From IMG/VR virus record IMGVR_UViG_3300044799_000168, positions 1 through 40,327 of that record: a stretch of DNA of 40,327 nt. One strand, written 5' to 3'. The stretch is from a virus. This document shows, piece by piece, positions 1 through 40,327 of this stretch (positions are counted from its first letter, which is position 1; each line of letters begins with the position of its first letter). Under the pieces are notes generated by a model that saw only the letters and a program-made list of their open reading frames with translations, ran no database searches and was not told the origin of the DNA. A program made the translations under genes and the position numbers.

Positions 1-127
1 TTTCATACTTTAGAAGAAGCAGATAAAGACGAATGTTTATGGAGACAAGAAAAAGAAATAATTAAAAAAGCAATGGACGTTATTGCCGTTCGCAAACAAG
101 GGCATAGTAGATTGGTATATGATAAAA
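1..127. repeat. Left copy of terminal 127-bp overlap
   Basis: Bases 1-127 are identical to 40201-40327. The repeat lies inside a coding sequence that becomes intact when the ends are joined. This fits an assembler overlap of a circular or circularly permuted molecule (127 is a common k-mer length) better than packaged direct terminal repeats. The unit genome is therefore 40,200 bp. Confidence 0.95.
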
Positions 128-324
128 CAAGTCATACTATTATTGCTGTTTTGAATACACCATTGACGCCAGACCCCAAAGATATTGCATTAAAGGCGGC
201 GTATGATGTTTTTTGCTGGTATTATATATTCGGCAAAGATAGTCCAAAAGCCAAAGAATTACTGGCAGATTTGGGAAATAAACTTGAAGTAATAGGTTTT
301 ACATTTAAGAAAGTGAAAAAATGA
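1..324 (+). CDS. Hypothetical CxxC protein, 3' part of gene cut by the window ends
   Basis: The frame is open from base 1 and is the 3' part of a gene whose ATG lies at 40111. Joined across the ends it encodes 137 residues. The N-terminal part (in the other fragment) has a CLFC motif near residue 24, like half a zinc knuckle. This part has an internal Met (base 73) that could be mistaken for the start, a central segment with hydrophobic aromatic residues (FCWYYIFG) and a basic tail. The stop overlaps the next start by 4 nt (ATGA), so it is coupled to the zinc-ribbon gene that follows. I do not recognise the family. Confidence 0.85.
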   Translation, partial: FHTLEEADKDECLWRQEKEIIKKAMDVIAVRKQGHSRLVYDKTSHTIIAVLNTPLTPDPKDIALKAAYDVFCWYYIFGKDSPKAKELLADLGNKLEVIGFTFKKVKK

Positions 325-503
325 GTTATGACCTTGAACAATGTCCAAATTGCAACAAAAAATATGACCCGTATGGTATGTCAACCGTTCCCAAAATAAC
401 CGACAAAGGGTTTTGTCCGCACTGTGGGTTTGATTTGTTAAAGGATATGGCTGAAAAACTTAACATTCCGATTGAACAATTTGTCGGTTATACAAAAAGA
501 TGA
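321..503 (+). CDS. Small zinc-ribbon protein
   Basis: The 60-residue protein has two CxxC knuckles, CPNC at residues 8-11 and CPHC near residues 32-35, spaced as in a treble-clef or rubredoxin-like zinc ribbon. A short helical tail follows. The start overlaps the upstream stop by 4 nt and its own stop overlaps the next start the same way, so it is in the middle of a translationally coupled string. Its role is unknown. Zinc ribbons this small in phage early regions often bind nucleic acid or host proteins, but that is inference. Confidence 0.8.
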   Translation: MSYDLEQCPNCNKKYDPYGMSTVPKITDKGFCPHCGFDLLKDMAEKLNIPIEQFVGYTKR

Positions 504-664
504 GAATCTTTAGATATAAACTTGCAGGATATTCGGATTGGCAATACACAAGTTTTTACTGTTGCCTAATGAACCTGATTGATTTCCGATTTTGGTTTTG
601 CGAATGCCATTATCAACCGCCTTATGGCAAGGTAATTTTTGGTGGTTGTTGGTGGCACGATTAG
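500..664 (+). CDS. Short Cys/Trp-rich hypothetical protein
   Basis: The 54-codon frame starts at an ATG that overlaps the preceding stop (ATGA) and ends at TAG 662-664. The product is rich in aromatic residues and cysteine (CC at 21-22, FCEC near 33-36, GGCWWHD at the C-terminus). Position and coupling argue that it is real. There is no recognisable domain. The regularly placed cysteines could bind a metal. Confidence 0.6.
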   Translation: MRIFRYKLAGYSDWQYTSFYCCLMNLIDFRFWFCECHYQPPYGKVIFGGCWWHD

Positions 665-691
665 CCAAAGAAAAAAGTCAAGGAGAAAAAG

Positions 692-838
692 ATGTTATGT
701 CCAAAATGTAAAAAAGATGATACAGATTTTGTTAACAAAACTCGCAAAGGAAGATGTTATATTTGCCATAGATGTAGGCAAGAATTTTATGTCTATCCAA
801 AGAAAGGAAAAAGAAAATGTGTATCTGGTGTGACTTAA
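692..838 (+). CDS. Mini zinc-finger protein
   Basis: The 48-residue protein starts at an ATG preceded by a good AAGGAG ribosome-binding site at 7-nt spacing. It has CPKC at residues 3-6 and CYICHRC at 22-28, a two-knuckle zinc ribbon with a basic tail, resembling the IS1 InsA/transposase-type zinc ribbon in size and spacing. It is more likely a stand-alone regulator than a transposase fragment, because no transposase follows. Its end overlaps the next gene by 22 nt. Confidence 0.7.
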   Translation: MLCPKCKKDDTDFVNKTRKGRCYICHRCRQEFYVYPKKGKRKCVSGVT

Positions 839-1026
839 ATAAACAAGATGAAGACGGCGAAAGAGCAAGAACTTTAATTGAGGATATTCACAAAACTTGT
901 GAAACAGTAACTTTCTTATATCGCCAATTAAAGCGGGGCAATATAAAACCGCATACAAAAGAAATGGATAAGTTGGTATTAAGCGAAAGACATTTAATCA
1001 GGTTGCTAATAATGGATGTTTTGTAG
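817..1026 (+). CDS. Hypothetical helical protein with N-terminal CxxC
   Basis: The 69-residue protein starts at an ATG preceded by AAAGGAAAAAGAAA, a plausible ribosome-binding site, and overlaps the previous gene. It begins MCIWC, a CxxC at the very N-terminus, and continues as an amphipathic helix-rich chain with a C-terminal leucine-rich segment. I do not recognise the family. The overlap and ribosome-binding site support it over the opposite-strand frames here. Confidence 0.65.
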   Translation: MCIWCDLNKQDEDGERARTLIEDIHKTCETVTFLYRQLKRGNIKPHTKEMDKLVLSERHLIRLLIMDVL

Positions 1027-1089
1027 GCAAGAAACGTTTTGCAAAGGAAAGAAGCCAACTAAAGATGTTTTAACCGCAAGGAAACAGTT

Positions 1090-1557
1090 ATGGTAAAGGA
1101 TGACATTAAGACCGTATTCGATTGGTGGAATAAATACAAAGGTCGTGGCAACTGGCGTTCTCACCGAGAGATTACATACGATATCGAGTGCGCCGTCAAG
1201 GATACACTAAAGCATTATATGGTTAAGCAAGTTTGCGAGGCCATAGACAATTATGCCTTGATTCTATTGAACAGGGAATATCGTTGGTCTTATGCGTGGC
1301 CATTGGCTTTGTTTCTTACAAGACACAGGCCAGACGATAAGAAAATCCTGCAATTCACAAGATTTTTAGGTAATAATTTTGTGGCTGATGATTACTTAAC
1401 TAAAGAATCAAGAGCAAAGAGAAACCGCAATGACGAATGGGTGTGTAGAAAATGTTTCAAACCTACCACCAGTTTATCTGATAGAAAATGGTGTCCGGTA
1501 TGTGAGGGTTGGGGGGAAAAAACAAATGAATTGGTAGAGAATTTCGGGAAGATATAG
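1090..1557 (+). CDS. Hypothetical protein with C-terminal zinc ribbon; possible replication accessory
   Basis: The 155-residue protein is preceded by an AAGGAAA ribosome-binding site. Residues 1-105 are helical, with a W-rich core and a FLGNNFVADDYL segment resembling the end of phage replisome-organiser/loader-type N-terminal domains. Residues 118-140 carry CRKC and CPVC knuckles forming a zinc ribbon. A replication role is only an inference from this resemblance and from the early position. No helicase or primase is visible for it to serve. Confidence 0.75.
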   Translation: MVKDDIKTVFDWWNKYKGRGNWRSHREITYDIECAVKDTLKHYMVKQVCEAIDNYALILLNREYRWSYAWPLALFLTRHRPDDKKILQFTRFLGNNFVADDYLTKESRAKRNRNDEWVCRKCFKPTTSLSDRKWCPVCEGWGEKTNELVENFGKI

Positions 1558-1568
1558 GAGGCCAAAAA

Positions 1569-2201
1569 ATGACCGACAAAAATGCCGAGCCGAAACCTAA
1601 TGAACCTATAAAAGTAGGCATAGGAATTATACCTGCCGAGCCGAAAGAAACGGTGGATAGGTTTGTAGAGAAACTTAAACATCAAACCGATGAAATGTTA
1701 AAGAAATTGCCAAAAATCGTGAAGCACCACTGGACTATTCCAGAAAGACAATACTTCAAAGAGTTTATAACAACTTTAAGCAAATGGCTCTATGAAGCCT
1801 GTCGTCTTATCGAATCGCAGGACGCAGAAAACAAAGCTCTGCAAGGCCAACTCGAAAGTTGCCGTAGTAATATAAAACTACGAGCAGAGCATAATGAAAA
1901 ACTGCAAGAGCAGTTAGAGTGGCAGGAGAAGAAAATAGAAGAATTGTATAAAGATAAATCGCATCTTGAGGAAATAGAAAGCGACCTTAATAACACGATA
2001 GGATTTATGCAGACTGGAATAGATAACTGGAAGAAAAATTATGACGACCTGCAAACCAGTTGTGAAAAGGCAAAAGCAATACTCAAAATAACTCATTATC
2101 AAGTTGGAATGAACACGGCCAAAAAGTTTATTGAACAGGCACAACAAATTCTCGGCGATAACGAGTTTAAGGAAATTGAGGGAAAAGATGAACCAACCTG
2201 A
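1569..2201 (+). CDS. Coiled-coil hypothetical protein
   Basis: The 210-residue protein follows an AGGAGG site. Residues about 75-150 are a long, highly charged coiled coil (runs of Glu, Lys, Gln, Leu heptads). The N-terminus is proline-rich. No catalytic motif is visible. It overlaps the next gene by 14 nt. Many temperate phages have coiled-coil early proteins here that bridge recombination or partition factors, but nothing in this sequence fixes a role. Confidence 0.8.
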   Translation: MTDKNAEPKPNEPIKVGIGIIPAEPKETVDRFVEKLKHQTDEMLKKLPKIVKHHWTIPERQYFKEFITTLSKWLYEACRLIESQDAENKALQGQLESCRSNIKLRAEHNEKLQEQLEWQEKKIEELYKDKSHLEEIESDLNNTIGFMQTGIDNWKKNYDDLQTSCEKAKAILKITHYQVGMNTAKKFIEQAQQILGDNEFKEIEGKDEPT

Positions 2202-2364
2202 AATGACTCATATTTACATTTGGGGCAATAATGCCGTCCGCAAAAAGTGGCAAGGTAAAAAATGCAGGATACTTGTCAGTGGTGGCAGAAATACCTGTTT
2301 GATTGAATTTGAAAACGGGGAACATCTAAATACAAGCCGCAGGGCATTAAGGAAAATCAAATGA
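2188..2364 (+). CDS. Small basic beta-rich hypothetical protein
   Basis: The start at 2188 is chosen over the upstream in-frame ATG at 2131 because GAGGG lies just upstream and the overlap with the previous gene is then only 14 nt. The 58-residue product has a KGKKCRILVSGGRNTCLIEFENGE core that looks like a small SH3/KOW-type beta barrel, with an RRALRK basic end. Its stop overlaps the next start (ATGA). A nucleic-acid-binding role is plausible but unproven. Confidence 0.7.
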   Translation: MNQPEMTHIYIWGNNAVRKKWQGKKCRILVSGGRNTCLIEFENGEHLNTSRRALRKIK

Positions 2365-3239
2365 CCAAAACTGAAACGGGGAAATACTGGAACAAGGCCT
2401 GGCAACTTGTAGATGGTTGCACCAAAGTCAGTCCTGCCTGTCAGAACTGCTGGGCGGAAGGAATGGCGAAAAGATTTTTTGTAAAGTCAATAAATCCTTT
2501 AAGCAAAGAAATGCAGTATCATCGCAAAAAATCCACAGCATTGCCATTTAATTGGAATGGTCGCATAGTTTTAAGGCACTCAAATCTTGACCTGCCTCTG
2601 TGGACAAGAAAGCCAACGGTTTTCTCTATCTGGAATGACCTTTTCCACGAGAAAGTGCCATTTGAATTTATATTGCAAGCAATGATAAAAATGAAACTTC
2701 GTCCGCAACATACCTTTTTAATGCTTACCAAAAGAATTGGAAGAGTACTGGAATTATCAAAAATTGCTACAAATAAAGGAAGAAAGTTGCCATTGTTTCT
2801 TAATAATCTCTGGCTTGGCACAACCTGCGAGAACCAGAAATGTGTGGATGAAAGAATACCGACACTTTTGCAGATACCAGTGGCGCATAGGTTTGTAAGT
2901 TTAGAACCGTTGCTGGGGGCAGTAAATTTAGATAGTTTAACTGAACATTGCAGTTGTGTTGATAGTTTACATGGGAATCGAAACGAATCTGACTCTGATG
3001 GCAATATCACTACTAGTAAATACAAGGCTCTCGATTGGGTTATTGTCGGCGCAGAGACCGGCCCCAAAGCCCGATCCTGTCCAATAGAAAACATCAAGAA
3101 CATAATCGAACAATGCAGGGTCGCAGGAATTCCTGTCTGGGTCAAGGCCATTCATATCGGCATAGAAAAGAAATTCAAACAAATCCGCAGATTCGATAAT
3201 TTACCAGAAAGTGTAAGGATTAGACAGTTGCCATTTTAG
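2361..3239 (+). CDS. Phage Gp37/Gp68-family protein (DUF5131)
   Basis: The 292-residue protein carries the family hallmarks in order: WQLVDGCTKVSPACQNCWAE near the N-terminus with three cysteines, VFSIWNDLFHEKVPFEFI, a QHTFLMLTKR segment, LWLGTTCENQ, RFVSLEPLLG, and WVIVGAETGPKAR near residue 225. The family is widespread in temperate phages and has a TIM-barrel, radical-SAM-like look. Its reaction is unknown. The length is normal for the family. It overlaps the preceding stop by 4 nt and is followed by a nuclease-like gene. Confidence 0.92.
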   Translation: MTKTETGKYWNKAWQLVDGCTKVSPACQNCWAEGMAKRFFVKSINPLSKEMQYHRKKSTALPFNWNGRIVLRHSNLDLPLWTRKPTVFSIWNDLFHEKVPFEFILQAMIKMKLRPQHTFLMLTKRIGRVLELSKIATNKGRKLPLFLNNLWLGTTCENQKCVDERIPTLLQIPVAHRFVSLEPLLGAVNLDSLTEHCSCVDSLHGNRNESDSDGNITTSKYKALDWVIVGAETGPKARSCPIENIKNIIEQCRVAGIPVWVKAIHIGIEKKFKQIRRFDNLPESVRIRQLPF

Positions 3240-3252
3240 CACGGAAGCGAAA

Positions 3253-3771
3253 ATGCTTGACAAGTTACAATGTGAATATGATTTGCAATACGTAGTAATA
3301 CGAGATTGTTATAGTTCTAACAATCTTGTTGTGCCTAACATCGGAGGAGGTTATGGCGAAATAGATGTATTGAAATTAACACGTTCTGGCTATACCTATG
3401 AATACGAAATTAAAATATCCAAAAATGATTTTAAAGCAGATAATAAAAAAATAGAAAAACACCAAAATTATTCGGATGTATATAATAACATTCCTCGTTT
3501 ATGGTGGGGTGGCAAGTCGAAAGACAGAGAAGGAATACCAAATTATTTTATATATGTTGCCCCTAAAGGGATTATTCCTATTGAGAAAATACCTGACTAT
3601 GCGGGGTTTTATGAGATAGATAATAATTATTTAAAATGTATAAAAAAAGCACCCAAAATCCACAGAGAAAAACATTGGAATTATTGGGTTGGCAAAATAG
3701 CCCGTTCATTAAATGCAAAATATCTTTATCATTATTGGTTAAAACTAAAACCAAAAGTCGATGCTAATTGA
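3253..3771 (+). CDS. MmcB-like PD-(D/E)XK nuclease
   Basis: The 172-residue protein has the restriction-like fold signature: GEIDVL near residue 36-41, then a strand with EYEIKISKNDFKAD, giving E-x-D and E-x-K spaced as in PD-(D/E)XK enzymes. The following KKIEKH, FIYVAPKGIIP and GFYEID segments match the layout of MmcB-type DNA-repair nucleases. Catalytic residues appear intact. The following gene overlaps it by 11 nt. The alternative is a non-repair phage endonuclease of the same fold. Confidence 0.7.
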   Translation: MLDKLQCEYDLQYVVIRDCYSSNNLVVPNIGGGYGEIDVLKLTRSGYTYEYEIKISKNDFKADNKKIEKHQNYSDVYNNIPRLWWGGKSKDREGIPNYFIYVAPKGIIPIEKIPDYAGFYEIDNNYLKCIKKAPKIHREKHWNYWVGKIARSLNAKYLYHYWLKLKPKVDAN

Positions 3772-4012
3772 CAAGAAATTAGAGGCTGAAATACAGAAAA
3801 CCCGTCAGGCGTTTGGCCAGATTTATAAATTTATATATGACCATCAAGAACTTCTGCCCCAAACAACAATGGATAATTGGTATAATCTGTTATTTGAAAT
3901 TGAGATAGAATTGTTACTTAGGGCGGCTGGGGAGAAAAAGTTATTGCAGAAATATCAAACCCAAACTACCTTTCAAAAAAAGCAAAAAGCGCCTCCGGTC
4001 GGTGCGCTTTAA
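3761..4012 (+). CDS. Hypothetical helical protein, last gene of rightward arm
   Basis: The 83-residue protein overlaps the preceding gene by 11 nt. It is predicted to be mostly helical with a Gln/Lys-rich tail ending in APPVGAL. The last codons and stop lie inside the terminator hairpin that ends the opposite-strand late operon. I do not recognise the family. Confidence 0.7.
   Translation: MLIDKKLEAEIQKTRQAFGQIYKFIYDHQELLPQTTMDNWYNLLFEIEIELLLRAAGEKKLLQKYQTQTTFQKKQKAPPVGAL
3974..4010 (-). terminator. Terminator of the leftward late operon
   Basis: Read on the minus strand, AAAGCGC (4010-4004) pairs with GCGCTTT (3992-3986) over an 11-nt loop and is followed by a U-rich tract (TTGC then seven T). 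It lies about 54 nt beyond the stop of the last late gene and overlaps the 3' end of the last early gene. The two convergent arms therefore meet here. Confidence 0.75.
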
Positions 4013-4032
4013 CTTTGCCCGCCAGAGGCGCT
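3988..4032 (+). ncRNA. Alternative hairpin competing with the late terminator
   Basis: AGCGCCTC (3988-3995) can pair perfectly with GAGGCGCT (4025-4032) around a 29-nt loop. This 8-bp stem uses bases that also form the 3986-4010 hairpin, so the two are mutually exclusive. An AAGGAGG ribosome-binding sequence follows directly. The arrangement looks like an attenuator or a remnant leader. Confidence 0.45.
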
Positions 4033-4044
4033 AAGGAGGAGAAG

Positions 4045-4086
4045 ATGAAAAATGACTATTCTATTAAAAGGAATCCATTACTATAG
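4045..4086 (+). other. Possible truncated gene start with strong ribosome-binding site
   Basis: A near-perfect AAGGAGGAGAAG site precedes an ATG that opens only a 13-codon frame, which runs into the 3' end of the opposite-strand gene. Such a strong start with no gene behind it suggests the stub of an early gene cut away when the late arm was joined here. A functional short peptide cannot be excluded. Confidence 0.3.
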
Positions 4087-4849
4087 CAAGATGTTTTTGT
4101 GCAGCGGCAATAAATTGGGACTTGTATTGGTCTTTCATAAGTTCCTTTATTTCATTATATCGAGAAGCGTTGGCGAATTTCTGTAATTCTTTCTTCCGCC
4201 AGTCATAATCAACTGAAGTATTCTTTGTGTTTCGTGAGAATATTTGCCTTAATTGAAACTCAAAATCTACCCATTGAGTTTTGGGGTCTTTGCCATAAAA
4301 TTTTACAAGGCAATCAAAAGTATCTTTGGCAGCACGATAAGCTCTAATTTTATTATCTATTTTTTCGCCTGTTCGTGGGTCTGTCCATTCGATATTTACC
4401 ATATCTGGCATTGTGCGCATATCTGCGTGTCCTACATTCGGAATAGCAACAGACCAGATATTATCAAAAGCAAAACAGGCATTAAACTTTTCATTCCATC
4501 CCGTAAAACCCTGATGGCTAAAAGTATCCTGTAAAGTATGCAAAGCAATACCTAACCGGATAGGGTCTATAAGAGCTGCATTGATTAACATCTGCGAGCG
4601 AGTGCTATGAGCAGTAACAGCCCAAAGAACTTCTCCAGGCAGGAAATGAAAAGGCACTAAAACAGTAGCTTGAACCTGTGGGTCTTTCCAGTTGCCTATA
4701 ATATCTGATTGCGTCTGTAACCCATATAAATCGGCTTTAGTCAATTCGTCAGTGAATTGGTCAGCCCAAGCAATTATCTCAGCATCTTTATCAATCCCAA
4801 CCTTGCAAGCCAACGCATAAGTTAGACTGTAATGAATGTCTTTCTGCAT
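4064..4849 (-). CDS. DUF6765-like histidine-rich helical protein, possible phospholipase-type lysis enzyme
   Basis: The start at 4849 is chosen because its ATG overlaps the upstream stop (TAATG) and the family begins M-Q-K-D-[IF]-H-Y; an upstream frame to 4930 adds residues unlike the family. The 261-residue protein has conserved-looking His/Asp: DIHYSLTYALA at 4-14, DAEIIAWADQF, HFLPG, AHSTRSQ, ALHTLQDTFSHQGFTGW and GHADM. This resembles DUF6765 and, more distantly, zinc-dependent phospholipase C/S1-P1 folds that use such residues for metal. It closes the late operon behind three small membrane or helical genes, where lysis genes usually sit. The enzymatic role is inference. Confidence 0.65.
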   Translation of the reverse strand: MQKDIHYSLTYALACKVGIDKDAEIIAWADQFTDELTKADLYGLQTQSDIIGNWKDPQVQATVLVPFHFLPGEVLWAVTAHSTRSQMLINAALIDPIRLGIALHTLQDTFSHQGFTGWNEKFNACFAFDNIWSVAIPNVGHADMRTMPDMVNIEWTDPRTGEKIDNKIRAYRAAKDTFDCLVKFYGKDPKTQWVDFEFQLRQIFSRNTKNTSVDYDWRKKELQKFANASRYNEIKELMKDQYKSQFIAAAQKHLAIVMDSF

Positions 4850-5010
4850 TAAGCAACTTGTTTTTTCAAGGCTTCTGATAAACCTGTCAACAAAGCTACT
4901 TTCTGCTCTTGGGTCAATTCCTGCAACCATTTGATGATAATATCAATTAACATCGGCCCTATTTTTTCGATTAACTGAATTGCCAAAGCTAAAAGTATTT
5001 TCTCAATCAT
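4849..5010 (-). CDS. Short amphipathic/hydrophobic protein, holin-like candidate
   Basis: The 53-residue frame (ATG at 5010, stop 4849-4851) overlaps both neighbours: ATGATTGA upstream and TAATG downstream. Residues 1-30 are hydrophobic and helical (LLALAIQLIEKIG, LIDIIIKWLQ) and the rest is an amphipathic helix. Size and site next to other small membrane proteins suggest a pinholin, antiholin or holin-like role. Only position and composition support this. Confidence 0.65.
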   Translation of the reverse strand: MIEKILLALAIQLIEKIGPMLIDIIIKWLQELTQEQKVALLTGLSEALKKQVA

Positions 5011-5149
5011 TTTGGTTCTCCTTGTCTAATTGGTTATCGACTTTTTCATATAAAGCGGCTATCTTTTTTTCAAGTTCTGTTTGCAAACCACTCAAAACCA
5101 GAACCTCTTTCATCAAATCCTGCCAGAGTTTATATTCGTCTTCGTTCAT
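5003..5149 (-). CDS. Short coiled-coil protein in lysis region
   Basis: The 48-residue frame (ATG at 5149) overlaps the end of the upstream gene by 4 nt and the next start by 8 nt. It is a single charged coiled coil (heptads from LWQDLMKEVLVL to the C-terminus) with no membrane segment. It is probably a soluble partner of the adjacent membrane proteins. The family is unknown. Confidence 0.6.
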   Translation of the reverse strand: MNEDEYKLWQDLMKEVLVLSGLQTELEKKIAALYEKVDNQLDKENQND

Positions 5150-5340
5150 TTGTTATACCACAAAAATTCCTCGATTCTCTCGATGCGCTGATTCACTTCC
5201 TTCACAGAATCCTTGAGATGAATCAACTCGTTTTTGATGATGGCCGTATTTGTGATGGCATTGTAAAGAATACCGCCTATCATTATAACCACCACAATCC
5301 AGTGAACCAAATCATTTTTGATGAATTTGAATTTTGCCAT
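5146..5340 (-). CDS. Single-TM protein with coiled-coil tail, holin/spanin-like
   Basis: The 64-residue protein follows an AAGGAC site. After a basic N-terminus (MAKFKFIKND) there is one membrane helix (WIVVVIMIGGILYNAI) and then a coiled coil (LIHLKDSVKEVNQRIERIEEFL). This N-in, C-out topology suits a phage Hol-Toc-type holin partner or an i-spanin. It heads the four-gene cassette at the end of the late arm. Confidence 0.75.
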   Translation of the reverse strand: MAKFKFIKNDLVHWIVVVIMIGGILYNAITNTAIIKNELIHLKDSVKEVNQRIERIEEFLWYNK

Positions 5341-5351
5341 AGTTAAAGTCC

Positions 5352-6599
5352 TTAAAAGTAATTCTGTTTCCGCAGATTGTCTATTCTTTTCTTGGCGACC
5401 ACTATCAAGTCGCTGCGGTATTGCTTATCAGGTATGTTCACTTTGTCAACTTTGGCATACAGGGATTTCTCCAATCCATCAATGGAGTCGCCAATATCCG
5501 TTACCTCACATATCGCACCATCAACACCCGCCGTAAGAAACTTGCCGTCTTCATACTTGACATCCAACGGCCATATATCTGGTAAGCTCATATTGCCTAT
5601 CGGTTTGCCCGCACTTTTCTTCGCATCGCCAGAAGGGTATGGCTGGATGGACATTCGCACCGCCCCGCACCATTTATGGGAAGGACTTATTGCTGGTTTT
5701 TCGCCCGTGGCAAGGGCAAAGAAAAACTCATCCAATGGTTCGAGTTCCGGTATTGCGGCGTAAATGGCGTTGTATCCGAACCGTGTCGTAAATTCCAGAA
5801 AGTAAGGCAATCCGTCCTTGTCTGCAATGATACAGTTCATATCAAGAGGACTGTTGTATTTGTGCCTTTTCAGGAACGGTTCGATACGGGCAAGAGTATG
5901 CCTATAGATTTTGGGATTATGCTTGCGCCAAAACCATACGAGACTTGCCATACAACCAGTGTTCGGACCTTTATCGCCATCCATAAACCTCTTCAATTCG
6001 ACAGTGGAGTTTATGCTGTTCGGCACAAGTTCGCCATCGACATACCACGCTTCGGTCGATATTTCCGTGCCTTCTATCTTCTCCTGCAAGATGAAATCAA
6101 TCTTGTCCTTCCAGAGTTTTTTGAAATAATCGAGCATTTCGAGCATATCTTTGGCGTCTTTTGAAACATAAGTATAGACCGGCAGTTTGTTTCCTTGCGG
6201 CTTGAAAACATAGGCTTTATCGTTCTTCTTTAGAAAAGCAATGGCCTTGTCAAACGAGTTAAACTTTTCATAATTAGGCACTTTGACTCCGCCAGCTTTT
6301 GCTATTCTCATACCGAACTCTCTGTCAAGTTCCAAAGTATCATTGAGTTTTCCCCCGCCATAAACGGGATATTTCTTTTTCAGGCCGTCCGCCATTGTGC
6401 CAAGACCGACCATATCGAAAAGGATTATGCTTTCGTCCGTCAGACCTTTGGCGTAGTTCTCGACCTGCGGAATCATACCTTTGTAGGACGGTTTAGCTTC
6501 AGGTTCTTTAATCCAGAAATCAACCTTGTGTCCCAACTTTTTCAGGTGTAGCAACAAGGCGATTCCGTCTGCGTGTTTGCTTATAAGCCGAAATTTCAT
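5352..6599 (-). CDS. PurD-like ATP-grasp ligase
   Basis: The 415-residue protein resembles phosphoribosylamine-glycine ligase (PurD). A divergent N-terminal domain comes first, then ATP-grasp motifs: VFKPQGNKLP near residue 150, LQEKIEGTEISTEAWYVDGE near 190-210, KGPNTGCM near 234-241, and PYFLEFTTRFGYNA with the metal-binding Glu and Arg near 285. PurD joins phosphoribosylamine to glycine. The divergent N-terminus and late-gene setting suggest a different acceptor. It sits between the ejection proteins and the lysis cassette with little spacing on the lysis side. No other purine gene is present. Confidence 0.8.
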   Translation of the reverse strand: MKFRLISKHADGIALLLHLKKLGHKVDFWIKEPEAKPSYKGMIPQVENYAKGLTDESIILFDMVGLGTMADGLKKKYPVYGGGKLNDTLELDREFGMRIAKAGGVKVPNYEKFNSFDKAIAFLKKNDKAYVFKPQGNKLPVYTYVSKDAKDMLEMLDYFKKLWKDKIDFILQEKIEGTEISTEAWYVDGELVPNSINSTVELKRFMDGDKGPNTGCMASLVWFWRKHNPKIYRHTLARIEPFLKRHKYNSPLDMNCIIADKDGLPYFLEFTTRFGYNAIYAAIPELEPLDEFFFALATGEKPAISPSHKWCGAVRMSIQPYPSGDAKKSAGKPIGNMSLPDIWPLDVKYEDGKFLTAGVDGAICEVTDIGDSIDGLEKSLYAKVDKVNIPDKQYRSDLIVVAKKRIDNLRKQNYF

Positions 6600-6641
6600 A
6601 ACGCTTTACCACCAAAACAGTTACAAATTATAATTTTCCTC

Positions 6642-6670
6642 TTGACTTTTCTTATTAAAATAGATAGAAT
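6642..6670 (+). promoter_or_regulatory. Sigma70-type promoter of the moron gene
   Basis: TTGACT (6642-6647) and TAGAAT (6665-6670) are separated by exactly 17 nt. The expected transcription start, 7 nt after the -10 box, falls on the A of the ATG at 6677, and no ribosome-binding site is visible. The transcript is therefore probably leaderless or nearly so. Confidence 0.7.
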
Positions 6671-6676
6671 AAAAAT

Positions 6677-6820
6677 ATGTTCATAGAATTAGCTGGATTT
6701 CTTATATTTTTTGGCATTGTTGTTCTTTTCTTAGAATGCTGGGGACAAAGAACTGCTGATAAATTGGCAAAAAAATGGGACAAAGAAGAAGATAACCATC
6801 GTAAGCAAACTGAAAAATAA
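6677..6820 (+). CDS. Moron: small single-TM protein on the opposite strand
   Basis: The 47-residue frame runs against all surrounding late genes. Residues 2-22 form one membrane helix (ELAGFLIFFGIVVLFLE) followed by a charged, cytoplasm-like tail (DKLAKKWDKEEDNHRK). It has its own promoter directly upstream and a T-rich run (6831-6837) after the stop, but no clear terminator stem. Such independently transcribed inserts are morons, often expressed in the lysogen. A role such as superinfection exclusion is inference. Confidence 0.7.
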   Translation: MFIELAGFLIFFGIVVLFLECWGQRTADKLAKKWDKEEDNHRKQTEK

Positions 6821-6851
6821 CACTAAGTTCTCTTTTTTTATTATTTGACAT

Positions 6852-9143
6852 TTAGAGTCCCTTCAATGCTGTTTCTGCAATTTTTTGAGCTTGTTCTTTT
6901 TCAGTTTTTAATTTTTGCTGTATTCGGGCTTGAGATTGTGCACTTTTTTCTTGTTTGTCCATCTGATTAAGCAGATTTATCATTCTTGCTGCAATAGGGG
7001 CAACGGCAGACGAACCTGGTTTCATCGAAAATCCAGCCGTCAATAATTTTATACCTGTTGGATTAGTAGATAATCTTGCAAAGGCCATCGGCCCCATTGC
7101 CAAAACTCCACCACCAGCAACAGTTAAATAATCACCTTCTTTAGCACCTTTATACATCATATAAAGACCACCAGTTTGTATTCCTCTAACATACAAAGAC
7201 ACTCCAGCAGGCGGTTTTTTAGAGATAATTTCAAATAGGTTTTTGATTTTATTGATTCCTTCCAAAGATGTCTTTTCTGGAAACATTTCCCCAACAGCTT
7301 TTTCGCCCATTTTGTATTTTATGATATTCGTAAAAGCATTAGGTTTAACAAAACCTTCCTCGGTAAATGATTTTTCGACTGCATCTGCAAGCCAATTTGT
7401 CCTTAACTGATTCCATAAGATTTGTCCTTCCTTGCTTGGCATTCCACCTATAGGTTCTGTAAGTGCTATTCTTAAATTTCTTATGGCTATTGGATTTTGT
7501 TTCGAGAGCGATTCTGCTACGACATTACTTGGATTCTTAATCAGATTTTTTAAAAGTTTTTCCGAAAAAGTTGTTTTAATCCCTTCCTTTCCTGCACGAT
7601 AAAGAGCATTTGTGTTTCTAAGTAGTTGTTCAGCTTCAACAGATAATCCTTTAGTAGCTCTAAAGTCGAACATAGCCTCGTCGGTCAAATTGGCAATATG
7701 TTTAATGATACCTTCTGCTTTATCAACATCCCTTGCCATTTGTCGAACATCGCCCAAAAAAGTTGAACGTAGAATTCGCATATCGGAAAATGTAACTTGG
7801 TCTGGCATTCCTATAATTTTGGTTAATTGATTTCTGCCCGCTGAAGATAAATATAAATTATTAAGACGAGTATCGGTTGCCAATTCTGCTTTTGCAAATA
7901 ATTTCAATCTTCTTGTTGCGACAGTAGCAGTTTTTGTCATATCATCAACTTGTTTGTATAATGGATTAACTAAATCATCAAGAATTTTCATTATTCTGCC
8001 ATTTGGTCTTGATATATCAGAAGCAAAAATCTGAGCTAAGTTTTCTGGTGTTTCCCTTGCCGTTCCTTCGGCTATCGAATCCACGATGTTATCTGCAAAT
8101 ACTCTTGCTGCCGCACCTTGTTTTTTCTCAAATGTGTCCCATATCTGTTTTGCACCAAACGAACCTCTGCTACCACCTTCTGCCATATAAATAGACATTC
8201 TTTTGTCCAATTCACTCGGCGAAAAAGACCCACCCACTTTGGCAAAATCATCAACCAAAGCAGCAGCCTCTGGGATAGTTTTTCTAACAAACGGTGAAAT
8301 TAAAAATTTCAAGCCAAGTTGGGCATATCTGCCACCAGATTCAGTTCCCGCCTCTACCGCAAATGCTCGTAACGCTTCTCTTTTGCTTGGAAGACGTTTT
8401 TCCTCTATGGCAGTTTGAACAGTTTCTCCTGCCGTTCCCCCTAAGCCAGCAACAATGGCAGCGGTTAGTGGAATGGTTACAAATTCCTCTGGCAAAGCCG
8501 TAAAAGGCGGTATTTGCCCTAATATCAAAGGTCCTAAAATTCCCCCAACTGTGCCACCTGCCATCCTGCCATATCGAGGTGCTTCGATTTTCTTACCTAT
8601 ATCCAAAAATGTTTTTATCTGGGTTTGGTCATAACCCCTTCTTACCAATTCGTTGTATGCCGATTGTCTTTTCGGTTCTGTTAATTGTATCTCCTTGCTT
8701 GATGGTAAATAGGTTTTTGGTCTTATACTTTCAGGCAAAAATCCGCCAAGATTGGAAAATAACTGCTCACTGGAGATGTTTTGTAATTCATTACTTTGCC
8801 CTGTCTTTTTCTGCCGAAGTTCAACTAAACGAATCTTCTGTTCTGCCGTAAGGGTAGTTGGGGCAGGGGTAACAGGAGTTTTAACCCCTATGGGCTGCGT
8901 AGGTGTTATTTTGGGGGTTGTGGGGATTGTTGCGGCGGGTGTAGTTAGTTGTGGCAATAACCCCCCTCCAGTTTCTTTTCTGCTATCATAACCCCCTTCG
9001 TAAGCATATCGCAAAGCATTTGTAAGTGTATTCTGTGCAGGTATCTCCCCAATCGACGGTTCACCAGCTTTTGATAAAGACATAGAACCAGATTGTTTTG
9101 CCCTCAATTCCGCAAGTCGTCTTTTTTGTTCTTTGGTAAGCAT
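6852..9143 (-). CDS. Large internal virion (ejection) protein
   Basis: The 763-residue protein starts at an ATG overlapping the upstream stop (TAATG). It is Gln/Ala/Lys-rich and helical at both ends. Near residues 200-240 it has a glycine-rich hydrophobic stretch (GGTVGGILGPLILGQ, TAAIVAGLGGTAGETV), and there is another near 655-690. Such segments are typical of podovirus ejection proteins that form a channel across the envelope. No lytic transglycosylase motif is visible. It is the last of three probable ejection proteins. Confidence 0.7.
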   Translation of the reverse strand: MLTKEQKRRLAELRAKQSGSMSLSKAGEPSIGEIPAQNTLTNALRYAYEGGYDSRKETGGGLLPQLTTPAATIPTTPKITPTQPIGVKTPVTPAPTTLTAEQKIRLVELRQKKTGQSNELQNISSEQLFSNLGGFLPESIRPKTYLPSSKEIQLTEPKRQSAYNELVRRGYDQTQIKTFLDIGKKIEAPRYGRMAGGTVGGILGPLILGQIPPFTALPEEFVTIPLTAAIVAGLGGTAGETVQTAIEEKRLPSKREALRAFAVEAGTESGGRYAQLGLKFLISPFVRKTIPEAAALVDDFAKVGGSFSPSELDKRMSIYMAEGGSRGSFGAKQIWDTFEKKQGAAARVFADNIVDSIAEGTARETPENLAQIFASDISRPNGRIMKILDDLVNPLYKQVDDMTKTATVATRRLKLFAKAELATDTRLNNLYLSSAGRNQLTKIIGMPDQVTFSDMRILRSTFLGDVRQMARDVDKAEGIIKHIANLTDEAMFDFRATKGLSVEAEQLLRNTNALYRAGKEGIKTTFSEKLLKNLIKNPSNVVAESLSKQNPIAIRNLRIALTEPIGGMPSKEGQILWNQLRTNWLADAVEKSFTEEGFVKPNAFTNIIKYKMGEKAVGEMFPEKTSLEGINKIKNLFEIISKKPPAGVSLYVRGIQTGGLYMMYKGAKEGDYLTVAGGGVLAMGPMAFARLSTNPTGIKLLTAGFSMKPGSSAVAPIAARMINLLNQMDKQEKSAQSQARIQQKLKTEKEQAQKIAETALKGL

Positions 9144-10075
9144 TATTGTTGCGCCTCCAAAGTTTCGAGTTCAGCGAGTTCGGTTTCTTCGTCTGGCGTT
9201 AAATTGCCGGATACTGATATTGTTGTGCCTTCGGGTGCTTTGAAACCTGATTGTTCAAGGGTCTTGCGCCGAATACCAATTGAACTTCTAATCGCTGTCC
9301 GTAATGATTTTAATCTTGCACTAAATACTGTATCAGGTAAATCTATAGTTGGAACAAGTTTCAAGAGCCGTTTATATTCTTGCTCATTTATTTGAGCGCC
9401 AGACCGAAGTCTTAATAAAGTATCGCCTATATTTTTAACGACTTGTCTAAATTGAGATTCTTTTTCAGTAGCTCCTAAACCAGTAAATTCCTTAAAAGTT
9501 CCCCAATTCCCTTCTAATCGTCCTATAAAAGCTGGGTCAAATAAAGTCTCTATTCGTTGAAGTTCTGAATCAAATTCGTAAAGTTTATTAAGGCTTTCCC
9601 GTTCCCCAGAGGGTGCGGGTTTGCCACCTATCCCTATTTCCACCAAAGGTTGACCGATAAGCAATTTATTGAGAGATGCTTGTTGTTCTTTGGTTCTTTG
9701 ACCTTCTGGTATGGCTTGCAATTTCTTTAGGTATGTCAATTTTTCACCAGCAAGTTGTTGAGTAGGTAGCAATGGTTTCGGTGATACTTGATTTGCCATT
9801 GCCATTTTAAGCAATAACTGTTCAATGCCAGAATCACCACCAGCGGCAAGACCAGTAGGCAATCCCATCTGTTGAGCCAAGACATCAAATTGTTTTCCTC
9901 TTTTCTCCTGCTTCCTTTTCTCCATAATCATCATAATCGCCTTGAATATAGGAGCAAGATTCTCTTCGAGCGAAGGCGTTGTCTTCTGAGACATAGAAGT
10001 AGCTACATTTAATCCGCCGCCACCACCACCGCCAACGGGTATTCTCGGCGTATAAAACGGAACATTTACCGGCAT
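9143..10075 (-). CDS. Internal virion protein
   Basis: The 310-residue protein starts at an ATG behind GGAGAAATAAATT. The N-terminus is low-complexity (PVGGGGGGGLN) and the rest is helical and Gln-rich, with a segment ESLNKLYEFDSELQRIETLFD near 160 and a helical C-terminus with many Glu/Leu. This style and the position between two other candidates match the middle member of a podovirus ejection trio. There is no enzyme motif. Confidence 0.6.
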   Translation of the reverse strand: MPVNVPFYTPRIPVGGGGGGGLNVATSMSQKTTPSLEENLAPIFKAIMMIMEKRKQEKRGKQFDVLAQQMGLPTGLAAGGDSGIEQLLLKMAMANQVSPKPLLPTQQLAGEKLTYLKKLQAIPEGQRTKEQQASLNKLLIGQPLVEIGIGGKPAPSGERESLNKLYEFDSELQRIETLFDPAFIGRLEGNWGTFKEFTGLGATEKESQFRQVVKNIGDTLLRLRSGAQINEQEYKRLLKLVPTIDLPDTVFSARLKSLRTAIRSSIGIRRKTLEQSGFKAPEGTTISVSGNLTPDEETELAELETLEAQQ

Positions 10076-10088
10076 AATTTATTTCTCC

Positions 10089-10988
10089 TTAAACACCTGC
10101 CAACCAAGCATTTTGCATTAGTGCAGCGTTACCCGCTGTTGGGTTAGCCATAAAAGTAGCCATTGGATTAGATACCGTGCCAGCAGCACCACCTCCCAAC
10201 CCTCCCATCAACGCTAACATCAAGCCCATACCCGCTATATTGCCCCAATTCGTTCCCTGCTCCATTGTTCCAGCGGATGTAGATGTGCCAGTCTTGGAAG
10301 CAAGAGCCAAAGCAGTATCGAGCGGTATGCCTAAATCAGATAACTGTCTCAACCATTCCGTATATTTGGCGCTAAGCCCCGCCTGCTCTACTTCTCTTGG
10401 CAAGGCACCGTATTGTTCTGCCGCTGCCACCCGTCCCATCGGAACAAGTTCACCATATTGTGCATAAGACAATGCTTCCGGCACTGCACCTAACCGCCGT
10501 GTTCTTTCATTCTCATAAAGTTGAGCCAGAACAGTTTGCAGATTACCCAAAGCACCTTCCTCAAGCTCGGACGTTTCTTTTATCCGTCCACCGCCGAAGA
10601 ATTTGTCCCTTGCCGATGTGGAAGCAGCCAATCGGTCTTTGGCATCCTGAAGTTCCCGCATAACCTGATTTCGATACGCCTGATAATAAGCACCACCAAT
10701 AGGGTCGTATTCCTCGCCACCCAACGTCTTTTGAAGTTCACTCACACCAGCCTTGTAAAGAGGACTTTCGGTCGAAGGAGCAGAGGCGAGATATTCATCA
10801 AGTGTGGCAAGTCCCGTCTGCTCCTCTTTGCTCAATCCAGCCGTTAGTTCGCCGGTGTATGCCTCGCCCGCCCTCGCCAAACGCTCAGCTGCACCTGGAG
10901 CGGCCGCTTGGTAAAGTTGCTGTCCTTCCGGCCCTAAAGTATATGTGGTCGTTTGTTTTGTAGAACCACCGCCACCGAAGCATCCCAT
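10089..10988 (-). CDS. Internal virion/DNA-transfer protein
   Basis: The 299-residue protein begins MGCFGGGGSTKQTTT, a start style common to phage ejection proteins. It continues as an Ala/Glu-rich helical body and has a glycine/alanine hydrophobic segment near 248-270 (IAGMGLMLALMGGLGGGAAG). It follows the GNAT gene by 2 nt and a GGAGAT site. It is probably the first of the three ejection proteins. The family is judged by composition and order only. Confidence 0.65.
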   Translation of the reverse strand: MGCFGGGGSTKQTTTYTLGPEGQQLYQAAAPGAAERLARAGEAYTGELTAGLSKEEQTGLATLDEYLASAPSTESPLYKAGVSELQKTLGGEEYDPIGGAYYQAYRNQVMRELQDAKDRLAASTSARDKFFGGGRIKETSELEEGALGNLQTVLAQLYENERTRRLGAVPEALSYAQYGELVPMGRVAAAEQYGALPREVEQAGLSAKYTEWLRQLSDLGIPLDTALALASKTGTSTSAGTMEQGTNWGNIAGMGLMLALMGGLGGGAAGTVSNPMATFMANPTAGNAALMQNAWLAGV

Positions 10989-10990
10989 AA

Positions 10991-11446
10991 TTAAATCTCC
11001 TTAATATAAGAAGTCTCAAACTTCTTCATTCCAAGTTCTTCGTATAACCTGCACATCTTGTCGTGCATATCGCTCGCCACATTGCTTGCATTCATAATCA
11101 AGTGCGAACAACCGTTGTCTTTCGCCCATTGTTTGGCGAAATTCAATAGTCTCAAACTACCAAAACCTCTCTTGTCCGGCAGGACGAACCAGTAATGCTC
11201 GTTGGCCAATTTCTGCCGACCGAGCGGACTTTGGAAAGTCGTTATTCCCATATAACCTATAATTCCGTTATCATCGTAAAGAACGAGCAAATCTGATTCC
11301 TCGCCTTCGACAAGATTCTTCAGGTCGGCAAGATAATAGTCGGCGTCCATCATCAGACCGAAACCATTACCATTGCTTTCGGCCTTCCACGCCTCGGCTA
11401 TCAGCCTCAAATCCTCGACATCACCTTGAAACACCTTAGAATACAT
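10991..11446 (-). CDS. GNAT-family N-acetyltransferase
   Basis: The 151-residue start at 11446 (MYSKV) has GGTGG at good spacing; an in-frame ATG at 11473 is possible. The GNAT core is visible: LLVLYDDNGIIGYMGITTF (strands 2-4), HYWFVLPDKRGFGSLRLLNFA (acetyl-CoA loop; a V-x-P-x-x-R-G-x-G/A variant) and CSHLIMNASNVASDMHDKMCRLYEELGM. It would transfer an acetyl group to an amine. It lies within the tail and ejection genes, where GNATs recur in podovirus late operons with unknown targets. Confidence 0.85.
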   Translation of the reverse strand: MYSKVFQGDVEDLRLIAEAWKAESNGNGFGLMMDADYYLADLKNLVEGEESDLLVLYDDNGIIGYMGITTFQSPLGRQKLANEHYWFVLPDKRGFGSLRLLNFAKQWAKDNGCSHLIMNASNVASDMHDKMCRLYEELGMKKFETSYIKEI

Positions 11447-11780
11447 ATAATTCCACCGCCGCATTTGCGGCATTGCATTTGAGATAGATTAAACTTGTCG
11501 TCCACGCCGTCCCTGAATCATAAACCGAACACGCCTTGTCAGAATTGGTTAGGATAAACCCTATCGGCGTTCTATCGAGATGATGAGTAATTGAGAACTC
11601 CACATTGGCATTGCCGGTATCTGACTTAGATAATTTTTCCGACTGGTTGAACGGTATGTCCGCAATCTTCCTGAAAACATCATCCAAAAGAAACGTAATC
11701 CTTTGCGCCCACTCTTTTGTCGCCTGGTCTGTAATGTCAAGCGTGGACGGAAATAACTGAGTCCTCGTTATTTTAGCCAT
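11436..11780 (-). CDS. Small virion-associated hypothetical protein
   Basis: The 114-residue protein starts at 11780 on the last base of the nozzle gene. The first half is helical (DQATKEWAQRITFLLDDVFRKI); the second half is a beta-sheet-like domain (VEFSITHHLDRTPIGFILTNSDKACSVYDSG) resembling small tail-fibre or knob proteins of phages and prophages. Its short overlap with the GNAT gene suggests coupled translation. Confidence 0.6.
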   Translation of the reverse strand: MAKITRTQLFPSTLDITDQATKEWAQRITFLLDDVFRKIADIPFNQSEKLSKSDTGNANVEFSITHHLDRTPIGFILTNSDKACSVYDSGTAWTTSLIYLKCNAANAAVELYVF

Positions 11781-13822
11781 TACAGTCTTTTGCCTCCCGT
11801 AGTCCAGTAAAGTCTTGCCTCACGAAAACTAAAGTGCTGACTACTTTCATTGTTGCGAAATCTAAACCGAACCATATCGCAATCCAGTCGCCAATATGCC
11901 CGTCTTATCGCATAGGTGCTGTTAGCCGCCAGCGTCCGCTCCCCGTTCCACGTTACGCCCCTGTCGGTCGAATAGGCCACGTTAAGAGAACCGCCACCGT
12001 TGAAATAAACGTCCATACGCTGAATCCTCTGACGCATCTGAAGATTCGTAAAAATAAAGTCTTTAGTTGAAAACCAACCGTCTATTGCCGTCCCATCATC
12101 ATTCCCGACAAGACGGTCATATTCGTATATGTAACCGTCCGTATCACCCAAAAGAGTAGTCGGTGCAGTCTGGAGAGTAGTTCTGTCCCCGAACCGCCAC
12201 GCCTGTTCGCCAATAGTCCCAACCAAATCACCGATGGTAAGTCGTGTCTGTTTTTCATAATAACCGTAAGATGACATATAGTCGGACACTGTATGTTTTG
12301 TCCATTTGTTCAATGAATAGTTAAAGACCCAAGCAGTATCACAATAATCGGAATCGGTGGATGGAACGAAAAGCCAGTATTCCTTCTGGTCTTCGATGAT
12401 AACCCCGAAACACTTTTCTATACCCTTCGGGTTCATCGTGTCAAACAGTTCCTTCTGTATCTGGCCGCCGATTGATTCGTAGTCTATGCCATTAAAGACA
12501 TAAACATCATCCCAACCCAAGAAAACCAGTTCGTCTCCAAGCGATTCTACGGTATGGGCGGCGGCACAACCTGCGCCGGTAATCCTCTGATTGAACTGGA
12601 AAATGTCGCTGTCTCCAGTGGCGTAACCGACCCAAACACTCCTTTCTTTGAAAACGACAAGGTAATCACCCTTGAACTTTATAGCGCACTTAATCCAGTC
12701 AGCACCACTCAAATCGACATAACTCGCATTTCCGTTAAGGAAATCGTCCGGTTTGGCCGTATCACTCCACCGAACTCTTTGCGGGTATCTGTCGCCGTCT
12801 TCCGTAGTGTCAAGCAAAATCAGATAGTCTTTGAATTCCACAAGTTGTTCGGCAAGAAGAGTAGGCGCTGCAACAGGATAACTGGTAATCAAATCCTCTA
12901 TGTAACCATTACCCGTTGCAGACTTGTCCAATTTTTTCAGGTTGTCCACCCCATTTGTAAATACCCACCAGGGGTCAACTTCCGTTACCTTGCGGATATA
13001 GTCGAAAGAACACATATCGGAAGCGTCGGCATCGTAAGTAATGTCGGAATCGAATACGGGAACGAATTGAATGTCGTCTATGTAAATATCACAGGCCCCG
13101 AAGTCCCTCGTTGACTTCAGCCCGATTGAGGCAATGGCCGTCAACGCCGTTGGGTCTGCAATGGGAATAAAAACCAATCGCCACTGATATGTTCCGCTTA
13201 CGGGAGCTGGCAATGCCATCGGTATATTTATGGTTTCAAGTGGTGTCCCGCAACCAGCCGAATTATCAATGCAGAATTGCAAATCATTCGCCAACAATGC
13301 TACCGAACTGCAAATCCACAGCCGAACCACACCATAGGCAGTTTTATTGCCAAGTGCCGTATCGTGATGCGCCATCAGACCCGTTCCGAATCCATCCGCA
13401 GGACTGATTTTCTGACTGTGCGTCCCGACTTTTATATATGGCGTATGTCCATCGATAACAGCACCGTTAGCCCCCATATCGGAAGTCCAGGTCGTTTCGC
13501 AGTCGTCCTCAACCTCCGCATTCATCGCCGTTTCCCAATACTTCCCTATGGTGTTATATGTCCATACACCTTTTGTGGTTATCGCCAGAAGATAACCTGC
13601 CGAATAGCTGAACAGGTAAAACTGGTCTGACCCGACAAAAACGCCTGGCAAAGGCAGATTATTCCCAAACTGTGAATAACCGAATCTTTTTTTGCAAAAT
13701 CCGTCTTCAAAAAAGACATTCTCACAGTCGGACATATCCGTAGAGGCAATCAAATCTGGGGGGAGTGAAAAGTTTAGCCCTCCAAGTGGTGCTATACCGG
13801 CTTCTATGTTAATTTCAGCCAT
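11780..13822 (-). CDS. Tail nozzle-like beta-propeller protein
   Basis: The 680-residue protein begins with GGLNFSLPPDLIASTDMSDCENVFFEDGFCKKRFGY, the pattern of podovirus tail tubular B/nozzle proteins (a list of bound sites, then a propeller). Repeated Trp- and Asp-rich blades follow (KGVWTYN, WVFTNGVDNLKKLD, ERSVWVGYATGD, DDVYVFNGIDYE, WVFNYSLNKWT). A C-terminal beta domain contains a VAYSTDRGVTW neuraminidase-like Asp-box stretch. It follows the anchored fibre gene and precedes the ejection genes, as expected for a tail end piece. The family assignment is by pattern. Confidence 0.65.
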   Translation of the reverse strand: MAEINIEAGIAPLGGLNFSLPPDLIASTDMSDCENVFFEDGFCKKRFGYSQFGNNLPLPGVFVGSDQFYLFSYSAGYLLAITTKGVWTYNTIGKYWETAMNAEVEDDCETTWTSDMGANGAVIDGHTPYIKVGTHSQKISPADGFGTGLMAHHDTALGNKTAYGVVRLWICSSVALLANDLQFCIDNSAGCGTPLETINIPMALPAPVSGTYQWRLVFIPIADPTALTAIASIGLKSTRDFGACDIYIDDIQFVPVFDSDITYDADASDMCSFDYIRKVTEVDPWWVFTNGVDNLKKLDKSATGNGYIEDLITSYPVAAPTLLAEQLVEFKDYLILLDTTEDGDRYPQRVRWSDTAKPDDFLNGNASYVDLSGADWIKCAIKFKGDYLVVFKERSVWVGYATGDSDIFQFNQRITGAGCAAAHTVESLGDELVFLGWDDVYVFNGIDYESIGGQIQKELFDTMNPKGIEKCFGVIIEDQKEYWLFVPSTDSDYCDTAWVFNYSLNKWTKHTVSDYMSSYGYYEKQTRLTIGDLVGTIGEQAWRFGDRTTLQTAPTTLLGDTDGYIYEYDRLVGNDDGTAIDGWFSTKDFIFTNLQMRQRIQRMDVYFNGGGSLNVAYSTDRGVTWNGERTLAANSTYAIRRAYWRLDCDMVRFRFRNNESSQHFSFREARLYWTTGGKRL

Positions 13823-13837
13823 ATCTTTAACGTCCTA

Positions 13838-14857
13838 TTAACTCGGCAATTCAATTACTGTAAAAACTCTCTTTGCGGCTGTGCCATATTGTTGAGCCGT
13901 TCCCTCTTGGTCTTTCCACTGAACCTTGAAAGTATGGGAACCAGCAACTAACGATGTTTCTAACCAATGTATTGTCGTCCCTCTATCTTCGTTGCCCCCG
14001 CCATCTCGCATTCTCTGTTCTCCGTGCGGTGTCCCATCAATATCAAATCTAATACACACTGCACTGGGGGATGCGTGAAAAAGCGTCATTGAGCACAAAA
14101 GCAGAATATTCCCGCCTTTAGTAGTAATTGTAACCGAATCATCTCCATCCCAAGTAACATCTGCCCAATTAGCCGATGTGTTGGTAATATCATCTGAACC
14201 TGTTTTAGTAACAGATTGACCCAAAGCGTCATCGACATATTTCTTGTTGGCAATCTGGGCATCGGCGGCAGGAGCGCCGCTCGTTGCAAGTTTTGACGTA
14301 TCGGGCAGGGTCGTAACCGCACCCAAAACTACCTCATCGCTTGTGTTCACCTTGATTACATTCACGTCCGCCGTTCCGGCAGCGTTTCTTGCCCGAAGGT
14401 TGTAGTTGTTGCGAAGTCTCGTCTCCGTATCGTTAAAGGTATTGTCGTTCACATCGGCAGCTTCCACGAAAAGCTGTATGTCCGTCCCGATTTTCCGCAA
14501 AACCTGCTTCGTGTAACCATCCTCGTTTTTGGCGAACAGACCGCAATTCGTTCCATCACTAAGGGCATAAATTCCTATTTCGTCTGTGCTTACAGTCGGA
14601 GTGGCGGACTGTTGCAAAAACAAGGCATAATAGAACCCTTCGTTGGAATCGCCGGAATTGAAACCAGCTATCATATTCTCGACTCTCTCAGCGACATCAA
14701 CACGCAGGTATCTCATATAGTCGTCAATCTCATTGGCATAAGTGCTGTCTGTAGGTAGGGACTCGTTCCAACTTCGAGTGAAGGCAAGATTCAATACGAA
14801 CAAGACACCAAGTAAAAAACCCATTCCGATTCCGATTACCAACAATCTCTTTTTCAT
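13838..14857 (-). CDS. Tail-fibre-like protein with N-terminal membrane anchor
   Basis: The start at 14857 follows TTAGGAGATTC; an upstream in-frame ATG (14905) would lie in the terminator stem. The 339-residue protein opens with KKRLLVIGIGMGFLLGVLFVLNLAF, a signal peptide or anchor. Then comes NESLPTDSTYANEIDDYMRYLRVDVAERVENM, the common phage fibre motif. A central region and a beta-rich C-terminus (TWDGDDSVTITTKGGNILLLCS, DIDGTPHGEQRM, GSHTFKVQWKD) suit a receptor-binding or decoration head. A membrane signal on a fibre protein is odd. Confidence 0.7.
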   Translation of the reverse strand: MKKRLLVIGIGMGFLLGVLFVLNLAFTRSWNESLPTDSTYANEIDDYMRYLRVDVAERVENMIAGFNSGDSNEGFYYALFLQQSATPTVSTDEIGIYALSDGTNCGLFAKNEDGYTKQVLRKIGTDIQLFVEAADVNDNTFNDTETRLRNNYNLRARNAAGTADVNVIKVNTSDEVVLGAVTTLPDTSKLATSGAPAADAQIANKKYVDDALGQSVTKTGSDDITNTSANWADVTWDGDDSVTITTKGGNILLLCSMTLFHASPSAVCIRFDIDGTPHGEQRMRDGGGNEDRGTTIHWLETSLVAGSHTFKVQWKDQEGTAQQYGTAAKRVFTVIELPS

Positions 14858-14870
14858 TTTTGAATCTCCT

Positions 14871-14912
14871 AAAAACAAAACCCCGTAAATGCCACAAGCA
14901 CTCACAGGGTTT
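14871..14912 (-). terminator. Strong intrinsic terminator upstream of the fibre gene
   Basis: On the minus strand 15 consecutive pairs (with some G-U) join AAACCCTGTGAGTGC and GCATTTACGGGGTTT around a 5-nt loop, followed by TTTTGTTTTT. It separates the adaptor gene from the anchored fibre gene, so the fibre may have its own promoter or be expressed at a reduced level. Confidence 0.8.
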
Positions 14913-14945
14913 CTTTCAACTTGTCTGTATTTTATTAACTTTTAA

Positions 14946-15731
14946 TTAGACGGTCGCATACCAGTCCGTCCCCTGCCAGTAAATTAAATCTTTTCTCGGC
15001 CTTGCTCCTAAAGATTGTCCAGCGGCAGGTTGCATACCTTCCTCGACAGCCGCAAGTTCCGCCTCTTGGTCTGTCTTGACCATCTGTGCGTAAATCGCCA
15101 TCGCATCGGCCATCCACTCCCCATATTTTTCCTTGTCCTGCGCAAACCTGAATCCCAAAGCCGTAGCCCCGTATTCGAGGATTTCCGGCCAAGTGGCCGA
15201 AATGATATTGCTCGTATTAGAATCCGAAAGGTCTGCCAAATATCCATAAAACAGAAGGTAAATCACGAAGGCCGTATTACTGTTGTAACTGTGCGCAGGT
15301 TTCTCAAACAAAGCAATGTAACTGGCATCAACATAATACGCCTGCGGTATTCCGTAGCCCGCCGTGTTGTCGAAATAAGAATCTTCTTCTATGCTCGTCT
15401 TAAACAGCCGCCGAAGCTGGCTTCGGTAGCCATCCGACATCTTCAGCCAACAGCTTCTCTCGGCCTTGAATTTGCGAACAGTTCCCGCATCTACATCAGT
15501 CCAGTTGGAATCTCCAGCGGTGGGCACGGCGTATTTCTGCGTCAAGTCCACCGTGTTGCGATAAACCTCTTGCCTCATCCAACTGAACGAGAAATTACCG
15601 CATATTTTTCGCTGTATCGAATTTATCCAACTGTCAACAGTCCCGCCATCAGTTGAAGTTATACCAAGGTCAGTTGCAATACCGTCAGGCCAGTTGGCTA
15701 ATATCTGTGTTCTCAATTCCGATATGGTCAT
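14946..15731 (-). CDS. Head-tail adaptor (gp4/tail tubular A-like) protein
   Basis: The 261-residue protein has a good AAGGTGG site and overlaps the end of the upstream gene by 47 nt. Its helical N-terminus (DSWINSIQRKICGNFSFSWMRQE), the central SYIALFEKPAHSYNSNTAFVIYLLFYGYLADL and the helical C-terminus (WPEILEYGATALGFRFAQDKEKYGEW) follow the pattern of podovirus head-tail adaptors that ring the portal. It is a standard neighbour of a nozzle gene; here two genes lie between. Confidence 0.7.
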   Translation of the reverse strand: MTISELRTQILANWPDGIATDLGITSTDGGTVDSWINSIQRKICGNFSFSWMRQEVYRNTVDLTQKYAVPTAGDSNWTDVDAGTVRKFKAERSCWLKMSDGYRSQLRRLFKTSIEEDSYFDNTAGYGIPQAYYVDASYIALFEKPAHSYNSNTAFVIYLLFYGYLADLSDSNTSNIISATWPEILEYGATALGFRFAQDKEKYGEWMADAMAIYAQMVKTDQEAELAAVEEGMQPAAGQSLGARPRKDLIYWQGTDWYATV

Positions 15732-17286
15732 TTTTCCACCTTAAATAGTATTTTTCAATCTCCGAATATACCTCTTTCGGGTGAATGTTCTCCATACAAG
15801 CTGCCGCAATCTTGTGTTTTCCCCTCGCACAGATGTTGGCACTTGAGAAATGAAGTATGTGGCAGGGATAGCAGTTACAATCCTTCGGTTTCAACGATGA
15901 GCAGTTACGCCAGTATTTCGTCAGGTTCTCGACCGATGAATGACTCAACAAAACAATCTTAGGCGTATCAAAACAAGATGCGGCATTGAGTATCCCCGTC
16001 TCCGGCCCGACCACAAGGTCAACATATTTGGTAAGTATCATCGATTGCCGAACAGTAAAAACGCCGGATTTATTCACCGTGTTCGGCATATCCCACTCGA
16101 TTAGTCGAGAGGCATTGTCCCCGACCGTTATGATTACAATATCCTTGTATTTCTTCTGCAATTCACCCGCAACATAGGGACTCCAGGGATAACCTTTGTG
16201 AAAGGCCGAACCCGCCAGAGACCAAAGGATTGCGAACCTACCTTTCAGATTAGCCCTGAACATCTGGGCAAGGATTTCCTCGTCCTCACTGAAGAATAGT
16301 TCCGGCTGTTGGCCTTTGAGTTTCGGGTATCCGGCAACCTCCATCGTCCTGTCCTGATAATTCTGGTTGCACGCCGTATGCCTTTTGTTGTGAGACCAGT
16401 TAAACTCTTCCGAAGTCTGGGAAACGAGTAGTTTGCCTTCGACCGAGCCAGAGAAATTCAAGACCTTCTCGAATCCATCGCCTATTTTCTTCCAGTATTC
16501 GTCAAGTTCACCACCCGTTATAGCGTCTTTTTCCTGTATTAGAAATTCGTCTATGTTCGGATTATTCCTCAAAACCTGCGCCGAATAATCCGTGCAGTTA
16601 TAAACGATGTAGTAACCGTCCTTTTTGAGTTGCCTTAATACCGGAGTCATCCAAATAGCATCGCCTATCGCCCCATATCTGATAATCAGACATTCCTTAT
16701 TCGTTATTTTCTTTCTCGGAAAAGCTATCGAACCCTTATGGTTAGTCCCGAAAAGTTGCTCAAACGGTTTTCTCAAAAAACCATTCTTCTTCTGGACGAC
16801 AAGCATCCAACTATATTCGTTGCTTTCGTTGTGCCTACTCGAAGCGATAAGTCTGGCATTACCAAATCCCTTGATTATCTCCCAAACGTCCTGCCAGTAA
16901 AGGTCTTTCTGATGGGCGGGATTCGAGCCATCCGTTCCTATTCTCGGATAATAGTCTGGGTCTGGACAATAGAGTATCAGATACCCACCGAACTTGACTA
17001 CTCTCCACCATTCCCGCAATATAGCTTCGGTTGCCATAAAGTCTTCGAGGACGTGCGAACTGAAAACATAGTCGAAATAGCAATCGCTGAAAATCCGCAG
17101 GGAATCATTCGCCGACAGGTCAAGATGTATGTCCGCCTTCTCGCCGGTTCGGTCTATACCGATTGCCTGCTCGCAGATTTTCTCGTCTCCGCAGCCAATG
17201 TCAACACCGACACCCCTGCAAAACGAGATTACTCGATGTCTGCACTTGCGGACTTCGTAACCCTTGCTCAATTCTGGAGACCACAT
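15685..17286 (-). CDS. SAM methyltransferase-GT9 glycosyltransferase fusion
   Basis: The 533-residue protein is a fusion of two enzymes. Residues about 20-190 are a class I SAM-methyltransferase: VGVDIGCGDEK (SAM-binding loop), FDYVFSSHVLEDF, WWRVVKFGGYLILYCPDPDYY. Residues about 200-510 match family-9 glycosyltransferases: LIIRYGAIGDAIWMTPVLR at the start of the first Rossmann domain, ILWSLAGSAFHKGYPW, VDLVVGPETGILNAA, and a late Cys-rich segment. GT9 enzymes add ADP-heptose-type sugars to LPS core. It lies between head and tail genes on AAGGGA-type spacing. Its target, host envelope or virion, is unknown. Confidence 0.88.
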   Translation of the reverse strand: MWSPELSKGYEVRKCRHRVISFCRGVGVDIGCGDEKICEQAIGIDRTGEKADIHLDLSANDSLRIFSDCYFDYVFSSHVLEDFMATEAILREWWRVVKFGGYLILYCPDPDYYPRIGTDGSNPAHQKDLYWQDVWEIIKGFGNARLIASSRHNESNEYSWMLVVQKKNGFLRKPFEQLFGTNHKGSIAFPRKKITNKECLIIRYGAIGDAIWMTPVLRQLKKDGYYIVYNCTDYSAQVLRNNPNIDEFLIQEKDAITGGELDEYWKKIGDGFEKVLNFSGSVEGKLLVSQTSEEFNWSHNKRHTACNQNYQDRTMEVAGYPKLKGQQPELFFSEDEEILAQMFRANLKGRFAILWSLAGSAFHKGYPWSPYVAGELQKKYKDIVIITVGDNASRLIEWDMPNTVNKSGVFTVRQSMILTKYVDLVVGPETGILNAASCFDTPKIVLLSHSSVENLTKYWRNCSSLKPKDCNCYPCHILHFSSANICARGKHKIAAACMENIHPKEVYSEIEKYYLRWKNDHIGIENTDISQLA

Positions 17287-17289
17287 CGT

Positions 17290-17550
17290 TTATCCCTTGT
17301 TCGCATCGTCCGGCACTAACCGCATAGTCGGAGTTTTCCTATCGATTTCCTTCTTGATTGCGTCCAGTTCGATTCTCTGCTTTGTCGCTTCAAGTTCCAA
17401 CGCTTGATGCTCTCTTACCAGTTTCAGTTTATATATCTCGGCTTTGTATGCCCGTTCCGGTGCGGTTTTCGTGAAATACAAATACCCACCGCCGATGGCA
17501 AATAATGTCAATACGACCGCAACAATTATTTTACTTAATCCGTCCTTCAT
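17290..17550 (-). CDS. Membrane-anchored coiled-coil protein, spanin-like
   Basis: The 86-residue protein has an N-terminal membrane helix (IIVAVVLTLFAIGGGYLYF) after a short basic start, then a coiled coil (RAYKAEIYKLKLVREHQALELEATKQRIELDAIKKEI). This topology resembles Rz-type i-spanins, though it lies away from the proposed lysis cassette. It ends 3 nt before the fusion enzyme. The role is uncertain. Confidence 0.65.
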   Translation of the reverse strand: MKDGLSKIIVAVVLTLFAIGGGYLYFTKTAPERAYKAEIYKLKLVREHQALELEATKQRIELDAIKKEIDRKTPTMRLVPDDANKG

Positions 17551-17570
17551 AAATTACCCTTTCTGTTTGT

Positions 17571-17789
17571 TTATGGTTCTATCTGTTCTTCCTGCGGAGT
17601 TCCTGTCTCACCAGATAAACAGGTGCAGTTCTTCCAAACGATAGGTGTTCCCACAATTCTCACATTATCATCAATGCTTTTTAATGCGTAATTACCCAAT
17701 AAAGTGCATTGACCCATTCCATACCAAACGCCATTATGTTTATATTTCATAAAGTATTTACAGTTTTTGCATTGCACAGTATCAGGCAT
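17571..17789 (-). CDS. Small Cys-rich hypothetical protein
   Basis: The ATG at 17789 follows AAGAAGG at 8 nt; an upstream GTG frame is not needed. The 72-residue product has CKNCKYF at residues 7-13, a QCTLLG cysteine and a CTCL pair, a metal-binding-like arrangement seen in many phage mini-proteins. It is preceded by a hairpin terminator. I do not recognise the family. Confidence 0.65.
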   Translation of the reverse strand: MPDTVQCKNCKYFMKYKHNGVWYGMGQCTLLGNYALKSIDDNVRIVGTPIVWKNCTCLSGETGTPQEEQIEP

Positions 17790-17804
17790 ATAAATCACCT
17801 TCTT

Positions 17805-17834
17805 TCAAAATAGGGGGCGAGTTTCCTCGCCCCC
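17805..17834 (-). terminator. Intrinsic terminator after the decoration-like gene
   Basis: GGGGGCGAG pairs with CTCGCCCCC (9 perfect bp) around a GAAA loop, followed by TATTTTG on the minus strand. It directly follows the stop of the 274-residue gene. Confidence 0.8.
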
Positions 17835-17844
17835 ATTCATTAAC

Positions 17845-18669
17845 CTAAATCGCAGAGTCATATACCCTTATATAAACTACCGGAGTAGCCGCTCCCTGAA
17901 TATGAATCTTGATTGCTCCTACTTTAGTGCCATTAGTTGCAGTGCTTGCCGTATAAGCAATACTTTCGGGATTAGCAGCTATAAACCACCCATCTGGAAC
18001 ATCGCCACCCTGAACGGTATTGAACCGCATCATATAGTGCGATTGTGGCGGATTTGTGCTGTCAACTTGTGTTGAGACACCCAAACCAACAACAGATCCA
18101 CAACCTGTCATATCTGCACCAGATTCACTTACACCGAACAAACCACCATAAAGAACGCTGGACGGAGTTGAACCTGAATCGCACCAAACCACTCCATTCA
18201 TCGCAGCAACTTGGCCACTATTAGTGCCGACTATCGTTACATCGCCATAGACCCAGCCCCACGTTGAATTGCCAGTTGGCAAACTGCCACCAAAGTAATA
18301 AGCAGAAGTGTTAGTAGCCGGAGTCGTGGTCGTGCATTGAATTGTCTTGCCTACCATAGTTAGAGTATTGGCACTTGCGTCCCATTCGAGATAGTTGCCA
18401 GTGGTCGCACCAAAGACTTTCAAATCAACACCGGATTGGTCAAGGCCGATATTGACTGCATAATCATCTGTTGCACCAAGAGGTAAAATACTCAATGTCT
18501 TTGCAGTCGCTGATTTCAGAGAAAAGTCTTTGTCCGTGCCGAAATACACCAGCGAAGTGTCATCGTAGTAGTGCGATGTGTTGACAAAATACATCGTAGA
18601 ATAGTCGGCTATGGCTACAACAGCAAAAATCAAAACCAAAGCCAAAGCCAAAAACTTAAAACGTCTCAT
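17845..18669 (-). CDS. Probable head-decoration protein with signal peptide
   Basis: The 274-residue protein starts behind AAAGGAGAAATTTT. It begins with MRRFKFLALALVLIFAVVAIA, a clear Sec signal peptide. The rest is beta-rich: VDLKVFGATTGNYLEWDASANTLTMVG (a motif seen in phage head/tail decoration proteins) and several Ser/Thr/Gly strands with YFGG and GGLFGVSESG. It is directly after the capsid gene, behind a hairpin. A signal peptide on a cytoplasmically assembled decoration protein is unusual; the product may instead be a secreted surface protein. Confidence 0.65.
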   Translation of the reverse strand: MRRFKFLALALVLIFAVVAIADYSTMYFVNTSHYYDDTSLVYFGTDKDFSLKSATAKTLSILPLGATDDYAVNIGLDQSGVDLKVFGATTGNYLEWDASANTLTMVGKTIQCTTTTPATNTSAYYFGGSLPTGNSTWGWVYGDVTIVGTNSGQVAAMNGVVWCDSGSTPSSVLYGGLFGVSESGADMTGCGSVVGLGVSTQVDSTNPPQSHYMMRFNTVQGGDVPDGWFIAANPESIAYTASTATNGTKVGAIKIHIQGAATPVVYIRVYDSAI

Positions 18670-18689
18670 AAAATTTCTCCTTTAACTAT

Positions 18690-18716
18690 GGGGTGGCCAA
18701 AAATAAAGACCACCCC
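18690..18716 (-). terminator. Hairpin between capsid and decoration-like genes
   Basis: GGGGTGG pairs with CCACCCC around a 13-nt loop, without a following U-tract. It could act as a weak terminator or protect the 3' end of the capsid message. Confidence 0.5.
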
Positions 18717-18727
18717 GTTAATCATTT

Positions 18728-19705
18728 TTAGACCGTTACATCCGTGATGTGAATCATATGTTCCTCGCCGGAATCTGCACTGTAATCCCACATAATCTTG
18801 AAGCCGAGGATGCCATACCACGCACAGCCCTTGCTCCTTCCGTAGTCGGTCGGTATTTTAATCCTGACCTCTTCCGGAAGGGCGATGGCTTCAACAACAG
18901 CGTCAGCGCCGAAAATAACGGCTTCACCGGCATTCGAGTTAGAGCCAAGAGTGTTACGCAGGAAATTTGTCTCCTCGACAAACCTGACTCCGCCCCACTT
19001 GCCGATTTCGCCGTTAAACAATCTTTCAGGGTCGCCGTATTTTGCGGCCTCGACAAATCCAAGGGCAGATGTATCAGCCAATATACCGTCAAGGGCTTCG
19101 ACAGATGCGATGCAGATGTAATTCTCACCGTCGTATTTCGGCACATTGGTTTTCTTCAGGTGCTTGACCAACTGCCTGATGTGGTAAGCGTTGAGGTTGC
19201 AAGCCCCCGTTACCCCAGCCGTCCCGCCGGCGGTGCTGTTGGTCGTCAGCGTTCCGGTGCTTCCGGTAAGGCAAACATACTTTTGGTAACCAGCCCTGAA
19301 TTGGACTCCGGCAGCCGAATCGAGAACCTTCGCTTGGTCGTCCCGCAAAGTCCTTGATGTGATGTTCTCGACATCGAACTTAGCCAATTCTTCGAGCTTG
19401 CCAGTCCAGGGAACGCTGTTGCCATACTCCGTAACGACCAAAGTCCCCTTGCGCAGCAAATACTGCGTTTCAGGAATGGTATTTGTCTCGACCAGCGTCC
19501 CGCCAGCAGTGGCAAGATTACCAACTTTGTCGAAAAATATCGTATCGCCAGCGCCTCGACCGAGCGCCTCGTGAATGTTCACAAACTGGCGAAACTTAAA
19601 AATCGGTTGCGCCTGATAACGTATTTCGGCGGACAACTTCTCTATCGAGAGATACCCGCCTAACGTCCCAGACGTAAAACCGCCAGACCATACTTGTCCA
19701 GCCAT
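18728..19705 (-). CDS. Major capsid protein, N4-gp56 family
   Basis: The 325-residue protein starts behind AAAGGAG. It matches the N4-gp56 coat family in order: an N-arm (YLSIEKLSAEIRYQAQ), GDTIFFDKVGNL, LVVTEYGNSVPWTGKLEELAKFDVENITSRTLRDDQAKVLD, the domain with VKHLKKTNVPKYDGENYICIASVE, the EIGKWGGVRFVEETN motif, and IPTDYGRSKGCAWYGILGFKIMW near the C-terminus. It forms the HK97-fold shell. The scaffold gene lies 46 nt upstream, as expected. Confidence 0.95.
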   Translation of the reverse strand: MAGQVWSGGFTSGTLGGYLSIEKLSAEIRYQAQPIFKFRQFVNIHEALGRGAGDTIFFDKVGNLATAGGTLVETNTIPETQYLLRKGTLVVTEYGNSVPWTGKLEELAKFDVENITSRTLRDDQAKVLDSAAGVQFRAGYQKYVCLTGSTGTLTTNSTAGGTAGVTGACNLNAYHIRQLVKHLKKTNVPKYDGENYICIASVEALDGILADTSALGFVEAAKYGDPERLFNGEIGKWGGVRFVEETNFLRNTLGSNSNAGEAVIFGADAVVEAIALPEEVRIKIPTDYGRSKGCAWYGILGFKIMWDYSADSGEEHMIHITDVTV

Positions 19706-19751
19706 AATAATTCTCCTTTAACAATGCCAATCACGATGAAGAAAAAGAGTT

Positions 19752-20414
19752 TTAGACTTTCATTCTCGCCCGTGATTGAGCTTTCCTTTTTTCCACGTAA
19801 TCCGTTGGTGTCTCTACTTTTTCTTCGACTGGTTTTTTGGGAGCAGTTGCACCGGCAGAGCCGAGACCCGAAGCGGCGGCAATTTCTTTCTCCTTCTGTG
19901 TTTTTTTGGCCGCCTCTTCATCTGCGCCTTTTTTCCGCTCGGCTTCTACAAACTCACGGGCAATCTTCGCAGCCTGTAAAAGCCGTTTCGGTATGGGTGC
20001 TTTGGGGTCTGTCTTTGTCAGAAGATTGTTAGCCACAAGGTCTTCGTAAGGCCGAAGGTCGGGATTGTTTTGAAGGAACTTGTCCGTTACTCTCTCGATA
20101 GTTCTGCGAGTCTCAAAGTTTTTTGCAAGCTCTTTGAGTTCTTTTCGTGTTACAGGCAATTCATCGTCTTCGTTGCTTGCCGCAGGAGCAGGCGGTTCGC
20201 CTTCCCCGAAATTCAGATACGGCTTGACCGTCTCGTATTCGGATTTGAGCGATTCGTGTTCCTGCTGCAACTTGTCCTTCTCGGCCTGAACCTTCCTGTA
20301 TTCAGCCTCATAATCGACCACTTTTGGCTCTTCTTCCGGCTTTGGTTCAACCACCGCACCTGCGTCTGGGCTGGTTGGTGATTGACCTTCTACTTTTTTT
20401 TCTTCGTCTGCCAT
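19752..20414 (-). CDS. Capsid scaffolding protein
   Basis: The 220-residue protein starts behind AAAGGAG. Its N-terminal half is acidic, Pro/Glu-rich and then coiled-coil (KVQAEKDKLQQEHESLKSEYETV). Its C-terminal half is helical and Lys/Ala-rich, ending RKAQSRARMKV, a basic helix such as scaffolds use to dock on coat protein. It directly precedes the major capsid gene. No protease motif is visible. Confidence 0.85.
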   Translation of the reverse strand: MADEEKKVEGQSPTSPDAGAVVEPKPEEEPKVVDYEAEYRKVQAEKDKLQQEHESLKSEYETVKPYLNFGEGEPPAPAASNEDDELPVTRKELKELAKNFETRRTIERVTDKFLQNNPDLRPYEDLVANNLLTKTDPKAPIPKRLLQAAKIAREFVEAERKKGADEEAAKKTQKEKEIAAASGLGSAGATAPKKPVEEKVETPTDYVEKRKAQSRARMKV

Positions 20415-20471
20415 TTTAATTTCTCCTTTGCCTCGACCTCAATTTCTCAAAGTTTCGGCGAATAAAACCAT

Positions 20472-20510
20472 AAAAAAACCCGTAAATCGGCAACGCACCG
20501 ACTTACGGGG
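20472..20510 (-). terminator. Strong intrinsic terminator upstream of scaffold gene
   Basis: CCCGTAAGTCGG pairs with CCGATTTACGGG (12 bp, one G-U) around a 7-nt loop, followed by seven T on the minus strand. The motif ATTTACGGG is shared with the terminator at 14871-14912. It lies between the small head genes and the scaffold gene. Confidence 0.85.
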
Positions 20511-20548
20511 ATATTTCATCTTGTCCGTATAAAACTAAATTTTACTTT

Positions 20549-20734
20549 TTAGAATTTTGTCCTTTCAGTCTTGTTTATATCCATCAATTCGCCGTCCCTG
20601 AAGTTCAACTGTAAGTTGCCGGTAAAATCAGGTTTCTCTTGCAGTAAATCTTTAATATAATGAAAAGCGATTCCTTCCGGCTTCCTCATCGAGTGAATCT
20701 CTTTTTGCTCTTTCAAATTAACAGATTCACTCAT
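20549..20734 (-). CDS. Small hypothetical head-region protein
   Basis: The start at 20734 overlaps the previous stop (ATGAGTGA); an upstream in-frame ATG is unlikely. The 61-residue product has charged helices and ends NKTERTKF. It lies just before the scaffold terminator. I do not recognise it. Confidence 0.65.
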   Translation of the reverse strand: MSESVNLKEQKEIHSMRKPEGIAFHYIKDLLQEKPDFTGNLQLNFRDGELMDINKTERTKF

Positions 20735-21065
20735 TATATATGCCCTTCGCCTCGCTGTCAACGATGGTAACATTTGTCTTCAGCGTTTCCACCGCCTCAC
20801 GACCGGCCTTGATAAAATCATCAACGCACTCCAGCAAACTTTTCAAGGCATTCGCACCTTGCTGGACTGCGTAAAATTCCGCAAGGTTCTCAAATTTCGT
20901 AGTTAGCAAAGTTCTCGTAAGCCCTTCCATCTTGCTCTTTATGGCGGGTTCGAGTATTTCAGACCAAGCAGGCAAAGCGACAAGCCGCTCGACCTGCTTG
21001 CCAACTTCGACCTGCTTCAGAAGTTCCGCCTCGTGTTCTTTGTTGAGAATTTTTCTTTCTTCCAT
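20727..21065 (-). CDS. Small helical hypothetical protein
   Basis: The 112-residue protein is almost all helix and Glu/Leu/Lys-rich (KEHEAELLKQVEVGKQVERL, FENLAEFYAVQQGANALKSLL). Its ATG overlaps the preceding stop (TAATG). Such proteins recur between portal and capsid in N4-gp56-type phages, possibly as minor head or chaperone proteins. The function is unknown. Confidence 0.7.
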   Translation of the reverse strand: MEERKILNKEHEAELLKQVEVGKQVERLVALPAWSEILEPAIKSKMEGLTRTLLTTKFENLAEFYAVQQGANALKSLLECVDDFIKAGREAVETLKTNVTIVDSEAKGIYNE

Positions 21066-21325
21066 TATTTCCCCGTATTGATAATCACCGTAACACCGCT
21101 TGCGGACAACTTTTTCTTTTTCCGTCCGCTTATAGTCCCCGTGTCCAGTTCAGGAAAGTCGATTTTGCGGACTTCAAATGTGAACACCGGTCCTTCGGAA
21201 CGAATAGAATCCAACTTGACCAGTCCGGCAATCTCGTATTCCTTGCCGACATCTGCATCGTTAAATGGTAATTGCTCTCCACCAACCGAAAAGGTTGGGT
21301 AAGCACCTTGTTTCAAGTTTATCAT
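21065..21325 (-). CDS. Small beta-rich hypothetical head protein
   Basis: The start at 21325 lies 1 nt after the preceding stop. The 86-residue product (MINLKQGAYPTFSVGGEQ...) has alternating beta strands (YEIAGLVKLDSIRSEGPVFTFEVRKI) and a SGRKKKKLSASG basic loop. It looks like a small Ig or OB-type structural protein. It is not recognised. Confidence 0.65.
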   Translation of the reverse strand: MINLKQGAYPTFSVGGEQLPFNDADVGKEYEIAGLVKLDSIRSEGPVFTFEVRKIDFPELDTGTISGRKKKKLSASGVTVIINTGK

Positions 21326-21326
21326 T

Positions 21327-21596
21327 TTATCCCGCCCTTCTGTTCTTCTGCCTCTTGCGCTCGGCGACATATTGAGGCAAAGTTAAATGTTTGCCTTCTT
21401 CGGTATGACTTTGAAGTTCCGCTCCTGTCATACCTTTATACATCTGTCTTGAAGCGCCTTTCAGTTTTGAAACAGGAAACTTTCCTTTTTCGGCAGCGTG
21501 AGCAATATTCATAGCAGTTAATTGCGCCTTACTCGTAGGTGGTGTATGTTTCCTTTTCTTTTTGCCTTTTTTCTTTTTACAACAAGTCCCTGGCAT
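21327..21596 (-). CDS. DUF3008-like small basic protein
   Basis: The start at 21596 (MPGTCC) has GAGGTGATTAAA upstream. The 89-residue product is Lys-rich at the N-terminus with a CC pair. Its C-terminal half (SKLKGASRQMYKGMTGAELQSH...HLTLPQYV) follows the pattern of DUF3008 proteins (L-K-G-A-S-x-x-M, then L-P). These are found in phages and bacteria without a known function. Confidence 0.65.
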   Translation of the reverse strand: MPGTCCKKKKGKKKRKHTPPTSKAQLTAMNIAHAAEKGKFPVSKLKGASRQMYKGMTGAELQSHTEEGKHLTLPQYVAERKRQKNRRAG

Positions 21597-21606
21597 TTTA
21601 ATCACC

Positions 21607-21897
21607 TCATTTCTTCGTGTAACCTTTTGAACCGTCATACCCCGCACCCCTGCCGACAGGCATTTCCTTTGGTGGCGGGACTTTCATATCCTTCTGCGGC
21701 GAGTGTCCACCTTTGGGAATCCATCTTTTCGCCGCACCACGATTGAATTTCTTATCGGCCTTCGCATCGTCAAGTTGGAGTCCACGTTTGTCGGGAACAC
21801 TCCGTCTCGATGTGATTCCTGGCCCTGTAACTTTGGCCTTAGGCATTGGTTCACCCTCTCGTGGGTTTGATTTTATTTCTGGATTTTTTCTTGCCAT
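21607..21897 (-). CDS. Small basic hypothetical protein
   Basis: The 96-residue protein starts behind AGGAGAATAAATT. It is proline- and lysine-rich and appears disordered (NPREGEPMPKAK, GGHSPQKDMKVPPPKE). It sits between portal and the DUF3008-like gene, a position often filled by small head-binding proteins. No family is recognised. Confidence 0.6.
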   Translation of the reverse strand: MARKNPEIKSNPREGEPMPKAKVTGPGITSRRSVPDKRGLQLDDAKADKKFNRGAAKRWIPKGGHSPQKDMKVPPPKEMPVGRGAGYDGSKGYTKK

Positions 21898-21911
21898 AAT
21901 TTATTCTCCTA

Positions 21912-23750
21912 TTATTGCGCTCCCGCCGTTACTGGTTGACTGGCGGGGGCTAAACTGGTTATCTGTTCAGGACTCATCTGCGATACATCCCTTTTTGCGT
22001 CTGCGGCGGCACGCTGCTCTACGTTCTGTTTTTGTTCAGGCGTAAGCTGACCAGACGCCGCAAGCGAAACATTCGGCTCTTTATAGACCTCCGCAAGATT
22101 GAAAATGGACAGTAGTTTCCTGTAAAGGTCGTCAATGTCCGTCATCTGCCCCAATTCTGGATATTTGAGTGCGCCAAGGAGAATCTGCGAGGCACGCTCG
22201 ACCATTTCCCTCTGCATAAGCAAAAGCGAAAGACCGCCTACGGAGAACAGGTATTTGTTTTCCCTCGCAGGCCAACCTTCCCCGAACTGGACGTATAAAT
22301 CATAGGTCATTTCGAGAATCGGCTTGATACTGTTTTCTTCGAGGTCTCTTGCGATTACATCAAATATGCCCCTCGATTCGGCGGTCTTGATTTCGACCTC
22401 GCCCAAAGTCTTGGGCTTGCCAGGCGTTCCCATCAGGAATTCCGTTACGAACGTGCCCTCCTGCATTTCCTTGCCAAGAACTTCGAGCGCCTTTATAAGT
22501 GGCACAATACCGCTTGATGAGGTAATAATCTCCTGAAGGACTTGTTCGTTAACATTTTTCTTTACCATCTTGCCTGGATAAACCGTGCTAACGTCCTGCC
22601 CTGGCATCAAAAGCGTGGGATTGTATTCATACATTTTGTTGACTATAAAGTTAAGGTTGTCAACGAACATATTGAAGATGTTGTTGTAAGTGTAATTCGG
22701 CAGAACCATCGCCTCGACAAGACTTATGCCCGACCATCCCCTGTGCGGGTAAGGCAGGGGTATCGTCAAATGATACGGCGGCTTCTTGTGATTGAACGGG
22801 TTTTCCTGCTTGCGGATAAGATATTTCTCGTTGGCTATGACCATAAGCAGATTTTCTTCGATAGAGTCGTCTTCAGGATTTATGATGTCCCCCCAAAATT
22901 CGAGGATTCCCACCTTCTTGCTGACCGGCGTGAATTGTTTTATCCCCTTTTGCGCACGTTCCTTGATTTTCTGGTTCTCCTTGCGCCAGTCCTCCTCAAT
23001 TTTGTCGATTTCCTCCATATCATAGACTTTTGTAACCTCATTTGTTTTTTTCGCAGCCTTTTTCAAAGTAGAAAGGTTCATTTCCTTGTATTCGACCACA
23101 TAAGGAGGTCTTTCGTGTATTGACGGCTCATAGTCGGGCGAGACAAACAGGTTGAGGGCGTTCACGTTCTCATAAGTTACGCACTTTTTATCGGCGTTCC
23201 AGATTATCTTCGGTATTCCCAGCCCCAAAAGAAAGGCGGACTTAATCATCTCGGAGTAGGCCGATGCGAAATTGGTCTTTGCGAACTCCTTTTTGAATTT
23301 CTTTTCGTCTGAATCCTTCTGCGTCAGTTGCTTTTTCCGAAGTTTTTGAAGGGTAAGCAACACATTTCTGGCCTGATTGAACGCCTCTGGAGCGTTCACC
23401 GCCCCCGTTTGGGATATAAGGTCGGTCAGTTGGTTTATTCGTGATTGGAGACTGTCATCGGCGAGGTCGAAGGAGAAAAGTTTGCTGCTCTGCAAGACCG
23501 CCCTCTTGATTTCCGCCGAGGACTTCTCAACCTGCGTGAAAAGTTTCGGCATCACGCACCTCGACTGCCACGACATCTTCGCCGAATAATCTTGTTTGTT
23601 CTGGTAGAGATTCCAAAGCTCGCCCCACTTGTTTCGGCGGTCTTTGCTGGCTTCCTCGGCCTCTTTCTTGCCTGCAAGAACGTAGTCGATGTATCGCTGC
23701 TTTTCGGTTACGTCTGCGTCAATCACTGTTTTGGGTTTCTTTTTTGCCAT
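21912..23750 (-). CDS. Portal protein
   Basis: The start at 23750 (MAKKK) is the ATG immediately after the upstream stop; another in-frame ATG lies 12 nt earlier. The 612-residue product has the portal hallmarks: WQSRCVMPKLFTQVEKSSAEIKRAVLQ, an FLLGLGIPKIIWN strand, PPYHLTIPLPYPHRGWSGISLVEAM, and ITSSSGIVPLIKALEVLGKEMQEGTFVTEFLMG with the channel helix. Its C-terminal tail is Gln/Ala-rich. It forms the dodecameric DNA gate. The length is normal for podovirus portals. Confidence 0.9.
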   Translation of the reverse strand: MAKKKPKTVIDADVTEKQRYIDYVLAGKKEAEEASKDRRNKWGELWNLYQNKQDYSAKMSWQSRCVMPKLFTQVEKSSAEIKRAVLQSSKLFSFDLADDSLQSRINQLTDLISQTGAVNAPEAFNQARNVLLTLQKLRKKQLTQKDSDEKKFKKEFAKTNFASAYSEMIKSAFLLGLGIPKIIWNADKKCVTYENVNALNLFVSPDYEPSIHERPPYVVEYKEMNLSTLKKAAKKTNEVTKVYDMEEIDKIEEDWRKENQKIKERAQKGIKQFTPVSKKVGILEFWGDIINPEDDSIEENLLMVIANEKYLIRKQENPFNHKKPPYHLTIPLPYPHRGWSGISLVEAMVLPNYTYNNIFNMFVDNLNFIVNKMYEYNPTLLMPGQDVSTVYPGKMVKKNVNEQVLQEIITSSSGIVPLIKALEVLGKEMQEGTFVTEFLMGTPGKPKTLGEVEIKTAESRGIFDVIARDLEENSIKPILEMTYDLYVQFGEGWPARENKYLFSVGGLSLLLMQREMVERASQILLGALKYPELGQMTDIDDLYRKLLSIFNLAEVYKEPNVSLAASGQLTPEQKQNVEQRAAADAKRDVSQMSPEQITSLAPASQPVTAGAQ

Positions 23751-23752
23751 AT

Positions 23753-24070
23753 TTACTTCCAAGTCATCGCATTGCGGTATGGACTGTTTATTATCTGAAC
23801 CGCCTTGTCAAAGTCAAACGCCGAACCGCTCCAAGTTCTCGTTTCGCCTGGATGCAGCAGCGTATCGACATCGGTATCCGGCGAAACGCCGATTTGCTTC
23901 CACGTCCGACAGATATACTCGCCTAACGGTGCGGAAGAATCCATATTGCCGGTATAAGTATTGTCTCCGTTATCTGTCAGTATAATAGTATAAAGCGTTG
24001 CATCGGAGATTCGCTCTGCGGTTATGTATAACGTGCTGCCAGTCGGATATTTTATGGTGAAATCAGCCAT
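23753..24070 (-). CDS. Small beta-rich hypothetical protein
   Basis: The 105-residue protein has its ATG in a TAATG overlap with the end of the fibre-like gene. It is mostly beta (KYPTGSTLYITAERISDATLYTIILTDNGDNTYTGN) with a C-terminal helix, similar to small carbohydrate-binding or fibre-associated domains. It is placed between a surface protein and the portal. Its role is unknown. Confidence 0.65.
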   Translation of the reverse strand: MADFTIKYPTGSTLYITAERISDATLYTIILTDNGDNTYTGNMDSSAPLGEYICRTWKQIGVSPDTDVDTLLHPGETRTWSGSAFDFDKAVQIINSPYRNAMTWK

Positions 24071-26295
24071 TAGTAATAAGGTATCCTGTAATCAGTCCCA
24101 GCTATATTGACAAGTGCCCATCCCGTCGGGTCGCCCAAGAAATTCGTGGCGCTCGAACCGTAATAATTCACTATCGCTACGCCCACACTCGTCGAAGGCG
24201 CAGTCGTTGCGGCGTTCCATCTGTAAGTATTCGAGGTCGTTCCCGCCGTATTAACCGTTCCTGTTACATCACAGGCGTAAGATGGTGCAGTCGTTCCGCC
24301 CATTCGGGTATTGCCAGCAAAAGCGTTATTGCTTCCCCCTCCGGCGTAGATGTCCCAATTAGTATCCCCTCCTGTGCCGGAAAAGTAACCGCCATAGACA
24401 ACAGAAGTTCCTGTGGTAGTTCCTACTCCATAAAACCGGCCACCGTAATAATTAAATGCCACGTCAGAACTTCCGCCGACAAGAGATGGGGCAGAGCCAC
24501 TTGTAGTAAATTCCCCGCCTATTACATTTAGAGTTATCGTCCCCGTGCTGGTGCGATTGATGGCGCTACCAAGAACCGCCGCATAATAAACCCCCCTATC
24601 ATTAAAGGTTAGGTTTCCAGTAGCGGCACTCGAAATCGCCCCTGATTGATTTATATAAGAATAACCGCCGTAAAGATTAGCGGTTGCACTACTGGCGCCG
24701 CTTGTTACATTAACATCACCAGTAACGCTAAGGGTATCTGATACCGCTGCAATTTGTTTAGTAATGCCAAATTGGGTGCGAGTTCCCGAAAAATCGTAAT
24801 CCCAGACAAGTTGCCGCCAAGTCCCGACACCCGAACCTGATGCTGGAAAACCTGTAGTCCCGCTTCCGGTAACCGTCCTCGACAATTTGTTTATGTAACT
24901 GAAACTTGCCGAATAAACTAATGGGTAGGTATCGCCGTCTATAACCAGTCCGTAAGCATCGGCGGCGGCCATAGTATTAAGAAGATAACCCGCCATTGTA
25001 ATATCATCGGTAGAGGTAAGTTGCTCCGCTTGAACTGTTCCTGCGGTTGTAAATCCGCCAGCCGTCAAAGTCGTCCCGTTAAAGGTAAGATTGGCGCTAT
25101 CGACCAGAAGTCCTGCGGTCGAGGCGTAAGGAACTCTTGTTATCGTAAGGCCACTATTGGTTATGTTGGCAAAAGTCGGACTGTTCGTAGTCGCAAGTGA
25201 TTGGTTTATGCCGTCAAGATAACCAAATTCACTGGTGGTGAGTGTGTTTGCGCCAATGGTAAAAGACGTGGCTGTCAATGGAGCATAGACAACTAATTTG
25301 GGTGTGTCAAATTCTCCGTAAATCAAGGGTGTTCCCGTGCTACCGTTTTCTATGTAAAGTTTATTGCTTCCTGTTTCAGTAGAACCCGCTTGATAGCCAA
25401 TAAAAACATTTAAGTTCCCAGTTTGATTAGATAATCCTGCCTCATATCCTATGGCCACATTACCATAGCCTGTTGTATTCGCCGCAAGAGTAGTAGAACC
25501 AACTGCTGTATTTTGATAACCTTCTGTGTTGTTAAAAAGAACACTATCACCAAACGCCAAATTGTCTTCGCCTATAGTATTGTTTTGAAGGACAATATCA
25601 CCAATTCCTATGTTATTATTGCCTGTTGTATTGTTTAGAAGAACCCTTCTGCCTATTGCTACATTGAAACTACCTTCGGTATTAGAAAGTCCTGCTTGAT
25701 AACCCATAAAGAAATTTAGTGTCCCCGTCATTGCGAAATTGCCAGCTTGACCCAAAAGGATATTCTCGCTTCCAGAAACACCTTTTATCGCTAATGCTCT
25801 TAATCCATCGACCCGATAACCCTTCGTCTCGTCTGTGATGTTAGCATCTGCGAAAGTCGGGCTCGAAGTGGTCAAAACTGCCTGATTAAGATAGTTTGCA
25901 AACTGGTAACCATCCCACAGGTCAGCGTTAAGATTGGTATTAACCGTAGTAGATGTTATCGCAAATGGGGAAGTCCCACTTGCCTGCGTGAATGTTCCCC
26001 TTATGAAAGAAGGACTGTCCCCAGATTTATAATATCCAACCGAGGCGTGGTTGCCCCAGCCGTAGGCGGAGTTCCAGTTGCCGTGAGCGTCCACAAGGGC
26101 GAAACAGGGGTCTGATTCTTTGCCTAAATTGGTGTGTTCGGAAGCCGTCAAATGGTAATACTGGCTTGTAGTCCCACCCTGCAAGCCGTCCATCTTATTG
26201 TGCGTCTGCGTGGGTATCGTGGGCGTAACGGGCGGGGCGTAACACAAAACCCCAAAAATCAGCAAAAAAAGAACTACTATCGCTTCCTTGCGCAC
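24070..26295 (-). CDS. Secreted fibre-like protein with YadA-head-type repeats
   Basis: The start is GTG at 26295, inside the end of the upstream gene (19-nt overlap). The 741-residue protein begins with a Sec signal (MRKEAIVVLFLLIFGVLCYA). Residues about 180-320 carry repeats of 14-16 residues (NNTTGNNNIGIG, NNTIGEDNLAFG, NNTEGYQNTAVG, ANTTGYGNVAIG), the left-handed beta-roll pattern of trimeric autotransporter heads and of some phage fibres. The rest is Thr/Gly/Ser beta-rich. No C-terminal S74 chaperone is seen. It is either a virion fibre or an adhesin-like surface protein. Confidence 0.75.
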   Translation of the reverse strand: MRKEAIVVLFLLIFGVLCYAPPVTPTIPTQTHNKMDGLQGGTTSQYYHLTASEHTNLGKESDPCFALVDAHGNWNSAYGWGNHASVGYYKSGDSPSFIRGTFTQASGTSPFAITSTTVNTNLNADLWDGYQFANYLNQAVLTTSSPTFADANITDETKGYRVDGLRALAIKGVSGSENILLGQAGNFAMTGTLNFFMGYQAGLSNTEGSFNVAIGRRVLLNNTTGNNNIGIGDIVLQNNTIGEDNLAFGDSVLFNNTEGYQNTAVGSTTLAANTTGYGNVAIGYEAGLSNQTGNLNVFIGYQAGSTETGSNKLYIENGSTGTPLIYGEFDTPKLVVYAPLTATSFTIGANTLTTSEFGYLDGINQSLATTNSPTFANITNSGLTITRVPYASTAGLLVDSANLTFNGTTLTAGGFTTAGTVQAEQLTSTDDITMAGYLLNTMAAADAYGLVIDGDTYPLVYSASFSYINKLSRTVTGSGTTGFPASGSGVGTWRQLVWDYDFSGTRTQFGITKQIAAVSDTLSVTGDVNVTSGASSATANLYGGYSYINQSGAISSAATGNLTFNDRGVYYAAVLGSAINRTSTGTITLNVIGGEFTTSGSAPSLVGGSSDVAFNYYGGRFYGVGTTTGTSVVYGGYFSGTGGDTNWDIYAGGGSNNAFAGNTRMGGTTAPSYACDVTGTVNTAGTTSNTYRWNAATTAPSTSVGVAIVNYYGSSATNFLGDPTGWALVNIAGTDYRIPYY

Positions 26296-26906
26296 AGCAA
26301 TATCCCCAATCCTAAAATGATAATCGTGGCTGATTCCGGTATCGGCTCGTAGTCAATTCTGATATTGTCCACACTGAACATCACCCCCGACCGAATAAGA
26401 GCGTATCTGGCCTCGTATTCGCTTAAAGTTGTCGTCAGCGCCTTGCCGACATTTGTGAAGTTGTGGGCGACCACCGTTCCATCCGGCGCATAGCAATCCA
26501 CCACAAACGTCCCACCAGTCCATCCTGGTTTTAAGGCCGTGCAGACCCTTATCTGCTCGAATAACCCGTCAACTTCGACAAGCAAATATGGATTTTCGCA
26601 CCAATACTCACCTATCCCAGCAGGTTGGAAAATCGGGTTGCCAATGACATTATTTCCCAATGGTTTGGCCAGAACGGTCGAAGGAGCAACGTAAATGTCA
26701 TCATACAGCCCTTCACCATTTAGCATCTTCTGCCACTGGGATGGGACGCCCAAATTGTAGTAGTCGATACGCCACAAGGTTATATCCGGCAAGGGATAAC
26801 TGAAATTGGCGTAAGGCTCACAAACATCGGACTCGATGGTTACAATCACAGCCTGCGATACGCTCGTTAAGCACAAAACCAAAAGGAATATCAATTTTTT
26901 AGCCAT
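26277..26906 (-). CDS. PEP-CTERM-like exported protein
   Basis: The ATG at 26906 lies inside the terminase gene end; a long upstream frame is only an overlap. The 209-residue product has a Sec signal (MAKKLIFLLVLCLTSVSQA), a beta-rich body with four cysteines, and the C-terminus EPIPESATIIILGLGILLCARKR. That is the tripartite PEP-CTERM pattern: a P-x-P/PES motif, a membrane helix and an RKR cluster, processed by host exosortase. Exosortase substrates lie in the outer envelope. I see no exosortase here, so the host must supply it. This implies an exosortase-bearing Gram-negative host. Confidence 0.8.
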   Translation of the reverse strand: MAKKLIFLLVLCLTSVSQAVIVTIESDVCEPYANFSYPLPDITLWRIDYYNLGVPSQWQKMLNGEGLYDDIYVAPSTVLAKPLGNNVIGNPIFQPAGIGEYWCENPYLLVEVDGLFEQIRVCTALKPGWTGGTFVVDCYAPDGTVVAHNFTNVGKALTTTLSEYEARYALIRSGVMFSVDNIRIDYEPIPESATIIILGLGILLCARKR

Positions 26907-28356
26907 TGAACGCACTCGCAACCTGATAACTATCTGCCACATTTGTCTTCGTATTGTCAAAATAACCACTAAAATCGTCAATCCCTTCCTCCGGCCGAAC
27001 AAATTGAAGACCGTAAATGCCATAGACATAGCACAGTCCCTTGTCCGGTGAGCATCCGATGGCCTTCTTGACATCATCGTTGGCTATCATAAGCATCTTT
27101 CCCGAACCCTGCTGAACCTTGTAACGGCTCAAAGCTATCAACTGCCTGCGAGTCTCCGAATCCTTGACCGGCTCGACCTTGCATTGCCGTATCTGTTGGG
27201 CTGTGTGATAGACCGCTTTGGCCTTCAAATTCGCAAACAAGTTAGAATCGTCAATCTTGCCAGCCGAATTGAAGTATTGGACATAATACTCAGCAGCATC
27301 CTGACTTAAACCATCGGCTACGCCCTTACCAACACCGATACAATCGACAATGAAGTTTTTGGTCTTAATCTCCGTCGCTACCAGTTTGGCCTCCATTACA
27401 ACCTCTGAAGTCATTGTATAATGAACCGCCCGCTCTGTCAAGCATTTTCCGTTCTCGAAACCCTTAATCGAACACACATCGCCCCCGAAAGCAGGGTCAA
27501 TGGCCACAATTCGCCTCTTTTCGTGCTGAACCTTGCGCAAGGCCTCCCAGTTTATCATATTGAGCCTTTCAAGTATGGCGGACGTAATAAGAGTGCGCTC
27601 CTCGTCCGTAACCCGCCTACAGAGCATCTCCTGGTCGTAATCGGACTGCAATAACGTCCCTTCGGCGATTTGCTGCTTCATTTCGAGCAATTTGTTTTGC
27701 GGTATGATTCCAGATTTGTCGGCGGTCAGCCTGCTTGCAAACCAGCCTTCCCTGCACTTTGTCGCCCTGCCCTCAGTTGGCAGTTGCATTACATCCTCTA
27801 CGCAGGCGGCCACATCAAACATCTGCGTTGCGTGATTTGAGCCCTTAGGCGTGTAAAGGAACATAACCCACCTGTCCCGATTCGAGCCTATCCTTCGAGC
27901 ACGTGCCATAATGGGACTCAAAATCTGCGTCCAGACAACGGGGTCGTGCAAACTCCATTCATCACAGACAACACCATCAAAGTCAATGCCTCTAATGGCA
28001 TCGGGGTCATCAGAACCACATATTTTCAGCATAGAACCCGTCTGAAAAGTTATAAGCATCCTCTGCTCATTGACTTCCCAGCCCACCTCCGCCTTGTCCG
28101 GCAACGCACCCCAAAGCATTGTAGGGTCATCCCAGACGATGTTACGTGCCCAAACCTGCGTGGGGGCTATGTAAAGGTATTTTGACAGCTTATTGCGGCA
28201 GGCTTCACATATTAAAAGGTTTATGGCAAGCGTGGTCTTGTATGCCCCCCTGTGCCATTCCTCTATGAAAAGGTTAGCTTCCTGCCTCTCAAAAGCCCCT
28301 AAAACCTCATCTTCGGCAGGCGTAAGGCGGGAAAGAAATTGCTCGTTAGGTATCAT
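26899..28356 (-). CDS. terL: Terminase large subunit
   Basis: The 485-residue protein has the ATPase and nuclease halves of TerL. Walker A is variant, HRGAYKTT near residue 35-42; Walker B is GVVCDEW near 130; a coupling TPKGSNHA motif follows. The RNase H-like nuclease has AIDPAFGGD near 290, IVDCIGVGKGVADGL near 340 and a C-terminal D-x-x-D-S region. It packages DNA with TerS and portal. It overlaps the linker gene (10 nt) at the start and the PEP-CTERM gene (8 nt) at the end. Confidence 0.93.
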   Translation of the reverse strand: MIPNEQFLSRLTPAEDEVLGAFERQEANLFIEEWHRGAYKTTLAINLLICEACRNKLSKYLYIAPTQVWARNIVWDDPTMLWGALPDKAEVGWEVNEQRMLITFQTGSMLKICGSDDPDAIRGIDFDGVVCDEWSLHDPVVWTQILSPIMARARRIGSNRDRWVMFLYTPKGSNHATQMFDVAACVEDVMQLPTEGRATKCREGWFASRLTADKSGIIPQNKLLEMKQQIAEGTLLQSDYDQEMLCRRVTDEERTLITSAILERLNMINWEALRKVQHEKRRIVAIDPAFGGDVCSIKGFENGKCLTERAVHYTMTSEVVMEAKLVATEIKTKNFIVDCIGVGKGVADGLSQDAAEYYVQYFNSAGKIDDSNLFANLKAKAVYHTAQQIRQCKVEPVKDSETRRQLIALSRYKVQQGSGKMLMIANDDVKKAIGCSPDKGLCYVYGIYGLQFVRPEEGIDDFSGYFDNTKTNVADSYQVASAFNG

Positions 28357-28612
28357 TGAACCCCCTCTGGCTTGTCTGGCGTTCTCTTGTTAGTTCACCA
28401 GTAACCCGCCTAAATCCTTGCGGTTCGACAGGTTCGACAGGTTCGACAATGCTGGGTTCGACATTAGAAGGTTCGACAACGGGTATGTTTGTATCAGGTT
28501 CGACAGAGTTCGACAATCCTGGCTCATTCTGGAGAGCTTTTCTTGAGACTTCAGCCCTCTTTTCGGCAATCCAGCGTTTTTGATAGTCTTTCTTAGCTTG
28601 ACCTGTTAGCAT
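28346..28612 (-). CDS. VEP-repeat linker protein between terminase genes
   Basis: The 88-residue protein starts at an ATG overlapping the TerS stop (TAATG). The N-terminal third is basic (KKDYQKRWIAEKRAEV). The middle has six V-E-P units in irregular spacing, and the C-terminus is again basic (RRVTGELTRERQTSQRGF). The V-E-P codons are always GTC-GAA-CC, encoded by a repeated 9-mer. The protein may be mostly a carrier for this DNA repeat. Confidence 0.7.
   Translation of the reverse strand: MLTGQAKKDYQKRWIAEKRAEVSRKALQNEPGLSNSVEPDTNIPVVEPSNVEPSIVEPVEPVEPQGFRRVTGELTRERQTSQRGFNDT
28422..28515. repeat. Seven direct GGTTCGACA repeats (putative packaging/TerS-binding site)
   Basis: Copies start at 28422, 28431, 28440, 28455, 28470 and 28497 (GGTTCGACA), with a seventh at 28508-28515 (GTTCGACA). 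Six lie in one codon phase and encode V-E-P. The seventh is shifted by one base and encodes parts of L-S-N, so DNA rather than protein seems to be conserved. The position between terS and terL is typical of pac/cos or iteron-type TerS sites. Confidence 0.6.
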
Positions 28613-28908
28613 TATTCCCCCTTCTTAGTATCATCGGCGGGCTTTTTCCTCAACCCCAATGCCTCAAAAGTAACGAAAATCGGCGTTTTTAGATTGAGAA
28701 AATCCTCGTTTTGGCTCAAATCCGGCACAAGCTTAGACAACATCGAGCAAAGCACCTTCTCGCTTGTGTAACACTTTTCAACGGCGTGGACTAATAGGTT
28801 CTTTTTCTGCTCTTTCTCAACATACTTAATCGCTCGTAAAAGCTCAACAGCAAAGTCTTTAGAACCTTTTGGCCTACCGTGCCCCAACTTATTGCCTTTT
28901 TGAAACAA
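28612..28908 (-). CDS. Probable terminase small subunit
   Basis: The start is TTG at 28908 behind AAGGA at 9 nt. The 98-residue product begins FQKGNKLGHGRPKGSKDF, the common Gly/Arg/Lys start of phage TerS-like proteins (GNxxGxGRPKG), followed by a helical body. It is the first gene of the packaging module, just before the linker and TerL. Length is on the short side for TerS, and function rests on position and N-terminal motif. Confidence 0.65.
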   Translation of the reverse strand: MFQKGNKLGHGRPKGSKDFAVELLRAIKYVEKEQKKNLLVHAVEKCYTSEKVLCSMLSKLVPDLSQNEDFLNLKTPIFVTFEALGLRKKPADDTKKGE

Positions 28909-29260
28909 ATTGTTAAATCCTTGTTAAAAACTATTATTCCAAGCGCAGTCTCAATAGCCTTTATGGTTACACTGATTGTGCTCTATTTTGGCTGCGCTGT
29001 TTGGTTAGCTTTTCTAATCCCATTATCAATTTTACTTATAATATAGTTTATGCAAAAAGAGCCGTTTTAGCTCATTATTTTCAAGGGTTTTCAGAGTTTT
29101 CGCCGAAGCGTTTATCTCTTAAACCCTTATATAGAGCAAGAGTGTGCCTTTTACTCTATTACTGGCTTTAATAGCATTATTAGTTTTTCTTATACTCATA
29201 ACTAAAAAGCCTCTTATCAGATTATCCCAGTGCGCAGCAGGAGTAGAGGATTAATGATAA
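28909..29260. other. Upstream region of the late operon, no convincing gene
   Basis: This 352-base AT-rich stretch precedes the packaging operon. On the minus strand it has a weak hairpin (GAGC/GCTC, 29060-29081) followed by five T. On the plus strand there is a 27-codon hydrophobic frame (28963-29046) without a ribosome-binding site. I see no clear sigma70 promoter for the late arm, so a late promoter of other type or activator control is possible. Confidence 0.5.
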
Positions 29261-29584
29261 TCAGATAAACATATAATAAGTAGGCGGGGTAAAGGTTGTA
29301 TTTCGTAACCCTGAACTTAATTCGCCTTTTTGCCTTATTTGCCCGCAGCTTAGAGAAAAACTGTCATTTTTTGACAATTCATCTCTGAACTGCGGCCCAC
29401 ATCCACCAGTAATGGACGCTTTTGTGTGGGTAGTTTGGCTTTTCGGCACACTCTTTTTTGCCCTATGTCTTTTAATTCGTTTCGCTTCTGCAAGCCCGAT
29501 ATGCGAGCAACGCCGCTTGATAATGCTTGGCGTTACAGTTACTTCACCATTAAAAACTGCTAATCCTTCTGTTGCTCTACCCAT
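29261..29584 (-). CDS. Hypothetical protein, coupled to upstream gene
   Basis: The 107-residue frame starts in a TAATG overlap with the end of the upstream gene. The N-terminal half (GRATEGLAVFNGEVTVTPSI, RCSHIGLAEAKRIKRHRAKK) is basic and structured-looking; the second half is Ser/Thr-rich and low in pattern. I do not recognise the family. The overlap is the main support. Confidence 0.45.
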   Translation of the reverse strand: MGRATEGLAVFNGEVTVTPSIIKRRCSHIGLAEAKRIKRHRAKKSVPKSQTTHTKASITGGCGPQFRDELSKNDSFSLSCGQIRQKGELSSGLRNTTFTPPTYYMFI

Positions 29585-29874
29585 TAAGCTACTTCTCTTA
29601 ACTTAATACCCTGCTTTGACCAGGGCAATTTTGGATTATACCAATACTCACAACCATTAGGCAGATTGTCAGTGCAACAGCCTAATTTGCCGTGAAAACA
29701 TTTAGAGCATTTATACTTTTGGCCGTATTGCTTCATAATCCGTTTAGATTTTTGGATTCTTTTAACAGTTTTAGCTTCGACAATTTTCTCGATGTAATCG
29801 AATTGCTGCTGCGGAGTTAAAGATTTCCACCACTTGCGGCGTGCGGCCTTAGATTTTTGATAATCCTTTATCAT
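29584..29874 (-). CDS. Basic protein with Cys-rich C-terminus
   Basis: The ATG at 29874 gives 96 residues; a TTG at 29955 would give 123. The N-terminal part is strongly basic helix (KSKAARRKWWKSLT, KRIQKSKRIMKQYGQKYK). The C-terminal part has CSKCFHGKLGCC and an NGCEYWYNP segment, four cysteines placed like a metal knuckle. It runs divergently from the early genes and may be an early leftward regulator. The start is uncertain. Confidence 0.6.
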   Translation of the reverse strand: MIKDYQKSKAARRKWWKSLTPQQQFDYIEKIVEAKTVKRIQKSKRIMKQYGQKYKCSKCFHGKLGCCTDNLPNGCEYWYNPKLPWSKQGIKLREVA

Positions 29875-30073
29875 CTTTGTAGAGTCTAAATCATACCCTT
29901 TGAAAAACGCAAGAAAAATCCTGAAATTCTTTTTTGTTTTATAATTATCTAACAAGGTGTTTTCCCGCCCGAAACGTTGATTTTAGGAGTTACTACTATG
30001 TAGATTTATTGGCCAACACCCACAAGGTATTATCTCATAAGAGCTTATAGTTTTTATTTATTTTATTTTTTTC

Positions 30074-30102
30074 TTGATTCGATTAAAGTGTTTTGGTAAA
30101 GT
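30074..30102 (+). promoter_or_regulatory. Candidate promoter for the rightward early arm
   Basis: TTGATT (30074-30079) and TAAAGT (30097-30102) are spaced 17 nt, and the first early frame starts about 30 nt later. The -10 box is only a fair match. It is the best sigma70-like pair in the divergent gap 29956-30131. Confidence 0.45.
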
Positions 30103-30131
30103 AGTCGATAAATAAAGTAAAGGAATTTACT

Positions 30132-30236
30132 ATGAACCGTCAGGCAAACAATAATCAGTTGGGAATGAAGGCCAGTTGTGGCTGCAATTCTGCGCTTGAC
30201 GGTTCAGATAGTGCTGCGACTGGCTTTCGTTATTGA
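30132..30236 (+). CDS. 34-residue leading peptide of early arm
   Basis: The frame starts at an ATG with AAAGGA 8 nt upstream and ends at TGA 30234-30236. The product (MNRQANNNQLGMKASCGCN...) is polar, with a CGC at residues 16-18. It is the first frame after the putative early promoter. It overlaps a strong inverted repeat, so it may be a leader peptide, or the segment may be mainly RNA. Confidence 0.45.
   Translation: MNRQANNNQLGMKASCGCNSALDGSDSAATGFRY
30133..30224 (+). ncRNA. Structured leader with interleaved inverted repeats
   Basis: TGAACCGTCA (30133-30142) is perfectly complementary to TGACGGTTCA (30197-30206). GCCAGT (30171-30176) is complementary to ACTGGC (30219-30224), which crosses the first pair in pseudoknot order. 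The first stem would sequester the start codon of the 34-codon frame. Confidence 0.45.
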
Positions 30237-30249
30237 AAGGAAAGTAAAA

Positions 30250-30423
30250 ATGGATAACCGACAGAAATTAGGCATTGTAGAAGCAGCTATTCACGCAATT
30301 CTTGATGTGGTAGAGTTGGGAATAGCCGATAGTGGCCGGCTTACCTATCAAGATGTGGTTGACCACCTAAGCGAAATAGCAAACAACTTGCGCAACGAAA
30401 TAGAACAAGATAGAGTATTGTAA
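30250..30423 (+). CDS. Small helical hypothetical protein
   Basis: The start at 30250 follows GAAAGGAAAG at proper spacing. The 57-residue product is two acidic helices (KLGIVEAAIHAILDVVELGI, YQDVVDHLSEIANNLRNEIEQ). The family is unknown. It is one of a run of 50-70 residue early proteins. Confidence 0.7.
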   Translation: MDNRQKLGIVEAAIHAILDVVELGIADSGRLTYQDVVDHLSEIANNLRNEIEQDRVL

Positions 30424-30471
30424 AGCTCTTTGAAAACTCTATATGGCGGTTTAGCAGAAAGGCGGTTGGCT

Positions 30472-30684
30472 ATGAAAATTACATCAACACACGAACAACG
30501 TCAAATAAACCGAGTTATGGAAAATTCAGCTTGTGGGTTGCTGGATATAGCCGAAAGATTGTCTCGAACTATGCCAGCCAACATTGACGACTTCAAAAGC
30601 GATTATCGTTTCGCCAAAGAACAATTACAAGCGATAGCCGATAACGCTGAACGGCACGGGATTAAGGTAAATTCTTTAATATGA
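30472..30684 (+). CDS. Small helical hypothetical protein
   Basis: The start at 30472 (MKITST) follows AGAAAGGCGG; an upstream in-frame ATG at 30430 has no ribosome-binding site. The 70-residue protein is helical (EQRQINRVMENSACGLLDIAERLS, YRFAKEQLQAIADNAERHG). It may be distantly related in style to its 57-residue neighbour. The function is unknown. Confidence 0.7.
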   Translation: MKITSTHEQRQINRVMENSACGLLDIAERLSRTMPANIDDFKSDYRFAKEQLQAIADNAERHGIKVNSLI

Positions 30685-30713
30685 ACATTTCTAAAGGCTA
30701 ACCGCCGATAGAG

Positions 30714-30792
30714 TCCTCGGCTCGGTAGTGGATGCAATGAAAATGGGATTTGCTGGCCAACCACAGGCCGTAGCTTCAATGCAGGCCGAGGA
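30714..30792 (+). ncRNA. Long nested hairpin in intergenic gap
   Basis: Three nested stems stack: TCCTCGGC/GCCGAGGA (30714-30721 with 30785-30792, 8 bp), TGCA-TGAA/TTCA-TGCA (30733-30741 with 30775-30783, one mismatch) and GCTGGCC/GGCC-AGC (30752-30758 with 30766-30774). The three together are very unlikely by chance. It precedes the gene at 30830. Confidence 0.6.
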
Positions 30793-30829
30793 TGTGCAGT
30801 GCAAAAGGAAACTGAAAAAGGAGAAAGAA

Positions 30830-31015
30830 ATGGCAAAAAAATTTTATCTTATGGATAATGGAAATCTTATTGAAGAAGCAGGACGAGGTATCACAAAAAA
30901 AGCAATCAATGCGCTTCAACAAACTGAGTGGGCGAAAAAGCAAGGTGGAATTTGCAACATTGTAGAATACACAGAACCACGAGCGATTCACTTTGCACGA
31001 AAACATTTAGCTTGA
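30830..31015 (+). CDS. Small basic hypothetical protein
   Basis: The start at 30830 has AAAAGGAGAAAGAA upstream. A longer in-frame reading from 30728 passes through the hairpin and is less likely. The 61-residue product starts MAKKFYLMDNGNLIEEAG and ends with a helical basic segment (KKAINALQQTEWAKKQGG, HFARKHLA). No family is recognised. Confidence 0.7.
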   Translation: MAKKFYLMDNGNLIEEAGRGITKKAINALQQTEWAKKQGGICNIVEYTEPRAIHFARKHLA

Positions 31016-31036
31016 TTAATGTTCTTTGGCAATTTG

Positions 31037-31157
31037 AAAGTGGCTGGCGGCGTTGTGGCATAAGGGAATGGGTTAGTAGGATAGAACGGTTATAAATAAC
31101 CAATCGAACCCCTAAACTCCACACAAGAACATACGAATCCTGCCCGTCAGCCACTTT
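31037..31157 (+). ncRNA. Large structured RNA element with 14-bp closing stem
   Basis: AAAGTGGCTGGCGG (31037-31050) pairs over 14 bp (one G-U) with 31144-31157. Inside are TGTGG/CCACA, GGGTT (31070-31074) with AACCC (31107-31111), and GGTTA/TAACC with a 4-nt loop (31088-31101), all nested. AGGAT/ATCCT offers an extra crossing pair. No frame fits the gap. Its closing stem resembles that of the element near 34214-34300. Confidence 0.65.
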
Positions 31158-31187
31158 TGAACTACCAAAACCTTGAAAGGACGAAAA

Positions 31188-31361
31188 ATGAGATATATGT
31201 GTAGAGAATGTTTAGAGGGTGAAAATCCAGAAAAGAAAAAGCCGTGTCTTTTTAATGTAGAAAAAGGCGGTGCGTCCCCAATGTATTGCCCTGTAGTTGG
31301 CGAAAAAGTAGAATGGATACCAATAGAACGTAAATCCGCTTCGCAGGACAGGCAAGGTTGA
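31188..31361 (+). CDS. Cys-rich mini-protein
   Basis: The start at 31188 follows GAAAGGACGAAAA. The 57-residue product has MCRECLEGENPEKKKPC, a CLF and a YCPV, four or five cysteines spaced like a zinc knuckle. The role is unknown. Confidence 0.7.
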   Translation: MRYMCRECLEGENPEKKKPCLFNVEKGGASPMYCPVVGEKVEWIPIERKSASQDRQG

Positions 31362-31374
31362 AAGGAAGGTTAAA

Positions 31375-31593
31375 ATGGCAGGTGATTTATTCATAACAAA
31401 ACCATTAGTTCCAACAAAGTTATATCATATTTTCGGGAAAGACCACCGTTCTTTATGTGGCAAATTTCTTGTTCTTAATCCAAGCCCTAAATGTTGTGAG
31501 CCATTCACGGGCGAAGAAGAGCCGCCGCTGAAAGGTAGAAAAGGCGAGGATTGCGTGGTATGTTTCAAAAAAGCGGGGATACCGATTTCGTAG
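31375..31593 (+). CDS. Cys-rich mini-protein
   Basis: The 72-residue protein starts behind GAAAGGAAGG. Conserved-looking cysteines lie at SLCGKF, KCCEPF and DCVVCFKKAG, so it probably binds metal. It has LYHIFGKDHRSLCGK, a segment like those in small phage proteins that bind host factors, but no family is recognised. Confidence 0.7.
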   Translation: MAGDLFITKPLVPTKLYHIFGKDHRSLCGKFLVLNPSPKCCEPFTGEEEPPLKGRKGEDCVVCFKKAGIPIS

Positions 31594-31599
31594 GATGCC

Positions 31600-31632
31600 C
31601 ACCCTTGAATTTAGGCATACTTTGGTATGGGT
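31600..31632 (+). ncRNA. Hairpin upstream of the methyltransferase gene
   Basis: CATAC/GTATG (31616-31620 with 31625-31629, loop TTTG) is enclosed by an ACC/GGT extension, and ATGCC/GGCAT (31595-31599 with 31614-31618) offers an alternative crossing pair. It lies 25-60 nt before a SAM-methyltransferase start. A regulatory leader is possible, but it does not match a SAM riboswitch I know. Confidence 0.35.
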
Positions 31633-31656
31633 TAAAACGTGAGAATTGAGGTAAAA

Positions 31657-32265
31657 ATGAAAGACTTGTATAGTAAAATCAGAAATATAAAATCAAACAT
31701 ACCAATTGGACAAGACGGTAATTGGAAGGTTGAGCGATTTGTTGTAGATGAAAAAGGAGCGGCGTTTCACAATCTACGAGAGGCCATAAATGGCCGTGAT
31801 AGAGAAATTGTTACCGGCACTTATACCAAACTTACCTGCAACGGCGAAATCATAATGTCCGACACACCCGCAGAAATCAGCGACCATTTACATTTTATTT
31901 GTCGAGCATCAGGAAATGTTTTGGTCAATGGTTTGGGTTTGGGGTTGGTTGTTGAGGGGTTAATGCTGAACTCGCAGGTTAAGCATATAACGGTGATAGA
32001 AATATCCCCAGAGGTTATTCGTCTTGTTGGTAGGCATCTTGGGAAAAAATACAATGGCAAATTAGAAATAATCAACGCAGACGCTTTCAGTTGGATTCCG
32101 CCTAAAGGTAAAATGATTTATGATTGTGTTTGGCACGATATTTGGCCTAACATTTGTGGGGATTATTACCCCGAAATGAAAAAGTTGCACCGAAAATACG
32201 CCCAGAAAACAAAGTGGCAGGATAGTTGGTGCAAGGAAGAAATTAGATTTAGAGCAAGAATCTAA
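31657..32265 (+). CDS. SAM-dependent methyltransferase, spermidine-synthase-like fold
   Basis: The start at 31657 has GAGGT at 5 nt; a GTG at 31639 is possible. The 202-residue product has GNVLVNGLGLGLVVEGL (glycine-rich SAM loop), ITVIEISPEVIRLVG (acidic residue binding the ribose), LEIINADAFSW and YDCVWHDIWPN. This is the class I fold as in polyamine synthases and many phage methyltransferases. The substrate is unknown. The N-terminal part has a beta-rich cap (EIVTGTYTKLTCNGEIIMSDTPAE). Confidence 0.85.
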   Translation: MKDLYSKIRNIKSNIPIGQDGNWKVERFVVDEKGAAFHNLREAINGRDREIVTGTYTKLTCNGEIIMSDTPAEISDHLHFICRASGNVLVNGLGLGLVVEGLMLNSQVKHITVIEISPEVIRLVGRHLGKKYNGKLEIINADAFSWIPPKGKMIYDCVWHDIWPNICGDYYPEMKKLHRKYAQKTKWQDSWCKEEIRFRARI

Positions 32266-32271
32266 AATGTG

Positions 32272-32288
32272 GTTTTTGAGCCAAAAAC
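32272..32288 (+). ncRNA. Perfect 7-bp hairpin after methyltransferase gene
   Basis: GTTTTTG and CAAAAAC pair around a 3-nt loop directly downstream of the methyltransferase stop; smaller pairs (AATTTT/AAAATT, CGGC/GCCG) follow up to the next ribosome-binding site. It could be a processing or pausing element. Confidence 0.4.
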
Positions 32289-32394
32289 GGCCTTTATAAG
32301 AATTTGCTAAATTTTCAGAAAATTCCGATTTTTCTCTTGATTTAATCCGGCAGTCGAGCCGATAATACTCATAGACGATTTGAAAGGTAAATAA

Positions 32395-32580
32395 ATGCAC
32401 TGCGAAAGTATAATCAAAAAGTTAATCCCAGCAAGGTCAAATCTTGCGCTTTCGCAGTGCGGAAACCTTGCTGGGCTAAACCTGTCCTGCCTGTGGCCAT
32501 CAGATTTTGCCCTCCAATACCGTAACTGGACACTGGAGATAGAATCATACCTGGCTACAGGTGGGATTTTTTATAGGTGA
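32395..32580 (+). CDS. Short hypothetical protein overlapping an RNA pseudoknot
   Basis: The 61-residue frame starts at an ATG with AAAGG upstream and ends 3 nt before the next ATG. The product has no recognisable motif; three cysteines are scattered. Almost the first half is made of two overlapping perfect inverted repeats, so coding could be secondary to structure. The close join to the next gene favours translation. Confidence 0.5.
   Translation: MHCESIIKKLIPARSNLALSQCGNLAGLNLSCLWPSDFALQYRNWTLEIESYLATGGIFYR
32397..32475 (+). ncRNA. Interleaved 12-bp and 11-bp perfect inverted repeats (pseudoknot order)
   Basis: GCACTGCGAAAG (32397-32408) pairs with 32449-32460 over 12 perfect bp. CCCAGCAAGGT (32427-32437) pairs with 32465-32475 over 11 perfect bp. 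The arms alternate (1-2-1'-2'), the order of an H-type pseudoknot. The first arm begins at the G of the start codon, so folding could block translation. Alternatively the repeats are DNA sites for a recombinase. Confidence 0.65.
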
Positions 32581-32583
32581 AAA

Positions 32584-32787
32584 ATGCTAAAAATAGAAAA
32601 TATAGAATCCTTAAATGAAAATTGCTATTATTTGCTCTCGCCAAAACAGGGATTATCCCCTTATCTGTGCGGGTGTTATCAAATTGATTCTGTTAATTGT
32701 AAAACAAAAATGTTTAGTGTCATAGGAATAATAGGCAATTGGAGATTTGATTCCTTTATCACTATTATTGATTTAGAAATAGATTAG
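32584..32787 (+). CDS. Small hypothetical protein
   Basis: The 67-residue protein starts with AGGTG upstream, 3 nt after the previous stop. It is beta-rich with three cysteines in the middle (PYLCGCYQIDSVNC) and has the look of a small OB/SH3-type fold. No family is recognised. It converges on the integrase gene. Confidence 0.65.
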   Translation: MLKIENIESLNENCYYLLSPKQGLSPYLCGCYQIDSVNCKTKMFSVIGIIGNWRFDSFITIIDLEID

Positions 32788-32796
32788 AAAATTCTT

Positions 32797-33633
32797 TTAT
32801 AAGTCCAGAACGTCAGTTGTGCCGGCAAGGTCGGCATCTTGCCAGTGAATGTAAATCATAGCGGTTGTTAAAGGTGAACTATGACCCATAAGTTTGCAAA
32901 TTGTCCCGATTGGACATCCGTTAATATGGAGTTGGTCGGCGAAATAATGACGCAGACTGTGGGGATAGAATGGTTTAATACCAGCAGCTTTGGCTGCTTT
33001 TTGGCATAGTCGCCAAAGCCAGTGGTTGCTTTTGCTCTTTAAAAATTTCATAGTAGGGTCATTTTCGAGGATAGATTTGATGGTTCGGTTAATCGGTATC
33101 GCCCGCCGCTTCCCACCCTTGCCGATAATGGTGATAAATTCACCGTTGAGATTTTCTTTAGTTAAGGCCATAAACTCTGCGGCTCGCAGGCCAGTATTTG
33201 CGAGGAGTTCAATACAGTCCTTTATATGGCCGCTTGTGGCTTTGACAATCTTACGGTACTCTTCTTGGCTTAGGATTCGCTGTCTCGGCGGTGATTTCTT
33301 CAAAGGCTCGACCTTTTTGGCGGCACTGGGAATACCGTGAATGGTTTCGACCCAACTCAAAAAAGACCTGATTGTGAACAGGCGGACGTTTCTGCTCGAT
33401 GCCTTGTAATTTTTTGCCAGGATAAACCGTTCGATAAGCTCACAGTTAATCTGGGTAACTTTACAAGTTTCAGGCAAGGTCGCTAAGAATTGCCGTATTA
33501 CCCCCGCATAGTTCAACCTTGTTTTAGGAGCAAAACGGCTAAGATGCAGCAGAAACCCATTATAAGCGCTCTCGACCGTTAGCATCCTTGCTGCCACCCT
33601 TAATTGTGTAGGCAGCATTATAAGGCGAACCAA
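32797..33633 (-). CDS. Tyrosine recombinase (integrase)
   Basis: The 278-residue protein has an N-terminal SAM-like core-binding domain (FAPKTRLNYAGVIRQFL) and a C-terminal catalytic domain. Conserved residues are visible: Arg in NTGLRAAEFMAL, Lys in GKGGKRRAIPI, HSLRHYFA, GHSSPLTTAMIYIHW. It is XerC/D-like in size. It makes the phage temperate. The start is unclear: TTG at 33633 lies only 1 nt after AGGAGG, while ATG at 33618 lies 16 nt after it. It is transcribed against the early genes. Confidence 0.9.
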   Translation of the reverse strand: MVRLIMLPTQLRVAARMLTVESAYNGFLLHLSRFAPKTRLNYAGVIRQFLATLPETCKVTQINCELIERFILAKNYKASSRNVRLFTIRSFLSWVETIHGIPSAAKKVEPLKKSPPRQRILSQEEYRKIVKATSGHIKDCIELLANTGLRAAEFMALTKENLNGEFITIIGKGGKRRAIPINRTIKSILENDPTMKFLKSKSNHWLWRLCQKAAKAAGIKPFYPHSLRHYFADQLHINGCPIGTICKLMGHSSPLTTAMIYIHWQDADLAGTTDVLDL

Positions 33634-33667
33634 ACCTCCTCGATATAGATAAATTTATTATATTTTC

Positions 33668-33747
33668 GGGGCTGGTAAGCCCAATACTACTTTGAATAAT
33701 ATTGGCGCATCACCAAACCCCACAGTTAAGCAGCTTACCTAATCCCC
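33668..33747 (+). ncRNA. Structured element in the integrase-early gene gap
   Basis: GGGG-GGTAAGC (33668-33671, 33674-33680) pairs with GCTTACC-CCCC (33733-33739, 33744-33747), and CCAATA (33681-33686) with TATTGG (33700-33705) inside. It lies between divergent genes, so it could be an attachment-site region or an operator as well as an RNA fold. Confidence 0.45.
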
Positions 33748-33790
33748 TAAAGTTCGTCAAGAGAAATTATCTAAATTAACAGGTGAAAAT

Positions 33791-34048
33791 ATGGAAAAAT
33801 TATTAAACGAAATACTAAATGTTGGTTATCAAGTTACTCTTTTTCAAAATGCTCTTGGCACAATTACTGCCAAAGCAGATGAAATTTGTGAAATAGAAGT
33901 AAACGAGAAAAATATAGAAGGTGAAGAATGGAAAGGCGAACCTGGTTTAGTCAATAAAAAACTTTATGGAGAAATTATCACAGATGGCAAAACATTAAAC
34001 GAAGCCATTAGAATGTTACACGAAAAAATTGAGATTTCTCCTCATTAG
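33791..34048 (+). CDS. Small acidic hypothetical protein
   Basis: The 85-residue protein starts with an AGGTG site upstream. It is mixed beta and helix (NVGYQVTLFQNALGTITAKAD, LYGEIITDGKTLNEAIRMLHEK) and acidic. It resembles in style the 53-residue protein at 34493. It is the first rightward gene after the integrase. No family is recognised. Confidence 0.7.
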   Translation: MEKLLNEILNVGYQVTLFQNALGTITAKADEICEIEVNEKNIEGEEWKGEPGLVNKKLYGEIITDGKTLNEAIRMLHEKIEISPH

Positions 34049-34140
34049 TTAAAAAGTTTATTAAGAGAAATTTTAACATTTTAACAAAGGCGAAAAAGAA
34101 AAAGGCAAAGCAGCTCTCTAAAAAGTAAATAGCGAATTTC

Positions 34141-34296
34141 GGCGGGCGGCGTGAGTTCCTATGTTGCGATACTTATAGAACGCTCTGGTTTGCTCTTCTT
34201 CCCGCTGATATTGTGCTGGCGGCGGCAAGCCAAAGCGATGACGAAACAGCAAACCGTAGAGCAGTTATTCGCAGCATCGTTGCGAACCTGCCCGCC
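34141..34296 (+). ncRNA. Multi-branched (four-way-junction-like) structured RNA
   Basis: A 7-bp closing stem GGCGGGC/GCCCGCC (34141-34147 with 34290-34296) encloses three helices: GTTC-CTAT/ATAGAAC (34155-34162 with 34175-34181), GCTCTGGTTTGCT/AGCAAACC-AGAGC (34182-34194 with 34248-34262, 2-nt bulge) and TTCGCA/TGCGAA (34268-34273 with 34281-34286). TGCTGGCGG/CCGCCAGCA (34214-34222 with 34292-34300) is an alternative partner for the closing strand, giving a possible switch. Confidence 0.65.
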
Positions 34297-34325
34297 AGCA
34301 TCTTTTGAGCATTACTCCTCCTCCT

Positions 34326-34356
34326 GAGTAGGGGCAGGGATGCCTTGCCCCTATTC
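34326..34356 (+). terminator. Terminator-like 11-bp hairpin
   Basis: GAGTAGGGGCA (34326-34336) pairs with TGCCCCTATTC (34346-34356), 11 pairs with one G-U around a 9-nt loop, followed by TATTTAT. The following tract is only moderately U-rich. Confidence 0.5.
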
Positions 34357-34377
34357 TATTTATCAAGGAATTAAAGA

Positions 34378-34440
34378 ATGGAATCAAAGGGGCAATGGCG
34401 TGTTACGCTTGTGCAAGTTAGGCCAGAACTGGCAGCATAG
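34378..34440 (+). CDS. 20-residue peptide frame with own ribosome-binding site
   Basis: An ATG at 34378 with AAGGA 9 nt upstream opens a 20-codon frame (MESKGQWRVTLVQ..., stop at 34438-34440). It lies inside the 5' half of a hairpin and may be a leader peptide or a chance frame. Confidence 0.3.
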   Translation: MESKGQWRVTLVQVRPELAA

Positions 34441-34453
34441 TCATTGCCCCCTT
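34387..34453 (+). ncRNA. Structured element with 11-bp closing stem
   Basis: AAGGGGCAATG (34387-34397) pairs with CATTGCCCC(C)TT (34442-34453, one bulged C). Inside, GCGT/ACGC and GCCA/TGGC form small hairpins. It directly follows the 34326-34356 hairpin. Confidence 0.5.
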
Positions 34454-34492
34454 ATTTGAAATTTATCGGCAAAGCCGAAGAAAGGGAAAAAA

Positions 34493-34654
34493 ATGACTGT
34501 GAGACGAATTCTTCAATTACTTGAAAAATATCCCAAAGAGGCCAAAGTGTATTTTACTGTGGAAAAAGAAGGTGGAATCATAATTAGTGAAGGAAGTTTA
34601 AGTTCCATAACCGAAGAAGCGGAAGAAAAATGGATTGACCTTAAAATAATCTAA
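34493..34654 (+). CDS. Small hypothetical protein
   Basis: The 53-residue frame has GAAAGGG upstream. The sequence is well formed (MTVRRILQLLEKYPKEAKVYFTVEK...ITEEAEEKWIDLKII): a helix, a strand pair and an acidic end. No family is recognised. Confidence 0.65.
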   Translation: MTVRRILQLLEKYPKEAKVYFTVEKEGGIIISEGSLSSITEEAEEKWIDLKII

Positions 34655-34663
34655 TTGGCCTAA

Positions 34664-34720
34664 TCAAATCGTAAGATTTGACTCTTAAACCTTCGCAGGG
34701 CTACTTAGGTTAAACCCTGC
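34664..34720 (+). ncRNA. Two consecutive hairpins upstream of the 34742 gene
   Basis: TCAAATC/GATTTGA (34664-34681) has a GTAA tetraloop and 7 perfect bp. GCAGGG/CCCTGC (34695-34700 with 34715-34720) follows. Both lie between the 34654 stop and the next ribosome-binding site. Confidence 0.5.
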
Positions 34721-34741
34721 TGAATTTGAAAGGATAGAAAA

Positions 34742-35029
34742 ATGCCCTCTAAATTTTATAAAGATGAAAGTAGAAAAGATTGGTATGACGAACTTTGCCC
34801 AACACAGCAACTAACCTGTGATAAAATTCAACTCGGTGCACTTTTGCGTATTGCCGATGCCACCGAAGTTATGGCTAAAAATCACCAGCAACTTATTGAT
34901 GAGCGGAATAACTACAAGCGATGGTATGAAAGCGAAAGGCAAACAACAGAAAAACTTGTTCGCCGAATATCCGGCTTGCGTGGTTATATCAAAAGGATAA
35001 ACAAATCCCGAAAGTTGAGGAAACAATGA
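34742..35029 (+). CDS. Small basic coiled-coil hypothetical protein
   Basis: The 95-residue protein follows GAAAGGATAG. It has an N-terminal SKFYKDESRKDWYDELCP segment and a long basic coiled coil (ADATEVMAKNHQQLIDERNNYKRWYESERQTTEKLVRRI). It ends KSRKLRKQ. Its stop overlaps a 15-codon frame. No family is recognised. Confidence 0.7.
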   Translation: MPSKFYKDESRKDWYDELCPTQQLTCDKIQLGALLRIADATEVMAKNHQQLIDERNNYKRWYESERQTTEKLVRRISGLRGYIKRINKSRKLRKQ

Positions 35030-35073
35030 CCGAAGAACTCCGCAAATTGCGGGAAGAAAGGAGAATTTTATGA
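35026..35073 (+). CDS. 15-residue bridging frame between two genes
   Basis: ATG at 35026 overlaps the preceding stop (ATGA), and its own TGA (35071-35073) overlaps the ATG of the next gene. The 15 residues (MTEELRKLREERRIL) form a charged helix. It contains the GAAAGGAG site of the next gene. It could serve to carry ribosomes across by coupled translation. Confidence 0.45.
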   Translation: MTEELRKLREERRIL

Positions 35074-35660
35074 AAGTCGAAACTTACGAATGCGAAGAAA
35101 CCAAAATGGAAGTTCCACAAGAAAGCGAGGAGGCAGTCAGATTGATAGACGAACTTGGTCTTGAAGGACAGCAAGTTCTTGTCTCAAAGAAAAAAGATGC
35201 TACGGAAATTCAGCGATGTCCTTATCGAAAAATCAGGGCGGATGAAGAATTTGTATATCGGTTGTTATGTCCCCAATCAATAGAATTAAAAAGATTTGAT
35301 GAAATGCCTATCCCTCTGCGTGTTTTACAGGTAATTGCTCACGCTAAATCGCTTAATATATTCCAAACATTTCAGATTTGGTGCGCAAGAGGAGCAATCA
35401 AAGACCCCGTGCTTGTTGCTTCGACCAAAGATTATATTTATAGCAGCGACAGGGACACTTTTATTCTTGCCAGATGGGGCGAGGAGTTAGATGAATTTGC
35501 CGTATTACTTAAAAAGGCGATTGAGAAATGGAAAGAAAAAGCAAAATCAACCATTGCCAAATGTATAGTTAAAGCCAATCAGGATTTACAGCTAATAGAT
35601 TTTTTAGACGCTGAAAGCATAATCAGCAAAAATGAACCGTATTACAATGGATTGTCTTAA
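35070..35660 (+). CDS. Hypothetical early protein
   Basis: The 196-residue protein starts with AAAGGAG upstream. It has an acidic N-terminus, a basic RCPYRKIRADEEFVYRLLCPQ core with cysteines, a helical IPLRVLQVIAHAKSL segment, and a long helix KKAIEKWKEKAKSTIAKCIVKANQDLQLIDFL. No enzyme motif is visible. It may be an early regulator. The function is unknown. Confidence 0.75.
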   Translation: MKVETYECEETKMEVPQESEEAVRLIDELGLEGQQVLVSKKKDATEIQRCPYRKIRADEEFVYRLLCPQSIELKRFDEMPIPLRVLQVIAHAKSLNIFQTFQIWCARGAIKDPVLVASTKDYIYSSDRDTFILARWGEELDEFAVLLKKAIEKWKEKAKSTIAKCIVKANQDLQLIDFLDAESIISKNEPYYNGLS

Positions 35661-35673
35661 TATCAGAAGATAT

Positions 35674-35741
35674 AGCAGATGCAGCCCGTAAAACTTCCGT
35701 AGTCCCGTCTAAATCCGGCAAGCCGGTGGGGTGCGTCTGCT
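35674..35741 (+). ncRNA. Terminator-like structured element
   Basis: AGCAGATGCA (35674-35683) pairs with TGCGTCTGCT (35732-35741) over 10 bp (one G-U), extended after a G-G mismatch by CCC/GGG. A CCGG-CAAG-CCGG hairpin lies inside. Five T follow the stem, as in an intrinsic terminator, directly before the next ribosome-binding site. Confidence 0.6.
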
Positions 35742-35759
35742 TTTTGAAGGGGTAAAAGA

Positions 35760-35945
35760 ATGAAAGAAATAGGTAAATACTTTTTAGTTAGAGTTGGTTG
35801 GCGTTGCAATATGTGTGGCAAGATGTTTTGGACGAACAAAAAAACAAAACCCCATTGTGCATCTGCTCCTTATCTTTTTAGTGATAAAACAATTTGCGAA
35901 ATTCCCAAAAGTATTGCTTTGAGATTAAAAAAGGCTAATCAATGA
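35760..35945 (+). CDS. Small zinc-knuckle protein
   Basis: The 61-residue protein starts with AAGGGG upstream. It has WRCNMCGKMFW at residues 14-24 and PHCASAPYLFSDKTIC, which is a four-Cys/His arrangement. The C-terminus is basic. Its stop overlaps the next start (ATGA). The role is unknown. Confidence 0.7.
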   Translation: MKEIGKYFLVRVGWRCNMCGKMFWTNKKTKPHCASAPYLFSDKTICEIPKSIALRLKKANQ

Positions 35946-36304
35946 AACTTATCGAAATCACAGAGAGTCATAACCGCCTACGAATAACCTGCGTGATTCT
36001 ATTGGTCATCATTGCTTGCAATGAATTGGTCATCATTGCTTGCAATGAAGTTGAACGGCACAAGGCCAGACGACCTATTATGCTACCGAATTACACAGTC
36101 GAAAAGCAAATAAGGAGTTTGCAACGCAGGGTCGGCGCAAAAGAAGATGGTATCGTTGGCTATGAAACTTTGACCAAAATCAATGCCGCAATCACCGCCG
36201 AGCGAAAGAAAGCAGAAATAGAAAAGTCCAGTGAAATGGCAGAACATTATTTTGTAGGTCAGCAAGCGGAATTTGAGAAAGCAAAGAAGGAGTTAGGTAA
36301 ATGA
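35942..36304 (+). CDS. Membrane/lipoprotein-like protein with peptidoglycan-binding domain
   Basis: The 120-residue protein has a hydrophobic N-terminus (RITCVILLVIIAC) with a lipobox-like IIAC, then the same eight residues repeated (LVIIACNE twice) because of a tandem DNA duplication. Residues about 50-80 match a peptidoglycan-binding 1 repeat (VEKQIRSLQRRVGAKEDGIVGYETLTKIN). A charged helical tail follows. It could be a lipoprotein at the cell wall for exclusion of other phages or a spanin-like part; there is no lytic domain. Confidence 0.7.
   Translation: MKLIEITESHNRLRITCVILLVIIACNELVIIACNEVERHKARRPIMLPNYTVEKQIRSLQRRVGAKEDGIVGYETLTKINAAITAERKKAEIEKSSEMAEHYFVGQQAEFEKAKKELGK
36001..36048 (+). 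repeat. 24-bp perfect tandem duplication
   Basis: Bases 36001-36024 are repeated exactly at 36025-36048. The unit contains the palindrome CATTGCTTGCAATG. It is in frame and duplicates eight residues, including the lipobox cysteine. Exact identity suggests a recent event. Confidence 0.95.
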
Positions 36305-36546
36305 GACAGATAAAATTCAGAGGCAAGCGAAAAGACAACAAAAAAGTCTGGGTATATGGTGGCTTATTCTTTATTGGTGAACGAGCATTTATAGTTACGG
36401 ACTGTGCGGAACTTGGCATAACACCTTATAAAAATGAAGTTCTTTATGGTTTTATTGAAGTTATCCCTGAAACTGTCGGTCAGTTCACCGGCCTTCTCGA
36501 TAAAAACGGTAAGGAAATATACGAATTGCTAAAGGATAACCAATGA
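36301..36546 (+). CDS. YopX-family protein
   Basis: The 81-residue protein starts in an ATGA overlap. It has the YopX pattern: MRQIKFRGKRKDNKKVWVYG at the start, and PETVGQFTGLLDKNGKEIYELL at the end (the family ends TVGQFTGLxDKNGKxIYEGD). YopX proteins are common in temperate phages, with no known activity. The last D of the family motif is missing. Confidence 0.9.
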   Translation: MRQIKFRGKRKDNKKVWVYGGLFFIGERAFIVTDCAELGITPYKNEVLYGFIEVIPETVGQFTGLLDKNGKEIYELLKDNQ

Positions 36547-36899
36547 CCGAATCTTCAATAAAAACTTTATTTGACCAGCCGCCTTTGGCCAGAAATACTG
36601 ACCCAATAACCAGCCATATTGCGGCGGACAAGATAATTGAATCGGGCGAGTTAAGTGCACAAGAGGAAATGGTTTATGATATATTGAAAAAATACAACAA
36701 CCCAAATGGTTTTACGGTCAAAGAACCTTCACATTATCGCAGTGATAGTTTTTATTTTATGCTTCAACGCCGCCTATCTGGCCTTGCCCGCAAAGGGTGT
36801 ATTGAATTTCTCACAACTGACGGCAGGTGGGTGAAAATTTTGGACGAAAACAATCGGCCTGCCACAAGGGATGGCTGCCGAATTATTAGAGCAGTGTGA
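36543..36899 (+). CDS. Winged-helix-like phage protein
   Basis: The 118-residue protein starts in an ATGA overlap. N-terminal ARNTDPITSHIAADKIIESGELSAQEEMVYDILKKYN and FMLQRRLSGLARKGCIEFLTTDGRW follow a small winged-helix pattern common in lambdoid-type early regions. It may bind DNA as a regulator. A lysogeny-control role is possible, as no other repressor is visible, but it is not supported by sequence alone. Confidence 0.65.
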   Translation: MTESSIKTLFDQPPLARNTDPITSHIAADKIIESGELSAQEEMVYDILKKYNNPNGFTVKEPSHYRSDSFYFMLQRRLSGLARKGCIEFLTTDGRWVKILDENNRPATRDGCRIIRAV

Positions 36900-36906
36900 G
36901 GTATTT

Positions 36907-37044
36907 ATGAGAAATCCTAACGAGCCGAACTGTTCCGATTGTTGGGAAAAAGACAAGGAAAACTGTCCGCATAAAGAAGAGTGCATTGCAGAGGTAATAA
37001 ATAAACAAGATGAATTCAGAGAAGAAAGGAGAAGTGAAAAATGA
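36907..37044 (+). CDS. Small Cys-rich protein
   Basis: The 45-residue frame starts at 36907 and its TGA overlaps the next ATG (ATGA). It has CSDCW at residues 9-13 and CPHKEEC at 20-26, a compact four-cysteine knuckle, then a charged helix. The ribosome-binding site (GAGG) is 6 nt upstream. Coupling to the nuclease gene supports it. Confidence 0.65.
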   Translation: MRNPNEPNCSDCWEKDKENCPHKEECIAEVINKQDEFREERRSEK

Positions 37045-37862
37045 AGATTAAAATATCAGCAGGATTTTCAGGTGTGATTGCAACAGGTTCTTTTCAAAAT
37101 GCACGACCAAGTTATACGGCAGAAGTGGAAATTGAAACAAATGTATCCAAACCAGTTGATGTTATAGATGCTTGGCAGAAAGAACTTCAGGAAGTTTGCT
37201 ATCGAAACTTTAAGCAAGATGAACAGACTCAAACCATAGAAAGAATACAGAGGGAACGCACAGATTTCAGAATGTATGGTGATTTTCCGTCTGTAACATC
37301 CATTCTTAATTGGGATGCTGATTTTTGGGTAACTATCGTAGAACTTCAACAATATGCTTCTCAGGGCAGTCTCATTCACGCCCAAGTTGCTGAATTTATA
37401 GAAACTGGCGAATGGAAACCTGTCGAAAAGATAGATGGGACTTGGTCTGATTTGATTATAGTAAAACAAGGCAAACTTCAATTACCGATTGAAGGATGGA
37501 GTTTCCCTGATTTTCTCAAGAAATATCCGATTGAGAAAATGGTTTGCGGCGAGCCGATTGTAAGTAATGAGTATCGTTTCGGCGGCACACCGGACATAAG
37601 AGTTTGTTACTACGAAGGGAAAAAGACCCTTGCGGATGTTAAAAGAACCCCGCAAAAACTCAAAGATTTCAAACAGATTGCCGCTTATGTTATCGCCGAA
37701 GAAGAAAACGGCGAAAGTCCTTACGAGCAAATGATGGTGATTCCGCTTAACGACAAGACCCAACAGGGTTTTTCCAAACCGATTATCTCAACAGAAATTA
37801 GTCAGTATAAACAGATGTTTCTCAAAGACAGAGAAAACTTCAAAAAGCGATATGGAATTTAA
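37041..37862 (+). CDS. RecB-like PD-(D/E)XK exonuclease
   Basis: The 273-residue protein has the RecB/Cas4-like nuclease motifs. SQGSLIHAQVAEFIETGEW near residue 112 is the G-x-x-x-H helix; EYRFGGTPDIRVCYYEGKKTLADVKRTPQKLKDFKQIAAYVIAEEE holds the catalytic E-x(n)-G-x-P-D and D-x-K and the Q-x-x-x-Y motif. The N-terminal 90 residues are beta-rich and specific. It overlaps the zinc-knuckle gene and lies one gene before SSB. It probably processes DNA ends for recombination. Confidence 0.85.
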   Translation: MKIKISAGFSGVIATGSFQNARPSYTAEVEIETNVSKPVDVIDAWQKELQEVCYRNFKQDEQTQTIERIQRERTDFRMYGDFPSVTSILNWDADFWVTIVELQQYASQGSLIHAQVAEFIETGEWKPVEKIDGTWSDLIIVKQGKLQLPIEGWSFPDFLKKYPIEKMVCGEPIVSNEYRFGGTPDIRVCYYEGKKTLADVKRTPQKLKDFKQIAAYVIAEEENGESPYEQMMVIPLNDKTQQGFSKPIISTEISQYKQMFLKDRENFKKRYGI

Positions 37863-37864
37863 TT

Positions 37865-38026
37865 ATGAAAAACGGTCGTGATGAATGGCGAAATAACGGA
37901 TGTCCTAAATGTGCCAAAATGACTACTGATAGATTGTGTCCCAAATGCGAAATCGAAATGTGCGAAGCAGCCATTTTGTCAAATATGAATAGAATCGAAC
38001 AATTAAAAAAGGAGATTCAAAAATGA
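37865..38026 (+). CDS. Small zinc-ribbon protein
   Basis: The 53-residue frame starts 2 nt after the nuclease stop and overlaps the SSB start by 4 nt. It has CPKCAKM near residue 13 and CPKCEIEMC near 25, a two-knuckle zinc ribbon, then a helix (NRIEQLKKEIQK). It lies between nuclease and SSB, so it may assist recombination. That is an inference from context. Confidence 0.7.
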   Translation: MKNGRDEWRNNGCPKCAKMTTDRLCPKCEIEMCEAAILSNMNRIEQLKKEIQK

Positions 38027-38622
38027 ATTTTGCACAAGTTAGGGAGGCTATAGGCAAGTTAGACGAGAAAAACTATCAGATTAAGATAGCAATGTTTGGC
38101 ACACCACAAAGTTTTGATGGTGTTACATTTACACCAGAAGGCAAAAGATTCCAACAGGTTTTTATAACTGATGATATAGGCGAAACAAACAAGGTTAAGA
38201 TATATCTTGGTGAAGAAAAAACTATTGGTGATGGTTGTATCGGCAAGCGATTGGCTTTCCAAATAGCCCCAGTTCCATTCAAGAATAAAATGTATTATGG
38301 CGGTTTTTGGAATGATAGAGCAACTGTTGCACCCGCCAGAACTCCTACCAAACCTTCTGTTTCAACGCAGGGTGCGTCAAAAGCCCCTGCCCCTACTCAA
38401 ACTACCCCTAAGCCTGATTGGGATGCTATAGCAGAAGGTAAGGTTAGGCACGGTTTGTTGTGTGCCTATATACAAGGTGGTAGTGCTCTTTCGGATGATG
38501 ACCTTTACAAACAAGTCCTTCAAGATACCAAATTTGTTATGCAGGGTGAGTATTACTTTGAACCAGAACCAGACAAAAGCATAACGGAAAATAATCAGCA
38601 AACAGACGATATTCCTTTTTGA
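38023..38622 (+). CDS. ssb: Single-stranded DNA-binding protein
   Basis: The 199-residue protein has an OB-fold-like N-terminal domain (residues 1-105; strands around YQIKIAMFGTPQSFDGVTFTPEG, RFQQVFITDD and KVKIYLGEEK). A Pro/Thr/Ser-rich linker and a further helical segment follow. The C-terminus is TDDIPF, the classic SSB tip that recruits partner proteins. It lies after the RecB-like nuclease in a coupled string. Compared with cellular SSB the N-domain is divergent and the tail is longer. Confidence 0.8.
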   Translation: MNFAQVREAIGKLDEKNYQIKIAMFGTPQSFDGVTFTPEGKRFQQVFITDDIGETNKVKIYLGEEKTIGDGCIGKRLAFQIAPVPFKNKMYYGGFWNDRATVAPARTPTKPSVSTQGASKAPAPTQTTPKPDWDAIAEGKVRHGLLCAYIQGGSALSDDDLYKQVLQDTKFVMQGEYYFEPEPDKSITENNQQTDDIPF

Positions 38623-38633
38623 TGAGGTGAAAA

Positions 38634-38942
38634 ATGTTACCAATACATACAAAAATAGGAATAGATTTATATGTCAACGAAGGCTATCCAGTTGGGGACT
38701 TTCTTTATGCGGTTTTGACAAACAATTTATTTGAAGCAACAGGTCGGGCTGACCATATCAATCGCCCAAATTTGGCTGATATTTGCCTTTACATTTATAA
38801 TTATACTCCTGCTGTATGTTGGGGCAGTATTGATAAAGTAGAAAATTGGTGGAAATTACACAAAGAAAACCCAGAAGAAGCAAAAAAGATTGCTAACCGT
38901 GATAGAGAATCAAGGGAAAGTCCGTGTATCCCAGTGTTTTGA
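38634..38942 (+). CDS. Conserved hypothetical phage protein
   Basis: The 102-residue protein starts behind GATGAGGTGAAAA. It has VGDFLYAVLTNNLFEATGRADHINRPNLADICLYIYNYTPAVCWGS, a pattern I know from many unannotated phage proteins (G-D-F-L...N-D-L...A-x-A-D...I-x-x-Y-x-Y-N-x-x-P). The function is unknown. The start shares a 20-bp identical context with the next gene. Confidence 0.75.
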   Translation: MLPIHTKIGIDLYVNEGYPVGDFLYAVLTNNLFEATGRADHINRPNLADICLYIYNYTPAVCWGSIDKVENWWKLHKENPEEAKKIANRDRESRESPCIPVF

Positions 38943-38953
38943 TGAGGTGAAAA

Positions 38954-39313
38954 ATGGAAGTTGTAAAAATCGCCGATGAAATCCAAAAGAAAATAGATGC
39001 CCTTGATACCATTAGGGCTACTGTTCGGGAACGTGCAAACGCAAAAGCTAAAGCCATCGCCGAATATGATAAGCAGATTGCCATTACCCTGATTAAACTT
39101 TCGAGCGGCAAGACTATGACAATAGACGAACACAAAATCGAGAAGCCATCTGTTTCGGTCTCAGAAAAAATCGCCAAAGGAATATGCTGGCAAGAAAAGC
39201 TCAATATGGAGCAGGCGACAGCTTCCTACTCTGCGGCAGTAACAAACCTTGATGTTGTTATGGCACAGTTGAATGCTTTACAAAGTATATATCGGCATCT
39301 GTCGGAGGCTTAA
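38954..39313 (+). CDS. Helical phage hypothetical protein
   Basis: The 119-residue protein starts behind GATGAGGTGAAAA. It is a coiled coil from residue 5 to 50 (IADEIQKKIDALDTIRATVRERANAKAKAIAEYDKQIAI) and again at the C-terminus (YSAAVTNLDVVMAQLNALQSIYRHL). Similar small two-helix proteins sit next to recombination genes in other phages. No function is known. Confidence 0.7.
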   Translation: MEVVKIADEIQKKIDALDTIRATVRERANAKAKAIAEYDKQIAITLIKLSSGKTMTIDEHKIEKPSVSVSEKIAKGICWQEKLNMEQATASYSAAVTNLDVVMAQLNALQSIYRHLSEA

Positions 39314-39316
39314 CTT

Positions 39317-39375
39317 GGGGCAGAGCAAACGTGTATTTCGTTCAAAGGATTGAACCAAAATACTGTCTCTGCCCC
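39317..39375 (+). ncRNA. Nearly continuous long hairpin before gene at 39399
   Basis: GGGGCAGAG/CTCTGCCCC (39317-39325 with 39367-39375), GTATTT/AAATAC (39333-39338 with 39358-39363) and GTTCAA/TTGAAC (39340-39345 with 39350-39355, loop AGGA) are nested with small internal loops. Five T follow 3 nt later (39380-39384), so a terminator role is possible. Confidence 0.7.
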
Positions 39376-39398
39376 GCCATTTTTAAGGAGTTGAAAGT

Positions 39399-39617
39399 AT
39401 GATAAAGAAAAAAGTAAAATTATTGCCTGTTAATCGAATTTTGATTAAGCACGAAAAAAGAATAGCAAAATTGGAAGCACTTGCGTTGCCAATCAAAATC
39501 AAAAAAGAAATGATGGTATGTTCACACTGCAAAAAACAAATGATTATGGCATTAGTATGCCCTTGCAGCGAGATAATTCAAGCCCTTGAATACTGTGGAT
39601 TTCTTTACAGGTTTTAA
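39399..39617 (+). CDS. Small Cys-rich hypothetical protein
   Basis: The 72-residue protein starts with AAGGAG upstream. It has a basic N-terminal helix (LLPVNRILIKHEKRIAKLEAL), then CSHCKKQMIMALVCPC, which is a zinc-knuckle-like pattern, and a hydrophobic end. The role is unknown. Confidence 0.7.
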   Translation: MIKKKVKLLPVNRILIKHEKRIAKLEALALPIKIKKEMMVCSHCKKQMIMALVCPCSEIIQALEYCGFLYRF

Positions 39618-39631
39618 CAAGGATGGATTAA

Positions 39632-40051
39632 ATGGCAAGGAAGCGTAGTCGCAAGGGGATAATCAAAGAGATTAACAGGATTAACGCCCTAATCGTCAAG
39701 GAACGAGACAACTGGACTTGTCAGCGTTGCGGAATCCGTGTTGAAGGCTCTAATGCCCACGATGCTCACCTTTTCGCTTTTGGTTCTGGATTAGCAATAC
39801 ATATCGACCTTCTTAACCAAGTCTTGTTGTGTTTTCACTGCCATATTGATAGAGGACACCGACAAGGCGATATGAAGGAATGGTTCAAAGAGAAGTTTCC
39901 TGCCCGATGGGAATATCTGCACGAAAGTATCCTCGACCCAAAAGATAACATAATGAAAATGAGAAGGTGCATCATTATCAAATTCACAGATGTTGAATTG
40001 GAAAAGTTGCTCGAAAAACGGAAGCAGAAACTTGAAGAATTAAAAAATTAG
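39632..40051 (+). CDS. HNH-type endonuclease, NinG-like
   Basis: The 139-residue protein is preceded by AAGGAT. It has VKERDNWTCQRCG near residue 24-36, NAHDAHLFAFG near 45-55, an N-x-x-x-L-C-x-x-C-H-like NQVLLCFHCH segment near 71-80, and then the WFKEKFPARWEYLHE helix. This is the layout of HNH/NinG-type phage recombination nucleases. It probably acts on recombination intermediates. The C-terminus is a coiled coil (LEKLLEKRKQKLEELKN). Confidence 0.8.
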   Translation: MARKRSRKGIIKEINRINALIVKERDNWTCQRCGIRVEGSNAHDAHLFAFGSGLAIHIDLLNQVLLCFHCHIDRGHRQGDMKEWFKEKFPARWEYLHESILDPKDNIMKMRRCIIIKFTDVELEKLLEKRKQKLEELKN

Positions 40052-40057
40052 GCAAGG

Positions 40058-40114
40058 ATGCTTATGGTTTTGACAATCAAGGACATCAAGGACGACTGGA
40101 CGAAAGCAATATGA
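40058..40114 (+). CDS. 18-residue frame coupled to the next gene
   Basis: ATG at 40058, with AAGG just upstream, opens an 18-codon frame. Its TGA (40112-40114) overlaps the ATG of the junction-spanning gene at 40111. It recalls the 15-codon bridging frame at 35026. It may exist only to couple translation. Confidence 0.4.
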   Translation: MLMVLTIKDIKDDWTKAI

Positions 40115-40327
40115 AAAAGCACGAATTTTATAAACCTGAAGAGTTCAAGAATAACAAAAGAGTGCCTCTGTTTTGGAAATGTCTTTTTTGTGATAAAGAG
40201 TTTCATACTTTAGAAGAAGCAGATAAAGACGAATGTTTATGGAGACAAGAAAAAGAAATAATTAAAAAAGCAATGGACGTTATTGCCGTTCGCAAACAAG
40301 GGCATAGTAGATTGGTATATGATAAAA
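40111..40327 (+). CDS. Hypothetical CxxC protein, 5' part of gene cut by the window ends
   Basis: The ATG lies at 40111 and the frame continues past the window end into base 128 of the left end, as the last 127 bases repeat the first 127. Together it is a 137-residue protein: MKKHEFYKPEEFK, KCLFCDKEF (CxxC), a charged helix, then the part described at 1-324. It overlaps the stop of an 18-codon frame. Confidence 0.85.
   Translation, partial: MKKHEFYKPEEFKNNKRVPLFWKCLFCDKEFHTLEEADKDECLWRQEKEIIKKAMDVIAVRKQGHSRLVYDK
40201..40327. repeat. Right copy of terminal 127-bp overlap
   Basis: The last 127 bases are identical to the first 127. Because the gene at this site is continuous when joined, this is an overlap of a circular assembly. 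Confidence 0.95.

Follow-up and report, generated by a model that had tools for sequence, protein, structure and literature searches.

Do the many apparent RNA folds in the early gene arm of an uncultured phage belong together, and what might they do? The window analysed here is the whole of IMG/VR virus record IMGVR_UViG_3300044799_000168, a stretch of 40,327 bases. Because it carries a 127-nt direct terminal repeat, the phage genome is probably complete. Its structural genes are read leftward, from about 29,955 to 4,064, and its small early genes rightward, from about 30,130 to the end of the record and on to 4,012. At the DNA level, nothing similar to the 40,327-base window was found in a cultured phage collection. 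The portal protein has a relative in HMO-2011-like phages (about 24% identity), and among records with an early arm the nearest, G001, encodes structural proteins that are mostly 35–54% identical and shows no DNA similarity to the gaps of the window. A tRNA and tmRNA search found none, and a prophage search of GTDB genomes for the host returned no relative.

The initial annotation had placed strong folds in 14 stretches, almost all of them early-arm gaps, and had suggested a shuffle control for each. We folded every stretch against 200 dinucleotide shuffles. Ten of the 14 beat their shuffles, with z-scores from −2.9 to −5.7: 39317–39375 (−5.7), 34326–34356 (−5.4), 34141–34296 (−4.7), 32397–32475 (−4.5), 30133–30224 and 35674–35741 (both −3.6), 31037–31157 and 3988–4032 (both −3.3), 34387–34453 (−3.0) and 34664–34720 (−2.9). 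For the remaining four the claim did not stand: folds at 30714–30792 and 32272–32288 (both −1.8), 33668–33747 (−1.1) and 31600–31632 (+0.4) were weak or absent, and not clearly above chance. Because the borders of these stretches had been picked by eye, we added fixed 80-nt windows across the entire genome as an unbiased second scan. Values of z below −2.5 occurred in 15.8% of early noncoding windows versus 2.7% of early coding windows, an enrichment of strong folds in early-arm gaps of about six-fold. Late noncoding windows were similar (11.3%), strong folds were present inside genes too, and the overall z distribution of early noncoding versus coding windows was only weakly shifted (Mann–Whitney p = 0.065), indicating that the enrichment is due to a few gaps.

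The two best folds, at 30133–30227 and 32396–32475, had been described as nested or branched, which is not how they are built. In each, two helices (S1 and S2) cross in the order a-b-a′-b′, a pseudoknot layout that we spotted by eye and then recovered by a stacking-energy search. Neither pair of crossing helices was matched by any of 100 shuffles, and nested-only folding shows the first helix of each and misses the second. In the first element (W1, plus strand), the crossing-helix search places the 5′ strand of S1, TGAACCGTCA, at 30133–30142 and its 3′ strand, TGACGGTTCA, at 30197–30206, interleaved with the S2 strands AAGGCCAGT (30168–30176) and ACTGGCTTT (30219–30227). The latter is followed by CGTTATTGAAAGG, the Shine–Dalgarno (SD) sequence of the gene at 30250. 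A leader open reading frame (ORF) of 34 codons, MNRQANNNQLGMKASCGCNSALDGSDSAATGFRY, spans the element (30132–30236) behind an SD of its own, AAAGGA (30119–30124). Upstream lies a weak sigma70-like promoter (30074–30102; TTGATT, 17 nt, TAAAGT), which we treat as tentative because each hexamer has four of six matches and the site falls under the promoter-scan threshold.

The second element (W2, also on the plus strand) follows the same plan. Its S1 strands are TGCACTGCGAAAG (32396–32408) and CTTTCGCAGTGCG (32449–32461), and its S2 strands are CCCAGCAAGGT (32427–32437) and ACCTTGCTGGG (32465–32475), the last with no T-run after it. The stacking-energy search reports the crossing pairs at 32396 as CACTGCGAAAG/CTTTCGCAGTG and CCCAGCAAGGT/ACCTTGCTGGG, 11 bp each. 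Its leader ORF is longer (61 codons, 32395–32580), is preceded by the SD AAAGG (32383–32387), and lies downstream of a promoter-like site at 32337–32366 (TTGATT, 18 nt, GATAAT; 9 of 12 matches). The description of the gaps as intergenic thus holds in part: it fails for 30132–30236 and 32395–32580, with their SD-preceded short ORFs, and 34387–34453 is overlapped by an SD-preceded frame of 20 codons.

Searching further genomes for the crossing layout yielded another 11 copies, spread over eight contigs of other uncultured phages, giving, with W1 and W2, 13 members in nine genomes: three in G001, two in G012, and one each in G002, G003, G025, G026, G028 and G040. The first relatives gave 11 hits at −46 or lower (some on both strands) versus none in shuffled sequence. 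In three shuffles of 480 kb, made for another search, the best score was −41.2. A 1.03-Mb scan returned 8 real hits at −42 or lower versus 0 shuffled, four of the 8 being members. With loose settings and a T-run filter, the interleaved-helix scan showed no total excess over shuffles and an excess only in the tail, and strict scores were adopted for that reason. GC-rich relatives were set aside, as they give many chance hits and the score is uninformative there. The early arms of G020–G024, five contigs that share the 38954 protein, contained no clear member, indicating that early arms do not always carry the element. No member was found in lambda, T4 (50 kb), phi38:1 (50 kb), HMO-2011 or ctYwJ313 (222 kb in total), where the two hits were a tandem repeat and a weak hit within a gene.

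The members have a layout in common and no detectable sequence similarity, as no two align by blastn. Rfam release 15 (4227 models) gave no match at the gathering threshold for the window or for three relatives (L005, L077 and L073), and at E ≤ 5 only chance-level hits elsewhere in the arm, none of them on the elements. A search of open-access literature found no phage element of this kind described.

Across the 13 members, S1 is 10–14 bp and S2 9–21 bp long. Loop 1 measures 15–19 nt in 12 members and 25 nt in W1, with a much wider range permitted in the search, and loop 2 measures 2–23 nt, at times with a hairpin of its own; in 9 of the 13, the 3′ strand of S1 abuts that of S2 (0–1 nt). The helix cells comprise 301 Watson–Crick pairs, 28 G–U pairs, no A–C and 4 others. 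Since members were selected for pairing, pair counts are circular on their own, and choosing the better strand favours G–U over A–C; read with this in mind, the complementarity and the occurrence of G–U without A–C cells (28 versus 0) are consistent with pairing in RNA. Constraining the fold to S1 only or to S2 only gives similar energies, which differ by no more than about 7 kcal/mol in 12 of the 13. Because some members have short second loops (2–7 nt beside an S1 of 12–13 bp), full S1 and S2 would fit together only tightly. Readings of the layout as group-I-intron-like, HDV-ribozyme-like or integron attC were dropped (no conserved core, interleaved order, open frame).

Features that played no part in the search also recur, namely an ATG, an open frame, a T-run and the motif CAAT; the tests were picked after the first members had been seen, and their probabilities are therefore descriptive. 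In 10 of 13 members, an ATG begins no more than 3 nt from the 5′ edge of S1 (background 6%, P = 2 × 10⁻¹⁰). All 11 members with an ATG or GTG at that place keep the frame open for 31 codons or more (product of shuffle rates 2 × 10⁻⁷), and stops in frames 0, 1 and 2 across the element number 1, 24 and 18. A run of five Ts (T5) follows S2 in 7 of 13 (background 1.8%, P = 8 × 10⁻¹⁰), with W1, W2, G3 and G26 among those that lack it and W2 showing no T-run of any kind, and loop 1 contains CAAT in 7 of 13 (P = 6 × 10⁻⁵). A −10-like hexamer sits 6–7 nt before the A of the ATG in G1a, G1b, G2 and G40, a spacing that would put +1 at the start codon; promoter scores reach 11 of 12 in G1a and 10 of 12 in G1b. 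W1, W2 and G3 have an SD in place of the close hexamer. In W1, G1a, G1b, G1c, G12a and G40, a leader ORF of 31–34 codons stops about 15 nt or less from the next start. The leader peptides are not conserved and have no common codon run. G25 reads GTG TAA and G12b is without a start codon, so that the ORF is not always present, and G3 and G28 have no nearby gene start downstream. Layout, start codon, open frame, T-run and position can all be read directly from the DNA.

Apart from two possible exceptions, the other gaps of the window do not share this architecture. A possible third element at 34182–34301 (plus strand) may fit the layout, with S1 at 34182–34194/34248–34262 (paired by eye) and S2 at 34213–34222/34292–34301 (from the search), an extra hairpin ahead of the 3′ strand of S2, and CTTTTG after it. 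A distant variant may lie at 31019–31157 on the same strand, where pairing of ATGTTCTT (31019) with AAGAACAT (31127) crosses the stem 31037–31050/31144–31157 (z −3.3) and the frame closes after 14 codons; both are weaker than W1 and W2. Outside the interleaved-helix element, 3988–4032 terminates the leftward operon, with a GC stem and then TTTTTGCTTTTTTT on the minus strand. The other gap folds are separate hairpins: 34326–34356 is terminator-like, and 39317–39375 is strong in the window (z −5.7), with no such fold in the gap homologous to 39314–39398 in relatives in which the flanking gene was found. The fold at 33668–33747, in the gap that separates the divergent integrase gene from the gene after it, is not above chance. 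Shuffle z-scores, the 80-nt scan and the unconserved gap fold at 39317–39375 rule out the single class that had been proposed for all gaps, which resolve into two (perhaps four) interleaved-helix elements, one operon terminator, four folds not clearly above chance and otherwise unrelated hairpins. The caution that the folds are not simply terminators was borne out.

We tentatively favour the view that W1 and W2 are two copies of a recurring, previously unlisted phage leader element that would act as a self-closing, translation-dependent attenuator built around a leader ORF. The RNA would start at or just before the AUG at the 5′ edge of S1. The short leader ORF crosses the whole structure and in many cases reaches the ribosome-binding site of the following gene. 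S2 has the 3′ strand of S1 inside its loop and, often being followed by a U-run, resembles an intrinsic terminator. If a ribosome initiates at the AUG while the 3′ strand of S1 has yet to emerge, it would hold S2 open, letting the polymerase read on, and would finish beside the following start site. With no ribosome, S1 would close over the AUG, S2 would form beside it as a pseudoknot or in its place, and transcription would stop at the U-run. Formation of both helices in the RNA, termination at S2 and the signalling role of translation are inferred. As W1 and W2 lack a T5 run, and W2 any T-run, termination is the step least supported in the window, and a translational version like that of repY–repZ is as likely there.

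Extended to all members, this view would describe a new class of phage mRNA switch, a generalization that we regard as possible and put forward with more reserve. In such a class, the 5′ end of the message, with its leader start codon, would be complementary to the loop of a downstream terminator, so that either a ribosome loads before the loop emerges or the gene is shut off, and the module would be reused without conserved sequence before unrelated early genes. If true, the switch would be compact and would sense whether translation of a message is prompt. Annotations of uncultured phages usually assign no control element to cargo genes. A recurring leader that conserves almost no sequence, overlaps a mini-ORF and can be recognized by its interleaved complementarity alone would escape both sequence searches and nested-fold searches.

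Control could instead be purely translational, the initial annotation having rightly listed translation switches as a candidate: translating the leader to its stop would make or unmake a pseudoknot in the mRNA just ahead of the next ribosome-binding site and so couple the next gene to the leader, with no transcription termination. This fits the six leader ORFs that end beside the next start, the end of S2 a few nucleotides before the next SD, and the lack of a T5 run in W1, W2, G3 and G26, but it has no need of the T5 run found after S2 in 7 of 13 members, nor does it suit G3 and G28, with no next start nearby; overall we judge it unlikely. We think it improbable that the element is a protein-bound operator, in which a phage or host protein on a pseudoknot at the leader AUG traps or blocks ribosomes, as S15 does on Escherichia coli rpsO. 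The AUG at the edge of S1 recalls the rpsO pseudoknot, which includes the start of the coding sequence (PMC8470358), and CAAT recurs in loop 1, but the members have no common sequence outside loop 1, and several copies per genome precede unrelated genes.

Several members have a promoter-like site at one end and a T-run at the other, with both ends paired, which would also suit genes for small stable RNAs of ~85 nt, running from promoter to terminator with helix-locked ends, with loop 1 acting in trans and the ORF incidental. If the ORF were incidental, however, one would not expect to find it open in all 11 members that have a start codon, and expression of the next gene from that promoter would mostly require read-through, which leaves this account with little probability. 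Similarly little attaches to the idea that the folds are miscellaneous hairpins, unrelated terminators and palindromes, with the two interleaved cases being the best of many. It accords with the four listed folds not clearly above shuffles, the weak overall shift, the strong folds inside genes and the unconserved gap fold, and it suits most of the other listed gaps; it leaves unexplained why loop lengths, start codon and open frame should agree across 13 elements. An antiterminator of the put kind, binding RNA polymerase downstream of early promoters, was another of the earlier candidates and matches the promoter-proximal position, size and two helices of putL (PMC9378689). We do not favour it and consider it very improbable, given helices that interleave rather than follow one another, unconserved sequence, a start codon and open frame that cross the element, and the T-run after S2.

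How, then, does the preferred reading, a translation-dependent leader attenuator, compare with known systems? In trp-type attenuation, a short leader ORF and competing helices, the last followed by a U-run, precede the controlled genes. The element resembles this in its predicted short ORF, competing helices, downstream genes and, often, a U-run after the last helix, the T5 run that would mark an intrinsic terminator being present in 7 of 13 and in neither window copy. It differs in that S1 and S2 interleave and share no strand, unlike the mutually exclusive, shared-strand terminator and antiterminator. The ORF crosses the terminator-like helix instead of stopping ahead of it, the start codon sits at the edge of the first helix, and the unconserved leader peptides contain no run of control codons. 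In the repY–repZ system of IncI-alpha and IncB plasmids, a leader ORF of about 30 codons ends beside the next start, and a pseudoknot lies just ahead of the second gene, whose translation requires it; its helix is short, and an antisense RNA controls it. Six members (W1, G1a, G1b, G1c, G12a and G40) share this arrangement, with the leader ORF ending beside the next start and the pseudoknot layout just upstream, but in the element both helices are long, a T-run is often present and no antisense RNA was seen.

In shape, the E. coli rpsO (S15) operator is similar, as a pseudoknot that takes in the start of a coding sequence (PMC8470358), matching the pseudoknot predicted here; it differs in having specific protein-binding bases, in controlling its own gene and in having no terminator-like tail. 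The put RNAs of HK022 are about 70 nt long and form two stem-loops, putL and putR being alike in sequence (PMC9378689), and they share with the element their approximate size, a position after early phage promoters and two helices. The put helices are successive stem-loops of shared sequence that bind polymerase, and no pseudoknot has been described in them; the element has no such successive, conserved stem-loops, and has an ORF and often a T-run. Because a defining feature of trp-type attenuators and of put is missing, we do not file the element as a member of a known system, the layout of repY–repZ being one that it fits. Its closest known counterparts are trp-type attenuation and repY–repZ in behaviour, the rpsO operator in shape and put in position.

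The 5' arm of the terminator-like hairpin at 34326 (TGAGTAGGGGCAGGG, window 34325–34339) is perfectly complementary over 15 nt to positions 38385–38399, which lie within an ORF at 38023–38622. By a rough estimate, a match of this kind would arise by chance with a probability of around 5% in an arm of such size, and the complementarity may reflect either a chance event or a trans-acting RNA. At the neighbouring gap fold (34387–34453), a 20-codon ORF (MESKGQWRVTLVQVRPELAA, window 34378–34440) preceded by an SD overlaps the folded region. Outer stems were also seen around the pseudoknot-like leader element in relatives: a further 10-bp stem (GGTTACGGAC/GTCCGTAACC; L201 18247–18375) surrounds the G028 copy, and an outer stem (TCCAATAAA/TTTATTGGA; L005 2891–3010) is also present on the copy at 2917 of G001, the nearest record with an early arm.

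The window carries a 127-nt direct terminal repeat (1–127 and 40201–40327), and the record is therefore probably a complete genome. Its early gene at 37041–37862 encodes a 273-aa protein, without a match in Pfam or PHROG, that is 82% identical to its G001 homologue, whereas the structural proteins of the two are mostly 35–54% identical; this sequence comparison suggests recent exchange of the early gene. Within another ORF (35942–36304), a perfect 24-nt tandem duplication (36001–36048) yields the peptide repeat VIIACNE-L-VIIACNE. A 195-aa early protein of the relative L005 (5555–6142) has at least 212 relatives in IMG/VR, but among the phage records searched just one protein matched it, weakly, from Phage NCTB.

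Follow-up and report, generated by a model that had tools for sequence, protein, structure and literature searches.

The alternative stems of trp-type attenuators, nested or mutually exclusive, have nucleotides in common, and in the plasmid repY-repZ system the pseudoknot is a loop-to-loop contact of a few base pairs. We know of no pseudoknot or start codon in the OOP or sib RNAs. OOP of lambda acts on cII mRNA (PMC5869508) and sib acts on int (PMC5300877). STAXI elements, pseudoknots in two to three tandem copies, occur close to genes whose products handle DNA, integrases among them (PMC2864571). In ColIb-P9 (IncI-alpha), a leader frame bearing a Shine-Dalgarno sequence, repY, is translated, and this translation bears on a pseudoknot gating the downstream gene, repZ (Asano and Mizobuchi, 1998, cited in PMC10724649). 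Of the known systems compared here, this one comes nearest in mechanism, joining a pseudoknot to a leader that is translated (cited in PMC10724649).

The window, i.e., the whole 40,327-nucleotide stretch analysed here, carries an exact 127-bp terminal direct repeat (1-127 = 40201-40327) and is therefore a complete phage genome, circular or circularly permuted. An earlier note had described two long, perfect, interleaved inverted repeats in this DNA, the first beginning at the start codon of a 61-codon frame and the pair lying about 320 bp from an integrase gene. Coordinates and description proved correct on each point: A/A' is 12 bp and B/B' 11 bp, arm A starts with the G of the ATG at 32395-32397, and the int stop at 32797 lies 322 bp beyond B'. 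The features of the region are as follows.

31639-32265, plus strand: methyltransferase gene, on the other flank of the repeat pair from the integrase
32337-32366, plus strand: sigma70-like promoter TTGATT-18-GATAAT, ending 30 nt ahead of arm A
32382-32388, plus strand: Shine-Dalgarno-like GAAAGGT (GAAAGG or AAAGGA at the same place in relatives)
32395-32580, plus strand: 61-codon leader frame, starting at arm A and open across all four arms
32397-32408, plus strand: arm A, GCACTGCGAAAG, perfect 12 bp with A'
32427-32437, plus strand: arm B, CCCAGCAAGGT, perfect 11 bp with B'
32441-32447, plus strand: ATCTTGC, local alternative partner of GCAAGGT (32431-32437) within arm B
32449-32460, plus strand: arm A', perfect partner of A
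32465-32475, plus strand: arm B', perfect partner of B
32484-32572, plus strand: second long hairpin with T6, terminator-like, between B' and the next start codon
32584-32787, plus strand: 67-codon ORF downstream of the leader, codon score borderline
32797-33633, minus strand: tyrosine integrase, convergent with the leader (Pfam Phage_integrase, 1.2e-22; PHROG integrase)

The arms thus follow the interleaved order A-B-A'-B', and at the RNA level G-U pairs lengthen arm A to 32396-32409. The low chance of such a pair, also claimed earlier, was borne out: the 40-kb window contained no second interleaved pair of perfect inverted repeats of at least 10 bp, and 150 Markov shuffles of 40 kb yielded pairs of the same class twice, none attaining 11 plus 12 bp. 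Since a ranking by raw stacking energy was dominated by GC-rich coding repeats, we scored interleaved repeats by their composition-corrected log10 chance. The window pair ranked first (-14.3) in 1.67 Mb of phage DNA, where the next unrelated match scored -11.5; the best score in 10 Mb of shuffles was -12.4. Perfect GC-rich inverted repeats also occur in phage early regions, one of 22 bp (L159 12344-12521, within a 315-codon frame) and one of 30 bp (L187 3482-3665); they resemble repeats inside coding frames and were left out of the count.

The RNA fold of 32375-32585 was unusually stable (z -5.1). Nested minimum-energy folds showed one of the two helices at a time, the program being unable to score pseudoknots, and in the nested fold ATCTTGC and GCAAGGT formed a 7-bp hairpin. 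In the window B' has no T's directly after it; the T-run comes instead after the second hairpin (32484-32567), which has a 16-bp outer stem (32484-32499/32552-32567) and is followed by T6 at 32567-32572. Outside this stem, ACCU (32480-32483) is able to pair with AGGU (32575-32578), the Shine-Dalgarno sequence of the next gene. The leader frame stops with TGA 3 nt ahead of the next ATG, and an ending at the next start codon has a chance of ~0.5% here. Its codon usage is unlike that of the genes of this phage, and no known family matched the 67-codon ORF.

Compared with the described systems, the locus resembles trp-type attenuators in its predicted layout of promoter, Shine-Dalgarno sequence, AUG, short frame, alternative structures and terminator, but its stems interleave with no bases in common. 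Whereas repY-repZ serves plasmid replication, the element described here has two interleaved helices of 7-17 bp, with A' beside B' and one helix terminator-like. It also differs from STAXI in being a single interleaved pair per locus, with no Rfam STAXI match. The window gave no match at gathering threshold in Rfam 15, in which pseudoknots are not modelled; under relaxed thresholds the best matches in 32250-32800 were at chance level, and a search of ten element-bearing loci returned tRNAs only.

No DNA-level relatives of the locus were found in phage and plasmid records, and single protein queries (61-aa frame, methyltransferase, integrase, terminase) gave no close relatives in viral contigs. 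A capsid-protein alignment led to 80 phage loci, which were scanned with their full records for interleaved repeats. The 1.67 Mb contained two outliers, the window and its closest relative phage (-14.1; records G001 and G003). The arms of the latter, GACTATCAGGG and GTAGGGCAAAG, have the same architecture and nothing in common with those of the window. An integrase remnant on the other strand has its 3' end ~400 bp away from this element, which directly follows a promoter (TTGACC-17-GATAAT) and has T8 after B'. The short frame around it also terminates at the next start codon (chance 2.3%). In this phage (L099 9839-10069/L098 11735-11965), int is reduced to its C-terminal 77 residues with an in-frame TAG and lies beside tRNA genes; the interleaved element is nevertheless kept. 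Through the integrase we reached a third example, on a Phycisphaerae contig (L167), and a fourth, in a chromosomal integrated element (L181), and a six-sequence integrase alignment led to further phage loci.

Within 600 bp past the int stop, 13 of 28 loci of the integrase family had an interleaved pair scoring -11 or better, a count that includes the near-identical L189 and L190 as well as L205 and L207, whose anatomy is doubtful. Controls gave 0/28 for upstream regions, 0/18 for outgroup integrases and 27/2700 (~1%) for shuffles of the same regions. A clear element was absent from 15 of the 28 loci, including L180, which carries the integrase nearest to that of the window (52-53% identity). 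The elements lie 3-521 bp beyond the int stop codon. Members are mostly planctomycete phages; their arm sequences are unrelated and their architecture is common, with perfect complementarity of 11-17 bp between helix arms and helices of 7-17 bp. That arms without sequence relationship remain complementary, always at one position next to one integrase family, speaks strongly, on comparative grounds, for a functional structure.

Features were counted on the strand opposite int in 11 members (the window, L099, L167, L181, L189, L191, L192, L193, L199, L201 and L206), L205 and L207 being kept out for their poor anatomy (low complexity or long loops) despite good scores. Immediately ahead of arm A, 8 of the 11 had a promoter matching at least 9 of 12 positions, against 12% of random positions. 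In nine, a start codon fell near the beginning of arm A (from 11 nt ahead of it to 3 nt within it), most members also having a Shine-Dalgarno sequence, and the frame was open through B', although the open frame is modest evidence, since 34% of other ATGs in these loci are open equally long. The exceptions to the start-codon rule were L181 and L191; L181 has neither start codon nor Shine-Dalgarno sequence and carries a T-run on the int strand instead. The sequence after B' was T-rich (at least 5 of 10) in 8/11 members, against a background of 16%, and the gap between A' and B' was 0-4 nt in most, the two often directly abutting. Downstream of the element, L189, L193 and L206 have no gene other than int in antisense, so not every member can be the leader of a small gene.

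The earlier note had offered sites for the integrase as one explanation and had asked whether the host junction lies at the repeats. The reading of the repeats as a DNA site for the integrase, whether att core, arm site or accessory recombination site, fits the constant closeness of the element to int and the inverted repeats that recombinase sites typically hold. However, the arms show no consensus among themselves or between phages, and their spacing varies. In the integrated L181, moreover, an 11.4-kb element has a tRNA-Gly gene at one boundary and, at the other, a partial copy of it (42 bp, 95% identity); the tRNA lies 5' of int, whereas the interleaved element lies between these att repeats, ~470 bp 3' of int and ~1.4 kb inside. 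Fragments of tRNA-Gly likewise precede int in L155 and L167. Since the junction repeats of L181 are on the other side of int, we rejected the element as an att site and consider any integrase-site reading highly improbable. A search of 397 Phycisphaerae genomes found neither a host nor an attB for the window phage, giving two chance-level matches outside tRNA genes; its attP was not found, and a tRNA/tmRNA search of the window returned none. The integrative element with its partial tRNA-Gly copy is seen at L181 ~9450-10980 and G335:C33:195928-195969. In L181 a second sequence resembling the int 3' end adjoins the interleaved element, and A' can also pair with downstream AAGGTATCG, which is followed by T6.

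Three members (L167, L206 and L192) could be aligned. Under the pseudoknot structure, 5 of 23 pairs were altered on both sides and 89.9% of cells were paired; with partners slid by 1-3 columns, there were 0-1 double-changed pairs and 27-41% pairing. Covariation among three sequences is supportive, not by itself conclusive, and the wholesale replacement of arms with complementarity kept is the stronger evidence. Relatives in which one arm had changed alone, named earlier as what would refute the proposal, were sought, and the opposite was seen, arms changing in compensation. Extending the helices with Watson-Crick or G-U pairs added 32 pairs, 15 of them G-U, when the leader strand (opposite int) was read, compared with 9 when the int strand was read; the extra G-U pairs favour the leader strand.

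The frame itself could instead be a real, fast-evolving small protein, with the repeats as a by-product. It is open across the element in most members, and in L192 it runs on into a lipoprotein-like frame. Against this stand the codon usage in the window, which is not gene-like, and the leader peptides of L167 and L206, in which changed codon positions (12/11/9, counted by hand) show no third-position excess and hence no coding selection, so the peptide itself seems unimportant. Since perfect complementarity of 11-17 bp would also be left unexplained, we regard this as very unlikely. In L192 the lipoprotein-like sequence (PFILLVLVTIVAGCSS) belongs to an ORF that is located on the strand opposite int and upstream of it; the leader frame continues into this sequence without a frame shift, and the element there would thus encode an unusual N-terminal extension.

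The comparison shows a common architecture, linkage to one integrase family, compensatory arms, a preferred strand, a promoter, Shine-Dalgarno and start-codon anatomy and, in the integrated L181, a position away from the att site. The repeats thus very probably form a structured leader RNA convergent with int. A structured RNA element is well supported in this way, and from its layout we infer a mechanism. Expressed from its own promoter on the strand opposite int, the leader would be transcribed toward the int 3' end, with A/A' and B/B' as the two helices of a pseudoknot in its 5' part. Pairing of A with A' would mask or crowd a start codon equipped with a Shine-Dalgarno sequence, and B:B' would close around A'; since a T-run follows B' in most relatives, B:B' may also be a terminator-like hairpin. 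The proximity of A' and B' (0-4 nt) would let both helices stack on one continuous strand. As A', B and B' are being transcribed, the ribosome, by binding at the AUG, and A', by pairing, would compete for arm A, and the winner would set whether the start codon is open or not and whether the terminator is cleanly formed or knotted. Translation would in this way be coupled to whether transcription carries on into the small gene beyond the leader and into the antisense of int, with antisense action on int as an additional possible role.

We judge the chances of this attenuator, a start-codon-masking pseudoknot leader tying translation to continued transcription, to be about even; in the 11 members it would draw on the promoter (8), start codon (9) and T-run (8), with a downstream gene absent from L189, L193 and L206. 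The translational switch proposed earlier is the better of the two original ideas and is partly supported: arms replaced yet still complementary, with a Shine-Dalgarno sequence and start codon at arm A, speak for it, and the switching itself is our extrapolation from this anatomy.

The element might alternatively be an antiterminator RNA like HK022 put, as leader of an early operon reading through the convergent int. A promoter with a structured RNA at the 5' end would suit this, as would the early-region genes that follow the leader in the window and L099. However, put RNAs are two adjacent nested hairpins acting on RNA polymerase by modifying it, whereas the helices here interleave and one is terminator-like, and L189, L193 and L206 have no early gene directly downstream; we find a put-like role unlikely.

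A small antisense or retroregulatory RNA that limits int, complementary to the 3' untranslated part of its mRNA, is a serious rival to the attenuator, and since downstream sequence in L189, L193 and L206 is antisense int, such an effect could be the common denominator. Its linkage to the 3' end of int is tight, at 3-16 bp in these three loci and at most 521 bp elsewhere; it runs convergent to int and has a promoter of its own and in many cases a terminator. Precedents are OOP on cII mRNA (PMC5869508) and sib on int (PMC5300877), where the 3' end of a lysogeny gene likewise meets a small convergent RNA or carries a structured tail. An OOP-like RNA would overlap its target mRNA and lower it through RNase III; what the loci show of this is convergent orientation and proximity. 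Yet such action needs no pseudoknot, Shine-Dalgarno sequence or start codon, and the conserved parts here are on the leader strand; OOP and sib are functional analogies only. In a variant, the folded int mRNA tail would itself be the target of an RNase; a sib-type hairpin of this kind should give the int strand the better helices, yet the G-U pairs favour the other strand. Antisense or retroregulatory action as the whole explanation is possible but, in our estimate, doubtful.

More tentatively, the start-codon-masking leader may represent an undescribed class of RNA tied to one tyrosine-integrase clade, in which an AUG-masking pseudoknot with contiguous A' and B' would act as a translation-sensing switch on antisense int transcription and hence on integration. 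Expression, folding into a real pseudoknot, the switch and an effect on int would all be part of this proposal. The element looks previously unlisted when compared with part of the open-access literature, and lies beside int in about 11 related, mostly planctomycete phages and elements. The element would add a new family to the structured RNAs of phages, from a phylum that has been little studied, and one that standard covariance models miss on account of its pseudoknot; it suggests control of lysogeny genes at the RNA level, distinct from both sib and OOP. Scanning the flanks of a gene family for interleaved repeats finds elements of this kind even where their sequences are not alike.

The window (26277-27077, minus strand; ESATIIILGLGILLCARKR) and L155 (2648-3229, plus strand; EPATILLLTLMMVCLRRLHI) encode secreted proteins whose C-terminus is PEP-CTERM-like; together with the Phycisphaerae origin of L167, they fit hosts in the Planctomycetota. 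Elsewhere in the window, at 36001-36048, 24 bp are exactly duplicated in tandem within a small ORF.
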